From: Methanobacteriota archaeon
Lineage (GTDB): Archaea; Halobacteriota; Methanomicrobia; Methanomicrobiales; Methanoculleaceae
Length of the DNA stretch: 64,000 nucleotides
Direction: 5' to 3'
NCBI GenBank assembly: GCA_016841955.1
Contig: JAENYE010000001.1
Span: 756,025 to 820,024, forward strand
Shown: positions 1-64,000 of the stretch, in pieces
Position numbering within the stretch: the first letter of the stretch is position 1
Layout of the letters: each line of letters begins with the position of its first letter
Position numbers and translations under genes: made by a program
Notes under the pieces: model-generated
What the model saw: only the letters and a program-made list of their open reading frames with translations
Told to the model about the DNA's origin: nothing
Databases searched by the model: none

Positions 1-1
1 A

Positions 2-1606
2 CGCAAGCGAGCCGAAGAGGCGTTGCGGAAGGCCTATGCCGAGCTCGACGACCGGGTCAGGGAACGGACGGCCGAGCTGGAGCATGCAAATACCCGGCTC
101 CAGATCGAGATCGAAGAGCGCAAGCATGTGGAGGAGGGCCTGCAGGAGAGTAAGGAGAAACTTCGACCTCTCTTTGATTCGCTGCCGATCGGGATTTCTG
201 TCCTGGATACCGATCGGAAGATACGGGAAGTGAACCCTGCGCTGGGAAATATCCTTGATATCTCGCAGGAAGACCTCATGCATGGCGCATATACCGGCAG
301 GCGCTATCTCCGATCGGACGGGACAGAGATGCCCATGGCGGGGTATCCCAGCGTTCGGGCATTCGAAGAGCAAAAGGCAGTACATAACGTTGAGATCGGA
401 GTGGTGAAAGAGGACGGCACTACCATCTGGACGAACGTGAGCGCTGTCCCGCTCCCGTTTTCAGACTGGCGCGTACTGGTGACCACGTCAGATATCACCG
501 AGCGGAAGCGGGTCGAAGAGGCGCTTCGAAGTACCAGCGATTACCTCGAGAGCCTGATCAACTATGCGAACGCCCCCATCATTGTCTGGGATTCGGACCA
601 TACGATCACGAGGTTCAACAACGCTTTTGAGCGCCTGACAGAGTATTCTGCCGGAGAGGTGGTCGGCCGGAAGCTGGACATCTTGTTCTCGGAGGATACC
701 CGGGACGAGTCGCTGGCCAAGATACAGCGCAGTCAGACGGAACATTGGGAGTCCATCGAGATACCCATTCTCCGAAAGGATGGCGACATGCGCATCGCGC
801 TCTGGAACTCGGCGAACATATACGACGAAAAGGGCGATCTGCTGGCGACCATTGCGCAGGGCCAGGACATCACCAAGCGCAAGCAGGCCGAGAAAGCACT
901 CCAGCGCCGCACCGACGACCTTATCGGGCTCAACCAGGAGGTCGAAGCGGCACGCGAGGAGGCGAACATGTACCTCGACATCATGACCCACGACGTCCGG
1001 AATGCGAACAACGTCTCGAGCATGTACGCGGACCTCATGACCGAGCTGGCAGAAGGAACCCTGAAGACCTATGTAGAGAAGCTGCACGACAGCGTCGAGC
1101 GAAGCAGCGAGATCTTGCAGAACGTCGCCACAATCCGCCGGGCCCAGCATGCACCCGGCCGCCTGTTACCGGTGAACCTCGATGCGGCCATCAGGGAGGA
1201 GATCGACGCGTTTCCAGGAGCCACAATCCGATACCGGGTTCCTCCGGTCGAGGTGCTGGCTGACGGTCTCCTCCCGACCGTCTTTAACAACCTCATCAGC
1301 AATGCTGTCAAGTTCGGCGGTCCCGATGTCGAGATCTCCATCCATGTCGAGGAGCAGGACGGCGAGATGTTGGTCTCTGTGGAGGACACCGGCCCGGGTG
1401 TGCCAGAAGAGATGAAGGAGATCCTCTTCCACCGGTTCGAACGGGGCATGGCCAAGGGGAGGGGCGAGGGGCTCGGGCTCTTCATCGTCCGGACGCTTGT
1501 TACGCGCTACGGCGGTACTATCTGGATCGAGGACCGGATGCCGGGCCATCCGGAGGAAGGGGCAACCTTCAGGTTCACGCTTCGAAAAGCCGGGGAAAAC
1601 AGCTGA
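2..1606 (+). CDS. PAS-domain sensor histidine kinase, 5' end outside the window
   Basis: The reading frame is open from the left edge and already inside a coiled-coil linker, so the true start and any N-terminal sensor lie upstream. Counting from the TTG codon at 23, two PAS domains follow (about residues 45-160 and 170-290). Next come a dimerisation helix with the phospho-acceptor box THDVRN (His near residue 323) and an HATPase domain with N-box NLISNAVKF, G1 box DTGPG and G2 box GEGLGLFIV. No membrane segment or receiver domain is visible in this part. It is a cytosolic or membrane-linked signalling kinase of the type common in methanogens. The signal is unknown and no response regulator is adjacent. 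It is not clear whether it belongs to the island that follows. Confidence 0.9.
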   Translation, partial: RKRAEEALRKAYAELDDRVRERTAELEHANTRLQIEIEERKHVEEGLQESKEKLRPLFDSLPIGISVLDTDRKIREVNPALGNILDISQEDLMHGAYTGRRYLRSDGTEMPMAGYPSVRAFEEQKAVHNVEIGVVKEDGTTIWTNVSAVPLPFSDWRVLVTTSDITERKRVEEALRSTSDYLESLINYANAPIIVWDSDHTITRFNNAFERLTEYSAGEVVGRKLDILFSEDTRDESLAKIQRSQTEHWESIEIPILRKDGDMRIALWNSANIYDEKGDLLATIAQGQDITKRKQAEKALQRRTDDLIGLNQEVEAAREEANMYLDIMTHDVRNANNVSSMYADLMTELAEGTLKTYVEKLHDSVERSSEILQNVATIRRAQHAPGRLLPVNLDAAIREEIDAFPGATIRYRVPPVEVLADGLLPTVFNNLISNAVKFGGPDVEISIHVEEQDGEMLVSVEDTGPGVPEEMKEILFHRFERGMAKGRGEGLGLFIVRTLVTRYGGTIWIEDRMPGHPEEGATFRFTLRKAGENS

Positions 1607-1615
1607 GAGATTTGA

Positions 1616-2011
1616 GGCAAAGGTGATCTCACAGCCGCCATAGAGAGGCCATTTTTCGAGATACCTAATAATGTGCTCAAGAAAGCCAATCTTCTGAAAT
1701 ATGAGATTTCAGGAGATATCGCCGATATCAATACAGAATCCCTAACGAAGCACACCAAGCAATCCTTTGTGATGTTCTTTCCCGCTTCCTTTGTAAATGA
1801 GCTCCGGAATTTCAATCTCTCCACGCCGGGAGATTCGACCTACCTAAAATGAAGCCTCAAACACGGCAATGTATCTTCCAAGACTATCCGAAAGTGGCAC
1901 GTTAACCTGAGGAAGGAAGCCCGGATAGATTCCGCTGTAGCGAATTTCCTGCATGGCAGCCTTAGCGCGATACACCAAATGAGAGAACGGAAAAAGATAA
2001 CCGTACGTTAG
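1616..2011 (+). pseudogene. Tyrosine recombinase (integrase) C-terminal remnant
   Basis: One frame is open from 1616 to TAG at 2009-2011 apart from a single in-frame TGA at 1850-1852. There is no plausible start codon with a ribosome site, so the N-terminal part is missing. The segment SFVMFFPASFVNELR and, after the TGA, SKTIRKWHVN and DSAVANFLHG resemble the C-terminal catalytic part of archaeal XerC/D-like integrases. The final nucleophilic tyrosine segment is not recognisable. The family assignment comes from motif resemblance only. Its position beside repeated tRNA fragments supports a dead integrase. Confidence 0.55.
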
Positions 2012-2020
2012 TGGAAAATT

Positions 2021-2458
2021 TCATTTAATTGATTGCAGAATTGCTTGGTCTAATTCTTTAGGTTGATCGGTTCCGATCCGGTATCTTTTACCGCTCTTCA
2101 TGATTATTTCAACCGCGTCAAAACCGGAGACGTTGTAAATCCACATACGGGGCCAGAACCATATTCTTACTCCCCATCCGTAATACCACCGATTCTTTAC
2201 CGTTTTCGCGGACGCGACGTCATCGAGAAGAAACTGTTTCCGAAAAATTCCTAAATAACCAAACTTGATGCGCAAATACTGTTCATCGACCGTTACGTGA
2301 AGTGATCCAAAAGAAGCAAGGATGAACAGAATGTAAATCATAAAAAAAATGACTAGAGGATTGAATCCGATTTGAGTCACAATAATTCCGAAAAGTATGG
2401 AAATCGCAACTAATGCAATTATTATAACATAACCATTCTGGGTATGCTGGTAGACCAT
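2021..2458 (-). CDS. Small membrane protein with PH-like (bPH2/YdbT-type) domain
   Basis: The 145-residue product starts with two adjacent hydrophobic helices (about residues 10-28 and 33-50). A beta-rich segment of about 85 residues follows, with RIKFGYLGIFRK and a C-terminal VEIIMKSGKRYRIGTDQP. Two membrane helices followed by a PH-like domain ending in a GT.QP.eL motif is the layout of small bacterial PH-domain membrane proteins. Function is unknown. The gene is AT-rich, lies in the island, and points back toward the integrase remnant. A TATA-like box sits just upstream, so the transcript may be leaderless. Confidence 0.6.
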   Translation of the reverse strand: MVYQHTQNGYVIIIALVAISILFGIIVTQIGFNPLVIFFMIYILFILASFGSLHVTVDEQYLRIKFGYLGIFRKQFLLDDVASAKTVKNRWYYGWGVRIWFWPRMWIYNVSGFDAVEIIMKSGKRYRIGTDQPKELDQAILQSIK

Positions 2459-2480
2459 TGACAGTAATAGAATCGCAGTA

Positions 2481-2490
2481 CTTTATATTT
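2481..2490 (-). promoter_or_regulatory. TATA box for the PH-like membrane protein
   Basis: Read on the minus strand the sequence is AAATATAAAG, 23-32 nt before the ATG at 2458. That is the expected archaeal spacing for a leaderless or very short 5' UTR. Confidence 0.45.
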
Positions 2491-2660
2491 AATCTGTTTA
2501 AGGAGCAGTTACCCGGAGGATACCGTACCCACGGTTATGCCATTCTCAAAACCCTTGTTGCTATCTCTTTTTATTAAGTGACGGCGGAAACTCATCGTGT
2601 GGTGTGAATACAATCCGCCAAGTGTGGCCACAGTAGAAATGCATGAGGAGAAGAGAGAAC

Positions 2661-2774
2661 ATGAAAAAAGAAAAGCAATTTAAGCGAATCAGGCATCCGA
2701 TTCATCTTACGTTGTCCGAAGACGCCATAAAAATTCTGAAAAACACGGGCAATACGGCCTCCCGCGTGATATAA
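2661..2774 (+). pseudogene. Small att-proximal ORF, copy 1, interrupted
   Basis: An ATG with a purine-rich upstream stretch opens a 37-codon frame containing RHPIHLTLSEDAIKILKNTG and ending at TAA in 2772-2774. Past the stop the same frame continues as RLILDALTESRPI, hits TGA, and then runs in frame into the tRNA-Val copy at 2837 (WARRDS). A second copy at 3825 lacks both of these stops but carries a different one, so the parent gene was probably one longer small protein. HLTLSEDAIKIL looks like a strand followed by a helix, as in small DNA-binding proteins. That comparison is only suggestive. Confidence 0.5.
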
Positions 2775-2836
2775 AGACTCATTTTAGACGCCTTAACAGA
2801 ATCCAGGCCCATTTGAATCTTAATTGGCGAAAATGG

Positions 2837-2887
2837 ATGGGCTCGTCGAGATTCGACCTCGAGACCCCCGCCGTGTGGAGGCGACGT
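2837..2887 (+). repeat. tRNA-Val 3'-half copy 1 (putative att site)
   Basis: These 51 nt match the 3' half of the tRNA-Val gene (10001-10051, plus-strand reading) with three mismatches, in the same orientation. The match covers the acceptor strand, T arm and variable region, part of the anticodon arm, and then stops. This is the footprint left when an element recombines into the 3' end of a tRNA gene. The mismatches suggest an older event than the identical copy at 4001. Confidence 0.75.
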
Positions 2888-2988
2888 AAAGGCCTCCGTT
2901 TTCCATAACAGAGCCCAATATGAGCGTAATTCAGGTGTGCAGGTCTTGCTGCATCGATATTGAGAAGTTAGTCAAAGGAGCTAGGGTT

Positions 2989-3354
2989 TCACGACCGTAT
3001 CCATTCCCAAGCTTCGGCTAGCCGCTCCTTTTTGAAAAACCGGAGTTCGGTCCGGGTCAGGGTGGTGAATGTCTTGAATAGCAGGGTCATCCATTCATCC
3101 CAACTCTCGCCGATGACCGTCGCCATCTTTTCGACTGCCGAGAACTTTAGACCGAGAAGAAAGTCCTCCCAAGCCCCACCGACCGTCCAACCCTCGAACC
3201 CCTCCATGACCCATACCACCCTGATCTTCGGGTATTCCTTCATGGCTCTTTCCATCTCTGGAATAAGAAGGTCTTGGTAATCGGCTTCACTCAGCTTCCC
3301 ACTGAGCCGGAACCCAAGAATGTTTCCGGAACTTTCTGGTAGTTTCTCTATCAT
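2989..3354 (-). CDS. SpoIIAA-like (STAS-fold) protein
   Basis: The 121-residue protein has the SpoIIAA-like family pattern: an N-terminal GFRLSGKLSEADY strand-turn-helix, then IRVVWVMEGFEGW, a WEDFLLGLKF helix, and a C-terminal segment with FFKKERLAEAWEWI. Members are soluble single-domain proteins of the STAS/CRAL-TRIO-like fold. Their biochemical role is unknown, although the fold binds lipids or acts in anti-sigma partner switching elsewhere. It is the only gene between the two tRNA copies at 2837 and 4001, so it is probably cargo of one integration. Confidence 0.7.
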   Translation of the reverse strand: MIEKLPESSGNILGFRLSGKLSEADYQDLLIPEMERAMKEYPKIRVVWVMEGFEGWTVGGAWEDFLLGLKFSAVEKMATVIGESWDEWMTLLFKTFTTLTRTELRFFKKERLAEAWEWIRS

Positions 3355-3359
3355 TGCCT

Positions 3360-3713
3360 CATCCCGGGACAGGAGTCAGGAGCAGAACTATTTAATATTT
3401 CCTGGTGCCCGCCCGGCCCGGGTGGTTCTGGCGTTCTTCCGAATCTCTGCGAATTCCTGAGAGGGAGATACCCCACATCCGTACAGCTCTCCGGGAGACG
3501 ATCATTTGATTCAGTCCATCAGGAATGGTTCGATGCACGAGAGTGGAATCGGTTGCGGGCGGGAAGGCACAAATGGAGATAATTATCCGGGGCAACTGGA
3601 GATTGGCAGAAAATAAGGCATATAGGTAGAGACGTTTACTATCTCTGTTTCGACACGCTGAAAATCGTATTATTTTCCGTCAAGAGAAGATATCGAAACG
3701 CGATAACGCGCAT
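3360..3713. other. Non-coding or unrecognised stretch
   Basis: No supported gene is seen. A 67-codon minus-strand frame at 3392-3595 has no convincing ribosome site and no recognisable motif, and is probably spurious. Confidence 0.4.
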
Positions 3714-3824
3714 ACCCTTGTTGCTACCTCTTTTAATACCGCCTCATTCCATCGATTCCAAGTAGTATGCCTACACTCTGCCATCTGTAGCCACAGGCTA
3801 AAAGGAATGAGGGAATGCGTTAGA

Positions 3825-4049
3825 ATAGAAAAAGAACCCAAATAAAACCGAATCAGTCAGCCAATCCACTTAACACTCTCAAAAGATACCATATCTTTAC
3901 TGAAAAATACGGGCAATACAGCCTCCAGAGTTATATGCCGCCCCATATTAGACGCATTATCTGAATCGAAACCCCTAAGCGTCTTATTTGGCGAATCTGA
4001 ATGGGCTCGTCGAGATTCGAACTCGAGACCTCCGCCGTGTGAAGGCTAA
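3825..4049 (+). pseudogene. Small att-proximal ORF, copy 2, running into the tRNA copy
   Basis: This is the second copy of the ORF at 2661. The start is degraded to ATA and there is a TAA seven codons in. After that the frame is open for 67 codons: QPIHLTLSKDTISLLKNTG, then NTASRVI, ILDALSESKP, and finally WARRDSNSRPPPCEG encoded by the tRNA-Val copy, with TAA at 4047-4049 directly after the repeat. NTGNTASRVI is identical in both copies. The preserved frame across the junction suggests the parent gene overlapped the attachment site and borrowed its C-terminus from the tRNA. Confidence 0.55.
4001..4046 (+). repeat. tRNA-Val 3'-half copy 2 (putative att site)
   Basis: These 46 nt are identical to 10001-10046, including the T arm and acceptor strand of tRNA-Val on the minus strand. 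The offset is exactly 6,000 bp. Similarity stops abruptly on both sides. The direct repeat defines the ends of a 6-kb segment that most likely entered by site-specific recombination at the tRNA. Confidence 0.8.
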
Positions 4050-4266
4050 TTCTACTCCCGTTTCTGATTACGGGCCCATATATCCCATATCTGCCCGGCG
4101 CTTCCGATGGAAAAGTCCGTGTTACCTGGGCCTGTAGAGCCGTACCATCCGTATCCTCCGCAACGAAGGGCTGTCGCGATGCCGCTGTGCCGTCTTTCCC
4201 AACATACGGGGCAAAACGGTTAAGGGATCATCACGGAAAGGAACATACACTACGGGGCGACTCGGT

Positions 4267-5517
4267 ATGCAGGAAGAGGTTCAGAAGACGGCGAGGCATG
4301 ATCGGACGCCGGACTCCGTCATCCTGCGTGTCGCCTTTCTCTCCCTTGCCGTCAACGCCGGGCTGGTCGTCGCAAAACTGGGACTCTCGGTCTATTCCGG
4401 CAGTCTGGCCCTCCGTGCGGACGGCATCCACTCGTTCGTGGATGTAATCGCCTCGATTGCGCTGATCGTTGGGGTGCTTCTCTCCTCACGCAAGCGCCGG
4501 GATTTCCCGTACGGGCTCTACAAGGTGGAGAATGTCGTCTCGGTAGCCATTGCCCTCCTCATCTTCTTCACTGCCTTCGAGATTGCGGCGGAGGCGGTGA
4601 TGGGCGATGCCGTTGCACTGCCCTACAGCGGGTGGATCCTCCTCGCCGTCGCCGCCTTCATACCTGTGCCGTACATTCTCGGCACATACGAGGTGAACGT
4701 AGGGCAGAGGTACAACTCTCCCAGCCTGATCGCGGACGGGAGGCAGCACCGGGTGGATGTCCTCTCCTCCTCGATTGTGTTCTTTGCGCTCCTCGGGCAG
4801 TTCTTCGGCATACCCCTGGACCGGATCGCAGCCGTCATTGTCGCCTTCTTCATCGTCCGATCGGGCTGGGGGATCTTGAAAGACAGCATGCGGACCCTCC
4901 TGGATGCCTCGGTCGATTACGATACGCTCAACGAGATCCGCACCATCATCCAGTCGGACCCGATGGTGAGCAGCATCAAGAGGATCACAGGCCGCAACTC
5001 AGGGCGCTACATCTTCGTGGAGGCAACGGTTGAGATGGCGGAGTCGGATTTTGAGAAGGCGCACCTGGCGAGCGAGCGCATCGAGCAGAATATACGGGAT
5101 CAGGTGCAGAATGTCGAACGGGTCCTCATCCACTATGAACCCGAGAAGAAGACGCGCCTGCGGTATGCGGTGCCGTTGAAGGACCGGGAGGGTTTAATCA
5201 GCGATCACTTCGGTGAAGCGCCGTATTTCGCGATCCTTGACTTTGATATCGAGAACAACCGCTTCGAACGGCAGGATATCATCCCCAACCCTTTTGTGGA
5301 TGTGGAGAAGCGGAAGGGCGGACAGGTGGCGGAGATGCTGCTGGCACAGGAGCCCGATGTGGTCTTCGTGCACCATTCGCTCTCGGGAAGAGCGGCCGGC
5401 TACGCGCTTGAGGCAGCGGGGGTCGAGATGAGGATGACCTCTGCGGCAACGCTTGCGGAAGTGATCGACCATGTGGTCGGGCGCCATGGCAAGGAGACCG
5501 ACGCCTCGCCCCGCTGA
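4267..5517 (+). CDS. CDF cation efflux transporter fused to a NifX/NafY-like domain
   Basis: The first 200 residues or so are a cation diffusion facilitator core with about six membrane helices. The TM2 site is ADGIHSFVD (His55, Asp59). The TM5 site is ADGRQHRVD, where Gln160 replaces the usual His four residues before Asp164. A cytoplasmic CDF dimer domain follows (about 205-290). A dinitrogenase Fe-Mo cofactor-binding domain closes the protein (about 300-405, SDHFGEAPYFAI to VVFVHHSLSGRA). CDF proteins export Zn, Fe, Mn or Co by proton antiport. The extra domain may sense metal or a metal cofactor. The fusion architecture is known in methanogens, while substrate and sensing role are inferred. 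The ATG at 4267 gives a normal CDF N-terminus. Confidence 0.88.
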   Translation: MQEEVQKTARHDRTPDSVILRVAFLSLAVNAGLVVAKLGLSVYSGSLALRADGIHSFVDVIASIALIVGVLLSSRKRRDFPYGLYKVENVVSVAIALLIFFTAFEIAAEAVMGDAVALPYSGWILLAVAAFIPVPYILGTYEVNVGQRYNSPSLIADGRQHRVDVLSSSIVFFALLGQFFGIPLDRIAAVIVAFFIVRSGWGILKDSMRTLLDASVDYDTLNEIRTIIQSDPMVSSIKRITGRNSGRYIFVEATVEMAESDFEKAHLASERIEQNIRDQVQNVERVLIHYEPEKKTRLRYAVPLKDREGLISDHFGEAPYFAILDFDIENNRFERQDIIPNPFVDVEKRKGGQVAEMLLAQEPDVVFVHHSLSGRAAGYALEAAGVEMRMTSAATLAEVIDHVVGRHGKETDASPR

Positions 5518-5658
5518 TCTCTTCGTTTATTCCAGACCGGATGAGATCCCTCGAACCGGCCGGAAACATCGGACTATGAGGGAGGATTAAGATTACCTGG
5601 CCTTTTCTTCGATATTGGTGTTAAAATGGCTTCATGACCCTTGTTGCATCCTGATATT

Positions 5659-5692
5659 TTGATCCGCTTGCGTCTCAGGGCGTTCCGGCGCG
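5659..5692 (+). repeat. 34-bp direct repeat, copy 1
   Basis: The 34 nt beginning TTGATCCGCTTGCGTC recur identically at 6681-6714. Similarity extends weakly upstream (GTTGCA in both). This copy forms the start of a small coding relic. Confidence 0.7.
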
Positions 5693-5745
5693 GCATCCCT
5701 CATCGGCAGGTCGTGGAAGAGGCCGTGGCCGGAGTGCCGGCCTGA
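5665..5745 (+). pseudogene. Relic related to the small protein at 8992
   Basis: The frame reads LRLRAFRRGIPHRQVVEE and ends AVAGVPA with TGA at 5743-5745. It aligns with DGIPRRQIVEETSALYGIP in the intact small protein at 8992-9174. There is no start codon, so it is a C-terminal fragment, probably left by recombination at the 34-bp repeat. Confidence 0.4.
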
Positions 5746-6064
5746 AAATAATACTTTTATTGCTCTTAGCGTGCAGGTTGCAGGGGAGGCACCGGTTCGG
5801 AGAAATTGGGCAATTTGATTGACTTCGCGACAAGAAGTAGATAATTACCCCTTCTATGGCAATAGTTACGCTGAAGAAAAGAAATTACTAGATCTACAAT
5901 GAAAATAGGCAATCTGACCCTGAAGAAGGATGCAGAAGGAAATGGACCGTTCACCATGAACGGACATTACGGGGAGAGATTTAAGAAATGGAATTTATAA
6001 CTCATTTTTGGTCTGCGATGGCGTAAAAATAAGATAAGGATGTATGGGCTCGTTCTTAACATCT
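5746..6064. other. AT-rich stretch without a supported gene
   Basis: The only candidate is a 33-codon plus-strand frame at 5899-6000 (MKIGNLTLKK to FKKWNL). It has no clear ribosome site and cannot be verified from sequence alone. Nothing else is recognised. Confidence 0.3.
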
Positions 6065-6358
6065 TCACTTGAGAAGCGTGTCAGCTGCTGCTGTGAGGGG
6101 AATAACCGGAGAAACTCGTCCAGTATGGTGCGTGAGCAGTTTACCCGATAAGAATGCGGAAATATTTTTGAAATCATCAGATTCGAGAACAAAGTAGAAT
6201 GTATGTTCATTTGGACAAGAATATGCTCCTTGAACCTTTACGCCGAGTTTCTTTGCCAGATCATCCATACCATCGACCAATTGCATTGTATCAGTTTTAA
6301 ATTCCTCCCTCGCAAGACAGAGTTCGGGTGGATGAACAAGGGTTACCACGAACATCAT
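6065..6358 (-). CDS. Small protein, possibly a DUF3303-like ferredoxin-fold protein
   Basis: The product is 97 residues if translation starts at the ATG at 6358, which has GGTGAG a few bases upstream. A GTG three codons earlier overlaps that site and is less likely. The pattern MFVVTLVHPPELC, a helix with LVDGMDDLAKKLGVKV, then GAYSCPNEHTFYFVLESDDF suggests a beta-alpha-beta ferredoxin-like fold. That is seen in small dimeric alpha/beta-barrel proteins such as DUF3303. No catalytic residues are evident. It is an orphan gene in the island. Confidence 0.5.
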   Translation of the reverse strand: MMFVVTLVHPPELCLAREEFKTDTMQLVDGMDDLAKKLGVKVQGAYSCPNEHTFYFVLESDDFKNISAFLSGKLLTHHTGRVSPVIPLTAAADTLLK

Positions 6359-6367
6359 GGTTCTCAC

Positions 6368-6680
6368 CGTCAGACCAGAAAACGCATTTAAGATATAAAA
6401 CTATCGTGAACGAAAGAATGCCCCCCACCGGGCGAAGTACGAGGTGAACAGACAGAGGTATTCCCGCAAACACGGTTTTTCATTTAACAGAAGAAGATCG
6501 ACTATGCTACATGGTATCAATCACTCCCCAAAATACTGAGAAAAACAACGGATCGTGAAATGACTTATTTTGCCTAATTAGGAGCAAGCTCTTTTTGAAG
6601 AATTGCCGGTTAGTAACTGTGACGGTACGTGCCTTAGACCTTTATTTTTGAATGAAGGATTACTGTTGCAACTTGGTAAT
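6368..6680. other. AT-rich intergenic stretch
   Basis: No gene, RNA or terminator is recognised. The right end runs into the second copy of the 34-bp repeat. Confidence 0.4.
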
Positions 6681-6714
6681 TTGATCCGCTTGCGTCTCAG
6701 GGCGTTCCGGCGCG
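6681..6714 (+). repeat. 34-bp direct repeat, copy 2
   Basis: It is identical to 5659-5692. Here it overlaps the 3' end of a minus-strand membrane-protein gene and supplies its last codons (RRAGTP and stop), so that gene's C-terminus was probably replaced by recombination at the repeat. Confidence 0.7.
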
Positions 6715-6927
6715 CCTCACACTTATGACAGCGATAATAATCCCGATAATGAAAGCAATCGCTCCGGCAACTGCCCAGAATGGGGATGGGCCGACAATCT
6801 CTTCGCAATTTGCGATGCACAATATTGGACGCATCCGAAGAATTCCCGTGCCTTGCAGAAACCATAACAGGCCAAGAAAGGCTATAAAAGCGCCGATAAG
6901 TGCTCCAGCTATTTGTCTTCCCCTCAT
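6697..6927 (-). CDS. Small two-helix membrane protein
   Basis: The frame has two hydrophobic helices, IAGALIGAFIAFLGLLWFL and AVAGAIAFIIGIIIAVISV, joined by a short loop holding two cysteines (CIANCEE). The ATG at 6927 (MRGRQIAG) puts the positive cluster just before helix 1, as in many small archaeal membrane proteins. A GTG at 7005 would add 26 charged residues and cannot be excluded. The last six residues come from the 34-bp repeat. Function is unknown. Confidence 0.5.
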   Translation of the reverse strand: MRGRQIAGALIGAFIAFLGLLWFLQGTGILRMRPILCIANCEEIVGPSPFWAVAGAIAFIIGIIIAVISVRRAGTP

Positions 6928-7078
6928 ACCCGATCGAACGTCATCTTCGATACCGGTTAAAATAATTTCTCTGCTTCGCAGGGTCGTGATGCCACCTGAC
7001 ACCACATTTTGGTTTTAAGTGCTCCGATCAGGATGTACCGAGAGTTCAGAGATCTTTTCGGGACGACCTCCATCACTA

Positions 7079-7927
7079 TCAGTTCAGCAGGTAGTGGACG
7101 GTCCACTGAGTTTTCCTGATAAATTTAATGTGTTTCAGGACTTTGAGTAAGCCCAGTTTCTCTTCTTCAGAATCAAAATAACTCCATTCGTCGAGAAACT
7201 GTATCCCACTATGCCATTGTTCCATCTCCCGGCTGTCGCGGATACCGGATCGGAACGTGGCATCCTTTCCCATGTGCATCTCCCTTTGCAGCTTGAACTC
7301 CAGGATCTTTTTTAACGGGAATTTGAGCCATATTGAATTAACCACTTCACAGACCAGTTTGGAGCCCCTGAATTTTTCCTGAATTTTCAGCACCAGCGAT
7401 CGGACGTCCTTCCCATCCAGATACATAAATACGCCTTCTGCCATGAACAGGAACGGCCCTTTGTGCTGCAAGACAGTCGCCATCCAATTAAAATCCAGTA
7501 CTGACGAGGCGATCAGATGATACCTTTCCGTCTCGTTAAAAAAGGTTTTTTTGATCGCTATTATTTCTGGCAGGTCGAGATCATAAAATACCACATGTCC
7601 ATTATCGATCCGAAGGAACCGGGAATCGAGCCCGCAACCGATATTGACAATAACACCATCCGGAAACCTGTGCAAGAAATCCTGTGCATAGTCGTCATAT
7701 TTTTTTGCACGGAGTGCAATATGGACAACGAGGCGCTTATCCAACGTGCCGGAGACGAGGATCCTATCCAGCGGATCGTCCGAGAGGGAGAGCGTTTTAT
7801 TCAGTTCAGTAGTGATCTCAACCGATTTTGGATCAACGAGGATAGGATTGTCGGAAAGGGTCTCAAGGGCATGACAATAGAGTGTGATAAACGATGTACC
7901 TGCAATATCACCAATTCCTGTCAGCAT
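7079..7927 (-). CDS. Leucine carboxyl methyltransferase (LCM/Tcmp)-family methyltransferase
   Basis: The 282-residue protein has the family's SAM-binding core: VNIGCGLDSRF (motif I, about residue 94), FYDLDLPEII at the end of strand 2, and the acidic motif FLFMAEGVFMYLDG. The N-terminal part with SDNPILVDPKS is also typical. Members are soluble O-methyltransferases acting on small metabolites or carboxylates. The archaeal substrate is unknown. A strong ribosome site (GGAGGGG) lies five bases before the ATG at 7927. The gene is AT-rich relative to the core genome and sits alone in the island, which suggests acquisition. Confidence 0.8.
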   Translation of the reverse strand: MLTGIGDIAGTSFITLYCHALETLSDNPILVDPKSVEITTELNKTLSLSDDPLDRILVSGTLDKRLVVHIALRAKKYDDYAQDFLHRFPDGVIVNIGCGLDSRFLRIDNGHVVFYDLDLPEIIAIKKTFFNETERYHLIASSVLDFNWMATVLQHKGPFLFMAEGVFMYLDGKDVRSLVLKIQEKFRGSKLVCEVVNSIWLKFPLKKILEFKLQREMHMGKDATFRSGIRDSREMEQWHSGIQFLDEWSYFDSEEEKLGLLKVLKHIKFIRKTQWTVHYLLN

Positions 7928-8206
7928 TTTTCCCCTCCAGAGTGATCCCCGGATTAAACAGGTAATTGGGATTGATTGCTTAAGTTCTTTTTTAAGTGAA
8001 GAGTGATTTTGATCCTTAAATCAAAGCAGGATTTTTGGAATTTAAAATAGTAAAAAATTGCCGCTCCATATCACCGCTTTCACCCTCACCCGTTCCGAGC
8101 TATGAGCGTGACCGGGGCAAAACCGAGCGGTTGCACTTTTTTACCAGACAACCTTCATCTCCCCCGAAATCCCACAAAGGTATCAACAGAGGGTTCCGGG
8201 AGCATT
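7928..8206. other. Divergent promoter region, AT-rich
   Basis: This gap separates the divergent LCM-type methyltransferase and shikimate kinase genes. It contains A/T-rich boxes such as AATTTAAAATAG near 8039. A longer kinase reading frame begins at 8102 but lacks homology before 8207. Confidence 0.35.
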
Positions 8207-8707
8207 ATGCAGCACTGCAAAAACGTCATCCTCATCGGCATGCCCGGTGCAGGGAAGAGCACCGTGGGCGTCATCCTTGCAAAATCCCTCGGCATGCAGT
8301 TCATCGATACGGATATCCTGATACAGGAACAGACCGGGAGGATGCTCCAGGAGATCCTTGACGAGGACGGGTCCGATGCGTTCAAGCGGATCGAGGAAGA
8401 GACGATCCTCTCCCTCCATCCCCGCCGTGCAGTGATCGCGACGGGCGGCAGCGTGGTGTGCAGCGGGGATGCGATGGCACACCTGAAGTCGGGAGGGATG
8501 GTCGTATACCTGAAGGTCTCGTATGAGGAGATGGAAAAGAGGCTCAAGAACATCACGACAAGGGGGATAGTCCTCCTTCCGGGCCAGAGTCTCCGCGAGA
8601 TGTACGACGAGCGCGTCCCGCTCTACGAGAAGTATGCCGATCTCACCGTCGCGTGTTCGGATGAGGATTTTGAATCTGTGGTCCGGAACGTGATCGGAGC
8701 GTTGTGA
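8207..8707 (+). CDS. Shikimate kinase, bacterial AroK-like P-loop type
   Basis: The ATG at 8207 follows GGGAG at good spacing and begins the conserved part (MQHCKNVILIG). The 166-residue product has the Walker A loop GMPGAGKST, shikimate-binding FIDTD, ATGGSVV, and a lid with ITTRGIV. It converts shikimate to shikimate 3-phosphate in the chorismate pathway. Most archaea use an unrelated GHMP-family shikimate kinase, so this bacterial-type enzyme in an integrated segment is notable. The lid lacks the usual RPLL motif, so a related small-molecule kinase role is possible. Confidence 0.8.
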   Translation: MQHCKNVILIGMPGAGKSTVGVILAKSLGMQFIDTDILIQEQTGRMLQEILDEDGSDAFKRIEEETILSLHPRRAVIATGGSVVCSGDAMAHLKSGGMVVYLKVSYEEMEKRLKNITTRGIVLLPGQSLREMYDERVPLYEKYADLTVACSDEDFESVVRNVIGAL

Positions 8708-8991
8708 AGAGTCTGGATGGTGTCTTGTGATCCACGTAAAAAAAGCCGATGCACCTGTCTTGAGTCCGGTGCGTCAGTCCCTTCCCGGACAGGATACGGG
8801 AGATGCCGGGATCGATCTCTGCAACTGCCCACCTGTTGATAATCTCTCGATCCGAATGGCGTGTCATTCTATCGTTCATGGTACGTGGTACAAGGTCTTC
8901 ATGTGCAGCGTGAAAGGGGTTTTGAAATGTTCATAGAAAATCCCTGATTTGCTCTCCCTGTCAATCAGAAGTGTATCGGTTAAGGAAGGGC
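8708..8991. other. Intergenic stretch, nothing recognised
   Basis: No supported gene or RNA is seen. Short frames here overlap on several strands and lack ribosome sites. Confidence 0.4.
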
Positions 8992-9174
8992 ATGATACCG
9001 TTCCTGTCCGGGCATCGAGATCGCTCGCATGTCGCCCATGATCTTAAGCGCACCGTTGCCGCCATGCTCCGCGACGGTATCCCCCGCCGGCAGATCGTCG
9101 AGGAGACCTCAGCCCTCTATGGCATCCCTCAGGAATGCATAGAGGAAGTCGTTTTAGCCTGTCCCCCTCAATAG
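8992..9174 (+). CDS. Small unknown protein, 60 aa
   Basis: The ATG at 8992 follows AAGGAAGG, a good ribosome site, which favours it over the GTG at 8971. The product has a helical middle (LKRTVAAMLRDGIPRRQIVE) and ends ECIEEVVLACPPQ. DGIPRRQIVEETSALYGIP resembles a helix-turn-helix-like pattern in which a regulator recognises repeated inputs, but no family is identified. A truncated relative lies at 5665-5745. Confidence 0.5.
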   Translation: MIPFLSGHRDRSHVAHDLKRTVAAMLRDGIPRRQIVEETSALYGIPQECIEEVVLACPPQ

Positions 9175-9290
9175 GTGCGTAGTCTCGGGAGAGGGAAAGA
9201 GTTACTCCCCGGACAAAAAAGAGGACTTCTGGCAATCCCCCTCGCCTTTCCGATTGTCTTTTCCGTTCTGGGTACAAGGCTTTCTTACCG

Positions 9291-9449
9291 ATGCTCAAGC
9301 GGATCGCTTTTACACTCATAGGAGCACTTTTCGGAGTTGCCTCACTTATTGGCATCCTGGATTCCGGTGAAGCTACCACATTTATATTCAGCGGACTGTT
9401 AGGAGCACTTGTGGGAGGATACATTGGCTATAACATCGCGAATAGGTAA
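9291..9449 (+). CDS. Small glycine-rich membrane protein, 52 aa
   Basis: ATG at 9291 and TAA at 9447-9449 frame a 52-residue protein. It has two hydrophobic helices, AFTLIGALFGVASLIGIL and FSGLLGALVGGYIGYNI, the second with a glycine-zipper spacing. No clear ribosome site is visible. Function is unknown. Confidence 0.45.
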   Translation: MLKRIAFTLIGALFGVASLIGILDSGEATTFIFSGLLGALVGGYIGYNIANR

Positions 9450-9489
9450 ATAGGGTACGTAAAGGTAGAGAGAAGGTGGCTGAAGGGAG

Positions 9490-9660
9490 ATGACCGAACA
9501 CGATGATACACATCACTGAGCTTGGAACGACGAGATGGATGAGCTCGGTCTGTCAGCGGACTCGGAAGTCGTGGAGTTTCTTATAAATCAATATGACAAA
9601 ACCCTCAAGGGCTATGGGAATGCTGTAAAAGAGATAGTTGAGACTGTGAAAAGAGTGTAG
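9490..9660 (+). pseudogene. Small ORF split by an in-frame TGA
   Basis: An ATG at 9490 preceded by AAGGG opens MTEHDDTHH and meets TGA at 9517-9519. The same frame continues through AWNDEMDELGL to TAG at 9658-9660. An internal ATG at 9535 would give a 41-residue helical protein (LSADSEVVEFLINQYDKTL). It looks like an antitoxin-sized helical protein, but no family is recognised. Either the gene is broken or translation starts at 9535. Confidence 0.35.
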
Positions 9661-9683
9661 TTCGGTTTTTCTTTTCCGCGAAG

Positions 9684-9929
9684 TTATTCCCTCTGTCTCA
9701 GTTTGTAGTAGATATCGACCAGAGCAAGGAACACTCCTACTCCGAGCAAACTGTATCCGATGAGGCGATCCTCACCGAAAATAATTCCTGCAATGATAAA
9801 GGCAAATGCAAGAGCTGCAAGTTTCGATAACCCTTCTTTTGATTTCTTGCGACTCGCGAAATACAGAACAATAGCAACTATGGCCAAAATAATGATAGAA
9901 ATGAGGATGTAGACCTGGGATGCATCCAT
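9684..9929 (-). CDS. Small three-helix membrane protein, 81 aa
   Basis: Three hydrophobic segments are clear: VYILISIIILAIVAIVLYF, LAALAFAFIIAGIIF and GYSLLGVGVFLALVDIYY. They are separated by a basic loop (SRKKSKEGLSK) and end in a charged tail. Function is unknown. It is the cargo gene nearest to the tRNA-Val end of the 6-kb segment. Confidence 0.6.
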   Translation of the reverse strand: MDASQVYILISIIILAIVAIVLYFASRKKSKEGLSKLAALAFAFIIAGIIFGEDRLIGYSLLGVGVFLALVDIYYKLRQRE

Positions 9930-10001
9930 AGATACTAATACCTTCGGGAATATTTATACCCGTAGTTACGTGCTAATTTCTCAAAAAGAAGCGGTTAATG
10001 A

Positions 10002-10075
10002 TGGGCTCGTCGAGATTCGAACTCGAGACCTCCGCCGTGTGAAGGCGACGTCATAACCAGCTAGACCACGAGCCC
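10002..10075 (-). tRNA. tRNA-Val (anticodon CAC)
   Basis: The minus strand folds as a cloverleaf: acceptor GGGCTCG paired with CGAGCCC, D arm GTCTAGCTGGTTATGAC, anticodon loop TTCACAC (anticodon CAC, reads GUG), and T arm TCGAG-TTCGAAT-CTCGA. The discriminator is A and CCA is not encoded. Its 3' half is duplicated at 2837 and 4001, marking it as an integration target. Confidence 0.95.
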
Positions 10076-10077
10076 CA

Positions 10078-10148
10078 TGCATCGACCGGGAATTGAACCC
10101 GGGCTATTGGCTTGGAAGGCCAAAGTCATACCACTAGACCATCGATGC
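10078..10148 (-). tRNA. tRNA-Gly (anticodon TCC)
   Basis: The minus strand folds with acceptor GCATCGA/TCGATGC, anticodon loop CTTCCAA (anticodon TCC, reads GGA) and T arm CCCGG-GTTCAAT-TCCGG (approximate edges). It lies two bases upstream of tRNA-Val in the transcribed direction, so both are probably made as one precursor. Confidence 0.95.
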
Positions 10149-10182
10149 AAACGCACGTCTGCCTACATAGATAGACCGTGCT

Positions 10183-10196
10183 GAATATTAAATATT
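10183..10196 (-). promoter_or_regulatory. TATA box for the tRNA-Gly/tRNA-Val unit
   Basis: The minus strand reads AATATTTAATATTC about 35 nt before the 5' end of tRNA-Gly, correct for an archaeal TATA box and a short precursor leader. Confidence 0.5.
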
Positions 10197-10220
10197 GGGT
10201 GGGAGAGAACCCGGGCGGGC

Positions 10221-11102
10221 TCAGTACCCGCGCTGCTGTGCCTGCAGCTCCTCGAGGGCGGCCACCCGCTTCTCCAGCGGCGGGTGCGTGGAGAAGAGCT
10301 CCATCAGGGTGTTCCCCGAGAGCGCCGGGATGATGAAGAAGGCGTTTGCACCCTCCACTTCCTGTTTCTTCTCGGCAGGGATGTAGTCCATCCGCCCGCT
10401 GATCTTCTGGAGCGCCGAGATCAGTGCCCCGGGATTGCCGGTGATATAGGCGCTGCCCCGGTCGGCGGCAAACTCCCGGTAGCGGGAGAGCGCCCTGATG
10501 AGGAGGGTGCTCACGACCCAGACGAGGATCGAGGCGATGAAGACCAGGATCAGTGCTCCGGCATTGCTGTCGCGGCGGCCGAAGAGACCGATGAAGAACC
10601 AGTTCCGCATGATCAGGAAGGCGAGCATGGAGAGGAAACTCGCCACCGTCAGGGTGAGCATGTCCCGGTTCTTCACGTGGGAGAGCTCGTGGGCGAGCAC
10701 CGCTTCGAGTTCGTCCCTGGAGAGTATCCGCATGATCGAATCGGTGACGGCAACCACGGCGTTCTTGTGGTTCCGCCCGGTGGCAAACGCGTTGGGGACG
10801 GGTGACTGCATGATCCCGATCTTCGGCATGGGCAGACCTGCCTCGGTAGCGAGGTGCTGGACTGTGCGGTGCAGCTCGGGATATTCGTCCTCCCCGACGA
10901 TACGCGTACCGGTACTCCAGAGGACCAGCTTGTCCGAGAAGAAGTACTGGACGAATGCCATGCCGGCGGCCACCAGCAGGAGGAACTCAAAGCCGAATCC
11001 CAGGGCAGAAAGGATACCCAGGAAGATCAGGTAGACTATGAGGAGCAGGAACGACGTCAAAAGCATCCTCATCGTGAGACCGAAGTCGCGCGTCCACTTC
11101 AT
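10221..11102 (-). CDS. htpX: HtpX-like membrane zinc metalloprotease (M48)
   Basis: The 293-residue protein has two N-terminal membrane helices (about 12-50), the zinc motif VLAHELSHVKNRDM (His, Glu, His) and two more membrane helices. A third zinc-ligand region, YREFAADRGSAYITG, follows. The C-terminal STHPPLEKRVAALEEL is typical of HtpX. It is a membrane quality-control endoprotease that cuts misfolded membrane proteins at the cytoplasmic face. It is transcribed alone, with a TATA-like GTATATCTTAATATC about 26-40 nt before the ATG. Confidence 0.95.
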   Translation of the reverse strand: MKWTRDFGLTMRMLLTSFLLLIVYLIFLGILSALGFGFEFLLLVAAGMAFVQYFFSDKLVLWSTGTRIVGEDEYPELHRTVQHLATEAGLPMPKIGIMQSPVPNAFATGRNHKNAVVAVTDSIMRILSRDELEAVLAHELSHVKNRDMLTLTVASFLSMLAFLIMRNWFFIGLFGRRDSNAGALILVFIASILVWVVSTLLIRALSRYREFAADRGSAYITGNPGALISALQKISGRMDYIPAEKKQEVEGANAFFIIPALSGNTLMELFSTHPPLEKRVAALEELQAQQRGY

Positions 11103-11242
11103 GACGAGGATCTATTGGACCGGATCGATATTAAGATATACGCCGAAATCTCCCCGAGCGCTCCCGTTTGAACCGCGATCCGGTGCGTTTCCACCGTGCG
11201 CCAGTGTCCTTATGATGCCGGGGCGATATACATTAGAACCGG

Positions 11243-12007
11243 ATGACACTGAACGAAGTGACCATCAGCAGGGCCATTCTCGAGGAGCAGCACCGGGCGC
11301 TCCTCGACCACCTCGAGATGGACGCCGCCGTCATCGGCGGGGGCCCCTCGGGGCTCGCCTGCGCCGCGCTCCTCGGCGAGAGGGGTGTCCGGTGCGCACT
11401 CATCGAGAAGAAGCTCAGTATCGGCGGCGGCATGTGGGGCGGCGGGATGATGTTCCCCCGGATCGTCGTCCAGGAAGAAGCCCGCCGGCTCCTCGACAGG
11501 TTCGGGATCGCCTACCGGGAGTTCGAGGAGGGTTACTACGTCGCAAAATCGGTCGAGGCGGTCGCCAAACTCACCGCGGCAGCCTGCGACGCCGGCGTCG
11601 AGTTCTTCAACCTCACCACCGTCGAGGACGTCATGGTCAGGGGCGACGGCAGGGTCGGCGGCCTCGTCATCAACTGGACGCCGGTCGACATGGCCGGGCT
11701 GCACGTCGACCCGCTCACCGTGGCCTGCACCTGCACCGTCGATGCGACCGGCCACGACGCCATGATCGCCCGGATGATCGAGCGGAAAGGCGGCGGACTC
11801 CGGGTCAAGGGCGAGAGTTTCATGTGGGCCGAGCGTGCCGAGTCGCAGATCCTCGATCACACGAAAGAAGTCTTCCCCGGCCTCTTTGTCACCGGGATGG
11901 CGGCAAACGCCGTTGCCGGGGAGTGCCGCATGGGACCGATCTTCGGCGGGATGCTGCTCTCCGGGGAGCGTGCCGCAGAACTGGTCGCGGAGAGATTGGG
12001 CCGGTAA
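11243..12007 (+). CDS. thi4: Thi4-type thiazole synthase (sulfide-dependent)
   Basis: The 254-residue protein has an FAD/NAD-binding GGGPSGLACA at 32-41, the flavin region GGGMWGGGMMFP, and a C-terminal FVTGMAANAVAGECRMGPIFGGML. Thi4 makes the ADP-thiazole precursor of thiamine from NAD and glycine. Fungal Thi4 gives up its own active-site cysteine sulfur. Here the aligned position is His154 (AGLHVDP), as in methanococcal enzymes that use free sulfide catalytically. That alignment is by eye. The gene is followed closely by an unrelated-looking gene at 12051. Confidence 0.92.
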   Translation: MTLNEVTISRAILEEQHRALLDHLEMDAAVIGGGPSGLACAALLGERGVRCALIEKKLSIGGGMWGGGMMFPRIVVQEEARRLLDRFGIAYREFEEGYYVAKSVEAVAKLTAAACDAGVEFFNLTTVEDVMVRGDGRVGGLVINWTPVDMAGLHVDPLTVACTCTVDATGHDAMIARMIERKGGGLRVKGESFMWAERAESQILDHTKEVFPGLFVTGMAANAVAGECRMGPIFGGMLLSGERAAELVAERLGR

Positions 12008-12050
12008 CACTTCAGAACCATTTTTACCGCCCCGGTAGTTACCAATAGGT

Positions 12051-12701
12051 ATGGAAGAGATCGACCCGGAGTCCCTGGCTGAGATCGCATACGGGATCTT
12101 TGAGATCTTCCTCAACCGCGAACTCCGCATCAGGGGTTCGTACCTATTCGAACTCGTCGAACAGGGGACTGATTTTGAGGCCGACGTCCGTGAGATCTTC
12201 GGGCGGTTCCAGGAGGACTACCCGGAGCTCGCCGAGGCGCTTCTCCGCCGGTTCGGCGGGATCGATGCGATTTACGCGCCCCTCAGGGCGGGCGAAGGGG
12301 TTCTCCCCTCAAAGACGACCCGGATGTACTGGATCGTCCAGGACGCCCCGGGGCCCGCGGCGAGAGGCCTCGATGACGAGCAGGTGGGGAAATGGCTTAT
12401 ATTCGTCCCCGCGGAAGAGGTGGACGAGGCGTGGAGGAAGGTCCGGGACGAGACGGCGCGGGGAGTGCTCGGGATATCCGCGAAAGTCAGCACCGCCAAA
12501 CCGAACCCGGACTCGCGCGACGAGCGGTCGGTCATCTACGTCTACACCCGGGACTGGGCGGACGAGGCGGACGTGATGCGGGTCCGCGAGCGGCTCCGTG
12601 ACCTCGGGTTTGAGGAACGGATCGGCTACAAGCGCAACATCGAGACGTACAGGGGCGAGTACAGCGAAGAGGGCAGAAAGGTCACCTACTACAGCGCCTA
12701 G
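12051..12701 (+). CDS. Conserved archaeal protein, possible phosphothreonine-lyase-like (DUF1917) domain
   Basis: The 216-residue protein has a helical N-terminal part (IAYGIFEIFLNRELRIR) and a C-terminal alpha/beta domain. The latter includes KTTRMYWIVQD, GKWLIFVPAEEVDEAWRKV, LGISAKVSTAKPN and VIYVYTRDWADEADVMRV. The second half fits what is annotated as a putative phosphothreonine lyase or DUF1917/Bles03-like domain. I recall that link from family descriptions and could not test it. It lies 43 bp after Thi4 and may be cotranscribed. Function is unknown. Confidence 0.6.
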   Translation: MEEIDPESLAEIAYGIFEIFLNRELRIRGSYLFELVEQGTDFEADVREIFGRFQEDYPELAEALLRRFGGIDAIYAPLRAGEGVLPSKTTRMYWIVQDAPGPAARGLDDEQVGKWLIFVPAEEVDEAWRKVRDETARGVLGISAKVSTAKPNPDSRDERSVIYVYTRDWADEADVMRVRERLRDLGFEERIGYKRNIETYRGEYSEEGRKVTYYSA

Positions 12702-12828
12702 AGGCGGACCCTGCGGTCGCTCCCCGTTCCCTCCTTATGGATAACAACTAAAAAGAGTGCCCCGGATCCCCGATCCCGCCGCGATCGGGAGCATCCGGAT
12801 GTTGAATGCGCGAAGCGCTACGGCGACG

Positions 12829-12975
12829 TTACGCCTTCCTTTCCTTGGACTTGGCGCGGAGTTCGTCCGAGCCGCATTTACGGCAGCGGGTCGCGCGGAT
12901 TGCGTTCCGTGCGTTGCATTTCATACAGATCTTTACGTTGAGCAGACGTGCTTCAGCTTCGGGAAATCTTGCCAT
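12829..12975 (-). CDS. rpl40e: Ribosomal protein L40e
   Basis: The 48-residue product has the zinc ribbon CMKCNARN...RCRKCG (two CxxC pairs) and the basic tail of archaeal L40e. The ATG at 12975 gives the standard N-terminus ([17 protein letters not shown]). It is the last gene of the long minus-strand information cluster, 28 bp after RdgB. Confidence 0.95.
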
Positions 12976-13003
12976 GTTGAAAACACCACTTGTCAGTTTG
13001 GTA

Positions 13004-13582
13004 CTATTCGTTCTTGCTACTATTAACAGTTCTGCCGCCCCCGGCCTCCCGCTCGACCCAGGCGCGGAACGCCTCGAGCGCCCGCGCCCGATGAGAGATC
13101 CGGCTCTTCTCGGCAAGCGGCATCTCGGCGAGCGTCTGCCCGGCGTGGGCGAAGATCGGGTCGTAGCCGAACCCGCCCTCCCCCCGGGGGGCGACGATCG
13201 TCCCCGGCAGGATTCCCCGGAAGATCCGGACACCGTCCTCGCGGGCGAACGCGATCGCCGTCTCGAAGTGGGCGCTTCGGTCCTCCACGCCCTCCATGAG
13301 TTTCAGGACTCCCGCGTTCCCGATGGTGTCGTGGACGTATGCGGCGTACGGCCCGGGAAATCCCCGGAGCGCGTCGATGAAGAGGCCGGTGTCGTCGACG
13401 ATCAGCGGGCGGGAGATCGCCCGGTAGGCAAACTCCGCCTTCTCCCTGGCGATCTCCCCGACGTCGTCGTGGCGGAACTCCGGGCATTCCAGCGCGACGT
13501 GCTCGACCTCCAGCACCCCCGCAAAGTAGGCCGCCACCTCCCGCGCCTTGTTGGCGTTGCTCGTCACCACCGCGAGCTTCAC
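13004..13582 (-). CDS. XTP/dITP pyrophosphatase (RdgB/HAM1)
   Basis: The GTG at 13580-13582 overlaps the Kae1-Bud32 stop (GTGA) and begins [15 protein letters not shown], the family's N-terminal nucleotide motif. Later motifs are [36 protein letters not shown] and a C-terminal [11 protein letters not shown]. The 192-residue enzyme hydrolyses non-canonical purine triphosphates such as ITP and XTP to monophosphates, cleaning the nucleotide pool. Confidence 0.95.
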
Positions 13583-15162
13583 AGGTAGCGCCCCCGCAGT
13601 TCGACCTCGTGCTCCCGGGAGAGAGCCTCGTCCGCCCCCGGGAACACGCCCGCGTACCCCTCGACGAAGGCTTCCTTCAGCTCCTCGAAGTTCTCCGTGG
13701 TACTCTCGAGCGTCTGGAAGAAGACGTGGAGGTCGACCCCCCGCGCCTCGACCTCCGATGAGGTGGACGCAAGCCCGAAGTCTATTAAGACGCACTGGCC
13801 GTCGCGGACGATCATGTTGCTCGTCGTCAGGTCGCCGTGGACGATCCCCGTCCCGTGCAGCCTCCCGACCGCCTCGCCCGCGAGGCGGATCGTCTCCGGC
13901 GCGGCGACGTATTTCAGCACTACGCCTGCGACACGCTCCATGACGATCGTGTCCGCGGTGATATCCCGGATCACCGGGGTGGGGACGCCCGCCCGCCGCG
14001 CCGCCGCGATCAGGCGGGCCTCTGCCCGGGTCCGCTCCGCGATCAGCCGGCGGTCGAGGCCTGGGTTCCGGTAGCGCTTGCTCGTCCGGCGCTTGACCAC
14101 ACTCTCCTCCCCGATCTCCACGACCGCCTCCGCGCCCCGGGCGACCCCCTCGTCGTGCGGCGCGGCGGCAAAGATCTCGCCGGGCTCCGTCCGCCAGGCG
14201 ACCTCCACCTCGTCCGCCCGGTAGCCCGGACGGATCTGCGACTCCTCGAGGGGGAGCGTGACGCCGTGCTCCAGCATGACCTTGCCCGTGTAGGCGATCA
14301 TCGCGCCGTTGTCGCCGAGGTATGTCCGCTCCGGGACGGCGAACGCCGCTCCACGGTCCTCGCACATCACCCGCAGCATCTCCTGGAGCCGCCCGTTCGC
14401 GCCGACCCCGCCGACCAGCAGCACCTCTTCCTTGCCGGCATGCGCGAGTGCGCGCTCGGTCACCTCGACACACATCGCAAACGCGGTCTCCTGCAGGCCG
14501 GAGCAGACGTCCTCGAGCGTCGCCGTGCTCTCCTGGGCGGCGCTGACGAGCCCGGAGAAGGCGAGGTCCATCCCTTTAACCGTGTAGGGGAGCTCGATGT
14601 AGTCTCCCTGCCGCGCAAGGGTCTCGATGACCGGGCCGCCCGGGTGCGGGAGATCGTGGCTCCGGGCGAACTTGTCGAGCGCGTTTCCAAGGCCGATATC
14701 CAGCGTCTCCCCGAAGATCCTGTAGCGGCCGTTCAAGTAGCCGAGCACCTGCGTGTTCGCGCCGCTCGCGTAGAGGACGATCGGGTCGGAAAACCCGGTC
14801 GCCCACCTCCCGATCTCGACGTGCGCCACGCAGTGGTTGACGCCGACGAGCGGCACGCCGAGGGCAATCGAGAGGGCCCGTGCGGCGGTCGCCACCGTCC
14901 GGAGCGAGGGGCCGAGGCCGGGCCCCTGGGAGAAGGCGACGGCCCGGATCCGCTCCGGCTCCGCGAGCACCCGGGAGACGACCTCCTTCATCACCGAGGC
15001 GTGGTGCTGCGCGGCCTCCCTCGGGTGGATCCCTCCCTTCGGCGGGACGTAGGGCGACGAATAGAGGGCGACCAGGTCTTCCCCGAAGAGAGCGGCGCTG
15101 AGGTTCCACGCGGTTCCTTCAAGACCCAGCACCAGCCCGTCACCAGGCATTACATCAGGCAT
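13579..15162 (-). CDS. Kae1-Bud32 fusion: tRNA t6A37 threonylcarbamoyltransferase plus kinase
   Basis: Residues 1 to about 330 are Kae1/TsaD: GLEGTAWNLSAALF, the metal motif VNHCVAHVEIGRW (HxxxH), YASGANTQVL and LLVGGVGANGRL. Residues about 340-527 are the small Bud32 (PRPK) kinase: VVKRRTSKRYRNP, catalytic GIVHGDLTTSNM and VLIDFGLAS. Together with Pcc1 and Cgi121, these KEOPS parts add threonylcarbamoyl to A37 of ANN-decoding tRNAs. The fusion is common in euryarchaea. The start at 15162 lies about 28 bp after a TATA box, so the message is probably leaderless. Confidence 0.96.
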   Translation of the reverse strand: MPDVMPGDGLVLGLEGTAWNLSAALFGEDLVALYSSPYVPPKGGIHPREAAQHHASVMKEVVSRVLAEPERIRAVAFSQGPGLGPSLRTVATAARALSIALGVPLVGVNHCVAHVEIGRWATGFSDPIVLYASGANTQVLGYLNGRYRIFGETLDIGLGNALDKFARSHDLPHPGGPVIETLARQGDYIELPYTVKGMDLAFSGLVSAAQESTATLEDVCSGLQETAFAMCVEVTERALAHAGKEEVLLVGGVGANGRLQEMLRVMCEDRGAAFAVPERTYLGDNGAMIAYTGKVMLEHGVTLPLEESQIRPGYRADEVEVAWRTEPGEIFAAAPHDEGVARGAEAVVEIGEESVVKRRTSKRYRNPGLDRRLIAERTRAEARLIAAARRAGVPTPVIRDITADTIVMERVAGVVLKYVAAPETIRLAGEAVGRLHGTGIVHGDLTTSNMIVRDGQCVLIDFGLASTSSEVEARGVDLHVFFQTLESTTENFEELKEAFVEGYAGVFPGADEALSREHEVELRGRYL

Positions 15163-15190
15163 AAAACAGGTATCGCTCCGTTCGTTCCAT

Positions 15191-15198
15191 TATAAAAA
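15191..15198 (-). promoter_or_regulatory. TATA box for kae1-bud32
   Basis: The minus strand reads TTTTTATA about 29 nt before the ATG at 15162. Just upstream lies a GC-rich palindrome (ACCGGCCGCGGCCGGT, about 15200-15215) that could end the S27ae transcript. Confidence 0.55.
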
Positions 15199-15236
15199 GA
15201 CCGGCCGCGGCCGGTGAACTGTGGCCGCGGCCGTAT
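15199..15236. terminator. GC-rich palindromes between rps27ae and kae1
   Basis: GACCGGCCGCGGCCGGT is self-complementary, and a related GTGGCCGCGGCCGTA follows it. On the minus strand the palindrome is followed by a T-rich run, so it may act as a terminator before the kae1 promoter. It could equally be an operator. Confidence 0.35.
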
Positions 15237-15256
15237 TGGTATCAGGGAGTGAGGAC

Positions 15257-15412
15257 CTACTTCCGGAACTCGGTGTAGCCGCACTTGCCGCAGGCCACGC
15301 GGTCCTTGTGCTCGGCCATCAGGATGCCGGGGCCGCACCGGGGGCAGTGCCGCTTCTGCAGAACCGCCGCATCGCCCTTGACTTCGTAGCACTCGTGTCT
15401 CTTGACCGCCAT
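15257..15412 (-). CDS. rps27ae: Ribosomal protein S27ae
   Basis: The 51-residue product has a basic N-terminus ([13 protein letters not shown]) and a zinc ribbon CPRCGPG...CGKCGYTEF (two CxxC pairs), the standard archaeal S27ae. It follows S24e by three bases and is cotranscribed with it. Confidence 0.95.
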
Positions 15413-15415
15413 GCC

Positions 15416-15709
15416 TTACGCCTCGCTCTCCGCTTTGGGCTCGCCGCGCTTGAGCAGGTACTCCCGCTCGGTCGACTTCTTGCTCTCCTCGTCGTCATAG
15501 ATCCGGGCACGGCCGAACAGTTCCATCTTCCCGAACCGGGTCCGCTCGAGGTCCAGCACGAGGAGGTTCTCATCCTTGTTTTGCAGCGCGGCGAGCTTCT
15601 CCTGGATGCTCTTCCGCGAGGGCGTCGGTCCGTCGAAGGTGAGAGTAAACGAAAGCTCTCTCCTGTTCAACACCTCGTTCCTCACATCACGGGTAATTTC
15701 GAAGTCCAT
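15416..15709 (-). CDS. rps24e: Ribosomal protein S24e
   Basis: The 97-residue protein begins MDFEITRDVRNEVLNRRE and contains TPSRKSIQEKLAAL and ARIYDDEESKKSTEREYLL, the S24e signature. It is a small-subunit protein encoded beside S27ae, Spt4 and Rpo7 in many euryarchaea. Confidence 0.96.
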   Translation of the reverse strand: MDFEITRDVRNEVLNRRELSFTLTFDGPTPSRKSIQEKLAALQNKDENLLVLDLERTRFGKMELFGRARIYDDEESKKSTEREYLLKRGEPKAESEA

Positions 15710-15785
15710 CGATATCCCTAAAATATTGTTGACGGGTTTATTTATACTCTGGGATGGGGCGCGGGTACGGGTTTCGCCGCATCGC

Positions 15786-16271
15786 TCACTCGCGCACGAA
15801 AACTTTCAGCATAGACGCGGCCTCCTGCTTCGCCGACGCATCAACGAGCCGGAGGACGACTCCCTCTCCCGGCTGGCCGTAGAGGACGGCAGCCCCGGGT
15901 GGCGCGGCGAGGACGAGCGGGATGACCGCAAGATCCTCCTCGCCCTCGACGGAGATCACCCCGGGAGGATTTTTGACCGCCTCGTCGATCGCGTCCACGA
16001 GTTCGTCGGTGATCGTGCCGGGAGGGTTCTTCGCCGTCAGCCTTCTCGCCCGGAGCAGGGGTGAACGGGTGCAGGGCGTGCGCATCGTGTAGCCGTCGAT
16101 GATGGCGATGTCGGGGACGACTCCTGCAGCGAGGAGGTTATGGGTCACCACATCGCCGACGGCGTAGACCACCCGGCCTTCGAGCAGGGTGAGGAGTTCG
16201 CCGATACTCCCATAAAGGGTGCCGAACGGTTTTTTGAAGAGATCGCGGTGCGCTTCGGGTAGCCGGAGCAT
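15786..16271 (-). CDS. GTP-dependent dephospho-CoA kinase (DUF359)
   Basis: The 161-residue product has the family's acidic and glycine motifs: RVVYAVGDVVTHNLL, IAIIDGYTMRTP, KNPPGTIT, ISVEGEEDLAVIPL and AVLYGQPGEGVVL. This archaeal enzyme performs the last step of CoA synthesis using GTP. Its ATG overlaps the Spt4 stop (TGATG), indicating translational coupling. Confidence 0.93.
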   Translation of the reverse strand: MLRLPEAHRDLFKKPFGTLYGSIGELLTLLEGRVVYAVGDVVTHNLLAAGVVPDIAIIDGYTMRTPCTRSPLLRARRLTAKNPPGTITDELVDAIDEAVKNPPGVISVEGEEDLAVIPLVLAAPPGAAVLYGQPGEGVVLRLVDASAKQEAASMLKVFVRE

Positions 16272-16471
16272 CAACGGACCTTCAGTGCGTACCGGCCGGC
16301 CATGGTGATATTCATCTTCTTCGCGATCTCCGAATGCTCGGGATCGATGATCACGACGTAGCCCGCCCAGTCTTCGCTCAGGTTGGTCGTGCTGCAGATC
16401 ACGCAGCTCTCCCCTTCGACGACCCGGTGGCACTCGCGGCAGACCTTGACTACCTTCTTGCGCACGACCAT
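16271..16471 (-). CDS. spt4: Transcription elongation factor Spt4 (RpoE'')
   Basis: The 66-residue product has the zinc motif CRECHRVVEGESCVIC and WAGYVVIIDPEHSEIAK, which contacts Spt5 NGN. It starts at the ATG at 16471, overlapping the end of rpo7. It partners with Spt5 to make RNA polymerase processive. Confidence 0.96.
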   Translation of the reverse strand: MVVRKKVVKVCRECHRVVEGESCVICSTTNLSEDWAGYVVIIDPEHSEIAKKMNITMAGRYALKVR

Positions 16472-16472
16472 G

Positions 16473-17039
16473 TTACACCGCTCCCTTCTTCTCGTCTTCG
16501 AGCTCCTCTTCCAGCCAGACCGTGGTCCCGAGACCCGACTGCCGCATGGTGAGGCCGATCTTGCTTTCTCTCGGCTCACGCTCGTTCAACGAGAGCGCAA
16601 CGATCCGGGCCCGGATGCCGTCCCCGACGGCAATAGACCGCTTCGAGTCCTGACAGATCAGCCTGCCGTTCTTCTCGTCGTAGTTGATATATTCATCCGA
16701 GATCTGGCTCACGTGGAGCATGGCGTCGATGGGTCCGAGGCTGACGAAGGCGCCGAAACTCGTCGTCTCCACTACATCGCCCTCGATCACTTCCTGGAGC
16801 GCCAGGCGGAGCACCGCCGCCTCGAACCTGACGTCGTAGTAGACGGCACCGTCGCCGGGGATCAACTCCCCCTCGCCGACGTTGAGAATCTTTGTAACCG
16901 CAATGAAGATGCCGATCTCCTTTGCGATGCTGCCTTCCAGCTGTTCCTGCAGTACGTTGAGGATAACCTTTTCCAGGTCTTCCCCGAGGCGGTGCGGCGG
17001 AACGCGCACCTTGTCCTCCAGCGTCATCTTATAGTACAT
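16473..17039 (-). CDS. rpoE1: RNA polymerase subunit Rpo7 (RpoE')
   Basis: The 188-residue protein has the Rpo7 N-terminal tip domain (MYYKMTLEDKVRVPPH, then GEGELIPGDGAVYYDVRFEA). A C-terminal S1/OB domain follows (EVIEGDVVETTSFGAFVSLG, DAMLHVSQISDEY). With Rpo4 it forms the RNA polymerase stalk. It is followed at once by spt4. Confidence 0.97.
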   Translation of the reverse strand: MYYKMTLEDKVRVPPHRLGEDLEKVILNVLQEQLEGSIAKEIGIFIAVTKILNVGEGELIPGDGAVYYDVRFEAAVLRLALQEVIEGDVVETTSFGAFVSLGPIDAMLHVSQISDEYINYDEKNGRLICQDSKRSIAVGDGIRARIVALSLNEREPRESKIGLTMRQSGLGTTVWLEEELEDEKKGAV

Positions 17040-17046
17040 GATTTCA

Positions 17047-17427
17047 CTATCCCCTCATCAGCTCCAATGTTCTCTCTCTCCGCATCGAAACAACGTTGAT
17101 TCCCTCGCCAAGGAGAGCATTCCGGAGTTCGCGATCATTCGTCACCACGGTGCATCCTTCCCGCCGGGCATACTCGATCACCCGGTCGTCCACACGCTCC
17201 GCGGTACTCCCGCTCGGCACGACCTTCGAGTGCCGGGCCATCGCGAGGCCCACACGAGCGGCAGCCGCATCGCGGCCGCGGCCCCGGGCGAGCCCCGAGA
17301 GTTCACCGACCACCTCTTCGAGCGTTATCGGCTCGAAGTCCCCGAAGAGGCCCATAAGCTCGTCAAACAGGTCAATCCCGAACTGGGCCGGCATCAGCAG
17401 GGCGTTCGTGTCGAGGAGCACCCTCAC
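17047..17427 (-). CDS. PIN-domain protein, Fcf1/Utp24-like
   Basis: A GTG at 17427 overlapping the aIF2-gamma stop (GTGA) starts [14 protein letters not shown], the first PIN acidic site. [10 protein letters not shown] and [14 protein letters not shown] supply the other acidic residues. The 126-residue single-domain PIN protein between aIF2-gamma and Rpo7 is conserved in euryarchaea and proposed to process rRNA. It is not a VapC toxin, since no antitoxin is adjacent. Confidence 0.9.
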
Positions 17428-18683
17428 TCGACCAGAATACCCATGCCGATCAGCCGCCATCGTCCGCCGACCTGCCTGCTGATAGCGATCCGTGCGCCGA
17501 TCTCCGCGCAGACCGCCCGCTTCAGCTGGACCTCCACCTGGTTCTTCTTCGTGTTCACGATCACGCCGACGGTGACGGCGGTCCCGACCGAGAGCATCAA
17601 CGGCTCTTTATGCTTCAAGGGCTCGATGATCTGCTCGCTGTCCGCGCCGACCACCCGGTCCATGAGCGTGACGTCGAACTTCAGCCGTTCCCAGACCGGC
17701 GGCAATTTTCCCACGAGCCCGGCCACCTGTCCGGCGAGGGCGTCGCTCTTCGTCAGTGCCGGATCGAGTTTCGTCGCGACGCCGAGGAGGCCCCCGGGCG
17801 ACGCCTCGGTCACGCTGGCCTTACCGGCGTTGATGGAGGTGATCTTCGTCTCGATCGGCTCCCACTTCGTCCGGTTCTCGATCTGAACCTGCCGGCCGGG
17901 CCGGATTTCGATATCGTCTCCCTCACGCAGGATTCCCCGGATGAGCGAGCCCCCGATGACGCCGCCCTTCACGTCCCGCCAGCTGCAGCCGGGTTTATTG
18001 ACATCGAACGATCGTGCGACGAGCAGCACCGGGTCGATATCCGGGTTGCGGGGGGGCTCCGGGATGACCTCATCGAGGGTCTGGATCAGGGCACCGATAT
18101 TGACTCCCTTCTGCGCGGAGACCGGGATGATGGGTGCGTTCTCGGCAATGGTGCCCTTAATGAACCGTTTGATCTGTTTGTAGTGCTCAAGCGCCTCGGC
18201 CTGCGTGACGACATCGATCTTGTTCTGGACGATGACGATCTTCTTGATGCCGATCAGCTCGAGCGCCATCAGGTGCTCCTTGGTCTGGGGCTGCGGGCAG
18301 ACCTCGTTTGCAGCGATGACGAGCATCGCGCCGTCCATCAGTGCCGAGCCGGAGAGCATCGTCGCCATCAGCGTCTCGTGGCCGGGGGCGTCGACGAACG
18401 AGACTGTCCGGAACGGGACCGCCTTTCCTCCGCATTTCGGACATTCAGGATGGGAGGAATAGGCCTCCGTCCCCTTGCACTCTTCACATTTGTAAAAAGT
18501 TGTATCCGCGTAGCCAAGCCGGATGGAGATGCCGCGCTTGATCTCCTCGCTGTGCCTGTCCGTCCAGGTACCGGTCAGCGCGCTGACCAGGGTGGTCTTG
18601 CCGTGATCGACATGACCCACGAGCCCAATATTGACACCGGGAATGAATGCATCTCGCAAAAGTTTTCGAACCTCCTTATCCAA
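17424..18683 (-). CDS. eif2g: Translation initiation factor aIF2, gamma subunit
   Basis: The 419-residue GTPase has G1 [11 protein letters not shown]3 FVDAPGHE, G4 QNKIDVV and an inserted zinc knuckle ([19 protein letters not shown]). Two beta-barrel domains then end in [16 protein letters not shown]. It binds GTP and initiator Met-tRNA and delivers it to the small subunit with aIF2-alpha and beta, which are not in this window. It heads the minus-strand information cluster. Confidence 0.97.
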
Positions 18684-18698
18684 TATATAGTGACACTA

Positions 18699-18709
18699 CT
18701 TATACATAA
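18699..18709 (-). promoter_or_regulatory. TATA box for the aIF2-gamma cluster
   Basis: The minus strand reads TATGTATAAGT about 16-26 nt before the ATG at 18683. A second A/T box (CTATATATTGG) lies even closer to the start. The transcript is probably leaderless. Confidence 0.4.
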
Positions 18710-18791
18710 TCAGTAGGGATTACTTTGCCGTTCCCTGCCGCGCTTTTATAGTACGTGCCGGGCGATCCCCCGTTTGTCACCGCCCGTTCGG

Positions 18792-18804
18792 CATACGAAG
18801 TATG
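18792..18804. promoter_or_regulatory. Candidate NikR operator palindrome
   Basis: CATAC-GAA-GTATG is a perfect 5-bp inverted repeat about 26 nt before the nikR TATA box. GTATG half-sites are also used by bacterial NikR, though with wider spacing there. Autoregulation is an inference. Confidence 0.35.
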
Positions 18805-18827
18805 AATAATGCACTGGTTCTTAGCGA

Positions 18828-18838
18828 AAATTTATACC
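18828..18838 (+). promoter_or_regulatory. TATA box for nikR
   Basis: AAATTTATACC lies 32-42 nt before the ATG at 18870, a standard archaeal promoter position with a short leader. Confidence 0.5.
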
Positions 18839-18869
18839 CCATGAATAGAGATATGGAACTGATCGTAAT

Positions 18870-19292
18870 ATGTCAGGTGATACCGAACTTTCACGTATCG
18901 GGATCTCTCTACCCAAGAACCTTCTCGACAAATTCGACGAGATCCTGAGCCTCCGGGGGTATTCCTCCCGATCCGAAGGAATACGGGATTCAATACGAAG
19001 CTACATCACACACTACCAGTGGATCTCCGATGTAAAAGGGGAGCGGCAGGGCGTCATCACCATGGTCTATGACCATGACCAGCGAGGACTGCTCCAGACA
19101 CTCACCGAGATACAGCACCAGTACGCCCAGAACATCCAGGCATCCCTTCACTCACACGTGACCCAGAACAAGTGCCTCGAAGTGATCCTGATCCGGGGGG
19201 ACGGGGCCGTACTGAAGGATATTACCGAGAGGCTGATGGCACAGAAGGGTGTTGAGGCGGTGAAACTCACCACCATACCGGTCGAGGGTTAA
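18870..19292 (+). CDS. nikR: Nickel-responsive transcriptional regulator NikR
   Basis: The 140-residue protein has an N-terminal ribbon-helix-helix (SRIGISLPKNLLDKFDEIL) and a C-terminal ACT-like nickel domain. His83, His94, His96 and Cys102 keep the spacing of the four nickel ligands of E. coli NikR (11, 2 and 6 residues apart). It represses nickel uptake when nickel is plentiful. Nickel matters to methanogens for F430, hydrogenases and CODH. No nickel transporter is nearby, so targets lie elsewhere. Confidence 0.96.
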   Translation: MSGDTELSRIGISLPKNLLDKFDEILSLRGYSSRSEGIRDSIRSYITHYQWISDVKGERQGVITMVYDHDQRGLLQTLTEIQHQYAQNIQASLHSHVTQNKCLEVILIRGDGAVLKDITERLMAQKGVEAVKLTTIPVEG

Positions 19293-19603
19293 CCGCCGCC
19301 CTCACAGCTCTGGTCGGTCCCCTTCTCCCACACCTCTTCGAGCTGCTCCTGGAGTTCTTTATGCTCTTCGAGATACTCCTCGAGAGAGCGGTCCTCTCTC
19401 TCCGCGTTCCCGGTCGCTTTGTCGGCGCCGATAAGTTCGTCCACCCGGTAGTAGAGTCCGGTGCTGTCGAGCTCGGCGTACTTCCAGCCGTCGATCTCCT
19501 CGACCCGCACGATCTTCCCGGTCGTGCCGGTGCGGGGGTACCGGACGACTGCGCCCACCGCCACATCATCCGTGCTCATAACACGGTAGGGTACATCTGC
19601 CAT
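19289..19603 (-). CDS. DUF2098 family protein
   Basis: The 104-residue protein has a compact beta-rich domain (VGAVVRYPRTGTTGKIVRVE, then WKYAELDSTGLYYRVDEL) and an acidic helical tail. This is the methanogen DUF2098 pattern. A near-perfect ribosome site, GGAGGTGA, precedes the ATG at 19603, deciding it over the internal ATG at 19579. The function is unknown; the SH3-like fold is inferred. It converges with nikR and is divergent from ycaO. Confidence 0.8.
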   Translation of the reverse strand: MADVPYRVMSTDDVAVGAVVRYPRTGTTGKIVRVEEIDGWKYAELDSTGLYYRVDELIGADKATGNAEREDRSLEEYLEEHKELQEQLEEVWEKGTDQSCEGGG

Positions 19604-19635
19604 ACTATTAAGGTATCACCTCCAAGGGATCTTGA

Positions 19636-20811
19636 ATGCCAATCACGATTCACCCGGTAGAGAAGGCGTACTTTGACGGAACGCACCGCTCCCGGTCTCC
19701 GGAGGAGACCCGTGCCGCCGTGGAGCCCTTGATGACGGAGATCGGTGTCACCGAGATCGTCGACGTCACTCCCCTGGACCGGGTCGGGATCCCGGTCTTC
19801 TCGGCGGTTCGGCCGGGGGCGGCCCGGGGGGCGGTTCGCGTCCACGCGGGAAAGGGAAAGGAACCTGTCCACGCACGGGTCTCGGCGATGATGGAGGCGC
19901 TCGAGCGTTACTGCGCCGAGTACCGGGGCGACCGGATGGAGTATGCGACTTACGAGGAGATCGGCCCGGGACGGGCGGTGCACCCTGAAGACCTGCTCCT
20001 CCCGCGGAAACTCGAGCAGGGGGAGAAGGTCCACTGGACGCCGGCGTGGGATATCCTGAACGACGAGGAGGCCTACGTCCCGAGCAACGCCGTCTTCCAT
20101 CCCTACGACTCGCTCGGCATGGCGATGCCCCTCTTCCGGAGCGACTCGAACGGGCTTGCGTCGGGAAATGTCATGGAGGAGGCGATCCTGCACGCCCTCT
20201 TTGAGGTGATCGAGCGGGACGCGCTCAGCGTCGCCGACCAGAAGGGCGACCTCGGCCGCCGCCTCACCGTCGAGAAGGAATGCGCCGCCCGCGAGGTCCT
20301 CGACCGGTTCGAGGAGAACGGGGTCGATATCCACCTCTGGCTGCTCGCCGGGAAGACCGGCATCCCCACGGTCGCTGCCGCCGCGGACGACACCGTCACG
20401 AAGGACCCGGCGATGATCGTCATCGGGTCGGGGACGCACACCTGCCCCGAGATCGCAGCACTCCGCGCCCTGACCGAGGTCGCCCAGAGCCGGGGAAGTT
20501 TTCTCCAGGGCGGCCGCAACGACCCCCGGCGGGAGATGGTCATCCGGAAAGCGGGATACGAGCGGCTGAAGCGGATCAACCGGATGTGGTTTGCCGACGC
20601 AGATGCCGTCGATATCGCCGACGTTCCCGACGCGAGCACCACGCGGTTCGACCTCGATATACGGCGGGTTCTTGAGGAGGTCGGCCCCCATACGGACCGG
20701 GTCTGCGTCTGCGACCTCTCGAGGACCCCGGTGCCGGTGGTGCGGGTCGTCGTCCCCGGGTTCGAGATCTCCTATATGGACCCCGACCGGAAGCGATCTG
20801 CGCAGGGTTGA
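19636..20811 (+). CDS. YcaO-domain protein
   Basis: The 391-residue protein carries the YcaO ATP-binding elements: HARVSAMMEALERYCAE (about residue 77), NVMEEAILHALFEVIERDA and CPEIAALRALTEVAQSR with conserved Glu residues. YcaO enzymes activate peptide backbone amides with ATP. In methanogens one YcaO with TfuA makes the thioglycine of methyl-CoM reductase. No tfuA is adjacent, so this may be that enzyme with TfuA elsewhere or a paralog with another substrate. Confidence 0.9.
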   Translation: MPITIHPVEKAYFDGTHRSRSPEETRAAVEPLMTEIGVTEIVDVTPLDRVGIPVFSAVRPGAARGAVRVHAGKGKEPVHARVSAMMEALERYCAEYRGDRMEYATYEEIGPGRAVHPEDLLLPRKLEQGEKVHWTPAWDILNDEEAYVPSNAVFHPYDSLGMAMPLFRSDSNGLASGNVMEEAILHALFEVIERDALSVADQKGDLGRRLTVEKECAAREVLDRFEENGVDIHLWLLAGKTGIPTVAAAADDTVTKDPAMIVIGSGTHTCPEIAALRALTEVAQSRGSFLQGGRNDPRREMVIRKAGYERLKRINRMWFADADAVDIADVPDASTTRFDLDIRRVLEEVGPHTDRVCVCDLSRTPVPVVRVVVPGFEISYMDPDRKRSAQG

Positions 20812-20832
20812 CGCGCTTCAGACGTTTGAGTT

Positions 20833-20912
20833 CTTCGCGGCTTCGCGGCTTCGCGTGAGTCAACGGCGTACTGGAGTGATGCAGTCTCACGCGAAGCCGC
20901 GAAGGCGCGAAG
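20833..20912. repeat. REP-like inverted repeat, large hairpin
   Basis: The arms 20833-20859 and 20886-20912 are 27 nt each, complementary with one mismatch, around a 26-nt loop. They begin CTTCGCGGCTTCGCGG and end GTGAG. They lie between the convergent ycaO and HDAC-like genes, so the hairpin could terminate both. Its layered TTCGCG units resemble dispersed palindromic repeats seen in many genomes. Confidence 0.75.
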
Positions 20913-21029
20913 GGAGCTTGCCAGCGCTTAACACTTGGACCTCGCGTCTTCACGTGAGGCCATGCATGAGCCCATGTCATCCCCCTTCCACACCGGCACA
21001 CTGCCGATTCACCGATCGAAAGGGTTTGC

Positions 21030-21998
21030 TCAGCAGAACCGGACCTTCTTCAAGAGATCCGCAACCCGTTCCGTGCCCCTGTTCAGGGGTTTCTCGGCGG
21101 GCACGAACCGCTTCCCCGAGAGGGCACTAAATATCGCGGCGATCGCTTTTCCCAGCGACGGCCCGTAACCCCCTTCGAGCGTCAGCGCGAGGGCAAGGTC
21201 CGTGCCGTCGATCAGCATCCCGGCGAGCACGCCGTAATCCTCGGGCTCGAGATTCATCCGCCCGTGTTCGTCGTCGGAGAGGGCGTCCTGCCCGGCCGAG
21301 ACGATCAGGACGTCGGGCCGGAACCGGACGAGCGCCGGGACGAAGACTTCATCAAAAACGTACCGGTAATCGGCGATGGTGGACCCTGCCGCAAGCGGGG
21401 CGTTGAGGGTGTAGCCCCGGCCCGCGCCGGTGCCGATCTCGTCCACCCACCCGGTCTTCGGGAAACTGTTCTCCTCGTGCACCGAGCAGAAGAGCACCCG
21501 GTCGCTCCCGTAAAAAGCCTTCTGGGTGCCGTTGCCGTGGTGCAGGTCCCAGTCGAGGATCGCCACCCGGTCGACCGACAGAAGTGCTTTCGCAGCCGCG
21601 ACGGCGGCGTTATTGAAGATGCAGAACCCCATCGCCCGGTCGGGCTCGGCATGGTGTCCCGGCGGGCGGACCAGGGCGAACAGGTGCTCGCCGTCGAGCG
21701 CCCGCTCCACCGCTGCAAAGGTCGATCCGGTGGCATAGAGCGCCGCTTCGAACGAGTGGCAGGTGACGTAGGTATTCGCGTCCAAAAAACAGGTTCCCCG
21801 GGCGATCTCCTGTACCCACCTGACGTATTGTGGGCGATGAACCCGCTCCAGGTCTCTCTCGGTACCACGGACCGGGGGACGCCACCTCATGTTTTCAGGA
21901 ACCCCGGAGAGGGCTGCCCGTAACCGGGAGCCCGACTCGGGGTGAGCCTCCATGTCGTGCCGGGTAAAGACGTCGCCGTAGATGACTGAAGAGTGCAT
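21030..21998 (-). CDS. Histone deacetylase-like amidohydrolase
   Basis: The 322-residue protein has the arginase/deacetylase fold motifs: RPPGHHAEPDRAMGFCIFNN (charge relay and active-site His pair), LDWDLHHGNGT (Asp and His metal ligands) and SAGQDALSDDE. It is expected to bind zinc and remove acyl groups from lysines, polyamines or an acetylated small molecule. The ATG at 21998 lies five bases after the AglB stop, so it ends the glycosylation run. A role in trimming N-acetyl sugars is possible but unproven. Confidence 0.92.
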   Translation of the reverse strand: MHSSVIYGDVFTRHDMEAHPESGSRLRAALSGVPENMRWRPPVRGTERDLERVHRPQYVRWVQEIARGTCFLDANTYVTCHSFEAALYATGSTFAAVERALDGEHLFALVRPPGHHAEPDRAMGFCIFNNAAVAAAKALLSVDRVAILDWDLHHGNGTQKAFYGSDRVLFCSVHEENSFPKTGWVDEIGTGAGRGYTLNAPLAAGSTIADYRYVFDEVFVPALVRFRPDVLIVSAGQDALSDDEHGRMNLEPEDYGVLAGMLIDGTDLALALTLEGGYGPSLGKAIAAIFSALSGKRFVPAEKPLNRGTERVADLLKKVRFC

Positions 21999-22003
21999 CC
22001 TCG

Positions 22004-24646
22004 TTAGGTTATGGTGCGTCCCTGCAGGATATCCTCTTCGGTGACGTCGAACGTCTGGCCGGTGCCCGCGATCCGGTACGGTCCCGTTGTCTTCACCTCG
22101 CCCGACCATCCGGACGTCGCGTACGGGACGATGAACGTACCGTTCACGCTCTCCTGCCGGTAGGTGAACGTCCGGCCGGTATCCGTGACGATGGGCACCT
22201 CGATGACCCCCTCGCCCTCGATGCGGGCTCCGGGAACGTACTCGAAGACCTTGACGGCTTTGAGGTCGGGCCCGTCTTCACCGACGTTGCCGTAGACGTT
22301 CTGGGATGTCTCGTGGACGAGCCGGTAGTGCTGGAGCGCCGGCACCTGCTCGAGCGGCTGGAGGATCGAGTCCCCCCGGTACTGGTAGTACATGTTCAGC
22401 AGCGTCGCACCCGACCCCGCCGGCGCATTCTTGTTGTAGGCCTCCACCGCGGCCGCGCCTGCGGTGGCGTTCATCTGCTCGGTGCGCGTGATGACCGGGA
22501 GAGAGGTGTTCGCCGTCTCCGGGTCCTGGTACTCGACGTAGATCACCTGAGACGTCGGGTCGGTCATGGACCCGTCGAAGTTGTGGAGCCGGGAGATCAT
22601 CGTCAGGTAGTACTCCTGGTTGTTGAACGGCATCGGTTGGTAGTTCGTCGATCCCGCGCTCACGGGGACGAGGAAGTAGGGCTGGAACCGCTCCACACCC
22701 ACGTCCGGGTCGGCCCACGTCGCCGGGGCGTGGAATTTCCCGGTATCGAGCTGGATATCGGTGACGACGTAACGGGTGCCGATGGCATCAAGGATCCGGT
22801 TTGCGGCCACTTCAGAGGTCGAGACGAAGTAGGTTGCCGAGCCGTTCGGGCCGGAAACCCCGTGCTGGAAGGGGTTGTTGTTCGGAATCCGCTTCGAGAC
22901 GAAGGTTATCCAGTGGCCGTAGTCCCACCAGGACATGACGCCGTAGGACCCCTCGGGGTAGGTGAAGGTATTCCGGTCGTAGATCGCGTAGTAGTCCACG
23001 CCGGTGTCGGGGGTGTTTGCGCCCATCCATTCCAGAGCTTCCATCCACTGCGAGTTTATGCCGCCGTACTTCGCGCTGTCGGCCATGGCAAGGTTCCCCT
23101 GGAGGGATGTCCCCGCGAAGAGGAGCGTGACGACGATGACAGCGGCGAAGGCTCCGACTTTGAGGTAGTCCGGCTGGTCTCTTCTGGGAGCTTTCGCCTT
23201 CCGGGCTTCGGGGCTCTTGCCACCCTTCTTCCCCTTTCGTGCCGGCTCCTCCTGCTTCTCGGTGGTCCCGGGGCCGGAGGATGGTGTGCTGCCTCCTCTC
23301 CCCAGGAGGCGCGTGACATCTTTCCGGCCCGCGTCAAGGACCGCTCCTGCAAAGATCGCGGCAAATAAGGCGATGTTTGCGGCAAGATAATACTCGTAGC
23401 GGACGTGTGCGGCGGTCGATGCCAGGATGACCCCCGTCCAGATCAGGACGAAGGCGTGGGCCGGGTTCACCGTCTCACGGTTCCGCCAGAGCAGGACGGC
23501 CGCCCCGCCGGCTGCGAGGACGAGGCCCCAGTGGAACGTCATCCAGGCCGCGCCGAACGACCAGGCCCGCGCCTCCTCGACGGTCGTGGTGACGGGCCGC
23601 TCGCCGAAGAAGGAGAAGAGGCTCGCTATCAGGAGGTTGTAGATGTCCGGCAGGGCGACAAAAAGCACCGCGGCGGCGACGGCCGCGACGAGGGCGAGCG
23701 CTGTGGGATAGTAGTACTTCGGGCGCCCTTTCAGGAAGATCGAGAGTCCGTAGAGCACGAGCGTGCCTGCGATGAGGGTTGCATACACGATGACGTGCCC
23801 GACGCTGTACTGGGAGAGGCCGATGCCGGAGTGCGGGAAACCGAACGCCGCCATCCCGACGATCGCCACGCCGAAGACGACGGCGTTTACGAGGACCAGG
23901 TAGTCGCTTGACCGGTCCTGGAAGAAGTCCAGGACGAACTGGACCAGGGTGAAGGCTGCCACGATGAGCGCGAAGAGAATCATCGTCGGCATGTTGAAGA
24001 GGCCGAGGAGGTAGGCGATGCCGGCTATGGCCGCCGCCAGCACCGGCATCTTCAGGGTCTCAAGGTTCTTCCGGGAGAGCGGGGCGTCGCGCGTCGCGAG
24101 CAGCGCCACGACGTAGGCGAGGACGAAGATCGTCGAAAAGAGCGTCTCTGCGATATGGTGGTCGACGAAACCGAAGAGGGAGCGGTAGGCGTAGTTTCCG
24201 CCGACGACCGCAATCAGGCCCGCCGCGATGAGTCCGGTCTTCCAGTCGGCAATCTTTCGTGCAAGCAGGTAGGTGACCGGCACCATTGCCACGGCCATCA
24301 GCGGCGGGACCCAGGACGCCACCACCATGATCTCGGGCCGCGTCGTCGCGCCGGCGAGGACGCAGAGCGCCGATATGATCTGGACAAAAAGCGGTCCCCA
24401 GTAGATGTTGTCGCCGGTCGAGTAGAGCGTCATGGCGTCGAACCAGGCGTAGCCCGGGAAGTTGGCGACGGTCTGCTCAACCTGGCGGAGACTGTACCAG
24501 GGGTCGTTACCGAGGAGATTGACGCCTTCGGCGGTCACCAGACCTTCCGAAGGGATACCCCGCGTCCAGAGCGTGAGCAGGGCGAACAGGACGATAACAC
24601 CAATGATGATATATGGTCGGTACTTCTTGAGATCCATCTGAGCCAT
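22004..24646 (-). CDS. aglB: Oligosaccharyltransferase AglB (STT3)
   Basis: The 880-residue protein has about 13 membrane helices in residues 1-520 and an extracellular C-terminal domain. EL1 carries the catalytic acidic site (NLLGNDPWYSLRQVEQ). The acceptor-binding WWDYGHW motif lies near residue 577. A basic, low-complexity cytoplasmic loop (around 445-485) precedes the last helix. It transfers a lipid-linked glycan to Asn in N-X-S/T of exported proteins such as S-layer and archaellin. It sits directly downstream of sugar-nucleotide and glycosyltransferase genes. Confidence 0.96.
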   Translation of the reverse strand: MAQMDLKKYRPYIIIGVIVLFALLTLWTRGIPSEGLVTAEGVNLLGNDPWYSLRQVEQTVANFPGYAWFDAMTLYSTGDNIYWGPLFVQIISALCVLAGATTRPEIMVVASWVPPLMAVAMVPVTYLLARKIADWKTGLIAAGLIAVVGGNYAYRSLFGFVDHHIAETLFSTIFVLAYVVALLATRDAPLSRKNLETLKMPVLAAAIAGIAYLLGLFNMPTMILFALIVAAFTLVQFVLDFFQDRSSDYLVLVNAVVFGVAIVGMAAFGFPHSGIGLSQYSVGHVIVYATLIAGTLVLYGLSIFLKGRPKYYYPTALALVAAVAAAVLFVALPDIYNLLIASLFSFFGERPVTTTVEEARAWSFGAAWMTFHWGLVLAAGGAAVLLWRNRETVNPAHAFVLIWTGVILASTAAHVRYEYYLAANIALFAAIFAGAVLDAGRKDVTRLLGRGGSTPSSGPGTTEKQEEPARKGKKGGKSPEARKAKAPRRDQPDYLKVGAFAAVIVVTLLFAGTSLQGNLAMADSAKYGGINSQWMEALEWMGANTPDTGVDYYAIYDRNTFTYPEGSYGVMSWWDYGHWITFVSKRIPNNNPFQHGVSGPNGSATYFVSTSEVAANRILDAIGTRYVVTDIQLDTGKFHAPATWADPDVGVERFQPYFLVPVSAGSTNYQPMPFNNQEYYLTMISRLHNFDGSMTDPTSQVIYVEYQDPETANTSLPVITRTEQMNATAGAAAVEAYNKNAPAGSGATLLNMYYQYRGDSILQPLEQVPALQHYRLVHETSQNVYGNVGEDGPDLKAVKVFEYVPGARIEGEGVIEVPIVTDTGRTFTYRQESVNGTFIVPYATSGWSGEVKTTGPYRIAGTGQTFDVTEEDILQGRTIT

Positions 24647-24729
24647 CGGACCCTCCTTGTTAGGAATCTGTTTCCCTTCGAACCATTAATAACCTTGGCG
24701 TATCCGTGCCGCCGGAAAATAGAATGAAT

Positions 24730-25872
24730 TTAGCGCTTTCCCGTCAGCCGGGCAAAGACCCTCTCGAACGCCTCCGCCTTCTTCTTCCAGCTGTGCTCCT
24801 CGATCCCGGCGGGTACCCTTCCTGAGGCGAGAGCCAGCTCGTCGACCTGCTCCAGGAACTCTTCCCTGTCCCGGTAGACAGCGATGTGGTCGCCGCCCAT
24901 CCGGAGCATATCGGGAATGGGGGTGGACAGGATCGGTTTCCCGCACGCCGAGTACTCGAAGTACTTGTTCGGCAGGGCGATATCGACCCACCGGGGGGGA
25001 GAGAGCGGGATGAGGCAGAGGTCCATCGGCGCGATATAGCCGGGGAGGTCGCGGTAATCGACGGCGCCGGTGAAGTGTACCCGGCCGGCAACCCCGAGTT
25101 GGGCCGCGAGCTCCTGCAGTTCGTCCAGGTAGCCGGTGAAGAGCGAACCGCCGACGACCAGGAGTTCCGCGTTCGGGTGCTTTTTGAGGACCTCCGGGAA
25201 TGCCCGGATCACCTCGTCGAGGGCGTACCACCGCTCGACCGCCCCCGCAAACCCGAGCACGAAGGCATCGGGGGCAATCCCGAGGGCGGAACGCATCGCA
25301 CCGCCGTCCATCGGGCGGAAGAGGTCGGTGTTGACGCCGTTCGTGATCAACTCCGCATCGTAGCCGTAACCTTTGAGTTTCGTGACGAGCCCGGGGGAGA
25401 CCGTCGTGATGACGTCGCTGTGGTCCAGGTTGTACCGGGTTATGGCGAGAACGCCTTCCCGGAGCAGCCGTTGCGCGACGGGATTTTTGTAGTAGGCGGC
25501 GGCGGAGTCGGGGAACCAGTCCTTCAGGTCGAAGACCACCGGCACGCCGGACTTCTCTGCCGCCCGGACCATCGCCGTCCCAGCGAGGACGTGGGCGCCT
25601 ACGACGATCTCGATATCGTGGTCGCGGATGATATCGCGGATGACCCGGTAGTGGCAGGGTGCGTTTAAGATGTAGTGGAGGAAGGGGCTCTCCACGGGAA
25701 ACTGCGTCGCTTCGTGGACGTGGAGGCGTGTCTGGCGCTCCTTCCCCCTGCTGACGTGGAAGTGGGGGACGTGGACCTCGTGCCGCGTCGCGAGTTCCTC
25801 GAAGATGTTGTGGTGCCTCGACGGAATCGGGTGGTGGATGTAGTCCTGGGTGGAGACGAGCAGAATTCTCAT
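24730..25872 (-). CDS. GT4-family glycosyltransferase
   Basis: The 380-residue protein has the GT-B fold: N-terminal MRILLVSTQDYIHHPIPSRH, donor-site FAGAVERWYALDEVIRAFP, LLVVGGS, and PPRWVDIALPNKYFEYSACGKPIL with the E-x7-E-like donor loop. It is retaining and uses a sugar nucleotide. Its place between AglB and sugar-nucleotide genes suggests it builds the lipid-linked N-glycan. Confidence 0.9.
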   Translation of the reverse strand: MRILLVSTQDYIHHPIPSRHHNIFEELATRHEVHVPHFHVSRGKERQTRLHVHEATQFPVESPFLHYILNAPCHYRVIRDIIRDHDIEIVVGAHVLAGTAMVRAAEKSGVPVVFDLKDWFPDSAAAYYKNPVAQRLLREGVLAITRYNLDHSDVITTVSPGLVTKLKGYGYDAELITNGVNTDLFRPMDGGAMRSALGIAPDAFVLGFAGAVERWYALDEVIRAFPEVLKKHPNAELLVVGGSLFTGYLDELQELAAQLGVAGRVHFTGAVDYRDLPGYIAPMDLCLIPLSPPRWVDIALPNKYFEYSACGKPILSTPIPDMLRMGGDHIAVYRDREEFLEQVDELALASGRVPAGIEEHSWKKKAEAFERVFARLTGKR

Positions 25873-25889
25873 GAGTATTCAAAACCCGG

Positions 25890-26993
25890 TTATACGGCCC
25901 GGAGCCCCCGGACCGCATCGCAGATATACGCCAGTTCTTCGTCCGTCACCGACGGGTGAACGGGCAGGCTCACGACCGACGCCGCGAGGTCGTCCGATAC
26001 CGGGCAGGAGGCGCTCTCGCTTCCGGCCTGGTAGACCGGCTGCCGGTTGACGGGGATGGGGTAGTGGACGGCGGTCCCGATCCCATCCTCGGCAAGAGCG
26101 CTCATGAACGCGTCCCTCGTGAGCGGGTAGCCGGCGGGGAGCTTCACGACATACTGGTGGTAGACGTGCCGGACGCCCGGTGCCGTGTAGGGCGTGACGA
26201 GTCCCGTGCCCTCGAGGTGGCGGTCGAGGTGTCGGGCGTTGTGGATTCGGCGCTCGTTGAACCCCTCGACCCGGTCAAGCTGCACGAGGCCGATGGCGGC
26301 GGCGATGTTCGTCATCCGGTAGTTGTAGCCGACGGCCGAGTGAAGGTACTTCCGGCTCTGCCCGTGGTTGATGAGGAGCCTGACCCGCCCGGCGAGGTGG
26401 TCGTCGTCGGTCGTGACCATGCCCCCTTCGCCGGTGGTCATGTTCTTCGTCGGGTAGAACGAGAAGCAGGCGAGGTCGGCGAGGCTCCCCGCCCGCTTCC
26501 CGTGGTACTCCGCGCCGTGCGCCTGGGCCGCGTCCTCGATGAGGACGAGGTCGTGGTCGTCGCAGAGAGCGCGGACAGCAGCGACGTCGAACGGCTGCCC
26601 GAAGAGGTGGACCCCGACGACCGCCCGGGTGTCGGGCCGGATGAGATCCCCAACCGAGTCAGGGTCGATGTTGAACGTCGCGGGATCGACATCCGCAAAG
26701 AGCGGTGTCGCCCCGCACATCGAGACGCTTGACGCCGTCGCAAAGAACGTGAACGCCGGGACGACCACCGAGTCCCCCGGCCCGACCCCGGCGGCAAGGA
26801 GGGCCGCGTGGAGCGCCGCCGTCCCGGAGTTGACGCCGATTGCGTGAGTGACACCACAGTAGTCGGCAAAACGGGACTCGAACTCCGCAACGACCGACCC
26901 CTGGGCCAGCATCCCCGACCGCATCACGCCGGCGACGGCCGCGATCTCCCCCTCGCCGACGAGCGGCCGGGCGACGGGGATCTTCATCGACAC
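25890..26993 (-). CDS. DegT/DnrJ/EryC1/StrS sugar aminotransferase
   Basis: The 367-residue PLP enzyme has the catalytic lysine in [15 protein letters not shown] (Lys183), [14 protein letters not shown] for phosphate binding and [11 protein letters not shown] for the pyridine ring. Such enzymes aminate 3-keto or 4-keto sugar nucleotides. Its start overlaps the acyltransferase gene by about 10 bp, so the pair probably makes an acetamido sugar, as WbpE and WbpD do. The exact position aminated is not decided by sequence. Confidence 0.93.
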
Positions 26994-27583
26994 CGCCTCG
27001 CTTCCGCCGGTAGCGGCCGGAACCGTGCCGGGGCTCCCATCGCGAGCATCCCGGGCGGGACGTCCTTCGTCACCACCGCTCCCGCGGCGACGAACGCCCC
27101 CTCGCCGACGGTGACGCCGGGAAGGATCGTCGCGTTCGCACCGATGACGGCATCGGCCCCGATCACCGGGCCCCGGAGGGATTCGTGGGGCCCCGGAGGG
27201 TAGCGGTCGTTCGTCAGCACGGCGTTCGGGCCAATGAAGACCCGGTCGCCGATCCGGGCGCCGGTGGGGATGTAGACCAGGCTCTGGAGGCGGACATCGT
27301 CGCCGATCGTGCAGTCGCCCTCGATCACCGCCGCCGTCCCGATTGCCACCCCGTTACCGATGGTCGTCTTTTCGCGGATCAGTACGTTATGGCCGGTCTG
27401 GAAAGCGTCGCCGATCATCACGTCGCAGTAGATGACGGTTCCCGACCGGAGGACCGCGTTCCTCCCGATAGTGGCGCCCGGGTAGCCCTCCTCTCCCATC
27501 CGGCCGCGGGAGGGAAACCCGATGGTCACCGGCTCGAATATCGTCGCCCCCTCGCCGAGGGCGTTACGTCCATACTCAATCAT
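26984..27583 (-). CDS. Hexapeptide-repeat acyltransferase (WbpD-like)
   Basis: The 199-residue protein is mostly left-handed beta-helix repeats ([38 protein letters not shown]). A loop near [15 protein letters not shown] and [20 protein letters not shown] completes the WbpD/NeuD-like pattern. It should N-acetylate the amino sugar made by the adjacent aminotransferase using acetyl-CoA. It overlaps GlmS at its start. Confidence 0.92.
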
Positions 27584-29319
27584 TCAACGGTCACGCTCTT
27601 TGCCAGGTTCCGCGGTTTGTCGACATCCCGCTGCAGCGCACAGGCGGTATGGTAGGCGAGCAGCTGGAGGGCGACCGATGCGGTCAGCACCTGTACCAGA
27701 AGGTGTGTGTTCGGAATGGGGATGAAGATGTCCACGATCTCGGCGAGTTCCGTATCGCCGGCAACGCCGAGAGCGATGACCGGCGCTTTGCGGGCCTTCA
27801 TCTCCTTGATGTTCGAGGCCATCACGCCGTAGGTCGGCCCGGGGGTGCAGACGGCGACCACCGGTGTCTCCCCCGTGAGCAGGGCAAACGGCCCGTGCTT
27901 CAGTTCTCCCGCCGCATACCCCTCGGCGTGGACGTAACTGATCTCCTTCATCTTGAGGGCGCCTTCCATCGAGACCGGGTAAAACGGGCCCCTTCCCACG
28001 AAGAAGACGTGCTCGGCCTTCGAACAGAGGGCGACCGCCTCCCTGACGTCCTGGAGGAGGATGTCCCCTATGGCCAGGTGCGCGTGCGACAGGATATCGT
28101 CGAACGCCCCCTCGCACCGCAGATTGACGATCTGCATCAGCGCCGCAAGCTGTGCCGTGTAGGACTTGGTTGCGGCGACGCCGATCTCGAGGCCGGCCCG
28201 CATAAGCAGGGTCTCATCCGCAATCCGGGTGACCGTGCTCCCCTGCATATTGGTGATGGCAAGCGTAGGGCAGTTGCGGGATTTCGCCATCTTTAATGCG
28301 GCGATCGTATCCGCCGTTTCCCCCGACTGCGAGACGGCGATCACGAGGCCGCGGAGGGGGGGGGTGAAGTACTTGAACTCCGACCCCAACTCGACCCGTA
28401 CCGGTATGCTGCAGAGCGATTCGGCCAGGTATTTGAAGGCCAGGGCGGTGTGGTACGACGTCCCGCACGCGACCAGGGTGATCTCGCCTGCTTCCATGAC
28501 CATCTGCCGCACGCGATCGTTGATACCCGCCCTGATGGTCTCGTAGAAAGACTGGGGCTGTTCGTAGATCTCCTTTAACATGTAGTGGGCAAACCCGCCT
28601 TTCCGGGTATCCTCCACGCACCAGTTGATCAGTTCGATCGGGCGCTCCACCGTTTGGCCGTCGTGGTAGATGGTGTAGTGATCGGGCGTGATGTCGGCGA
28701 CGTCGCCGTCCTCAAGGAAGATCACGCGTTCGGTGTACTCGAGGAGCGGCGTCATATCCGAGGCGGCAAAGACCTCGGCATCCCCGACACCGAGGACGAG
28801 CGGGCTCGCGTCGCGGGCGGCGACGATCTGCTGCGTCTCCCCCGCGATCGCGAGGATGGCGTATGAGCCTTCGAGCAGGGGCAGGGTCGCGTTGACCGCC
28901 GCGAGGAGGTCGCCATCGTAGTTCTCCTCGATGAGGTGGGAGATCACCTCGGTGTCGGTCTCGGACCGGAAGGTGTGACCGCGTCCCTGCAACTGCCGCT
29001 TCAGTTCGCTGTAGTTCTCGATGACCCCGTTATGTACCACGGCGATCCCCTCCCCGCAGTCGGTATGCGGGTGGGCGTTGATGTCGTTTGGCTCGCCGTG
29101 CGTGGCCCATCGGGTATGCCCGATCCCGGTGCACCCGTGCAAATCGGCCGCCCCGGCCTCGCCCTCCGAGATACGACCCGTCTTCTTGTAGACCTCGATC
29201 GCACTCCCCACCGTCGCGATGCCGAACGAGTCGTAACCCCGGTACTCAAGCCGCTTCAACCCCTGGATCAAAATCGGTGTTGCGTCCCGTCTCCCGATAT
29301 AGCCGACGATTCCGCACAT
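27580..29319 (-). CDS. glmS: Glutamine-fructose-6-phosphate aminotransferase GlmS
   Basis: The 579-residue protein has Cys2 as the glutaminase nucleophile (MCGIVGYIG), [12 protein letters not shown], and two SIS domains ([21 protein letters not shown]). It ends [11 protein letters not shown], the canonical C-terminus. It makes glucosamine-6-phosphate, first step to UDP-GlcNAc. It lies in the run glmM, two GlmU-like, glmS. Confidence 0.97.
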
Positions 29320-30474
29320 CTACATCACCCGGGTACCATCCTCGATGAGGCCGACCACTGTTTTCCCCCCCTCAATGGTGACCCTGTTACCTGCTATACA
29401 GTTTTTAAATGTTGTGAATGGTGCCGCACGGACCCCGTCACCGAGGACTGCACCGAATTCCTCCTTCTGGACCCGGCCTCCGACCTCAATGAAACTCGCG
29501 GACGGGTAGGTGGTGGTATGGTCGGCGAGGATGCACCCCTGGCCGAAGACCGCCGAGACGATCCTCGAATGGGACCCGATCGTGACGTCGCTCATGACGA
29601 GCGAGTCGGCGACGTAGGTGAACGGCTCAAGCACCACGCGGTCACCGATGCTCGTATCGGGCATGATGACGCAGTTCGGGCCGATGTTGCAGTTGCTCCC
29701 GATGGTGACGGGCCCATAGATCACGGTGTTCGGGCCGACGGTCGTCCCGGTGCCGATATGCACGGTGCCCCGGCGGATGACGGATGCGTCGACCGTCCCG
29801 GCGATCTCGGGAGTGATCCCCTTGAGCATCCGGCTGTTCAGTTTCAGGAGGTCCCAGGGATAGACGGCATCCTGCCAGTCGTCTGCCGGGATCGCCCGTA
29901 TCCGCCGGCCCGATGCGATCATGGCAGAGAGGGCGTCGGGGATCTCGTTCGTCTGGAGGTAGGAGAAGACGTCGGGTTTGAACGAGTAGATTCCGGTCGA
30001 TACGGTGAACGTCGGGGCGTCCTCGGGCTTCTCGATGATCTCGCGGACGAGGCCGTTCCTGATCACAACGACCCCGAAGTTCGAGGGGTTCGGGTGCTCG
30101 GCCACGAGCATGGCGTTCTGCTCCTTCCTGATCCGGGCGATCGATTCCGCGTTGATGTAGTTGTCGCCGGGGAGAACGAGGAAGTCGTCCGTGATCTCCG
30201 ACTCGGCCGCCCGGAGAGCGTCCGCGGTCCCGAGCTGCCGCTCCTGCACGACGACCTGGATGGGGGCGTCGAGCTTGTTGAGGTGCCGGATGACGTCCTC
30301 CTTGCGATACCCGACCACCACCACGATGTCGCGGATCCCGTTCTCCAGCAGGGCGTCGATGACGTACTCGATGAGCGGCCGGTTTGCGACCGGGAGCATG
30401 GCTTTGGGCTTGCTCCGGGTGAGCGGCCGGAGGCGACTCCCTTCTCCCGCTGCTAAAATAACTGCCTGCATCAT
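29320..30474 (-). CDS. GlmU-like sugar-1-phosphate nucleotidylyltransferase/acyltransferase (paralog 1)
   Basis: The start is at 30474 or 30471 (adjacent ATGs after GGTGAT). The N-terminal nucleotidyltransferase shows VILAAGEGSRLRPLTRSKPK, GTADALRAAE and LPGDNYI. The C-terminal left-handed beta-helix shows NTVIYGPVTIGSNCNIGPN and SHSRIVSAVFGQG. Archaeal proteins of this type act as UDP-GlcNAc pyrophosphorylase plus GlcN-1-P acetyltransferase or as Glc-1-P nucleotidyltransferases. Two paralogs in tandem suggest split specificity. Confidence 0.9.
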   Translation of the reverse strand: MMQAVILAAGEGSRLRPLTRSKPKAMLPVANRPLIEYVIDALLENGIRDIVVVVGYRKEDVIRHLNKLDAPIQVVVQERQLGTADALRAAESEITDDFLVLPGDNYINAESIARIRKEQNAMLVAEHPNPSNFGVVVIRNGLVREIIEKPEDAPTFTVSTGIYSFKPDVFSYLQTNEIPDALSAMIASGRRIRAIPADDWQDAVYPWDLLKLNSRMLKGITPEIAGTVDASVIRRGTVHIGTGTTVGPNTVIYGPVTIGSNCNIGPNCVIMPDTSIGDRVVLEPFTYVADSLVMSDVTIGSHSRIVSAVFGQGCILADHTTTYPSASFIEVGGRVQKEEFGAVLGDGVRAAPFTTFKNCIAGNRVTIEGGKTVVGLIEDGTRVM

Positions 30475-30475
30475 A

Positions 30476-31675
30476 TCACCTGATAATGGAACCGTCCTCG
30501 ATGCACCCTTCCACAAGGGAGTGGGGAGCAATTCTGGCGTTGCTGCCGATAAGGCTCCCGACGTTGACCGAGCAGTTGATCCCGAAGAGGACGTCGTCGC
30601 CGATGATGGCGCCGAACTTCCTCCTGCCGGTGGTCTTCCCGCAGACTTTCACCGCTCCGTTGTCGTGTCTGAGGTTCGCGACCTTGGTGCCTGCCCCGAA
30701 GTTGCACCCGCTGCCCACGATGCTGTCGCCCACGTAGTTGAAGTGCGGGATCTTCGTCGCCGACATGACGATGGAGTTCTTGATCTCGGTCGCATGCCCG
30801 ATGTGGCAGTTATCGCCGATGGCGGTGGAGCCCCGGATATAGGCGTGGGGGCCGATGATGCAGTTCTCGCCGATGACGCAGGAACCTTCGATGTAGGTCC
30901 CGGCCCGGATGACGGTCCCTCTCCCGATGCTGACCGTCGCCGGGACGGTGCACCCGTCCTCGATGGTGCCGCGCCGCTCGTGGTTCATCGAAGAGATGAG
31001 CGCCTCGTTTGCGTCGAGGAGGTCCCACGGCTGCCCGACATCGAGCCAGTAGTCCAGCGGGTATGCAGCGAGCGTCCCCCCCCCGATATAGGACTCGAGG
31101 GCGTCGGTCAGTTCGAACTCGCCCCGACCCGAGATCTTGATCCCCGAGATGAGGTCGAAGATGTCGGGTTCGAAGAGGTAGGCGCCTGCGTTGATCAGGT
31201 GGCTCTTCGGGTCTTCGGACTTCTCCTCAAGACCCGTGATGCGCTCTCCCTCCACGGTCACCACGCCGTAGTCCTGCGGGTGGTCTGTCTCGTGTATCCC
31301 CATGCAGGGGGCATCCATCCGGCAGAACTCCTGGATATCACTTTTTTTGAGGACCATGTCCCCGTTGAGGAGGAGGAACCGGCCGTCGATCATTCCTGCC
31401 GTCGCCCGCAGGGCATCGGCGGTGCCGAGCTGGTGCCGCTGGGTCACGTAGGTGATATTCACCCCAAGGCTGCTCCCATCCCCGAAATGGTTCCGGATCT
31501 CGCGTTCGAAGTAACCGACGACGAATATGAAGTCGGTGATCCCCGCGTCGTGAGCCGCGAGTACCAGGTGTTCCATCATCGGGCGGTTGGCAATCGGAAG
31601 CATCACCTTCGGACGCCGGGCGGTCAGGGGCCGCATCCGTTTCCCCTCTCCTGCTGCCAGTACGACACACTGCAT
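30476..31675 (-). CDS. GlmU-like sugar-1-phosphate nucleotidylyltransferase/acyltransferase (paralog 2)
   Basis: The ATG at 31675 starts MQCVVLAAGEGKRMRPLTAR, four bases after the glmM stop. GTADALRATAG and LLNGDMVL follow, then beta-helix repeats (YIEGSCVIGENCIIG, CHIGHATEIKNSIV). It ends GSNARIAPHSLVEGC. The helix carries GAGTKVANLRHDNG and TTGRRKFGAIIGDD, close to the acetyltransferase active site of archaeal GlmU, so this paralog is the better candidate for UDP-GlcNAc synthesis. It is coupled to glmM. Confidence 0.92.
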   Translation of the reverse strand: MQCVVLAAGEGKRMRPLTARRPKVMLPIANRPMMEHLVLAAHDAGITDFIFVVGYFEREIRNHFGDGSSLGVNITYVTQRHQLGTADALRATAGMIDGRFLLLNGDMVLKKSDIQEFCRMDAPCMGIHETDHPQDYGVVTVEGERITGLEEKSEDPKSHLINAGAYLFEPDIFDLISGIKISGRGEFELTDALESYIGGGTLAAYPLDYWLDVGQPWDLLDANEALISSMNHERRGTIEDGCTVPATVSIGRGTVIRAGTYIEGSCVIGENCIIGPHAYIRGSTAIGDNCHIGHATEIKNSIVMSATKIPHFNYVGDSIVGSGCNFGAGTKVANLRHDNGAVKVCGKTTGRRKFGAIIGDDVLFGINCSVNVGSLIGSNARIAPHSLVEGCIEDGSIIR

Positions 31676-31679
31676 GCAC

Positions 31680-32936
31680 TCACTCCAGAATACGTTTCGC
31701 TCGCTCAAGGGCTGCGTGCCCCGAATCAAGCATCTCTTTCGCTTTTGCGGGCGTCTTTCCCTCGGCCGTGATCCGGACCTTCGGTTCGGTGCCGCTTGCC
31801 CGGATCAGGTACCAGCCGTCTTCGTCCTCGAACCGGATACCGTGCGTCGGCTCATCGGCCCCGATCGCCGCCATGACTTCCCCTGGAGAGGCAATGCGAT
31901 ACGACTCCCGGAGGAGGGTATACCGGGGCATCCGGTCGAGTTCTTCGGCGATCGACCACTCCGACGCGATCTCGCAGAGCAGGGCCGCGGCGTAGACCCC
32001 GTCCGGACAGTAGGAGTGCTCGGGAAAGATCCAGCTCCCCGATGCTTCCCCGCCGAAATCTCCCCAGGAGAGGAGTTCTTCGGAGACGAAACTGTCGCCG
32101 ACCGGCGTACGGCGGACCTCCGCGACCTCTTCGATCGCCATCGAGGCATCGACGGTGGTGACCACGCGCATGCGGTCGAGATACTTCGCGAAGAGCATGA
32201 GGAGGTGGTCTCCGTCGATGTAGCGGCCCTTCTCGTCGAACGCCATCATCCGGTCGGCGTCGCCGTCGTTGATCACCGCGCACGCGGCCTCCCGCTTCCT
32301 GACGATCTCCCCGATATAGGGGAGGTTTGTCTCAAGCGGCTCTGAAGGGCGGGCAAACCTCCCCGCGACGTTGCAGTTCAGGCCGATGACGTTTGCTCCT
32401 GCCCCTGCAAGAAGATCGGGGGTGATGACGCTTCCCGCACCGTTGCCGCAGTCCAGCACGGCCGTGACCGGGCGGGAGAGACTGACCCGATCAAGGATCG
32501 CCTCCCGGTGCGCGTCCACCGCGTCGATGGGAGAGACGTGCCCCTGCTCGTCCCAGTTCTCCCAGTGCGTCCCCCTGAGTGCATCCTCGATCGCCGCCTG
32601 CTGTCGGCGGGTGAACGACGACCCGTCCGGGTTGAGCAGTTTGACCCCGTTGTAGGACTCGGGGTTATGCGAGGCGGTGATCATGCACCCAGCGTCCACG
32701 GATCCGGTCGCGTGCGCGACCGTCGGCGTGGGCGCGATGCCGCAGGTGTAGACGGTTGCACCGGCCGAAAGCATCCCGGCGATGACGCAATGTTCCAGCA
32801 GTTCGCTGGTCGTGCGGGTATCCCGGCCAACGACGATCTCCGAAGCGGCGTCTGCGGCGGCCGCTCCGATGCGGAGCGCGAGATCGACGAGGCCGGGGCC
32901 GAACTCCTGCCGGATTCCGGAAGAACCGAAAAGCAT
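31680..32936 (-). CDS. glmM: Phosphoglucosamine mutase GlmM
   Basis: The 418-residue phosphohexomutase has MLFGSSGIRQEF, catalytic TASHNPESYNG (Ser89 phosphorylated), the metal loop NDGDADRMMAFDE, a sugar-binding GGEASGSWIFPE and a phosphate-binding RASGTEPKVRI. It is somewhat short (usual about 450). It converts GlcN-6-P to GlcN-1-P for the GlmU-like enzymes downstream and starts this gene run. Confidence 0.95.
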   Translation of the reverse strand: MLFGSSGIRQEFGPGLVDLALRIGAAAADAASEIVVGRDTRTTSELLEHCVIAGMLSAGATVYTCGIAPTPTVAHATGSVDAGCMITASHNPESYNGVKLLNPDGSSFTRRQQAAIEDALRGTHWENWDEQGHVSPIDAVDAHREAILDRVSLSRPVTAVLDCGNGAGSVITPDLLAGAGANVIGLNCNVAGRFARPSEPLETNLPYIGEIVRKREAACAVINDGDADRMMAFDEKGRYIDGDHLLMLFAKYLDRMRVVTTVDASMAIEEVAEVRRTPVGDSFVSEELLSWGDFGGEASGSWIFPEHSYCPDGVYAAALLCEIASEWSIAEELDRMPRYTLLRESYRIASPGEVMAAIGADEPTHGIRFEDEDGWYLIRASGTEPKVRITAEGKTPAKAKEMLDSGHAALERAKRILE

Positions 32937-32973
32937 ACTCCTGTATAATCCTTTCTTTCCTAAAAAAAGGTAT

Positions 32974-33579
32974 TCATCGTCCGTAGGGGCACCAGTGCTC
33001 GAGACTTATAAGTCCGCTGACCCCGGCGGTCGACGGCCCGAGGAATATCATCCGTTTCTTGCCCCGGTACTCGTCGATGCAGGCGATCCCCGCATCGGTC
33101 GTCATGCCGTCCCCGGCGACCAGGAAGAAATCGGCCGCCTCCGGCGAGTCGACGATCTGCTTGCCGAGGGCCCGCTCGAGCACCGGCATCGGGCCGACGA
33201 GGTAGACCTGTTTTCCGGCGACCTCGCGGGAGAGCTCCGCAAGGCAGGGGGCGTAGCAGTCGGGGGTGCAGGGCCGGAGTTTCCGTGCCAGGCAGAGGAA
33301 CGCCGAGACGGCGTTGACGATCGCGCCTGCCGCTCCCCGCTGCTTCTGGTCTTTCAAGGGCGCACCGAACATGAAGGAGACCCGGGTGTTGGCCCGGATC
33401 GGCTCGCCGGTGACGAACTGCCCGCTCCGCCCGCCGAACTGCCCTTCCATACAGACGCCTCTGGGGTACTGGCAGACATCCGTGTCGTAGTTCACGCTGA
33501 GCGTCACAATTCCGTCCTCGCATCCGCTGTCCGCGAGGATCGTCTCAAGTCTCCCGATCGCATCGTGCCAGAAACTCAC
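32974..33579 (-). CDS. Uncharacterised cysteine-rich protein downstream of suf
   Basis: A GTG at 33579, two bases after the cyclase stop and 8 bases after GGGAGG, is preferred over the ATG at 33600 inside that gene. The product is about 201 residues. The centre has CLARKLRPCTPDCYAPC (C-x7-C-x3-C-x3-C). The C-terminal half looks Rossmann-like (QVYLVGPMPVLERAL, DFFLVAGDGMTTDAG, MIFLGPSTAG). The four-Cys cluster could hold a metal or an iron-sulfur centre. I do not recognise the family; the end weakly recalls DUF364-type proteins. Confidence 0.65.
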   Translation of the reverse strand: MSFWHDAIGRLETILADSGCEDGIVTLSVNYDTDVCQYPRGVCMEGQFGGRSGQFVTGEPIRANTRVSFMFGAPLKDQKQRGAAGAIVNAVSAFLCLARKLRPCTPDCYAPCLAELSREVAGKQVYLVGPMPVLERALGKQIVDSPEAADFFLVAGDGMTTDAGIACIDEYRGKKRMIFLGPSTAGVSGLISLEHWCPYGR

Positions 33580-33581
33580 GT

Positions 33582-34190
33582 CTATTCCTCCCTCTCCCAT
33601 AGGATCGCCCGCACGGGCGATCCGTCGGCGCCTTTGAGCCGCATTGGGAGCGCCGTCATGAAATACTCTCCTTCCGGCACTGCGGAGAGGTCGAGCAGTT
33701 CGAGGACGACCATGCCGCTCCCGAGCAGCCGTCGGTGGACCGAGCCGTCACAGTTATACTCCTCGATCGAAGGGGCGTCGGTCCCGAGGCAGGTGATCCC
33801 GGCGTCGACGATCACCTGCGCCGCTTCGAGGGAGAGCGCCGGGTACCCTAACTCGAACTGCTGCCGCTCCGAGAACCATGTCTTCAGAAGGAGCGTCCGG
33901 GTGCCGGTGAGGCGGCCGGCGAGGTGGCCGGGACCGATGACCTCGTTTACGTCATTGCAGTCGAGCACCTGCGCCGGTCCCACCAGCACCCCGGGCGTGA
34001 TCTCATCGACCGTCAGACCGCCCTCAAGGTAGTGGGACGGGGCGTCGATGTGCGTCCCCGTATGGCTCCCGAGGGTCATCTCGGTCACCCGGTACTGCCC
34101 GTTGTCGATCTGGCGGAACCGGGGCCGGACGTCCCCGGGATAGAGGACGGCATCCTCGGAGAGGTCCCGGGTGATGTCGTAGATCTTCAC
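33582..34190 (-). CDS. Cyclase-family metal hydrolase (kynurenine formamidase-like)
   Basis: The GTG at 34190 overlaps the pcm stop (GTGA) and begins KIYDITRDLSEDAVLYPGD. The family signature HTGTHIDAPSHYLEGG is intact (His/Asp metal ligands). Later GTDAPSIEEYNCDGSVHRRLL and LELLDLSAVPEGEY also match. Enzymes of this 200-residue family hydrolyse amides such as N-formylkynurenine. The archaeal substrate is unknown. Confidence 0.9.
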   Translation of the reverse strand: MKIYDITRDLSEDAVLYPGDVRPRFRQIDNGQYRVTEMTLGSHTGTHIDAPSHYLEGGLTVDEITPGVLVGPAQVLDCNDVNEVIGPGHLAGRLTGTRTLLLKTWFSERQQFELGYPALSLEAAQVIVDAGITCLGTDAPSIEEYNCDGSVHRRLLGSGMVVLELLDLSAVPEGEYFMTALPMRLKGADGSPVRAILWEREE

Positions 34191-34855
34191 AGGAAACCTT
34201 CTCCCCTCCACCCGAACTGCCCGATCAGCGGCACGAAACAGACGCCGCCGAGCGGGATCTTCTCCACCCTGCCTTCGCGTTTGACGAGTTTGACGAGGTC
34301 CTGGCAGTCTCGCGGCCCGACAGGAGCGATCAGCCGCCCGCCTTCGGCGAGCTGGTCGATCAGGGGCCCGGGAATGTCGGGCGGTGCCGCCGTGACGATT
34401 ATGGCGTCGTACGGGGCCTCAGGCGGATAACCTTCCGTGCCGTCGCCCACGACCACTTTAACACCGGTGACCCCCGCCCGGGCGAGGTTCTTTCGGGCGC
34501 GGTCGGCGAGGTCGGCGAGACGTTCGACGGAGATGACGGTCGCGGCGAGTTCGGCGAGGAGTGCAGCCTGGTAGCCGCTGCCGGTCCCGATCTCGAGGAC
34601 CCGGTCCTGCGGCTTGATCTCCAGCTGTTCGGTCATGACGGCGACGATGTAGGGCTGAGAGATGGTCTGGCCCTCCCCGATGGGGAGCGGCCGGTCCTCG
34701 TAGGCGGCACGCTCGTAGCCCTTCGGCACGAAGAAGTGGCGCGGGATCTTCCGCATCGCGGCAAGCACCCTCCGATCCCCGACCCCGCGGGCCCGGACCT
34801 GAAACTCCACCATCTCCTCGCGTTCCCTCTTGCAGGGATCGGTCTCCGTCATCAC
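34187..34855 (-). CDS. pcm: Protein-L-isoaspartate O-methyltransferase
   Basis: The 222-residue protein has the SAM motif VLEIGTGSGYQAALLAEL, the PCMT signature IGEGQTISQPYIVA and VGDGTEGYPPEAPYDAIIVTAA. It repairs isoaspartate in ageing proteins. It lies 10 bp after SufB and is probably cotranscribed with suf. Confidence 0.96.
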   Translation of the reverse strand: MMTETDPCKREREEMVEFQVRARGVGDRRVLAAMRKIPRHFFVPKGYERAAYEDRPLPIGEGQTISQPYIVAVMTEQLEIKPQDRVLEIGTGSGYQAALLAELAATVISVERLADLADRARKNLARAGVTGVKVVVGDGTEGYPPEAPYDAIIVTAAPPDIPGPLIDQLAEGGRLIAPVGPRDCQDLVKLVKREGRVEKIPLGGVCFVPLIGQFGWRGEGFL

Positions 34856-34865
34856 TTCTCCCGAA

Positions 34866-35957
34866 TCAGAACCCTGATTCCGCTTTATCGATCGCGGCGT
34901 CGATCTGTTCCTGCAGGACTGCAGGCAGACCGCTGATCTTCACATCCAGGAACCCGCGTATAATGGTTGCGGTGGCCTCTTCCTCGGAGAGCCCTCGTGT
35001 CATGAGGTACTCGATCTCGTGGCGGGCGATCTTGCCGACCGCAGCCTCGTGGGAGAGTTCGGTGCCGGTCAGTGTTCCTTCGATCTCGGGGATGGCGTGG
35101 ATAATGCCGTCTTTTAAGATCAGGCCCCTGCACTCGATGTGGCCCCGGGTGTCGTCCTTCTCGCCGAGGATGTGCCCCCGGGAGATGATGGTGCCGCCGG
35201 TGGTGATCGCCCGGGTGACCAGCTCGGCGCTCGTATGCTCGGCGCCGAGAATGGCGCGGGAACCGAGGTCGAGGGTTGAGCCAGGCGTCGCGACGACGAT
35301 GCTCGAGAACCGGGCCACGGCATGCTTGCCGACCAGGCGTGCCGTCGGGTACATGTTGATCCGGTTGACCGGCTGCATGCAGACGTAGTTCGAGAGGAAG
35401 GTTCCGTCCTCTTCGATGATGGTGGCGCTCCTCGGGAAGACGCTGATCCCCGGGTTCCAGTTGTGGATCATCGTGGACGTGACCTTGGCCCCTTTGCCGA
35501 CGTAGATCTCGGTCACCCCGATATGTGCTCCGTGCTCCTTCTGCCAGGAACTCGCGCAGCCGGAGATGATATTGATCTCCGACCCCTCTCTCGCGATGAA
35601 GAGGTTGTGGACGTGCTGCACCGGCTCTTCGCGGAGGAAGAGGCAGGCCTGGAGAGGCATGGCGACCTTTGTACCCTCGTGCGCGATGACGACGAGACCC
35701 TGCGGGTCTTCCTGCTTTGCCAGGTACTGCGTGTATTTGTCCTTATCACGCGGAACAGCGTTCCAGTAGTAGTCCTTCACCCAGTCGTACTTCTCGAGGG
35801 CGGCCTTGATGGGGAGCATCTCGATCCCCTCGGCCCCGCAGGTGGTCTGGATTACATTCTGGTCGATCTGGAAGAAACTGCCGCACCGGTTCTGCATCCC
35901 GACTTCAAGGCCGGTCAGGGCGAGGCGCTCCCGGTCCTCCTGCGAGAGCTGCTCCAT
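34866..35957 (-). CDS. sufB: SufB/SufD-type Fe-S cluster scaffold
   Basis: The SufBD family beta-helix core is clear (IISGCASSWQKEHGAHIG, TSTMIHNWNPGISVFP, GTIISRGHILGEKDDT) with the C-terminal SHEAAVGKIARHEIEYLMTR. The ATG at 35957 lies five bases after the sufC stop. A TTG at about 35978 or earlier starts are possible. The product, about 363 residues, is shorter than bacterial SufB. With SufC it forms the archaeal SufBC complex that assembles Fe-S clusters. Confidence 0.94.
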   Translation of the reverse strand: MEQLSQEDRERLALTGLEVGMQNRCGSFFQIDQNVIQTTCGAEGIEMLPIKAALEKYDWVKDYYWNAVPRDKDKYTQYLAKQEDPQGLVVIAHEGTKVAMPLQACLFLREEPVQHVHNLFIAREGSEINIISGCASSWQKEHGAHIGVTEIYVGKGAKVTSTMIHNWNPGISVFPRSATIIEEDGTFLSNYVCMQPVNRINMYPTARLVGKHAVARFSSIVVATPGSTLDLGSRAILGAEHTSAELVTRAITTGGTIISRGHILGEKDDTRGHIECRGLILKDGIIHAIPEIEGTLTGTELSHEAAVGKIARHEIEYLMTRGLSEEEATATIIRGFLDVKISGLPAVLQEQIDAAIDKAESGF

Positions 35958-35962
35958 GTCGG

Positions 35963-36694
35963 TTATATCTGTTTGCAACGCAGACACTCTCCGTATCCTT
36001 TTTCTTTGACCACGCGCAGGATCTCGCGAGGGTTCCCGTGACACCGGATCTGGCCGTCGATCAGCACGTGCCCCTGGTCGGCCTCGAGGTAATCGAGGAT
36101 GTAGCCGGTGTGGGTGATGATCAGGCCGCTCCGGCGGCGGTTGACGATATGGACATCCTTCTCGAGCAGGCCTGCAATCTCCTTCCCCATCAGGTTCATG
36201 TTCTCGAGGTCGACACCGCTCTCCGGCTCGTCCAGCATGACAAAGTCAGGCTGCTGGACTTTCAGTTGCAGAATCTCGCTCCGCTTTATCTCACCGCCGG
36301 AGAACCCGACGTTGGTATCCCGGGCAAGAAAGTGCTCCATGTTGACCGACTGCGCGAGCGCCTCTATCGCGTCTCCCCCCAGATTGGATGTGGCGGTGAG
36401 GAGTTTCCCGAGTTTCAGTCCGGATATCGCGGGCGGGTGTTGAAACATCATGCCTATCCCGAGATGGGCCCGCTCATGGATCGGCATCCCGGTGATATCC
36501 TTTCCTTTAAAGACGATGGACCCGGACGTGATCGTGTAGCCGCCGAACCCCATGACGGCTTTGAGCAGCGTGCTCTTTCCCGAGCCGTTCGGCCCCATCA
36601 GGACATGAGTCTCCCCCTGCCCGATGTGGAGATTGATGTCGTGGAGCACTTCGGTGTCATCCACGCTCACGTGCAAATCACTGATATCCAGCAT
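35963..36694 (-). CDS. sufC: SufC ABC-type ATPase
   Basis: The 243-residue ATPase has Walker A MGPNGSGKSTL, signature VGFSGGEIKRSEI, Walker B FVMLDEPESGVD and switch His in LIITHTG. No membrane segments are present. It powers Fe-S assembly on SufB, encoded directly after it. Methanogens depend heavily on Fe-S enzymes and usually use this minimal SufCB pair. Confidence 0.96.
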   Translation of the reverse strand: MLDISDLHVSVDDTEVLHDINLHIGQGETHVLMGPNGSGKSTLLKAVMGFGGYTITSGSIVFKGKDITGMPIHERAHLGIGMMFQHPPAISGLKLGKLLTATSNLGGDAIEALAQSVNMEHFLARDTNVGFSGGEIKRSEILQLKVQQPDFVMLDEPESGVDLENMNLMGKEIAGLLEKDVHIVNRRRSGLIITHTGYILDYLEADQGHVLIDGQIRCHGNPREILRVVKEKGYGECLRCKQI

Positions 36695-36930
36695 ACGGCA
36701 CTCCGTTCCATGTATTTGTCAGGGAATACATTAACACTTGCCAACGGGACAATTGCCGTTTCGGCCGATAGGGAGACAAAGCGCGGCGATACCTGGATTT
36801 TCGGTTAAATGAGTGCAAATTCCCGGAATTCATGCACAAAGGATGCCGCATTCCGGGCGGACCCCCCGGCTCTTCACTTTCACCCCGCACGCGGCCTACG
36901 GTTAAGTAACGGCCTCACTCCGTTTCATAT

Positions 36931-37086
36931 ATGGAAAGATCCACATTCACCACGTTTGCCTGCCTCGCCGAGCGGGCCGCCCGGTATCCCACCGTCGTCA
37001 GGCGGAGCCAGATGCGTAAGGCGGTGTACCTCGCCACAACCGCCCCGGCGAACCGCACTCTTCTCAAGGCAGAGGGCCACGCGTAA
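36931..37086 (+). CDS. Possible small basic protein, 51 aa
   Basis: An ATG at 36931 opens a 51-residue frame ending TAA at 37084-37086 (MERSTFTTFACLAERAARYP to LLKAEGHA). It fills the gap between divergent sufC and the convergent lipoprotein gene. TTAAGTAAC lies 19-27 nt upstream, a weak TATA candidate. No family is recognised and it may not be real. Confidence 0.35.
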   Translation: MERSTFTTFACLAERAARYPTVVRRSQMRKAVYLATTAPANRTLLKAEGHA

Positions 37087-37094
37087 CCCCCCGG

Positions 37095-38198
37095 TCACCC
37101 CGCGAGGTATGCCCGGGCACGGATGTACGACCCGGGCCGGTCGTGGGCGTGGGCGACGAGGTAATTGTGGAGGTCCACGGCAGCCCCCGACTCACCGAGC
37201 AGGGTGTTGTAGACTCCTAACGCGTCGTTGTAGTCCCGGGCCTTCCGGTTGTATTCCGGGACGAGGCGGTTGTACTCCCGGATCTCCCCCGACCGGGAGA
37301 GAGCCGTCAGCCGCGCACCAAGGGACTCAAGGGACGCTCTCTCCTCCTCGAGTTCTTGGCCGCGTGCCGCGAGTTCAGGCGCGAGTTCCTCGACCCGGCC
37401 GCGGGATGCGGAGAGGGCGCGTTCGATCGTTTCGACCTGGTCGCACGCCGCGTAGAACCGCGGCCCGTCCCCGACCGGGATCACCAGGGGGTCGGAGGAG
37501 AGGACCGTCCCGTTCGAGAGCGCCGCAGGCGGGATGCCCACGTAATTTGCGTTCGTGGCCTCGATGTAGGCGTAGGTGGTGTTGCGGTAGAAGCACCCGG
37601 CGCTCTCCACCCCGACAGCCATATGCGCCTCGTCCCCGAAGTAGAGGAGTGCGACCCCGTAGCCTTCCCGTGCGAGGAGCCCGGCGAGGAGGAGGCTTTT
37701 GTCGTCGCAGTCCCCCTCCCCGTCGACGTAAGTCTCGATGGGGAACTTCGGCTCCACAATCGAGGCGTCGGTCTTGTAGGGGACGGACTGGACGAACGCG
37801 GCGATCAGCTCCAGGTAACGGTCGTCGTCGAGCCCCTCACTGTCCCGGATCTCCCGGAGGGCCGCGAGCAGGTCCGCGTAGAAGGGTTCCTGGTGGGAGT
37901 CGTTGATGAACGCCCGGTAGTAGATGGGGATCCACTCCTCTTCGGAGAGGTCTTTAGCGAGGTAGAGCTGCCGATCCGCTTCTTTCGCACCGGCGTAGAC
38001 TGCCGGGTCGGGATCGACCCGGACCGTCTCTTCCCCGTCCTCGAAGGAGAAGGTGGAGACCGGCGCCTGATCGAGGGCCGCCCCCTCGACCGGCACAATC
38101 GCCGGCGGGACGACCGCCGGGTGCAGGAGGCCGCCCAGGCACCCGGCACCGAGGGCCGCGGCGACGAGGACGAGCACGATGAGGATTCGTTTCCACAT
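37095..38198 (-). CDS. Transglutaminase-like lipoprotein with coiled-coil tail
   Basis: The 367-residue protein has a lipoprotein signal (LVLVAAALGAGC, Cys20). A transglutaminase-like core follows, with the catalytic Cys in GEGDCDDKSLLLAGLL, the His in GDEAHMAVGV, and YIEATNANYVG. A charged helical segment (about 265-340, VEELAPELAARGQELEEER) predicts a coiled coil. It is anchored outside the membrane. Such domains act as proteases or peptide cross-link cleavers. The substrate is unknown, perhaps cell-envelope protein. Confidence 0.85.
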   Translation of the reverse strand: MWKRILIVLVLVAAALGAGCLGGLLHPAVVPPAIVPVEGAALDQAPVSTFSFEDGEETVRVDPDPAVYAGAKEADRQLYLAKDLSEEEWIPIYYRAFINDSHQEPFYADLLAALREIRDSEGLDDDRYLELIAAFVQSVPYKTDASIVEPKFPIETYVDGEGDCDDKSLLLAGLLAREGYGVALLYFGDEAHMAVGVESAGCFYRNTTYAYIEATNANYVGIPPAALSNGTVLSSDPLVIPVGDGPRFYAACDQVETIERALSASRGRVEELAPELAARGQELEEERASLESLGARLTALSRSGEIREYNRLVPEYNRKARDYNDALGVYNTLLGESGAAVDLHNYLVAHAHDRPGSYIRARAYLAG

Positions 38199-38202
38199 GG
38201 TA

Positions 38203-38973
38203 TCAGAGATGGTCCGGGAGGTCTGCCAGCGAGTCGATGACGAGGTCCGGCGTGATGCCCGATTGGCGGACCGTCTCCTCCCGGTACTTGCCGGTCCTGA
38301 CCAGGATACCCTTCATCCCGCAGGCCCGGGCGCCGCCGATATCGGTGACGATATCGTCGCCGACCATCGCCGCCTCGTTCGGGCTTGCCCCGATCTCCCG
38401 GAGCGCACGATGGAAGAATGCCGGGGAGGGTTTCCCGATCACCTCCGCCGCCTTTCCGGTGGCGTACTCGAGCGCAGCCACGAAGGGGCCGGCCGAGAGC
38501 ATCAGCCCGTCCGGCCCCATCCAGTACCGGTCTTTTTCGAGCGCGACGAGGTCTGCGCCGTCTACCAGGAGGCGGAACGCACGGTTCATCGAAGCGTAGG
38601 TGAAACCGCCGGCCGCATCGGCGACCACGACCGCATCGGCGGCACCCCCCTCTACAATCACAAGGCCGGCCTCCTCGAAGTCTCTCCGGGCATCGGGGGT
38701 GGTGAGGAGGAAGCACCGTGTCCGGCCTCCTTCCCGCAGGTGTGCGGCGGCGGCGACCGGGGCGGTGATGATCCAGGGTTCCGGGATGGCGTAGCCGAGG
38801 CCCTGCAGACGGCCGGAAACCGAACGGCGGGAGCGGCGGGTGGTGTTGGAGACGAACCGGTAGGGTATTCCCCGCCGATCAAGTTCCCGGAGCGCCCGGT
38901 CCGCCCCTTCGATACGCCGGTCGCCGACGTAAAGGACGCCGTCGATGTCGATCAGGACTGCTCCGATCTTCAT
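38203..38973 (-). CDS. NagD-like HAD phosphatase
   Basis: The 256-residue HAD enzyme has motif I LIDIDGVLYVGD, motif II FVSNTTRR, a type IIA cap domain, KPSPAFFHRAL (motif III Lys) and MVGDDIVTDIGGAR (motif IV). Family members hydrolyse sugar or nucleotide monophosphates or 4-nitrophenyl phosphate-like metabolites. The archaeal substrate is unknown. It runs into the transglutaminase gene with a 4-bp gap. Confidence 0.93.
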   Translation of the reverse strand: MKIGAVLIDIDGVLYVGDRRIEGADRALRELDRRGIPYRFVSNTTRRSRRSVSGRLQGLGYAIPEPWIITAPVAAAAHLREGGRTRCFLLTTPDARRDFEEAGLVIVEGGAADAVVVADAAGGFTYASMNRAFRLLVDGADLVALEKDRYWMGPDGLMLSAGPFVAALEYATGKAAEVIGKPSPAFFHRALREIGASPNEAAMVGDDIVTDIGGARACGMKGILVRTGKYREETVRQSGITPDLVIDSLADLPDHL

Positions 38974-39126
38974 GTCTCTCCTTCTGTTGGCTGCAGGAGT
39001 ATTTATGCGGTGCCCGGGGAGGCGCGACGCCCCTTCCGCCGTCCCGGCAACACCGGGAGAACCTTCATGGGGTTGCAGGTGTACCCACCCCCGATCCGAA
39101 AACCGTCACGAGGAGGGAACCTGGAT

Positions 39127-39630
39127 ATGGATGTGTTCGAACGAATACCGGTGGACGCACGGTGGAAACTGGCGGCCCGGGAGGTCTCCGCGCTGCCGCT
39201 TGCCTACCGCAGGGCCATCAGGGACGGCGCCGACGATCAGCTCTACAACGAGATCGAGCGGGCGGTATGGCGGGAGCAGGGCAGAGAAGCGGGCGTCATC
39301 GCCCGTGCCTTCGGGATGCCGCTCGGAAACGCCCGGGAGGTTGCGGAGGCGTTTGCGGCGGCAACAAGGGTTCTCTTCGGGCCCGAATACCAGTACGAGG
39401 TCAGGGAATCCGCGCTGGGGGAGGCGGTCCTGACCGTCCGGAAGTGTGCGATGGCCACGCGGGCAAAAGAACAGGGGGAGAACCCGCTCGCCGTCTGCAA
39501 CGCCTGTCACGCCTACTCAAGCGCCGCGATACCGGACCTGAACCGGGACTACGCCTCGAAGTACCTGAACGCCATCTGTGCCGGCGACAGTACGTGCTCG
39601 ATCGCGGTGAAACCCGCACGGCGGGAGTGA
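39127..39630 (+). CDS. Conserved methanogen protein, cysteine-rich C-terminus (DUF6125-like)
   Basis: The ATG at 39127 follows GGAGGG and gives a 167-residue protein. The first part is helical (WKLAAREVSALPLAYRRAI, GVIARAFGMPLGNAREVAEA). The second has KCAMATRAKEQG, VCNACHAYSS and LNAICAGDSTCSIAV with five cysteines, suggesting a bound metal or substrate-binding Cys residues. DUF6125 or a related L-ATC-hydrolase-like fold is possible. That assignment is uncertain. Confidence 0.65.
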   Translation: MDVFERIPVDARWKLAAREVSALPLAYRRAIRDGADDQLYNEIERAVWREQGREAGVIARAFGMPLGNAREVAEAFAAATRVLFGPEYQYEVRESALGEAVLTVRKCAMATRAKEQGENPLAVCNACHAYSSAAIPDLNRDYASKYLNAICAGDSTCSIAVKPARRE

Positions 39631-39715
39631 TGCGGGGGGGGACCGGCTCCCCGTTCACTTTCACCACGCGGCGGTTATCTTGAATGCCGGCAGAATCTAA
39701 CTCTCTGTCGACAGG

Positions 39716-40795
39716 ATGGCTCACCCGTTCGATCAGGCAGGGAGGCTGTGGCGGGCCCGGGTCGACCGGGCCAGGGAGTACGATCTCGTCGACGAGAGCG
39801 ACGGGTTTACCCCGGCCCCCTGGTCCGCGTTCGTCCCCCGCTCCGACTACGACAGGGCCCGGAGGCTCCGGGACGACCTCGTCGCCGGGTACCGGGGCAG
39901 GGCGTTTGAGGACGTTTTCTGTGGCCGGGAGGTTGCGTGTCCCGGAGGGACATGCTACGTCCTCGAATCCCGGAGTGCCATGGACCTTGACGGCCGGGAT
40001 CCGGATCGGGCGGCGGCGGCCATCCTTGCAGACCTCACCCTGGTCCACGGCATCGGCAAAGTGACAGAGCGGAGGCTGAAGGGGCGGGGTTACCGGACGG
40101 TTGCCGATCTTGCCCGGCACCCGCTCTACCGCCGGGAGGCCATACGGCTCCTTGACTCGGTAGCGGAAGGAAACACCCGCGATCTCGTGGAGCAGATCGG
40201 GGGGCGGCATCGACGGAGCGACCCGCTCCTCCTCGAGGCCAGCCGGTTCCATGCTCCCGAAGATTTTGTCTTCCTCGATATCGAGACGCTGGGACTCTTC
40301 TCCCGGCCGATCATCCTCATCGGCCTCGCCCGGGTCGGGAGGGGGTCGATCACCGTCCGCCAGTACCTGCTCCGGTCGGTCGTTGAGGAGGAGGCGGCAC
40401 TCACCGCCGTCCTTCCTGCCCTGGAGACGGAAGGTGCGGCACTCGTCACCTTCAACGGCCGGGCGTTCGACCTCCCCTACATCCGGGAGCGGCTCGCCTA
40501 CTACGGCATCCCGGCGGGACTCGGCATGCCTCACTTCGATGTCCTCCACTTTGCACGCCGCCGCTGGCGGGACTCGCTCGTCACCTGCCGGCTCGGCGCG
40601 CTCGAGACGGGGGTCCTCGGTGTCGATCGGGCGGACGATGTTCCGGGCCGGATGGTGCCGGAGTTCTACGATACCTACCAGCGGACCGGGAATCCCGGCC
40701 CGCTTGTCCCGGTGGTGGAGCATAACCGGCAGGACCTCGTCTCGCTCGCCCGGCTCTTTGCGCTTCTCAGGGGGGATGGCGACGGCGGTGCGTGA
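39716..40795 (+). CDS. mrfB: MrfB/YprB-like RNase H-fold exonuclease
   Basis: The 359-residue protein has a helix-hairpin-helix segment (LVHGIGKVTERRLKGRGY, about 109-126) and a DEDD exonuclease domain. The domain starts FVFLDIETLGLF (Asp188, Glu190) and continues with FNGRAFDLPYIRERL and VVEHNRQDLVSLARL. It matches the YprB family. In Bacillus subtilis YprB (MrfB) works with helicase YprA (MrfA) in mitomycin C crosslink repair. Here the helicase gene overlaps its end, supporting the same partnership. Confidence 0.88.
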   Translation: MAHPFDQAGRLWRARVDRAREYDLVDESDGFTPAPWSAFVPRSDYDRARRLRDDLVAGYRGRAFEDVFCGREVACPGGTCYVLESRSAMDLDGRDPDRAAAAILADLTLVHGIGKVTERRLKGRGYRTVADLARHPLYRREAIRLLDSVAEGNTRDLVEQIGGRHRRSDPLLLEASRFHAPEDFVFLDIETLGLFSRPIILIGLARVGRGSITVRQYLLRSVVEEEAALTAVLPALETEGAALVTFNGRAFDLPYIRERLAYYGIPAGLGMPHFDVLHFARRRWRDSLVTCRLGALETGVLGVDRADDVPGRMVPEFYDTYQRTGNPGPLVPVVEHNRQDLVSLARLFALLRGDGDGGA

Positions 40796-43040
40796 CTTCC
40801 TCGACCTGCTCGCGGCTGATCCCGGATTTCGGGAGCGGGTCGTGCATATAAAGACCATCCCTCCCCGGGAAGCCCGGTACGGCGACCTATCCCGCCCCCT
40901 CCCGGAAGGACTCCGGGCTTACTGCGACGGAATGGGGATCCGGCTCTACACGCACCAGTGCGCGACGATCGAGCACCTGCGGGCGGGGGAGAACGTCATC
41001 GTCACCACCCCGACCGCGAGCGGGAAGACGCTCGCGTTCCTGCTCCCGGTCTTCGAGCGCCTCGCCCGGGACCCCGCCGCGACCGCGCTCTTCCTCTACC
41101 CCACGAAAGCGCTCGCCAACGACCAGGTGAAGGTGGTCCTGGAACTGGAGCGGGTTTCCGGGATCAGGGTGGATGCCGCCATCTACGACGGCGACACGCC
41201 CGGCGGGAAGCGGCCGGCAATCCGGGAGCGCTCACGGGTCATCCTCTCGAACCCGCACGAGCTCCACCAGGTCCTCCCCTGGCACATGAAATGGAGCCGG
41301 ATCTTTCGGAACCTCCGGTTCGTGGTGGTCGACGAGGCGCACCGTTACCGCGGCGTTGCGGGGTCCCATATGGCCATGCTTCTCCGCCGTCTTGCCCGCA
41401 TCGCCGGGCACTACGGCGCCCGCCCGCAGTTCGTCCTCTCCTCCGCCACCCTTGCAAACCCCGGCGAGTTCGCCGCCCGCCTGACCGGGGAAGCGGCGAT
41501 CTCTATCGGGGAGGACGGGTCGCCCGGGGGAGAGAAGACGTTCGTGCTCTGCAACCCTTCTGCCGGAGGCGGCGTGCGGTCCGCCCATTCGGTGACAAAA
41601 GACCTCCTCCTCGCGTCGGTGGAGAGCGGGTGCCGGACACTCTGTTTTACGGTCTCCCGGAAACTTGCCGAACTGATCGCCGTCCGATCCGGTGAAGTCC
41701 CGGGGATAAGCGCCTACCGGGCCGGCTACCTCCCGAAAGACCGGCGGGCGATCGAGGACAGCCTCAAAAACGGCAGCCTCCGCGGCGTCGTGACGACGAA
41801 CGCGCTCGAACTCGGGATCGATGTCGGGTCGCTCGACGGCGTCATCATCTCCGGGTATCCCGGGACGATGATCTCTGTTTGGCAGCAGGCGGGAAGGTCC
41901 GGGCGCCGTTCCGGCGAGTCGTTTGCCGTTCTCGTCGCGTTCGAGAACCCGCTCGACCAGTACTTCATGCGTCACCCGCAGGCGTTCTTCTCCCGGCCCT
42001 GCGAACACGCCGTCGTGGATACGGGGAATCCCTACATCCTCTCGGGCCATCTCCTCTGTGCGGCGGCGGAACTCCCGGTCGACCCGGAGCTCGACGGCCG
42101 CTGGTTCGGTCCGGATCTCATGGGGATGCTTGCAGCGTTCGAGCGGGTCCATCTGCTCCGGAAGGCGTCACGGGGCTGGATCTACACCGGAAAGGTACGG
42201 GCGGTGGATACGGTCGGGCTCGACGCAGTCTCCTCCGATACCTTCCGGGTGATGCACGAGGGCAGGCTGCTCGGGACGATGGACCGGGGGCAGGCCTACC
42301 GGGAGGCGCACCCGGGCGCCGTCCTCCTCCACCGGGGGGAGACCTACGCGGTGACCGGGATGGATCTCGACCGGCATACCATCCGGGTGGAGGAGACCGA
42401 TACCGATACCTACACCCAGCCCCTCTCCACCACCGACGTGGCGGTCGTGCAGGAACTCCGCCGCCGCGAGATCGGCGGCTTGCAGGTCTCTTTCGGCGAT
42501 ATCAAGGTCACAGAACAGGTCGTCGGGTATACGGTGCGGCACTACGACCGGGTCGTGAGTCACCACCGGCTGGACCTCCCGCCGCTCTGTCTCACGACGA
42601 AGGCTCTCTGGTTCACCGTACCGGACCGGACGGCGGAAGCGGTCGCCGCCGGAGGGCGGGATCTTGCCGGCGGGCTGCACGGTGCGGAGCACGCCCTGAT
42701 CGCCGTCATGCCCTATCATGTCGTCTGCGACCGCCGTGATATCGGCGGACTCTCGACCCCTCACCACCCTGCAACCGGTGCGCCGACGATATTCGTCTAC
42801 GACGGCTACGAGGGCGGGATCGGGCTTGCGGAGAAGGCCTTCGCCCTCCTTCCCGCGATCGCCGGGATGACGCATGAACTGGTCCGCGACTGCGGGTGCG
42901 CCGCGGGATGCCCGGCATGCATTTACTCGCCGAAATGCGGGAACCAGAACCAGCCGCTCGATAGAGTTGCGGCCGTTATCGTCCTCGAAGACCTTGCCGG
43001 GCGGCTCTCTCTCACGGGGGGCCACCCCCTGAATCCCTGA
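40776..43040 (+). CDS. mrfA: MrfA/YprA-like superfamily 2 DNA helicase
   Basis: The ATG at 40776 overlaps the mrfB end and gives 754 residues. Helicase motifs are TTPTASGKT (residues 77-85), DEAHRYRG (186-193), SSATLANP and VTTNALELGIDVGSLDGVI with QQAGRSGRR. The C-terminal region carries four close cysteines (CGCAAGCPACIYSPKC), the MZB/DUF1998 feature seen in MrfA. It is a 3'-5' ATP-driven translocase by family knowledge. Coupling with the nuclease gene predicts excision of crosslinks or bulky lesions. Confidence 0.92.
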   Translation: MATAVRDFLDLLAADPGFRERVVHIKTIPPREARYGDLSRPLPEGLRAYCDGMGIRLYTHQCATIEHLRAGENVIVTTPTASGKTLAFLLPVFERLARDPAATALFLYPTKALANDQVKVVLELERVSGIRVDAAIYDGDTPGGKRPAIRERSRVILSNPHELHQVLPWHMKWSRIFRNLRFVVVDEAHRYRGVAGSHMAMLLRRLARIAGHYGARPQFVLSSATLANPGEFAARLTGEAAISIGEDGSPGGEKTFVLCNPSAGGGVRSAHSVTKDLLLASVESGCRTLCFTVSRKLAELIAVRSGEVPGISAYRAGYLPKDRRAIEDSLKNGSLRGVVTTNALELGIDVGSLDGVIISGYPGTMISVWQQAGRSGRRSGESFAVLVAFENPLDQYFMRHPQAFFSRPCEHAVVDTGNPYILSGHLLCAAAELPVDPELDGRWFGPDLMGMLAAFERVHLLRKASRGWIYTGKVRAVDTVGLDAVSSDTFRVMHEGRLLGTMDRGQAYREAHPGAVLLHRGETYAVTGMDLDRHTIRVEETDTDTYTQPLSTTDVAVVQELRRREIGGLQVSFGDIKVTEQVVGYTVRHYDRVVSHHRLDLPPLCLTTKALWFTVPDRTAEAVAAGGRDLAGGLHGAEHALIAVMPYHVVCDRRDIGGLSTPHHPATGAPTIFVYDGYEGGIGLAEKAFALLPAIAGMTHELVRDCGCAAGCPACIYSPKCGNQNQPLDRVAAVIVLEDLAGRLSLTGGHPLNP

Positions 43041-43090
43041 CCGATACCATCAAGTTCTCGCCTGCCGATAACCGGCGCCGGGATGCCGCC

Positions 43091-43639
43091 ATGAGTATCA
43101 TCCTGGTTCCAATAGGGAAGGTCGATCCGGCAGAGATGCGGATGCTCAAGGATCCTCTCAAGACTGCGTTCTCACGTGACGTGGTGATGGGGAAGGAGAT
43201 CCCGCTTCCTGCAGCCGCGCGGAACGCCGCCCGCAACCAGTACAACGCGGAGATGGTACTCGAGTTCCTCTCGCTCTCCGTGGAGACCGCCGACGACTGT
43301 CGGGTGCTGGGGGTCACCAACGCCGATCTCTACGTACCGGGCATGAACTTCGTCTTCGGGATAGCGGGCAGGAGATGCGCCCTGATCTCCCTCCACCGCC
43401 TCAGGCAGCCGTTCTACAGCCTCCCGGAAGACGCAGGCGTCTTCCGGCACCGGGCCGTCGTGGAAGCGGTGCATGAACTGGGGCACACCTTCGGGCTCGC
43501 CCACTGCGAAGACCCGCGGTGCGTCATGCGTTTCTCAAACACCATCGCCGAAACAGATCGGAAAGGGCCGGGGTTCTGCACGGCCTGCCGCCTGCGGGTC
43601 TTTTCCGGGGTGGGCGGACGGCGGGGGTCTGCTGGGTAG
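43091..43639 (+). CDS. amzA: Archaemetzincin (zinc metalloprotease)
   Basis: The 182-residue protein has the extended motif HELGHTFGLAHCEDPRCVM (three His ligands, Glu base, Cys pair and metzincin Met) and two further zinc-site cysteines in FCTACRLRVF. This is the archaemetzincin signature. It starts SIILVPIGKVDPAEM. Substrates are unknown. It is the third gene of a plus-strand run after mrfA. Confidence 0.95.
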   Translation: MSIILVPIGKVDPAEMRMLKDPLKTAFSRDVVMGKEIPLPAAARNAARNQYNAEMVLEFLSLSVETADDCRVLGVTNADLYVPGMNFVFGIAGRRCALISLHRLRQPFYSLPEDAGVFRHRAVVEAVHELGHTFGLAHCEDPRCVMRFSNTIAETDRKGPGFCTACRLRVFSGVGGRRGSAG

Positions 43640-43967
43640 AAAAGATCGATACGTATCTCTCCAAAAAGCGGAAAACAATTCCCTGATGCTGCGCCCATCC
43701 CGAATAACCGGAGCGTTCCCATATAATATATTCAAGATATGATAAAAATGAATTCCTGGAAAAGAGGCCTAAATAAAGGGCTGGGCGAAAATCGGGAGCA
43801 TTATGCAGGAAATTCCAAATCAAAATGCTTTTACCCTGCCACTCCAACCTTAGAGATTGTCCCCAATATCTTTTTGTGAGTTCTTCGTTGTTCTGTCGTA
43901 TCGTTCCGGAGCGGGCGCCGGTTGCGATTCCCTTCCCTGTCTGTCGTGCAGTCATTCTATGGCACGG
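43640..43967. other. AT-rich intergenic stretch, nothing recognised
   Basis: The region is clearly richer in A and T than its flanks (CATATAATATATTCAAGATA near 43720-43740). It lacks a supported gene. It may hold the amzA terminator or mark an old insertion. Confidence 0.4.
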
Positions 43968-44174
43968 TCATGCCAGGTCCTCCTCCTCGAACTCGAAGAC
44001 CTCTTCGATGGTGGAGCCAAGCGTCCGGGCTACCTTGTAGGCGAGTTTCAGGGAGGGGTTGTACTTCCCCTTCTCGAGGAAGACGATCGTCTCCCGCCGG
44101 ACCCCGACCTGCCGCGCCAGCTCCTCCTGGGTAATCCCCGTCTTTGCCCGGAGTTCCCGGATCCGGGTCTTCAC
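43968..44174 (-). CDS. Small XRE-family HTH regulator
   Basis: A GTG at 44174, seven bases after GGAAGGGGG, begins [20 protein letters not shown]. The 68-residue product is a single Cro/C1-type HTH ([37 protein letters not shown]). Such regulators usually sit after a DUF2178-like membrane protein gene; here that partner is broken upstream. Confidence 0.88.
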
Positions 44175-44223
44175 CCGGCGTCCCCCTTCCGGAGCAGGCG
44201 CCGCTCGATGACGTTCGTCGGTA

Positions 44224-44360
44224 TCATGCCGCATCACCATGCCGGAAGAGGTACCACCGGAAGATATTGGCGGAGAGCCCCATCAGCAGGATAGTGGCGA
44301 GCAGCACGCTCTCGACCGTGAGGGCGAGCACGCCGAGGTAGTCCACCCAGAAGAGGCATC
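44224..44360 (-). pseudogene. C-terminal remnant of a small membrane protein partnered with the XRE regulator
   Basis: The frame LFWVDYLGVLALTVESVLL, then [20 protein letters not shown], ends with TGA at 44224-44226. It is the end of a two- to four-helix membrane protein of the type found with XRE regulators (DUF2178-like). A stop precedes it and its N-terminal half is absent, so the gene was truncated by a deletion joining it to the unrelated frame at 44340-44578. Confidence 0.55.
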
Positions 44361-44578
44361 ACATCGTCTGTCTGATACCCGCGAATGTACTCCTTTGTCA
44401 GCCATCCGAGCCAGACCGCACTCTGCTCCTCGAATTCACCCGGAAATCTCCATGAGGTGGCATCTGCAGTCTCTTCAGGAGTCAGGGGGTCCTGAAGGCC
44501 GCTTCCTGACGGTATCAGGAGAGCAACCAGCAGGAGGAGTCCGATACTCCACACGATCGTCGTTGGGTTCTGTTTCAT
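44340..44578 (-). CDS. Short signal-peptide ORF, 5' part of a truncated gene
   Basis: An ATG at 44578 starts MKQNPTTIVWSIGLLLLVAL, a clear signal or membrane segment. SGSGLQDPLTPEETADATSW and FEEQSAVWLGWLTKEYIRGY follow, and then the sequence degenerates where it meets the membrane-protein remnant. It appears to be the front part of a gene joined to the remnant at 44224-44360. Function is unknown. Confidence 0.35.
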
Positions 44579-45037
44579 TGTTCCACCGGGATTAGCACTT
44601 TTTGCAGGAAATTTCGTGGGTTCAGCTCAACTGAGGCCTGCAGGTTCGGCATGCAGTTTTGCAGCGGTAACGAATACTTCAAGGCTCGCGTGCATAACTC
44701 TTGCACATTGCGCATCCGTCTTCCCTTCGGGGAAACCCAGGCCGACCTCTCCGGCAGCAGGATGCGGGTGCGGCGTCCCGGTCACGAATGCCCCGCCGAC
44801 CCGCGGCGCCGGGAGAATCCGCCGTCTCGCCGGCAGCCGCTGCCGCGGATGTCCTGACGGAATCGCCGCGATGGGGCACGTGCGGGATGCATGGTGCCGG
44901 CAGGCGCCGGGAGAGCCGGGGAGAGGAGCTGTTCGCCCGGGGCTTGATGTCTGCAATTTTTTGAGATTTCGCCAAAACCTTAATTTTGGTTGAGAATCCT
45001 TGGGTGGATCATCCCACGAGTGTGAGCAGGGTCAACC
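44579..45037. other. Intergenic stretch with a possible coding relic
   Basis: A minus-strand frame over about 44627-44850 reads RVGGAFVTGTPHPHPAAGE, then GFPEGKTDAQCARVMHASLE to a stop at 44627. It looks protein-like, but its upstream part is low-complexity and it has no good start, so it may be a decayed gene. A short inverted repeat CCAAAACCTTAATTTTGG (44972-44989) lies 49-66 nt before the trehalose gene and could be an operator. Confidence 0.35.
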
Positions 45038-47296
45038 ATGAACAGGTTACTGATAGTTTCAAACAGGCTTCCGATCAGCGTTTCCCGGAAGAACGGCGAC
45101 CTCCGCCTTCAACGGAGCGTCGGCGGTCTTGCCACGGGAGTCGGCTCTTTTTATAAGTCCTACGAGAGCATCTGGGTCGGCTGGCCTGGTATAAACATCC
45201 AGAAGAAGCAGGAAGAGGAGAAGGACCGGATCGTCGAGGTGCTCGGAAAAGAGCAGTGCCACCCGGTCTTCCTCTCCCCGTACGATATCAAGAACTACTA
45301 CGATGGGTTCTGCAACAACACCCTCTGGCCGCTCCTCCACTACTTCAATCTCTCTGCAGAGTACGACCCGAAGACATGGCAGGTCTACCAGCGGGTGAAC
45401 GAGAAGTTCTGCGACGCCGTGATGGAAGTGGCCCGGCCCGACGACGTCATCTGGGTCCACGACTACCACCTGATGCTCCTGCCGCAGATGCTCCGGGAGC
45501 GGCTGCCTGATGCCGAGATCGGCTACTTCCACCACATCCCCTTCCCGTCGTTCGAGATATTCCGGCACCTGCCCTGGAGGGAGGAGCTCCTCTCCGGCCT
45601 GCTCGGGGCGGACCTCATCGGTTTCCACACCTACGGGTACGTCCGCCACTTCCTCTCCAGCGTCCGGCGGCTCCTCGGGTACGAGCACACCTTCGGGGAG
45701 GTCAGGACCGGGACCCGGATGGTACGGACCGACCTCTTCCCGATGGGCATCGATTACCACCGGTTCGCCGACTCCGCGGGCAGCACCCCGGTCCAGAAGG
45801 AGATCGCCCGGATCCGGCAAAAGTACGGGAAACGAAAGATCATCCTCTCCTTCGACCGCCTGGACTACACGAAGGGGATCCCGCTCCGGCTCGAGGCTTT
45901 CGACGCACTCCTCGAGAAGAAGCCGGAGTACCAGGGGAAGATCTCCCTCGTCCTCGTCGCGGTCCCGTCCCGGACCGGCGTCGGTAGTTATCAGATGCTG
46001 AAGAAACGGATCGACGAACTCGTCGGCCGCATCAACGGGAAGTACGGGACGACCGACTGGGTCCCGGTTCGCTACTTCTACAATTTCCTCCCGTTCGAGA
46101 CGCTGGTGGCGTTCTACAGCGCCGCCGACGTCGCCCTGGTGACGCCGCTCAGGGACGGCATGAACCTGATGGCGAAAGAGTACGTCGCCACCAGGACCGA
46201 CGGCACCGGGGTGCTCATCCTCTCCGAGATGGCTGGAGCGGCCGAGGAGCTCGGCGAGGCGATCATCGTCAACCCGAACGACCAGGACGCGGTGATCGAG
46301 GCGATCGAGGCGGCGCTCGCCATGCCGGAGAAGGAGCAGATCGAGCGGAACCGGACCATGCAGAGGAGGCTGATGCGCTACGACATCGAGCACTGGGTCG
46401 GCGACTTCCTCACCCGGCTGGGCGACGCCCGGGCGGTCCAGGCCGAGCGCTCCGAACAGGTCGTCACCCCGGCCATCAGGAACGAACTGGTCTCTGACTA
46501 CGCTGCCGGCAAGGACCGGCTCCTTCTCCTCGACTACGACGGCACCCTGGTACCTTTCGCCTCAAAACCGCAGAAGGCGGTTCCCGGCGACGCCACACGG
46601 GAGGTGCTCGAGACCCTCTCCCGGGCTCCCGGAAACGAGGTGGTGGTGATCAGCGGCAGGGACCGGTCCACGCTGGATGCCTGGTTCGGGGCGATGGATA
46701 TCGGGATCATCGCCGAGCACGGCGTCTGGATAAAGGAGCGGTCCGGGGAGTGGCGGATGCCCGAGGCGCTCTCGGACGAGTGGAAAGCGGAGATCAACCC
46801 GCTCCTCGAACTCTACACGGATCGCACACCGGGTGCCTTCATCGAGGAGAAGGACTACTCCCTCGTCTGGCATTACCGGAGAACCGAGCCGGTGCTTGGC
46901 GCACAGCGGGCAAAGGACCTCAAAGACGACCTCCTGCACCTGACGTCGAACCTGAACGTCGGCGTCATGGAGGGGAACAAGGTCATCGAGATCAAGAACA
47001 ACGTCGTCAACAAAGGAAGGGCGGCGCTGAACTGGGTATCCAGACACGCCTGGGACTTCATCCTTGCTATCGGGGACGACAGGACCGATGAGGACCTCTT
47101 TGCGGCGATGCCGCCCGAAGCCTACTCGGTCAAGGTCGGGCTCGCCCCGAGCAGGGCCCGTTTCAACCTGGTCGCCCAGCGGGACGTGCTGCCCCTGCTC
47201 CGGAGGTGCATCGAGTGCGACAGGGAGGTGGCGGCCGGAAAAAGGGAGAGACCGGGGCGAAAAGAAAGTCTTATTGAGTCGGCTGCTCCGGGATGA
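45038..47296 (+). CDS. Trehalose-6-phosphate synthase/phosphatase fusion
   Basis: Residues 1 to about 480 are a GT20 synthase: [56 protein letters not shown] and [15 protein letters not shown]. Residues about 490-735 are a HAD phosphatase: [31 protein letters not shown] and [12 protein letters not shown]. It makes trehalose from UDP- (or ADP-) glucose and glucose-6-phosphate in one polypeptide, likely as a compatible solute. Fused forms are usual in eukaryotes and occur in some archaea and bacteria. Confidence 0.96.
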
Positions 47297-48866
47297 CGGA
47301 CCTGACCGTCAGGAAGACCGGCCCCCGGAGGTCCACCTTCCTGTTGTGGTCGGTGATGTAGCGCATCGCGTACTCCTCGATGCGCAGGTTGACGTCTGAA
47401 GGGAGTTTTGCCATCTTCACCTGGACGCGGGTCCCCTCTCCGCACCGCGCCGCCTCCTCGATCCGGGCGGCGGCGAGGCTCGATGCGGCATCAAGGTAGG
47501 TGATGCCGGTGGAGACCCCTTCCCGCCGGACGGATGCCCACTTCTCGATGTCCGGCACCCCGAGCACCGAGCCGTTGTGCACGAAGACCTCGTTGAAGCA
47601 GGCAGGGCCGCAGAGTTTCGTGTTGGATTCGGGCTCCTCGACGATGACTTCCACCTCCCTTCCAGCGATCTCGCCTTTCCACGCAACAAAAGCGCACGGC
47701 CCGGGGGCGGCGGCGTGCTCGGCGGCCGTGTTCCGGATCGCCTCCGCCATCCGTTTCCCGGTCGCGGACGCCGGTTCTGCGCGGAGGTGGACGGCGCCGG
47801 CTATCTCTCGGTCGGAGACCTCCTGCGGGTAGAACTGCGGGTGGGTGAGCTGGCGGACGTCGTTTGACTGGTAGGCGATCATCGCGAGCCGTTCCACCCC
47901 GAGGCCGAGGTTCATCACCGGCACGCCGATCCCGTACTCCGCGAGCGCCGAAGGCGAGTAGATGCCGAAGGTGGCCACCTCGACCCAGCCGAGGGCCGGG
48001 TGACGGGCGTAGACCTCCGTCTGGGTCTCGGGCATGTAGTACTTCGACCGCTTCTCGTCCGGCTGGAACCGGAACTCCGTAAACCCGAACGCCGAGAGGA
48101 GAGCCTCGCTGACGGCTTTCCCCTCCTCGAGGGTGACGTCCTCCCCCGCGATGATGCAGGAGGCCGAGTGGTAGGCCATCAGGCGGGTGGGCCCCTCCTC
48201 CTGCTCCCGCCGGAAACACCGGTCCACCGAGAAGAGCCGGAGCGGGAGGTGACGCTTCTCCCAGAGGGAGGAGAGCGTCAGGAACCAGCCGCTCGTCATG
48301 TGGCTCCGGAGGGTGTTGCGCGACGACTCGGGGGCGAGCGCCTTAAACTCGGGGAAGACCGAGTCCAGAATATGCACCACGGCGGCGTCGTCGGCTTCGA
48401 GCACGGCCGCGAGTTCGTGCGTCAGTTCGTCGCCGTCGATCGTTCCCTTCTTGTAGCCGTGGAGGGTCTCGCGGAGTTTCTCCTCGGTCCCGGATGGGAC
48501 TGCACGGCCGAGGATGGCCTCGATCTCCTCGATCTGCTTGCGCGCAATTCCGACGTTCGGGCGGGGCAGCCCGCCGAGGTAGAAGACCCGGTCGAGGACG
48601 GCCATCGCTTCGGGGCCGAACTGCCGGTAGATGTCCGATTCCTCGACGATCAGGGGGTTGATTGCCTCGTCAAACCCCATCGAGAGGTAGGTCTCGCGGA
48701 GCCGCTGCACGATCTCGAAGATCGGGTGCGCCGTAGCCCGGGTATACCTCAGCCGGGGGTACCGGCCCGAGACCCCCGGCGGGGTCAGCACCGACGGCCC
48801 TTCGTGCCACGCGTGCTCGAAGTCCTCTCTCGCTCTCTTTTTGAACTCTTCCACATCAAATCTCAT
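47271..48866 (-). CDS. sepS: O-phosphoseryl-tRNA synthetase SepRS
   Basis: The ATG at 48866 starts [20 protein letters not shown]. The 531-residue class II synthetase has a motif 2-like [20 protein letters not shown] and motif 3-like [14 protein letters not shown]. It charges tRNA-Cys with phosphoserine, which SepCysS then turns into Cys-tRNA. This marks methanogens and Archaeoglobus relatives. Its 3' end overlaps the convergent trehalose gene by 26 bp. It overlaps the Taw1 stop by a few bases. Confidence 0.96.
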
Positions 48867-49756
48867 ACGTTCCGCTCCAGGCAGACGACCCGGCTCACCG
48901 GGCTCTCGTCCATGATGCAATAGTCGCAGTGTTCCGTGATTTTTTCTGCGAACGCCCGTACCTCGCGGTGTTCGGGCATCTGGTCCCTCTGCAGTCGATT
49001 CCTACTGTACCCCAGATGCATATAACCCTTTACCTCCACGAACCGGGCCCCGGAATCCTGGTAGATTGCTGCATACCGCTCGGGGGAGAAGTCATTGTAG
49101 CCGCGCACCACGGTGGTGCGGATGGCGGACCGGCGGCCGGCAAGTCCGGCGAGGCTCTCCTGCACCCGGTCCCAGTAGTCCTCCCTCGGCCGGCAGAGAC
49201 CCAGGTAGGTCTCCCGGTCGGGAGCGTCCAGGGAGACGTAGGTCTGGTAGGGCCGGCACCGGGCGAGGACGTCGGGCCGGGTGCCGTTCGAGACGAGGAA
49301 CGTCGTATACCCCCCGGCGTTGAGGGCGTCGACCAGTTCCGGGAGGTGTGAGTAGCAGGTCGGCTCCCCCGAGAGCGATATCGCGACCATCGTGGGGTCG
49401 AGGGCCTCCGCGAACCGCTCCGGCGTGACGTAGGGCGAGACTTTGTAGCCCGAGAGCGCCTTCTTCTGGATGCGCCGGAGGTTCTCGACGATCACGGCCG
49501 GCGGGCACTCCTCCTCTTCCGTCACCTCGTGCTCGAACGACCGCCAGCAGAAGAGACACTGCTGGTTGCACCGGAGGGTCGGGGTCATCTGGACGCAGCG
49601 GTGGCTCTCGATGCCGTAGAACTGCGCCTTGTAGCACATCTCTCCGCCCTTGAGTGCCCGCTTGTTCCACATACAGGGCTTTACGGCCGCCGACGAGGTC
49701 GGGCTGACGAACTGGTAGCCCTGCCTCCGGAGGGCCTTACATGCTTCTGAGTGCAT
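48863..49756 (-). CDS. taw1: tRNA 4-demethylwyosine synthase Taw1 (TYW1)
   Basis: The 297-residue radical SAM enzyme has [12 protein letters not shown] (C-x3-C-x2-C) and three N-terminal cysteines ([22 protein letters not shown]) for a second Fe-S cluster. [16 protein letters not shown] follows. It builds the imidazo ring of wyosine at G37 of tRNA-Phe from pyruvate. The ATG at 49756 overlaps the argS end by 20 bp, so the genes are coupled. Confidence 0.95.
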
Positions 49757-51401
49757 CGATCCCGAGAGTCGCGAGGGACTCCTGTAAGGTGTTCCTGACC
49801 GCGTCCACGAGCGCAAGGCGGCTGTTCCGGGTCTCGCCCTCGCTCTTCAAGACCGGGTCGTAGTGGTAGAAGGCGTTGAAGAGGTCTGCGAGCTCGCGGG
49901 CGTAGGAGGCGAGCAGGTGCGGGCGGAGTTCCTCCACGGTCTGCTCGACGACGGCCGGGAACCTGGCCAGGTGCCGGGCGAGCGCGACCTCGTGTTCTGT
50001 CTCGTAGCGGTAGGCCCGCTCGAACTCCCCGGCCTTCTCGAGGATGCTGCAGGCGCGGGCGTGGGCGTACTGGATGTAGGGGCCGCTCTGCCGCTCGAAG
50101 TCCAGCGCCTCCTTCCAGTTGAAGACCGTGCTCTTCTCGGGGGAGACCTTCACGATGTCGTAGCGGATGGCGGCGATGGCGACCGAGTTTGCGATTGAGC
50201 GTCGTTCCTCCTCGGGGAGTTCCGGGCGGCGGACGGTCACCTCGTCGTAGGCCTTCGCGGTCACCTCCTCGATCAGTTCGTCCGCCGAGACGAACTTGCC
50301 CGCACGGGTACTCATGGAGCCCTCGGGGAGGGAGACGAACTCGAAGAAGACGATCTCGGGCGGCTGTTCGCCGAGGAGTTCGAGGGTGGCACGGAGCTGG
50401 GCGCCGATCAGTTTGTGGTCCGCCCCGAGGACGTCGATCATCCGGTCGTAGTTGCGCCCCTTCCAGGTGTGGTAGGCGAGGTCCCGGGTGCTGTAGACCG
50501 AGGTGCCGTCGCTCCGCCGGAGGATGTACTTCTTCTCAAAGCCGCACTCGGTTAGGTCGACCCAGAGGGTCTCGTCCTCGTGTGCCTGCGGCAGGCGCCG
50601 GACCCGTTCGATGATCCGGTCCACGTCGCCGATCCGGACAAAGTCGCTCTCCCAGACGAACCGGTCGTGGTGGGCGTTTAAGGCAGCAAGGGTCGCCCTG
50701 ATCCCCTCCGCACAGAGGGAGACGGCTTTGCGGAATTTCCCGACGGTCTCCGCGTCGCCGCGCTCCACCTTCTGCATGAGGCTGTCGATCTCTTTTGTGA
50801 TCTCCGGGTTCTTCTCGATCTCCCGGTTCGCCGCGACGTAGACCCGGGCGACGTAGTGGTCCTCCTTCTCGCCCTCCTCGCGGGCTATCTCGAGGTGGTC
50901 GAACCCCCAGGAGACGATGGCGATCTGGCGGCCCATGTCGTTTAAGTAATACTGCACCTCGAGCGGATGTCCGGCCTTCCGGAACGCCCGGGCGAGGGTA
51001 TCCCCGATGACCGTATTCCGGATATGCCCGACATGGAGGGGGCCGTTCGGGTTGGCGCTCGTGTGTTCGAGCACAACCCGGCCGGAGCGGCGGGAGAGGG
51101 CCCCGTAACCGGGCTCGAGCGCCTCCCTGACCGCCTCCGAAAGAAGCGTCGGCCCGAACCGGAAGTTGACGTAAGGACCGGTCGCTTCGACCCGAACATC
51201 GCCGAGTTCGGGGTTCCCCGAGAGCTCGCCGGCGATATCTGCGGCGATCTTCTGGGGTGCCCGCTTCTCTTTCTTTGCAAGTTTAAACGCTATGGTCGAG
51301 GCGAGATCGGCGTGATCTCCCCCCGTCGTGAGGAGGACGTCCTCTTCACCGGTGCATGCCCGGAGCATGCGCTCAATCTGGTGGTACTTCTCCTGAAACA
51401 T
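49737..51401 (-). CDS. argS: Arginyl-tRNA synthetase
   Basis: The 554-residue class I enzyme has TSANPNGPLHVGHIRN (HIGH as HVGH), an N-terminal Add-1-like domain, the degenerate KMSKS segment GSMSTRAGKFVS and the C-terminal DALRD domain (FNAFYHYDPVL to DAVRNTLQESL). The ATG at 51401 shares a base with the aRF1 end. Confidence 0.96.
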   Translation of the reverse strand: MFQEKYHQIERMLRACTGEEDVLLTTGGDHADLASTIAFKLAKKEKRAPQKIAADIAGELSGNPELGDVRVEATGPYVNFRFGPTLLSEAVREALEPGYGALSRRSGRVVLEHTSANPNGPLHVGHIRNTVIGDTLARAFRKAGHPLEVQYYLNDMGRQIAIVSWGFDHLEIAREEGEKEDHYVARVYVAANREIEKNPEITKEIDSLMQKVERGDAETVGKFRKAVSLCAEGIRATLAALNAHHDRFVWESDFVRIGDVDRIIERVRRLPQAHEDETLWVDLTECGFEKKYILRRSDGTSVYSTRDLAYHTWKGRNYDRMIDVLGADHKLIGAQLRATLELLGEQPPEIVFFEFVSLPEGSMSTRAGKFVSADELIEEVTAKAYDEVTVRRPELPEEERRSIANSVAIAAIRYDIVKVSPEKSTVFNWKEALDFERQSGPYIQYAHARACSILEKAGEFERAYRYETEHEVALARHLARFPAVVEQTVEELRPHLLASYARELADLFNAFYHYDPVLKSEGETRNSRLALVDAVRNTLQESLATLGIDALRSM

Positions 51402-52672
51402 CAGTATCCGGTCCTGTAACGCAGGATTGCTGCGATCCCGCCGAACGCATTGTAGAGCATCGAGCCTTCTTCAAAATCGTCCGATATGATCCGGACCGTC
51501 GCACTGCTCTGGTCGGCGAACGTGGTCAATTCGTCGATGATATCGGTCTCTTCCGCCACGTAGAACGAGCCGCCGTCGTTGGGGCAGGTGCCGAAGTCGA
51601 GGTCCTTGATGTGCTTGCCCGGCTCGAGGCTGACCGTCCGCTCCTCGGTGTAGTCGCTGTTCTGGCAGGCAAGTTTCAGCCGGGCTCTCCGGAGTTTGTC
51701 GGAGAGGAGGAGGGTATCGACGGCGCCGAGCTCCAGGTTTTTCCGGACGCTCTCCTCGCCGTAGGAGGCGGCACCGTCGTCCTTGACCAGTTCCTGGAGG
51801 AACCGGTTCATCACGTTCTTCTCCTTGATGATATCGAGGCCCTTCAAGGCATCCGACGCGTTCTCGACGAGTTCGGCAAGTCCGGACTCGTTCGTGTAGG
51901 AGACGTCGAAGAGCCCGATGATCCGTTTCTGCAGCTCGTGGTGGAGGAAGCCGCCCGCCTCGAACTCCTCCTTGGTCGGTGTCGGGCCGCCGATCAGCAC
52001 GCCCTTGAACCGCTCGAAGAAGTCCTTCTCGCCAAGGAAGACCTCGCTCGCGAGATCCCCGATCTTCTTGTAGAACTCGTTGATGGCGATCAGCCGCAGC
52101 CGCTGGAAACGGACGCTCGACTGACCACCCTTCCGCTGCTTGCCGGGGACCGTCGAGGTGACGCCGCGGATCGGCTCGATCCGGTTGCCCCGGAGAAATC
52201 CGACGTAGGCTTCCCGCCTGTCGAGGACGATCAGGCCGTAGACCTCCTTCTCCCCGAGCATCTGCTGCAGGGGTTCGAGTTCGAACGAGGAACTGCACCG
52301 GTACAGGTAGGTGTTGAGCGGTTCGGGCGGCTCGATGATCTCGCACTCGAGGTCGGTGCGGTCGCCGCCGACGTTTATCGTGCCGCAGAAGACCGCCATG
52401 CCGTGCTCCGGCGGGCGCTTATAGTATTTCAGGCGGGAGAGGATGGAGGATATGGCACTCTGGACGTTTGTCCGGGTCTGTTTACTCTTGATGTTGGCGC
52501 ACTGCCCGAACTCGTCGCGGAGCTGGGCGGTCACGTCATATATCTGCTTATCCGGAGGTATATACAGTGTGATCAGCTCGGTACCGCTCCCTTCCTTCTC
52601 CGCAAGCCTCTCAAGCATCTTTTTAAATTCGTAGCGCTTTCGCGCGGTATCCATCCCTTGCGTCTCTTCCAT
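51401..52672 (-). CDS. prf1: Peptide chain release factor aRF1
   Basis: The 423-residue protein has the stop-codon motif NIKS (CANIKSKQTR), the peptidyl hydrolysis motif GGQ (RKGGQSSVRFQRLR), and a C-terminal eRF3/ABCE1-binding domain with C..C features (LACQNSD, GTCPNDGG). It reads all three stop codons. It heads the aRF1-argS-taw1-sepS run. Confidence 0.97.
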   Translation of the reverse strand: MEETQGMDTARKRYEFKKMLERLAEKEGSGTELITLYIPPDKQIYDVTAQLRDEFGQCANIKSKQTRTNVQSAISSILSRLKYYKRPPEHGMAVFCGTINVGGDRTDLECEIIEPPEPLNTYLYRCSSSFELEPLQQMLGEKEVYGLIVLDRREAYVGFLRGNRIEPIRGVTSTVPGKQRKGGQSSVRFQRLRLIAINEFYKKIGDLASEVFLGEKDFFERFKGVLIGGPTPTKEEFEAGGFLHHELQKRIIGLFDVSYTNESGLAELVENASDALKGLDIIKEKNVMNRFLQELVKDDGAASYGEESVRKNLELGAVDTLLLSDKLRRARLKLACQNSDYTEERTVSLEPGKHIKDLDFGTCPNDGGSFYVAEETDIIDELTTFADQSSATVRIISDDFEEGSMLYNAFGGIAAILRYRTGY

Positions 52673-52778
52673 CGGAGTTCACCAGGCCAGCTGAATTTTG
52701 TTCATTTGTCGGAGCTACTATATGTTTCCCGGGGGAGGGCATAAATCTGCGCACATTCGCCGATCCCGTCCCGCCCCC

Positions 52779-53273
52779 TCACTGCAGGCACCGGCAGACG
52801 AGGCAGATCGTCTTTGCATCGACGATCCTGCCGTCCGCGATCATCGCCCCGAGGTCTCTTACCGGGACGCGGACGACCTCGATCACCTCGTCGTCGTCCA
52901 TCCCGTAGTCGGAGCACGGCGAGAGCCCCTGGGCCCGGTAGAGCCAGATCCGCTCGTCGGTGTAGCCGGGGGAGGGGTAGATCCAGCCTTGCGGGACGAA
53001 CGTCTCCGCCTTCATCCCGGTCTCCTCGATCAGTTCCCGGTATGCGGTCTCGTGCGGCTCCTCGCCCTCGTCGATGGTGCCTGCCGGCGCTTCGAAGATG
53101 TACTCGTCGACGGCGAACCGGTACTGCCGGATGAGGTAGCAGTCGTCCCCGACGACGGGGAGGATCGCGACCGCACCGCCGGGGTGGACGACCACCCGCT
53201 CCTTCTTCTCTCCGTTCGGGAGCGTAACCTCCTTCATCTCGACGGTAAGCCTTCCACCGCTGTAGATCTCCAT
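52779..53273 (-). CDS. Nudix hydrolase, ADP-ribose pyrophosphatase-like
   Basis: The 164-residue protein has the full Nudix box (GTIDEGEEPHETAYRELIEE, continuing TG) and the upstream YRFAVDEYIFEAPAG typical of ADP-ribose pyrophosphatases. It should cleave ADP-ribose to AMP and ribose-5-phosphate. It lies three bases after queC and is probably cotranscribed with the que genes. Confidence 0.93.
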   Translation of the reverse strand: MEIYSGGRLTVEMKEVTLPNGEKKERVVVHPGGAVAILPVVGDDCYLIRQYRFAVDEYIFEAPAGTIDEGEEPHETAYRELIEETGMKAETFVPQGWIYPSPGYTDERIWLYRAQGLSPCSDYGMDDDEVIEVVRVPVRDLGAMIADGRIVDAKTICLVCRCLQ

Positions 53274-53276
53274 GAT

Positions 53277-53942
53277 TCACCTCTCGTACTCGATCGGGTC
53301 CTCTATCCCGACCTCGCGGAACGCCTCCCTCCTGTAGTGGCAGGAGGAGCAGACCCCGCACGCCCGGTCGTTGTTCTGGTAGCAGGACCAGGTTTTTTCA
53401 TAGGGGACGCCGAGTTCAAGTCCTTTCCTGACGATATCCACCTTCGTCATCCGGACGAACGGCGTCATCAGGGTGATCCGCGGGTCCGCCGCCGTGCCGA
53501 GGTCGACCACCCGCTGGAACGCCTCGATGAACTCCGGCCGGCAGTCGGGATACCCCGGGTAGTCCCCGGTCTGGACGCCGATGAAGATCGCCTCCGCCCG
53601 CCGGGCCTCCGCGAGGCTGGTCGCGATGGCGAGAAGGTTCGCGTTCCGGAAAGGAACGTAGGTGCTCGGGATCCCCTCCTCCTCGCCGGCATACTCCTCG
53701 ACCGGGATGCTCTCATCCGTCAGGCTCGAGGCCCCGATCTTTTTGAAGTGTTCGAGGCCGATCTCGACGAACTCTTGCGCGTCGAGCATCCGGGCGACGG
53801 TTTTGGCACATTCCCGCTCCTTCTCCTCGGTCCGCTGGCCGTAGGTGAAGTGGAGCGCGATGATATCGTAGCCCATATCCTTTGCGACGTAGGCGAGCGT
53901 GGTGGAGTCCATGCCGCCCGAGAGAAGACAGACCGCTTTCAT
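53277..53942 (-). CDS. queC: 7-cyano-7-deazaguanine (preQ0) synthase QueC
   Basis: The 221-residue PP-loop enzyme begins [19 protein letters not shown] and ends with zinc ligands ([16 protein letters not shown]). It forms preQ0 from 7-carboxy-7-deazaguanine with ATP and ammonia. In archaea preQ0 is the precursor of archaeosine in tRNA. Its ATG overlaps the queE stop (TGATG). Confidence 0.96.
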
Positions 53943-54550
53943 CACTTTACCCCCAAAATCTTGTGCAGTTGCAGTTGAAACCTCACCGGGAGGTTCTCCT
54001 TCACGACGTAGTCCGCGATGGCGCGGTAATCGGACCCTTCCACCGGCGAGATGAAGACCTCGCCACGGATCTCGCACTGGCTCATCACCGCCCGGGCGTA
54101 GAGGAGGTCGTCCTCGTCCGCCACCACGAACTTGACGCAGTCGTGGGGGGTGATGAAGGGGAGGAGCCTGAGATCGCTCCTCTCGCCCGACGAGGGGCAC
54201 TTGACGTCCATGCAGACGGAGGCATACGGCTGCACTTCCCGGAAGTCGCGAGTGCCGTTCGTCTCGATCTCGACGGTGTACCCGTGAAGACTGAACTTCT
54301 TGAGGAGATCGAGGACCTCCTCCCGCTGCAGGAGCGGCTCCCCGCCGGTGATGCAGATATGTTTCCCGTTCTGCAGCCAGACCCGGTCGAGGACCTCTAT
54401 GACGCTCATCTCCTCCCCGCCTTCCCGGGCGTAGGAGGTGTCGCACCAGGCGCACCGGAGGTTGCACCCGGCAAGCCGGACGAACGTGCAGGGCCGCCCC
54501 TGGTTCTCCCCCTCCCCCTGGAGGCTCCGGAAGATCTCACTGACGATCAT
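53942..54550 (-). CDS. queE: 7-carboxy-7-deazaguanine synthase QueE
   Basis: The 202-residue radical SAM enzyme starts [18 protein letters not shown]. It has [13 protein letters not shown] (C-x3-C-x2-C) and [10 protein letters not shown]. It rearranges carboxytetrahydropterin to 7-carboxy-7-deazaguanine. The ATG at 54550 overlaps the end of queD by 14 bp. Confidence 0.96.
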
Positions 54551-54953
54551 AGGCGCGCTCTGCGTAACAGGTCGTCGACTCCCAGACCCGAATCTTTGCC
54601 ACGCGGGCGTCGTGTCCCTGCCGTGCGGCCTCGGCATCGATCAGATCCGCGATCAGCCCGGCCAGGAGCTCGCTCGTCGGGTCGCCGGAGGTGGTGACGA
54701 CCGGGTGGAACGCCTCGATGCATGCCGCCATGGGGTCGTCCTCGTTTAAGATCACCTGGTGGTCGAACCGCCCGACGACTTCCTTGATGCAGTTGTAGTC
54801 GAGGACGATCCCGGTGCGCTTATCCGCTGTCCCCTCGATCCAGACCTCTACGCGCCACTGGTGACCGTGAAGCCGGAAACACTTCCCCTGATAGTGGATC
54901 AGGCGATGGGTTGCCTCGAAAAAAACCTCCTTGTATATCCGGGTTATCATCAA
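54537..54953 (-). CDS. queD: 6-carboxytetrahydropterin synthase QueD
   Basis: The 138-residue protein has the zinc-binding histidines in FFEATHRL and RLHGHQW, FDHQVILNE, and a C-terminal VWESTTCYAE. It converts dihydroneopterin triphosphate to 6-carboxytetrahydropterin, feeding QueE. Order queD-queE-queC with overlaps makes a complete preQ0 operon apart from GTP cyclohydrolase. Confidence 0.94.
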   Translation of the reverse strand: MMITRIYKEVFFEATHRLIHYQGKCFRLHGHQWRVEVWIEGTADKRTGIVLDYNCIKEVVGRFDHQVILNEDDPMAACIEAFHPVVTTSGDPTSELLAGLIADLIDAEAARQGHDARVAKIRVWESTTCYAERAYDRQ

Positions 54954-55037
54954 TGAAGGTTGCCCGCCAGGATATAATATTATATCAGCTCCCGATCAAA
55001 TAACTAAGGCGGAAGATCGGCGCGCGAGCGGGTTCCA

Positions 55038-55048
55038 CAATATATAAA
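55038..55048 (+). promoter_or_regulatory. TATA box of the S12-S7-EF-2 operon
   Basis: ACAATATATAA lies about 76-86 nt before the S12 start, leaving a leader of roughly 50 nt. The leader contains CAGGAGTTGCTCCTA, a small hairpin at about 55079-55093. Confidence 0.5.
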
Positions 55049-55123
55049 TTCGTAACGCGCGTTGCTTTATAGCACACCAGGAGTTGCTCCTATCCACAAA
55101 TTCAACTGATACGAGGGTATTCG

Positions 55124-55552
55124 ATGGGAAATGGTAAATTTGCAGCCCGAAAACTGAAGCGCGACGCAAACAATAACCGATGGCACGACACGGTCTATGC
55201 ACGGCGCCAGCTCGGGCTCGATGTGAAATCCGACCCCCTTGAGGGAGCTCCGCAGGGCCGCGGGATCGTTCTCGAGAAGGTGGGTGTCGAGGCAAAGCAG
55301 CCGAACTCTGCGATCCGCAAGTGCGTCCGCGTGCAGCTGATCAAGAACGGCCGTCAGGTAACCGCGTTCGCCGTCGGCGACGGTGCTATCAACTTCATCG
55401 ACGAGCACGATGAGGTCGAGATCGAGGGCATCGGCGGCAGGCTGGGCAGGTCGATGGGCGATATCCCCGGCGTCCGGTTCGTCGTGACCAAGGTGAACAA
55501 CGTCAGCCTGCGTGAAATGGTCACCGGGCGCAAGGAGAAGCCGCGGAGGTAA
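55124..55552 (+). CDS. rps12: Ribosomal protein S12
   Basis: The 142-residue protein begins [20 protein letters not shown]. It has [19 protein letters not shown] with the conserved decoding-site lysine region and ends TGRKEKPRR. It opens the str-type operon with S7 and EF-2 downstream. Confidence 0.98.
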
Positions 55553-55557
55553 GTGGT

Positions 55558-56148
55558 ATGGTAGAAACAGAGGCAGGAACGCAGGTGCAGCAGCTCCTCT
55601 TTAACCGCTGGGATATGAGCGAGGTGGAGATCCACGATCCGAGCCTTGCGCGTTACGTGAACCTGCATGCGATGATCGTGCCGCATTCCTGCGGCAAGCT
55701 CGTCGGCCAGCAGTTCAACAAGAGCAACATGCTGATCGTCGAGCGCCTGATCAACAAGATGATGCAGACCGAGAACAACACCGGCAAGAAGGAACTTGCC
55801 ATCCGCATCGTCCGGGACGCCTTCGAGATCGTCAACAAGAAGACGAAGAAGAACCCGGTCCAGGTGCTGGTGGACGCGGTCGCGAACACCGGCCCCCGCG
55901 AGGAGACCGTCCGGCTGAAATACGGCGGTATCAACGTCCCGAAGTCGGTCGACACCGCACCCCAGCGCCGTGTCGATACCGCCCTGCGGTTCATCACCGC
56001 CGGTGTTCTGCAGGCGAGCCACAAGAAGAAGAAGAGCGTGAGCGAGGCGCTTGCCGAGGAAATCATCGCGGCCGCCAACGGTGACACGCGCTCCTATGCA
56101 GTCTCGAAGAAAGAAGAGCGAGAACGTATTGCAAAGGCAGCCCGCTAA
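55558..56148 (+). CDS. rps7: Ribosomal protein S7
   Basis: The 196-residue protein has the S7 signature region [36 protein letters not shown] and [13 protein letters not shown]. It starts five bases after S12. Confidence 0.97.
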
Positions 56149-56177
56149 AACTCTCTATTATTTTTTTGGTGTATTTC

Positions 56178-58370
56178 ATGACCAGACGAAAGAAGATGGT
56201 AGAGCGGGTGACGGAGCTGATGGACAAGCCGGAGCACATCCGGAACATCGGTATCGTCGCCCACATCGATCACGGAAAGACAACACTCTCGGACAACCTG
56301 CTCGCCGGCGCAGGCATGATCAGCGAGGAGCTTGCCGGCCGGCAGCTCTTCATGGACTCCGACGAGGAGGAGCAGGCACGCGGCATCACCATCGATGCGA
56401 GCAACGTCTCGATGGTCCACACGTACGGCGGGGATGAGTACCTGATCAACATGATCGATACCCCCGGCCACGTGGACTTCGGCGGTGACGTGACCCGAGC
56501 CATGCGTGCGGTGGACGGCGCCGTCGTCGTGGTGGACGCGGTCGAAGGCACCATGCCCCAGACGGAGACGGTGCTCCGGCAGGCGCTCAAGGAGGGTGTC
56601 CGCCCGGTTCTCTTCATCAACAAGGTGGACCGGCTGATCAACGAGCTGAAGGTGGACGAGCAGGAGATGCAGATCCGCCTCGCGAAGGTGATCGACAAGG
56701 TCAACAAGTTGATCAAGGGCATGAACGAGAAGATGTACAACGAGGGCTGGAAACTGGATGCCGCGAAGGGCACCGTCGCCTTCGGCTCCGCGCTCTACAA
56801 CTGGGCAGTCTCCGCTCCCTATATGCAGAAGAGCGGGGTCTCGTTCAAGGACGTCTATGATAAGTGCAACACCGGCGACATGAAGTGGCTGGGAAAGAAC
56901 AGTCCCCTCCATGCCGTCCTCCTCGACATGGTGGTCAAGCACCTCCCCAACCCCCTCCAGGCCCAGGACCGGCGTATCCACATCATCTGGCACGGCGACT
57001 ACAGCGCCACCGAGGGTAAGGCAATGCTCAATTGCGACCCGAACGGACCTGCCTGCCTGATGGTCACCGATATATCGTTCGACCCGCATGCGGGCGAGGT
57101 CGCCACCGGCCGTCTCTTCTCGGGAACGCTCCGCCGGGGCACCGAGTGCTACATCATGGGTGCGGCGAAGCGCGCAAACCGCCTTGCCCAGGTCGGCATT
57201 TTCATGGGCGCCGAGCGGATCGAGGTGGAAGCGCTCCCGGCAGGCAACATCGCCGCCGTGACGGGCTTAAAGGACGCCATCGTCGGTTCGACCGTCACGT
57301 CGCTCCTCGAGATGACTCCTTTCGAGTCGCTGAAGCACTACTCCGAGCCGGTCATGACCGTCGCCGTCGAGGCGAAGAGCATGAAGGACCTCCCGAAGCT
57401 CGTTGAGGTTCTCCGGCAGGTGGCGAAGGAAGACCCGACGGTGCAGGTTTCGATCAACGAGGAGACCGGGGAGCACCTGATCAGCGGCATGGGTGAACTC
57501 CATCTCGAGATCATCACCGGCCGTATCAAGCGCGACAAGGGCGTCGATATCATCACCTCCCCGCCGATCGTCGTCTACCGCGAGACGATCACGGGCAGGG
57601 CAGGCCCGGTCGAAGGGAAGTCGCCGAACCGTCACAACCGGTTCTACCTTGAACTCGAGCCGATGGACCTGGGGATCGTGAAGATGATCCAGGACGGCGA
57701 GATCTCGATGAACCAGCAGGCGATCGAGCGGCGTGATGCCCTCGTTGCCGCCGGTATGGATAAGGACGAGGCCAAGAACGTCAAGGCGATCGAGGGCACC
57801 AACATGTTCATCGACATGACGAAGGGTATCCAGTACCTGAACGAGACGATGGAACTGGTCCTCGACGGCTGGCGTGAAGCACTCCGTGGCGGCCCGCTCG
57901 CCGACGAGCTGGTTCAGAACCTGAAGATCCGGCTGGTGGACGTGAAACTCCACGAGGACGCCATCCACCGCGGTCCCGCCCAGGTCATCCCTGCGGTCAG
58001 GAGCGCCGTCAAGGCAGGCCTGCTGCTCGGTGGCGACTCGCTCCTCGAGCCGATCCAGAAGATCCAGATCACGGTCCCGAGCGAGCAGATGGGTGCGGCG
58101 ACCTCGCAGATCCAGGGTCGGCGCGGTCAGGTCTTCGATATGCTGAGCGAAGGCGATACGATGACGATCGTCGGCAGGGCGCCGGTCGCCGAGCTCTTCG
58201 GGTTTGCCGGGGACGTCAGGTCGGCCACCGAGGGTCGTGCGATGTGGAGCACCGAGTTCGGCGGGTTCGAACTGGTCCCCTCCGGCATCGTGGACGAGGT
58301 GGTCAAGAGCATCCGCCGGCGCAAGGGCTTGAAGGAACAGATGCCGCGGCCGGACGACTACCTGGCGTAA
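56178..58370 (+). CDS. fusA: Elongation factor 2 (EF-2)
   Basis: The ATG at 56178 gives a 730-residue GTPase with G1 [11 protein letters not shown]3 DTPGHVDF and G4 NKVDRL. The C-terminal [11 protein letters not shown] contains the His modified to diphthamide. It translocates peptidyl-tRNA on the ribosome. About 150 bp of its 3' end recur as a relic at 59221-59387 because of a tandem duplication downstream. Confidence 0.98.
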
Positions 58371-58634
58371 CGAGTATCGAATACCCTCCCTTTTTCTTTT
58401 TTACCCCACGGCGAGCGAATGAGAGGAATGGCTCGCGAGAGACGATGGTGGGGACGATGCCGGGAACGATCCTGCACGGGTGATCCTTCGGGCGGGGAAT
58501 GTGTATGGCTGTCTATAATACCGACCCGCAGCCGGAAGAGGCGTCCCCCAAAATAGTTGCGAGGCCGTCCGGCAGTCCGTTCTGCCGGTCGGGGACGTCT
58601 GTGGGTACTTCTCAAACGATATGGCGGGGTCTGC
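58371..58634. terminator. EF-2 operon terminator region
   Basis: A pyrimidine-rich tract CCTCCCTTTTTCTTTTTTAC (58384-58403) right after the EF-2 stop fits an archaeal T-run terminator. The remainder up to the convergent gene shows no supported coding sequence. Confidence 0.5.
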
Positions 58635-59177
58635 CTACCGCTTTTGCGCTGCGGCGAGCAGTCCGCAGATGCCGAGAGCGGCGATCACGATCAGTCCCGG
58701 TAGCGGCGCCTGCGTCGGGGCCGTGGTTGCCGGTGATGTCTCTGTGGGCGTCTCCGTGACCGTAGCGGCTGTCTGTGTCTGCGTGGCCGTAGCGGTCGGA
58801 GCCTGGGCGAATACGATGCTGTTGTGTTCGATCAGGCCGTCTGCTTTACTGTACGCAAAATACTGCCCGTATTTCCCTTTTAATGTGTGGATATTGATCT
58901 TGTAGTAGTCGTCGTTCGGCACGCCGAGGACCTGGGTAACCTCTTTTCTGGGATCATCGTCCCGGTACTTCCGGAGTTCCGTGATCGGGTTGAGCGTATC
59001 CTGGTTGCGGAGGTTGATAAGGTCGAGGATGATCGGTTCGGCCCCCACCTCGATCGTCTCGCCGGATTGTGCCGCCAGTTTGCTGGTTTCCTGTGCGGCT
59101 GCCGGGGCGACGAGCGCCAGTGCAAGAACCGCGAGGATCACGAGAAGATGCCGGGATATAGCTTTTTCATACGTCAT
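58635..59177 (-). CDS. Secreted protein with C-terminal anchor (DUF3821-like), copy 1
   Basis: The 180-residue protein has a signal peptide (HLLVILAVLALALVAPAAA, cut near AQ). An extracellular domain follows with TIEVGAEPIILDLINLRNQD, RYR-like KYRDDDPRKEVTQV and YAYS-type YFAYSKADGLI. A Thr/Pro-rich linker and a C-terminal helix PGLIVIAALGICGLL with basic end AAAQKR close it. It looks like a surface protein held by a C-terminal anchor. Its paralog is at 59490, about 60 per cent identical by eye. Confidence 0.75.
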   Translation of the reverse strand: MTYEKAISRHLLVILAVLALALVAPAAAQETSKLAAQSGETIEVGAEPIILDLINLRNQDTLNPITELRKYRDDDPRKEVTQVLGVPNDDYYKINIHTLKGKYGQYFAYSKADGLIEHNSIVFAQAPTATATQTQTAATVTETPTETSPATTAPTQAPLPGLIVIAALGICGLLAAAQKR

Positions 59178-59198
59178 AGTGCCAAACTCGTTTTCGCA

Positions 59199-59210
59199 AT
59201 ATTTATGTGT
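59199..59210 (-). promoter_or_regulatory. TATA box for secreted protein copy 1
   Basis: The minus strand reads ACACATAAATAT, 22-33 nt before the ATG at 59177. Confidence 0.45.
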
Positions 59211-59220
59211 GTTGAAACAC

Positions 59221-59387
59221 TGCCGGAGTCGTCCGGTCCGCCACTGAGGGTCATGCGATGTGGAACACCGAGTTCGGTGGGTTCGAGCCGGTTCCCGGAG
59301 GGATCGTGGACGGGGTGGTCAAGAACATCCGCCGGCGCAAGGGCTTAAAGGAGCAGATCCCGCGGCGGGACGACTACCTGGCGTAAC
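59221..59387 (+). pseudogene. Duplicated 3' end of the EF-2 gene
   Basis: This stretch matches 58205-58370 of the EF-2 gene down to the same DDYLA stop (TAA at 59385-59387), with scattered changes. It lacks a start, so it is a dead passenger. It lies exactly between the two paralogous secreted-protein genes and shows that EF-2 tail plus gene were duplicated as one unit. Confidence 0.9.
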
Positions 59388-59489
59388 CAACCCCGACCCT
59401 CCGGCGAGCGAATCTGCTTGCCGAGGGTTGCCGGGCTGCAGCCGCAACTGACTTCGTGCCAAAAAAGTGTGAGGCCGTCCGGGACCTGT

Positions 59490-60041
59490 CTATCGCTTCT
59501 GCGCTGCGGCGAGCAGCCCGCAGATGCCGATCGCGGCGATCACGATCAGTCCCGGTAGCGGTGCCTGCGTCGGGGCCGTAGTGGTCGTGGTCGGCGGTGT
59601 CTCTGCGGGTGTCTCCGTGACCGTAGCGGCTGTCTCCGGCTGTGTGACCGTAGCCGTCGGAGCGGGGGCGAATATGATGTTGTTCCGCTCAATCAGGCCG
59701 TCCTTGTCGCTGAACGCAAAGTACCGCCCGTATTTCCCGCTGATCGTGCGAGCGCTGATCGTAAAGTAAGCGTCGTTCGGCACGCCGATGACCTGCACAA
59801 TCTGCTTTGTGGGGTCGTCGTCCCGGTATTGCCGGAGTTCCGTGACCGGGTTGAACGTATCCGCGTTGCGGAGGTTGATGAGGTCGAGAACGAGCGGTTC
59901 GCTTCCGACCTCGATCGTATCACCGGGTTGCACCACTCGTGGGCCGGTTCCCTGCGCGGCTGCCGGGGCGGCGACGAGCGCCAGAGCGAGGACCGCGAGG
60001 AAAACGAGGGGATACCAGGATTTCATTCTCTCGTAAGTCAT
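59490..60041 (-). CDS. Secreted protein with C-terminal anchor (DUF3821-like), copy 2
   Basis: The 183-residue paralog of the gene at 58635 has the same plan. It has a signal peptide (LVFLAVLALALVAAPAAA), TIEVGSEPLVLDLINLRNAD, QYRDDDPTKQIVQVIGVPND, YFAFSDKDGLIERNN, a Thr-rich linker and the C-terminal helix PGLIVIAAIGICGLL with AAAQKR. The linker is slightly longer. Function is unknown; surface display is inferred. Confidence 0.75.
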   Translation of the reverse strand: MTYERMKSWYPLVFLAVLALALVAAPAAAQGTGPRVVQPGDTIEVGSEPLVLDLINLRNADTFNPVTELRQYRDDDPTKQIVQVIGVPNDAYFTISARTISGKYGRYFAFSDKDGLIERNNIIFAPAPTATVTQPETAATVTETPAETPPTTTTTAPTQAPLPGLIVIAAIGICGLLAAAQKR

Positions 60042-60058
60042 AGTTTCAACCTCGTTTC

Positions 60059-60070
60059 CGCTATATATAT
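60059..60070 (-). promoter_or_regulatory. TATA box for secreted protein copy 2
   Basis: The minus strand has ATATATATAG, 18-29 nt before the ATG at 60041. Confidence 0.45.
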
Positions 60071-60207
60071 GCGTATTGGAACACTGCCGGAGACGTCGTT
60101 CCTCGCGGGTGAAACTGCCGGATCGCCGTAAGTTCGCGTCCTGTCCCCCCTTTTCCCCCCGACCGAATCATTGATGTGGAGAGAGGGTATCTCACAGTGG
60201 AGATGCC

Positions 60208-60969
60208 ATGAAGACCGCCGACCCGGATAGGGAGGTTTCTGCCGGGAGCGGACGGGCTCCGGCACCAAAGACGGAGAACGCCGCCGTTCGCTACCTGCCG
60301 GCGGTCGTCTCCGTGCCGCTCGGCCTGACCACCACGTTCATCGTCAGGGACCGGAGCGTGCTCCTGGTCGATACCGGCAACCCCGGGGATGAGACGGCCA
60401 TCCTGGCCGCGATGAGGAAGGCCGGCATCAGGCCCGACGAGGTCTCCCTGATCCTGGTCACCCACGGCCATCCGGACAGCTACGGGAGCGCCGAAGCGCT
60501 CCGGGAACTGACCGCCGCGCCGGTCGCCGTCCACGAGGCCGATGCCGGCGCCATGCGCCTCGGGTTTGACGGGCTGCATTTTTCCACCGGGATCATCCCG
60601 CGCCTGATCGGGTTTGCAGGCGGCAGGACGACCGTCCCCGGTTCGGGCGGCGTTGAGCCCGATATCGTCATCAGGGGCATCGCCGACCTTGCGGCCTTCG
60701 GGGTCCGGGGCAGGATCGTCCCCACACCGGGGCATACTCCCGGCTCGGTCTCGGTCCTTGTCGCCGGCGGCACCGCTATCATCGGCGACCTTCTCTCCGC
60801 CCTGTTTCCGGGTGGGAGGCCCCGGCTGCCTTTCAGGACACAAGACCCCGCGGCGGCAAGAAGGAGTCTCCGGGCACTCCTCGCCTTCGGGCCGGAACGG
60901 GTCTACGCGGCGCACGGGGGGCCGTGGCGGGGGACGGAGGTCTCGCGGCGGTTCGGAAACGGGTGGTGA
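60208..60969 (+). CDS. MBL-fold metallo-hydrolase with altered metal motif
   Basis: The 253-residue protein shows the MBL fold: LLVDTGNPGDE, LVTHGHPDSYGSA, PTPGHTPGSVSVL, IIGDLLSALFPGG and YAAHGGPWRG. The usual HxHxDH is HGHPDS here, with Ser in place of the last His. Metal site 2 may be weakened or the enzyme may use one metal. Family members hydrolyse thioesters, lactones, phosphoesters or act as nucleases. The substrate is unknown. Confidence 0.85.
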   Translation: MKTADPDREVSAGSGRAPAPKTENAAVRYLPAVVSVPLGLTTTFIVRDRSVLLVDTGNPGDETAILAAMRKAGIRPDEVSLILVTHGHPDSYGSAEALRELTAAPVAVHEADAGAMRLGFDGLHFSTGIIPRLIGFAGGRTTVPGSGGVEPDIVIRGIADLAAFGVRGRIVPTPGHTPGSVSVLVAGGTAIIGDLLSALFPGGRPRLPFRTQDPAAARRSLRALLAFGPERVYAAHGGPWRGTEVSRRFGNGW

Positions 60970-60999
60970 CGGCGGAATGCGTGAAAAGAGGGTGCAGGG

Positions 61000-61461
61000 T
61001 TACTCGATGACGAACGCCATCGAGAATGCGGTCTCGTTTCCTGTCGTCTCTTCCCAGGGCCGCTTGTAGATCGCAGAGAATTCGGCGGTGCCCTCCTCGG
61101 CAGCGAGGTACTGCCATACGTGCACGCCTCCGGCGCCCACGAGTTCGGTCTCCGGCGCGATGTAGGTGTCGTTCACGTACTCAAGCCCGGCAGACGAGGT
61201 GACGTTCCAGGAGTACCCGGTTGTCGGGTTCTCTTCGAGGCTGATGGTGATCTCGCTCCCGACCGGGAGCGTGACGGTCTCGTTGTTGTTCGTCTCGTTA
61301 AAGGCGAACTCTTCCGCCGCAGGTGGCGTCGTCGCCACCGGGGTGGGTGTCGCGGTCGGGGTTCCCGGTTCCGCCGGCTGCGACGTGCAGCCGGCACCGA
61401 GCATGCACAGTGCCAGGAGTCCTGCAATCAGGACACTATAGATGTTTTTTCTCTGAATCAT
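61000..61461 (-). CDS. Chagasin-like (inhibitor I42) lipoprotein
   Basis: The 153-residue protein has a lipoprotein signal (LLALCMLGAGC, Cys25), a Thr/Pro linker, then a chagasin-like domain. Its three inhibitory loops are recognisable: NPTTGYSWN, GVHVWQYLA and RPWEETTG. Chagasin proteins block papain-family cysteine proteases. It is anchored outside the cell, perhaps guarding surface proteins against proteases. Confidence 0.9.
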   Translation of the reverse strand: MIQRKNIYSVLIAGLLALCMLGAGCTSQPAEPGTPTATPTPVATTPPAAEEFAFNETNNNETVTLPVGSEITISLEENPTTGYSWNVTSSAGLEYVNDTYIAPETELVGAGGVHVWQYLAAEEGTAEFSAIYKRPWEETTGNETAFSMAFVIE

Positions 61462-61636
61462 GCGATAAGGTTGCTCAGATATGTTAAATAATTTTCTTAA
61501 ACCCCCGGAAGAGGTGCCCGCCCCCGGACCGTTTCCTGATCCGATCGTTTCAGGATCAGCCGTCCTGGAGAGGATCCGTGCATGCTCCAAAACCGATTCA
61601 GGACGATGAGGCTGCCTGGTGTCGAGGAGCAGCAAG

Positions 61637-61645
61637 TTATAAATA
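61637..61645 (+). promoter_or_regulatory. TATA box for the lipoprotein at 61682
   Basis: TTATAAATA lies 37-45 nt before the ATG at 61682, giving a short leader. Confidence 0.5.
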
Positions 61646-61681
61646 CGATTTCATCGATCAGGTCCGTCTGAGGGCATTGTT

Positions 61682-62302
61682 ATGAAAATCATCTCTCGAA
61701 AAACGATCTTCCCGGCGCTCCTTATCGTGCTCGGGATCTGCCTGCTCGCAGCAGGCTGTACATCGACGCCACCGGATACGGCCCCGCCGCAGACAACCGC
61801 CACGACCACCACCGCTGAGGCCACGACGGCTCCTGTTGCCGGCACCACCGTCTCCGGGGCCGCACAGGGAAGCGCAACCGCGGTTCCGTTTGCGGCGCTG
61901 ATCCCGTTCCTGCCCGATGCGCCCGCAGGCTGGACTGCAGACGAGCCGCAGGGAGCCACCTGGACGGACCAGGACGTTCAGTGGACCTGGGCGTCTCGTG
62001 ATTACAGCAAGGACGATGCCCGGGCAACGGTCCTGATCCAGGACTCGGCCTACTATGACGTGGGCTACTGGGAGTCGTGGGATTCGCTCGTTTCGTTCGA
62101 GACGAGCGAAGGTTACTACAAGCAGGGCCTGGTCAGCGGCCACCCGTCCTGGGAGTTCTTCACCAAACCCGACTCCTACGGTACCTGGGTCGGCGTGAAT
62201 GAACGGTTCATGGTCTCTGTCAGTGTCGAAGGCGGGTCCAAGCAGGACCTCGATGCGTTCGTAAACGCCATCGACTACGGCGACATCGCGAACCTGAAGT
62301 AA
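61682..62302 (+). CDS. Lipoprotein of unknown function
   Basis: The 206-residue protein has a lipoprotein signal (LLIVLGICLLAAGC, Cys26), a Thr/Ala-rich linker to about residue 70, and a compact domain. The domain includes PDAPAGWTADEPQGATWT, ATVLIQDSAYYDVGYWESW and VGVNERFMVSVSVEGGS. It lacks catalytic motifs I recognise. It is divergent from the chagasin-like lipoprotein. Confidence 0.75.
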   Translation: MKIISRKTIFPALLIVLGICLLAAGCTSTPPDTAPPQTTATTTTAEATTAPVAGTTVSGAAQGSATAVPFAALIPFLPDAPAGWTADEPQGATWTDQDVQWTWASRDYSKDDARATVLIQDSAYYDVGYWESWDSLVSFETSEGYYKQGLVSGHPSWEFFTKPDSYGTWVGVNERFMVSVSVEGGSKQDLDAFVNAIDYGDIANLK

Positions 62303-62318
62303 CCCTGAACCCTTCTTT

Positions 62319-62897
62319 TTACTCCCCCGGCACGGCCGTGATGATGTAGTGGTACGGCCCTGATTCCGCCACCGTCCTGACCTCCAGCCCCGCCTCCGCC
62401 ATCAGCGACGCCGCATGCTCCGGGCTGAACTTCTTTGCGGGCGGCGGGCCGAGGGGAAGGGGTTCCTTCTTCCAGTCCACGTCGACGATCACGCCGGTGT
62501 TGAGCGCCATCCGCTTTGCGTTCGCGAGCACCCGGACCGGGTCGGCGAAGTCGTGGAGGTCGATGCCGAAGAAGACGACGTCCGCGCAACCGTTGCAGAG
62601 GACGATCTCCTCGGCCATCCCCTGGCGGAGGACGACGTTGTCGAGCCCCCCGGAACGGGCCTTCTCCCGGAGCAGATCCAGCGCTTCGGCGTCGATATCG
62701 ATCCCGCAGACACGGCCGCGCGGCCCGACGATCCGCGCCGCAGGGAGTGCGAAGAACCCGTCCCCGCACCCGACGTCGATGAAGGTGCCTCCGGGAGCAA
62801 GCCCGATCTCCTCGAGGATGGATTCGGGGTGCTGCCAGCGCCGGCGGGCGGCCTCATCCTCGGAGGAGTGTCTCCGGGAACGCGTATGATGCACCAT
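62319..62897 (-). CDS. Class I SAM-dependent methyltransferase
   Basis: The 192-residue protein has motif I FIDVGCGDGFFALPAA, VCGIDIDAEALDLL, DVVFFGIDLHDFADP and PPAKKFSPEHAASLMAEAG. It belongs to the UbiE/ArsM-like small methyltransferases common in methanogens. The substrate is unknown. It follows the DUF1059 gene on the same strand. Confidence 0.88.
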   Translation of the reverse strand: MVHHTRSRRHSSEDEAARRRWQHPESILEEIGLAPGGTFIDVGCGDGFFALPAARIVGPRGRVCGIDIDAEALDLLREKARSGGLDNVVLRQGMAEEIVLCNGCADVVFFGIDLHDFADPVRVLANAKRMALNTGVIVDVDWKKEPLPLGPPPAKKFSPEHAASLMAEAGLEVRTVAESGPYHYIITAVPGE

Positions 62898-62939
62898 GCC
62901 GGTGTCGGGGCTTGCATCCCGGAAAAATCTGCCGCTCCC

Positions 62940-63116
62940 TCACTTCATCGCCTTGCGGATCTTCTCCTGCACTTCCGGCTGCTCCGGGTTCATCTGGTGG
63001 ACGGTCTGAACATGCCCCTCGACCCGCTTGATCAACTCGTTCTCGTTCTCTGCCTTCTCCTCAAACTCGCACTCAAGGCCAAGATCCTTGCACCTGAATG
63101 TCCGGACTTCCTGCAT
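62940..63116 (-). CDS. DUF1059 small protein
   Basis: The 58-residue product starts at 63116 and reads EVRTFRCKDLGLECEFEEKA, then VEGHVQTVHQMN, the DUF1059 pattern with two cysteines and two histidines that may bind a metal. Function is unknown. Confidence 0.85.
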   Translation of the reverse strand: MQEVRTFRCKDLGLECEFEEKAENENELIKRVEGHVQTVHQMNPEQPEVQEKIRKAMK

Positions 63117-63233
63117 GCCTCTCACCGGCCGGGGTTGTATACCTGGTGTAAGATAAAAATATCGTCGTCGGTTTTTCCTGTCCCCTCCCTCCGGTGCAGT
63201 CGGCAGGCCCGACCGCACCCGGGGGCGCCGGGA

Positions 63234-63941
63234 TTACGCCTCTCCGCCCGGGTGCGGTCCCCTCCCGCACTCCGTCATCTCTTCGATCAGCCCGTCCCGC
63301 AGGGTGACGACCCGGCAGAAGTACTCCTTATGCCAGTCCTCGTGCGAGACCATCACGATCGTCTGGTCGAGTTCCTCGTTCAGGCGGGCGAAGAGGTCGA
63401 GGATGCTCCTCGAGGTCTGGCTGTCCAGGTTGGCGCAGGGCTCGTCGGCGAGCAGGATGCTCGGGTTGTTCACGAGCGCCCGCGCGATCGCCACCCGCTG
63501 CTGTTCCCCGCCCGAGAGTTCGCTCTGCCGGTGGTCCATCCGGTCGCCGAGGCCGACCCGGCGAAGGATCTCGGCGCTTCTTTCGAGGTAATCTTCTTTC
63601 GATGCCCCCCTGACGAGCGACGTTAAGTAGACGTTCTCGATCGCAGTGAGTTCACCGATGAGCGCGTAGTCCTGGAAGACGTAGCCGAGCCGGTTCAGCC
63701 GGAAGAGGGTCCGCTGGCGATCGGAGAGGGCGAGGACATCGATCCCGTCGATCGTGACCCTGCCGAAGGTGGGGCGGTCGAGGAGCCCGAGGATGTGGAG
63801 GAGCGTCGACTTGCCGCTGCCGCTCGCTCCCGTTATCCCTACGAACTCTCCCCTGGCGACCTCGAGCGAGACGCCTCCGAGAGCGCGGACCTCCACCTTG
63901 CCCATCGTGTAGACCCTGGTGAGGTTCTCTGCGACGATCAC
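63234..63941 (-). CDS. ABC transporter ATP-binding protein (MacB/LolD type)
   Basis: The 235-residue ATPase has Walker A TGASGSGKSTLLHI, Q-loop YVFQDYALIG, signature SELSGGEQQRVAIARAL, Walker B ILLADEPCANLD and MVSHE. The type serves lipoprotein-release or efflux permeases. The GTG at 63941 overlaps a stop just upstream, so its permease or partner is probably encoded beyond the right edge. Confidence 0.93.
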   Translation of the reverse strand: MIVAENLTRVYTMGKVEVRALGGVSLEVARGEFVGITGASGSGKSTLLHILGLLDRPTFGRVTIDGIDVLALSDRQRTLFRLNRLGYVFQDYALIGELTAIENVYLTSLVRGASKEDYLERSAEILRRVGLGDRMDHRQSELSGGEQQRVAIARALVNNPSILLADEPCANLDSQTSRSILDLFARLNEELDQTIVMVSHEDWHKEYFCRVVTLRDGLIEEMTECGRGPHPGGEA

Positions 63942-63948
63942 CTGTTCA

Positions 63949-64000
63949 CCCCCTGATTGCGGAGAGGATATCCTCCCGGACGATCTGCCACGCCGGGATG
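63949..64000 (-). CDS. C-terminal end of an upstream ORF, cut by the right edge
   Basis: A minus-strand frame open from the edge reads WQIVREDILSAIRG and stops at 63949-63951. A second frame ends at 63938-63940, overlapping the ABC GTG. Which one is real cannot be told from 50 bases. Confidence 0.25.

Follow-up and report, generated by a model that had tools for sequence, protein, structure and literature searches.

Probable debris of SSV-type integrase elements, set apart from its tRNA-Val target by resident genes in a Methanoculleaceae genome

Near the left end of the window analysed here (the whole stretch of 64,000 nt from a Methanoculleaceae archaeon), positions 1.67-4.05 kb very probably represent debris of at least two related SSV-type integrase elements, while 4047-10001, lying between this debris and an intact tRNA-Val(CAC), is resident DNA. 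The array is ordinary in kind and only mildly unusual in its placement relative to its target tRNA. The features concerned are the following.

10002 to 10075, minus strand: intact tRNA-Val(CAC), target (attB) of the element family (ARAGORN; Rfam tRNA, 62.9 bits)
4001 to 4046, minus strand: att B, 46 nt, identical to the tRNA-Val 3' half
2837 to 2887, minus strand: att A, 51 nt, three mismatches to the tRNA-Val 3' half
3849 to 4046, plus strand: intN_B, 5' remnant of a decayed suicidal integrase gene, 66 open codons with the tRNA 3' half in frame at the end
2661 to 2887, plus strand: intN_A, 5' remnant of another decayed integrase gene, two in-frame stops, tRNA 3' half in frame
1673 to 1957, plus strand: intC remnant, part of the catalytic domain (residues 297-392 of the UBA430 integrase)
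2021 to 2458, minus strand: 145-aa ORF between intC and intN_A, no Pfam match
2989 to 3354, minus strand: SpoIIAA-like (STAS) ORF between att A and intN_B (PF11964, E=5.5e-24)
4267 to 5517, plus strand: cation-efflux gene, resident (PF01545), 86-88% identical and syntenic in relatives G020, G028, G029 and G033
6697 to 7005, minus strand: small membrane protein gene, resident, syntenic in most relatives
8201 to 8707, plus strand: bacterial-type shikimate kinase gene, resident, neighbour of tRNA-Val (PF01202)

A preliminary description had reported three aligned 3' halves of tRNA-Val(CAC) in the same orientation, and we could reproduce its coordinates, identity and mismatches throughout. Positions 4001-4046 match 10001-10046 at 46 of 46 nt with an offset of exactly 6000, and 2837-2887 matches 10001-10051, likewise in the same orientation, with three mismatches (94%). 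When a 37-nt probe from the fragment was allowed up to three mismatches, three matches were obtained in the window against 0 expected (100 shuffles). In the whole 2.43-Mb genome the only other strong matches were two tRNA-Val-like loci (C8, 92%; C2, 83%), and none lay away from tRNA-Val-like sequence. Running from the anticodon loop to the tRNA 3' end, the fragments of 46 and 51 nt fall within the size of about 40-50 bp described for attachment sites of suicidal integrases, and att B ends on the same base as the att fragments of G033, G017 and G028. The earlier reading of the repeats as integration sites holds, as they are att sites of tRNA-Val-targeting elements of a family that is found at tRNA-Val across the genus.

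Both fragments are contained in a longer direct repeat (2637-2882 and 3801-4046; 73% over 246 nt), whose translation revealed it to be coding; the homology between A and B reaches about 200 nt beyond the tRNA sequence, on the tRNA 3' side. Past the att, A and B have about 27 nt in common, too weak a match to build on (shuffle p of 0.08 or 0.013, depending on the scoring). We rejected A and B as complete decayed tRNAs, with B (4002-4077) at 27.9 bits below the 29-bit Rfam threshold and A giving no match. An assembly artefact at the 46-nt repeat was dismissed by reasoning, since the alternative join there would leave a chromosome lacking the 6-kb block and the block itself as a circle, and no other linear order.

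Both copies translate to the N-terminal end of an archaeal suicidal integrase (SSV-type, PF16795), with the att in frame as ESEWARRDSNSRPPPCEG. The near copy (B) reads '...RISQPIHLTLSKDTISLLKNTGNTASRVICRPILDALSESKPLSVLFGESEWARRDSNSRPPPCEG' followed by a stop, and the far copy (A) reads '...RIRHPIHLTLSEDAIKILKNTGNTASRVI', stop, 'RLILDALTESRPI', stop, 'ILIGENGWARRDSTSRPPPCGGDV'. In both copies the encoded protein segment thus ends, in frame, with the tRNA 3' half, an arrangement also present in relatives. As a query for the window we used the intact 425-aa integrase of Methanoculleus sp. UBA430 (G010; NZ_DAXW01000008.1), whose PF16795 domain scores 77 bits, and this search returned both intN pieces together with 1673-1957 as a third match. 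The piece intN_B aligns with residues 52-123 (44% identity, E about 4e-12), has one stop at the att boundary and another upstream, and shows homology to copy A starting near 3801; intN_A aligns with residues 52-124 (47% identity, E about 7e-15). The intC remnant reaches 58% identity (E about 6e-28) with one stop, and the match of the 1673-1957 region to PF16795 (Phage_integr_3 catalytic domain) exceeds the curated cut-off. Judged by their sequence, then, the fragments are in-frame parts of integrase genes and not simply displaced chromosomal pieces of the tRNA.

All integrase copies at this locus are dead fragments. A complete integrase with a C-terminal catalytic tyrosine is absent, the intC remnant stopping at residue 392 with a stop inside. 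Behind att A and att B we found no further pieces of integrase, nor was there an intN beside the tRNA here or another copy of the family elsewhere in this genome, which holds fragments only, and the statement that the locus carries no live integrase was therefore right. Phage, plasmid and viral-contig collections yielded no relatives of the intN protein. The UBA430 integrase (L158 8001-9275) belongs to the same subfamily, with 44-58% identity to all three fragments, but its suicidal-type gene has not been cut. The att region in this gene has drifted until it is unlike tRNA-Val, and no second copy of that region occurs in the UBA430 genome; possibly the integrase changed its target or the gene lies on an episome.

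PF16795 is a marker of the suicidal integrases of SSV, pTN3 and pT26-2, in which the att of 40-50 bp is part of the integrase gene itself and integration thereby splits that gene into an intN and an intC portion (Badel et al. 2021, PMC8371274). Like SSV1, pTN3 and pT26-2 (type I, SSV-type), the copies described here have an att within the 5' portion of int, where the tRNA 3' half is read in frame, and they share the att length, the PF16795 catalytic domain and, probably, the cut into intN and intC. Unlike in these elements, all copies here are dead, and the array is found at a distance from the tRNA, with resident genes in between. The order intC ... intN-att on one strand fits a gene split by integration, with the att expected to the left of intC missing; no left-hand att survives beside intC to define the left end of the element.

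The preliminary description had taken 4047-10001 for the last inserted segment, and here relatives with a single tRNA copy, including G009, G020 and G029, contradict it as a recent element. Such relatives carry the genes of this block beside tRNA-Val in the same order and orientation, and the block is therefore resident chromosome rather than a further insertion. Blocks within 4149-9471 match relatives beside tRNA-Val over the cation-efflux gene, the small membrane protein gene, the shikimate kinase gene and small ORFs, with order and orientation kept. The segment from the tRNA to the first att, which in a serial island would be absent from relatives with one tRNA copy, is thus largely conserved and syntenic in them. 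The shikimate kinase adjoins tRNA-Val across the genus and also in G039 and G054 of another family; the gap between the two measures about 90 nt in G009 and 0.3-0.4 kb in G039 and G054, and in G020, where a short intN-bearing stretch precedes the resident genes, the distance is about 2.5 kb.

Some smaller differences were seen within the block. A 51-nt direct repeat (92%; 5642-5692 and 6664-6714) bounds about 1.0 kb that is absent between the cation-efflux and small membrane protein genes of G020, G028 and G029, and this part of 5642-6714 looks like a separate small insertion or its scar. A leucine-carboxymethyltransferase-like gene (PF04072, 7003-8091) has been inserted between genes that are direct neighbours in G020 and G029. 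Between the genus and G039 (family f4), the shikimate kinase shows about 80% identity and the neighbouring HtpX 69%, and lateral transfer of the kinase at the tRNA-Val site is possible.

How did the array come to lie behind resident genes? The integrase gene of these elements would carry the tRNA-Val 3' half as its attP, and recombination of the element with tRNA-Val would rebuild the tRNA and cut int at the att, so that intN stays next to the tRNA while intC ends up at the opposite end of the element. An element, or a tandem pair, may then have been excised and have re-entered the chromosome at a secondary site that separated the cation-efflux gene from the gene then next to it. This would reproduce exactly the order resident genes, att B, intN_B, att A, intN_A and intC, the far-left att having since been lost. 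Re-integration at a secondary site fits the order best and we give it about an even chance. For SSV1, use of a slightly different site has been reported when its own site is absent (PMC8371274). In the corresponding interval of relatives lacking the array, the search for a secondary attB gave no significant match, the best, of 11 nt, lying about 100 nt away from the junction in G028 (shuffle p=0.11). Since resident genes lie between, we infer that the array was not placed by being pushed away from the tRNA. These genes stand between the tRNA and the att array here, whereas relatives show the reverse, with the elements between the tRNA and the resident genes. In G029, 131 nt of A-type intN (85%) are fused to the same cation-efflux flank, and in G005 a 41-nt A-type intN piece lies in the same interval. 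In a one-locus tree of the genus, G005 is the sister of this genome and G029 is farther off. By these short remnants and this tree, the array may have been inserted long ago and then lost from other genomes.

The original proposal had tRNA-Val hit twice in succession, with 4047-10001 as the later insertion. The direct repeats are correctly oriented for it, the near copy is identical and the far one diverged, but most of the block is resident, syntenic DNA in relatives that have only one tRNA copy, no intN lies against the tRNA in this genome, and we consider this reading very improbable. What survives of it is the relative age of the sites: with no changes in 46 nt against three in 51, att B would fit a younger origin than att A, as proposed, yet the order of events is not tied to insertions into the intact tRNA. 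Scarcely more probable is a true serial accretion on an order-level time scale, in which the resident block was brought by a very old tRNA-Val element after A and B. The identity of about 80% of the kinase between the genus and G039, with HtpX at only 69%, would suit a kinase that may have moved laterally. The kinase, however, stands beside tRNA-Val in two families and its divergence within the genus equals that between families, which dates it before the genus, whereas att A and att B are preserved at 94-100%.

The main alternative to re-integration at a secondary site is a usual integration at tRNA-Val, followed by a rearrangement such as integrase-mediated excision and re-insertion of the resident block, which put the block between tRNA and array. 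Identical att copies of 46 nt flank the block and could recombine, and all att copies point in the same direction, but an att on the far side of the block would be required before the move; moreover, G029 has the same remnants with the block in place, making the move old, yet att B is still identical. Because no convincing secondary attB was found and that step is one we infer, re-integration is rated no higher than above, with rearrangement as an unlikely but real possibility. That the present order is the product of a cassette move, the att copies bracketing the 6-kb resident block with its shikimate kinase and cation-efflux genes, we regard as improbable; if true, the integrase of a superinfecting element could excise and move resident genes as a cassette. 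The locus shows that a stray piece of tRNA close to the intact gene is not necessarily an island boundary: it may be the coding attP of a dead integrase gene, with resident genes between it and the tRNA.

Across the genus, intN was found within 300 nt of tRNA-Val in 14 of the 28 relatives. As translation of the tRNA alone already gives WARRDSNSRPPPCEG, this count uses just the intN portion upstream of the tRNA-derived stretch. The tRNA-Val(CAC) of Methanoculleus is a repeatedly used target of suicidal integrases, traceable in about half of the genus members examined; in the open-access papers searched we found no description of this hotspot. The full serial arrangement is visible in G033, where the tRNA with intN is followed by an intC piece, an att, an older intN and then the resident genes, with intC and intN at opposite ends of the element; in G025, G017 and G028, att fragments separate the tRNA from the resident genes. 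Serial integration at tRNA-Val is in this respect borne out by the genus, tandem or serial copies being visible in G033, G025 and G028, but not for the supposed newest segment 4047-10001 of this genome. Tandem integration of archaeal elements at one locus has been reported (PMC8371274), and the likeness lies in several att copies of the same orientation near one tRNA; the difference is that resident genes lie between the tRNA and the att copies here. In Methanoculleus sp. FWC-SCC1 (NZ_VCYH01000005.1), a tRNA-Val att is fused in frame to a complete intC 4 kb from the shikimate kinase, an element end resembling the locus here, but there both att and intC are undamaged, and the element points away from the kinase. 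In G031 (L086 15443-15513), a second tRNA-Val(CAC) call together with a tRNA-Gly start lies 15 kb from the first and is followed by intN, and its sequence leaves the tRNA exactly at the att boundary via a short substitution.

Outward from the tRNA, the order is resident genes, att B with intN_B, the SpoIIAA-like ORF, att A with intN_A, the 145-aa ORF and intC, beyond which come a histidine kinase gene and others as far as imm163, a conserved ORF of 163 aa (L080 11790-12281). The 145-aa ORF has a 31% homolog 0.3 kb from tRNA-Val in G058, a member of another family, and is likely element cargo. The SpoIIAA-like ORF, with no homolog in any relative locus compared, is likely cargo or a passenger. 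An FMN-reductase-like gene, assigned by reading the sequence, is present between imm163 and the cation-efflux gene or the kinase in G005, G010, G020, G028, G029 and G033; it is absent from the interval between imm163 and the resident genes here, with integrase debris in its place (window 1-4100, L080). In G005 (L083), the interval that holds the array here contains an ORF for a RecT-like recombination protein, again by sequence reading.
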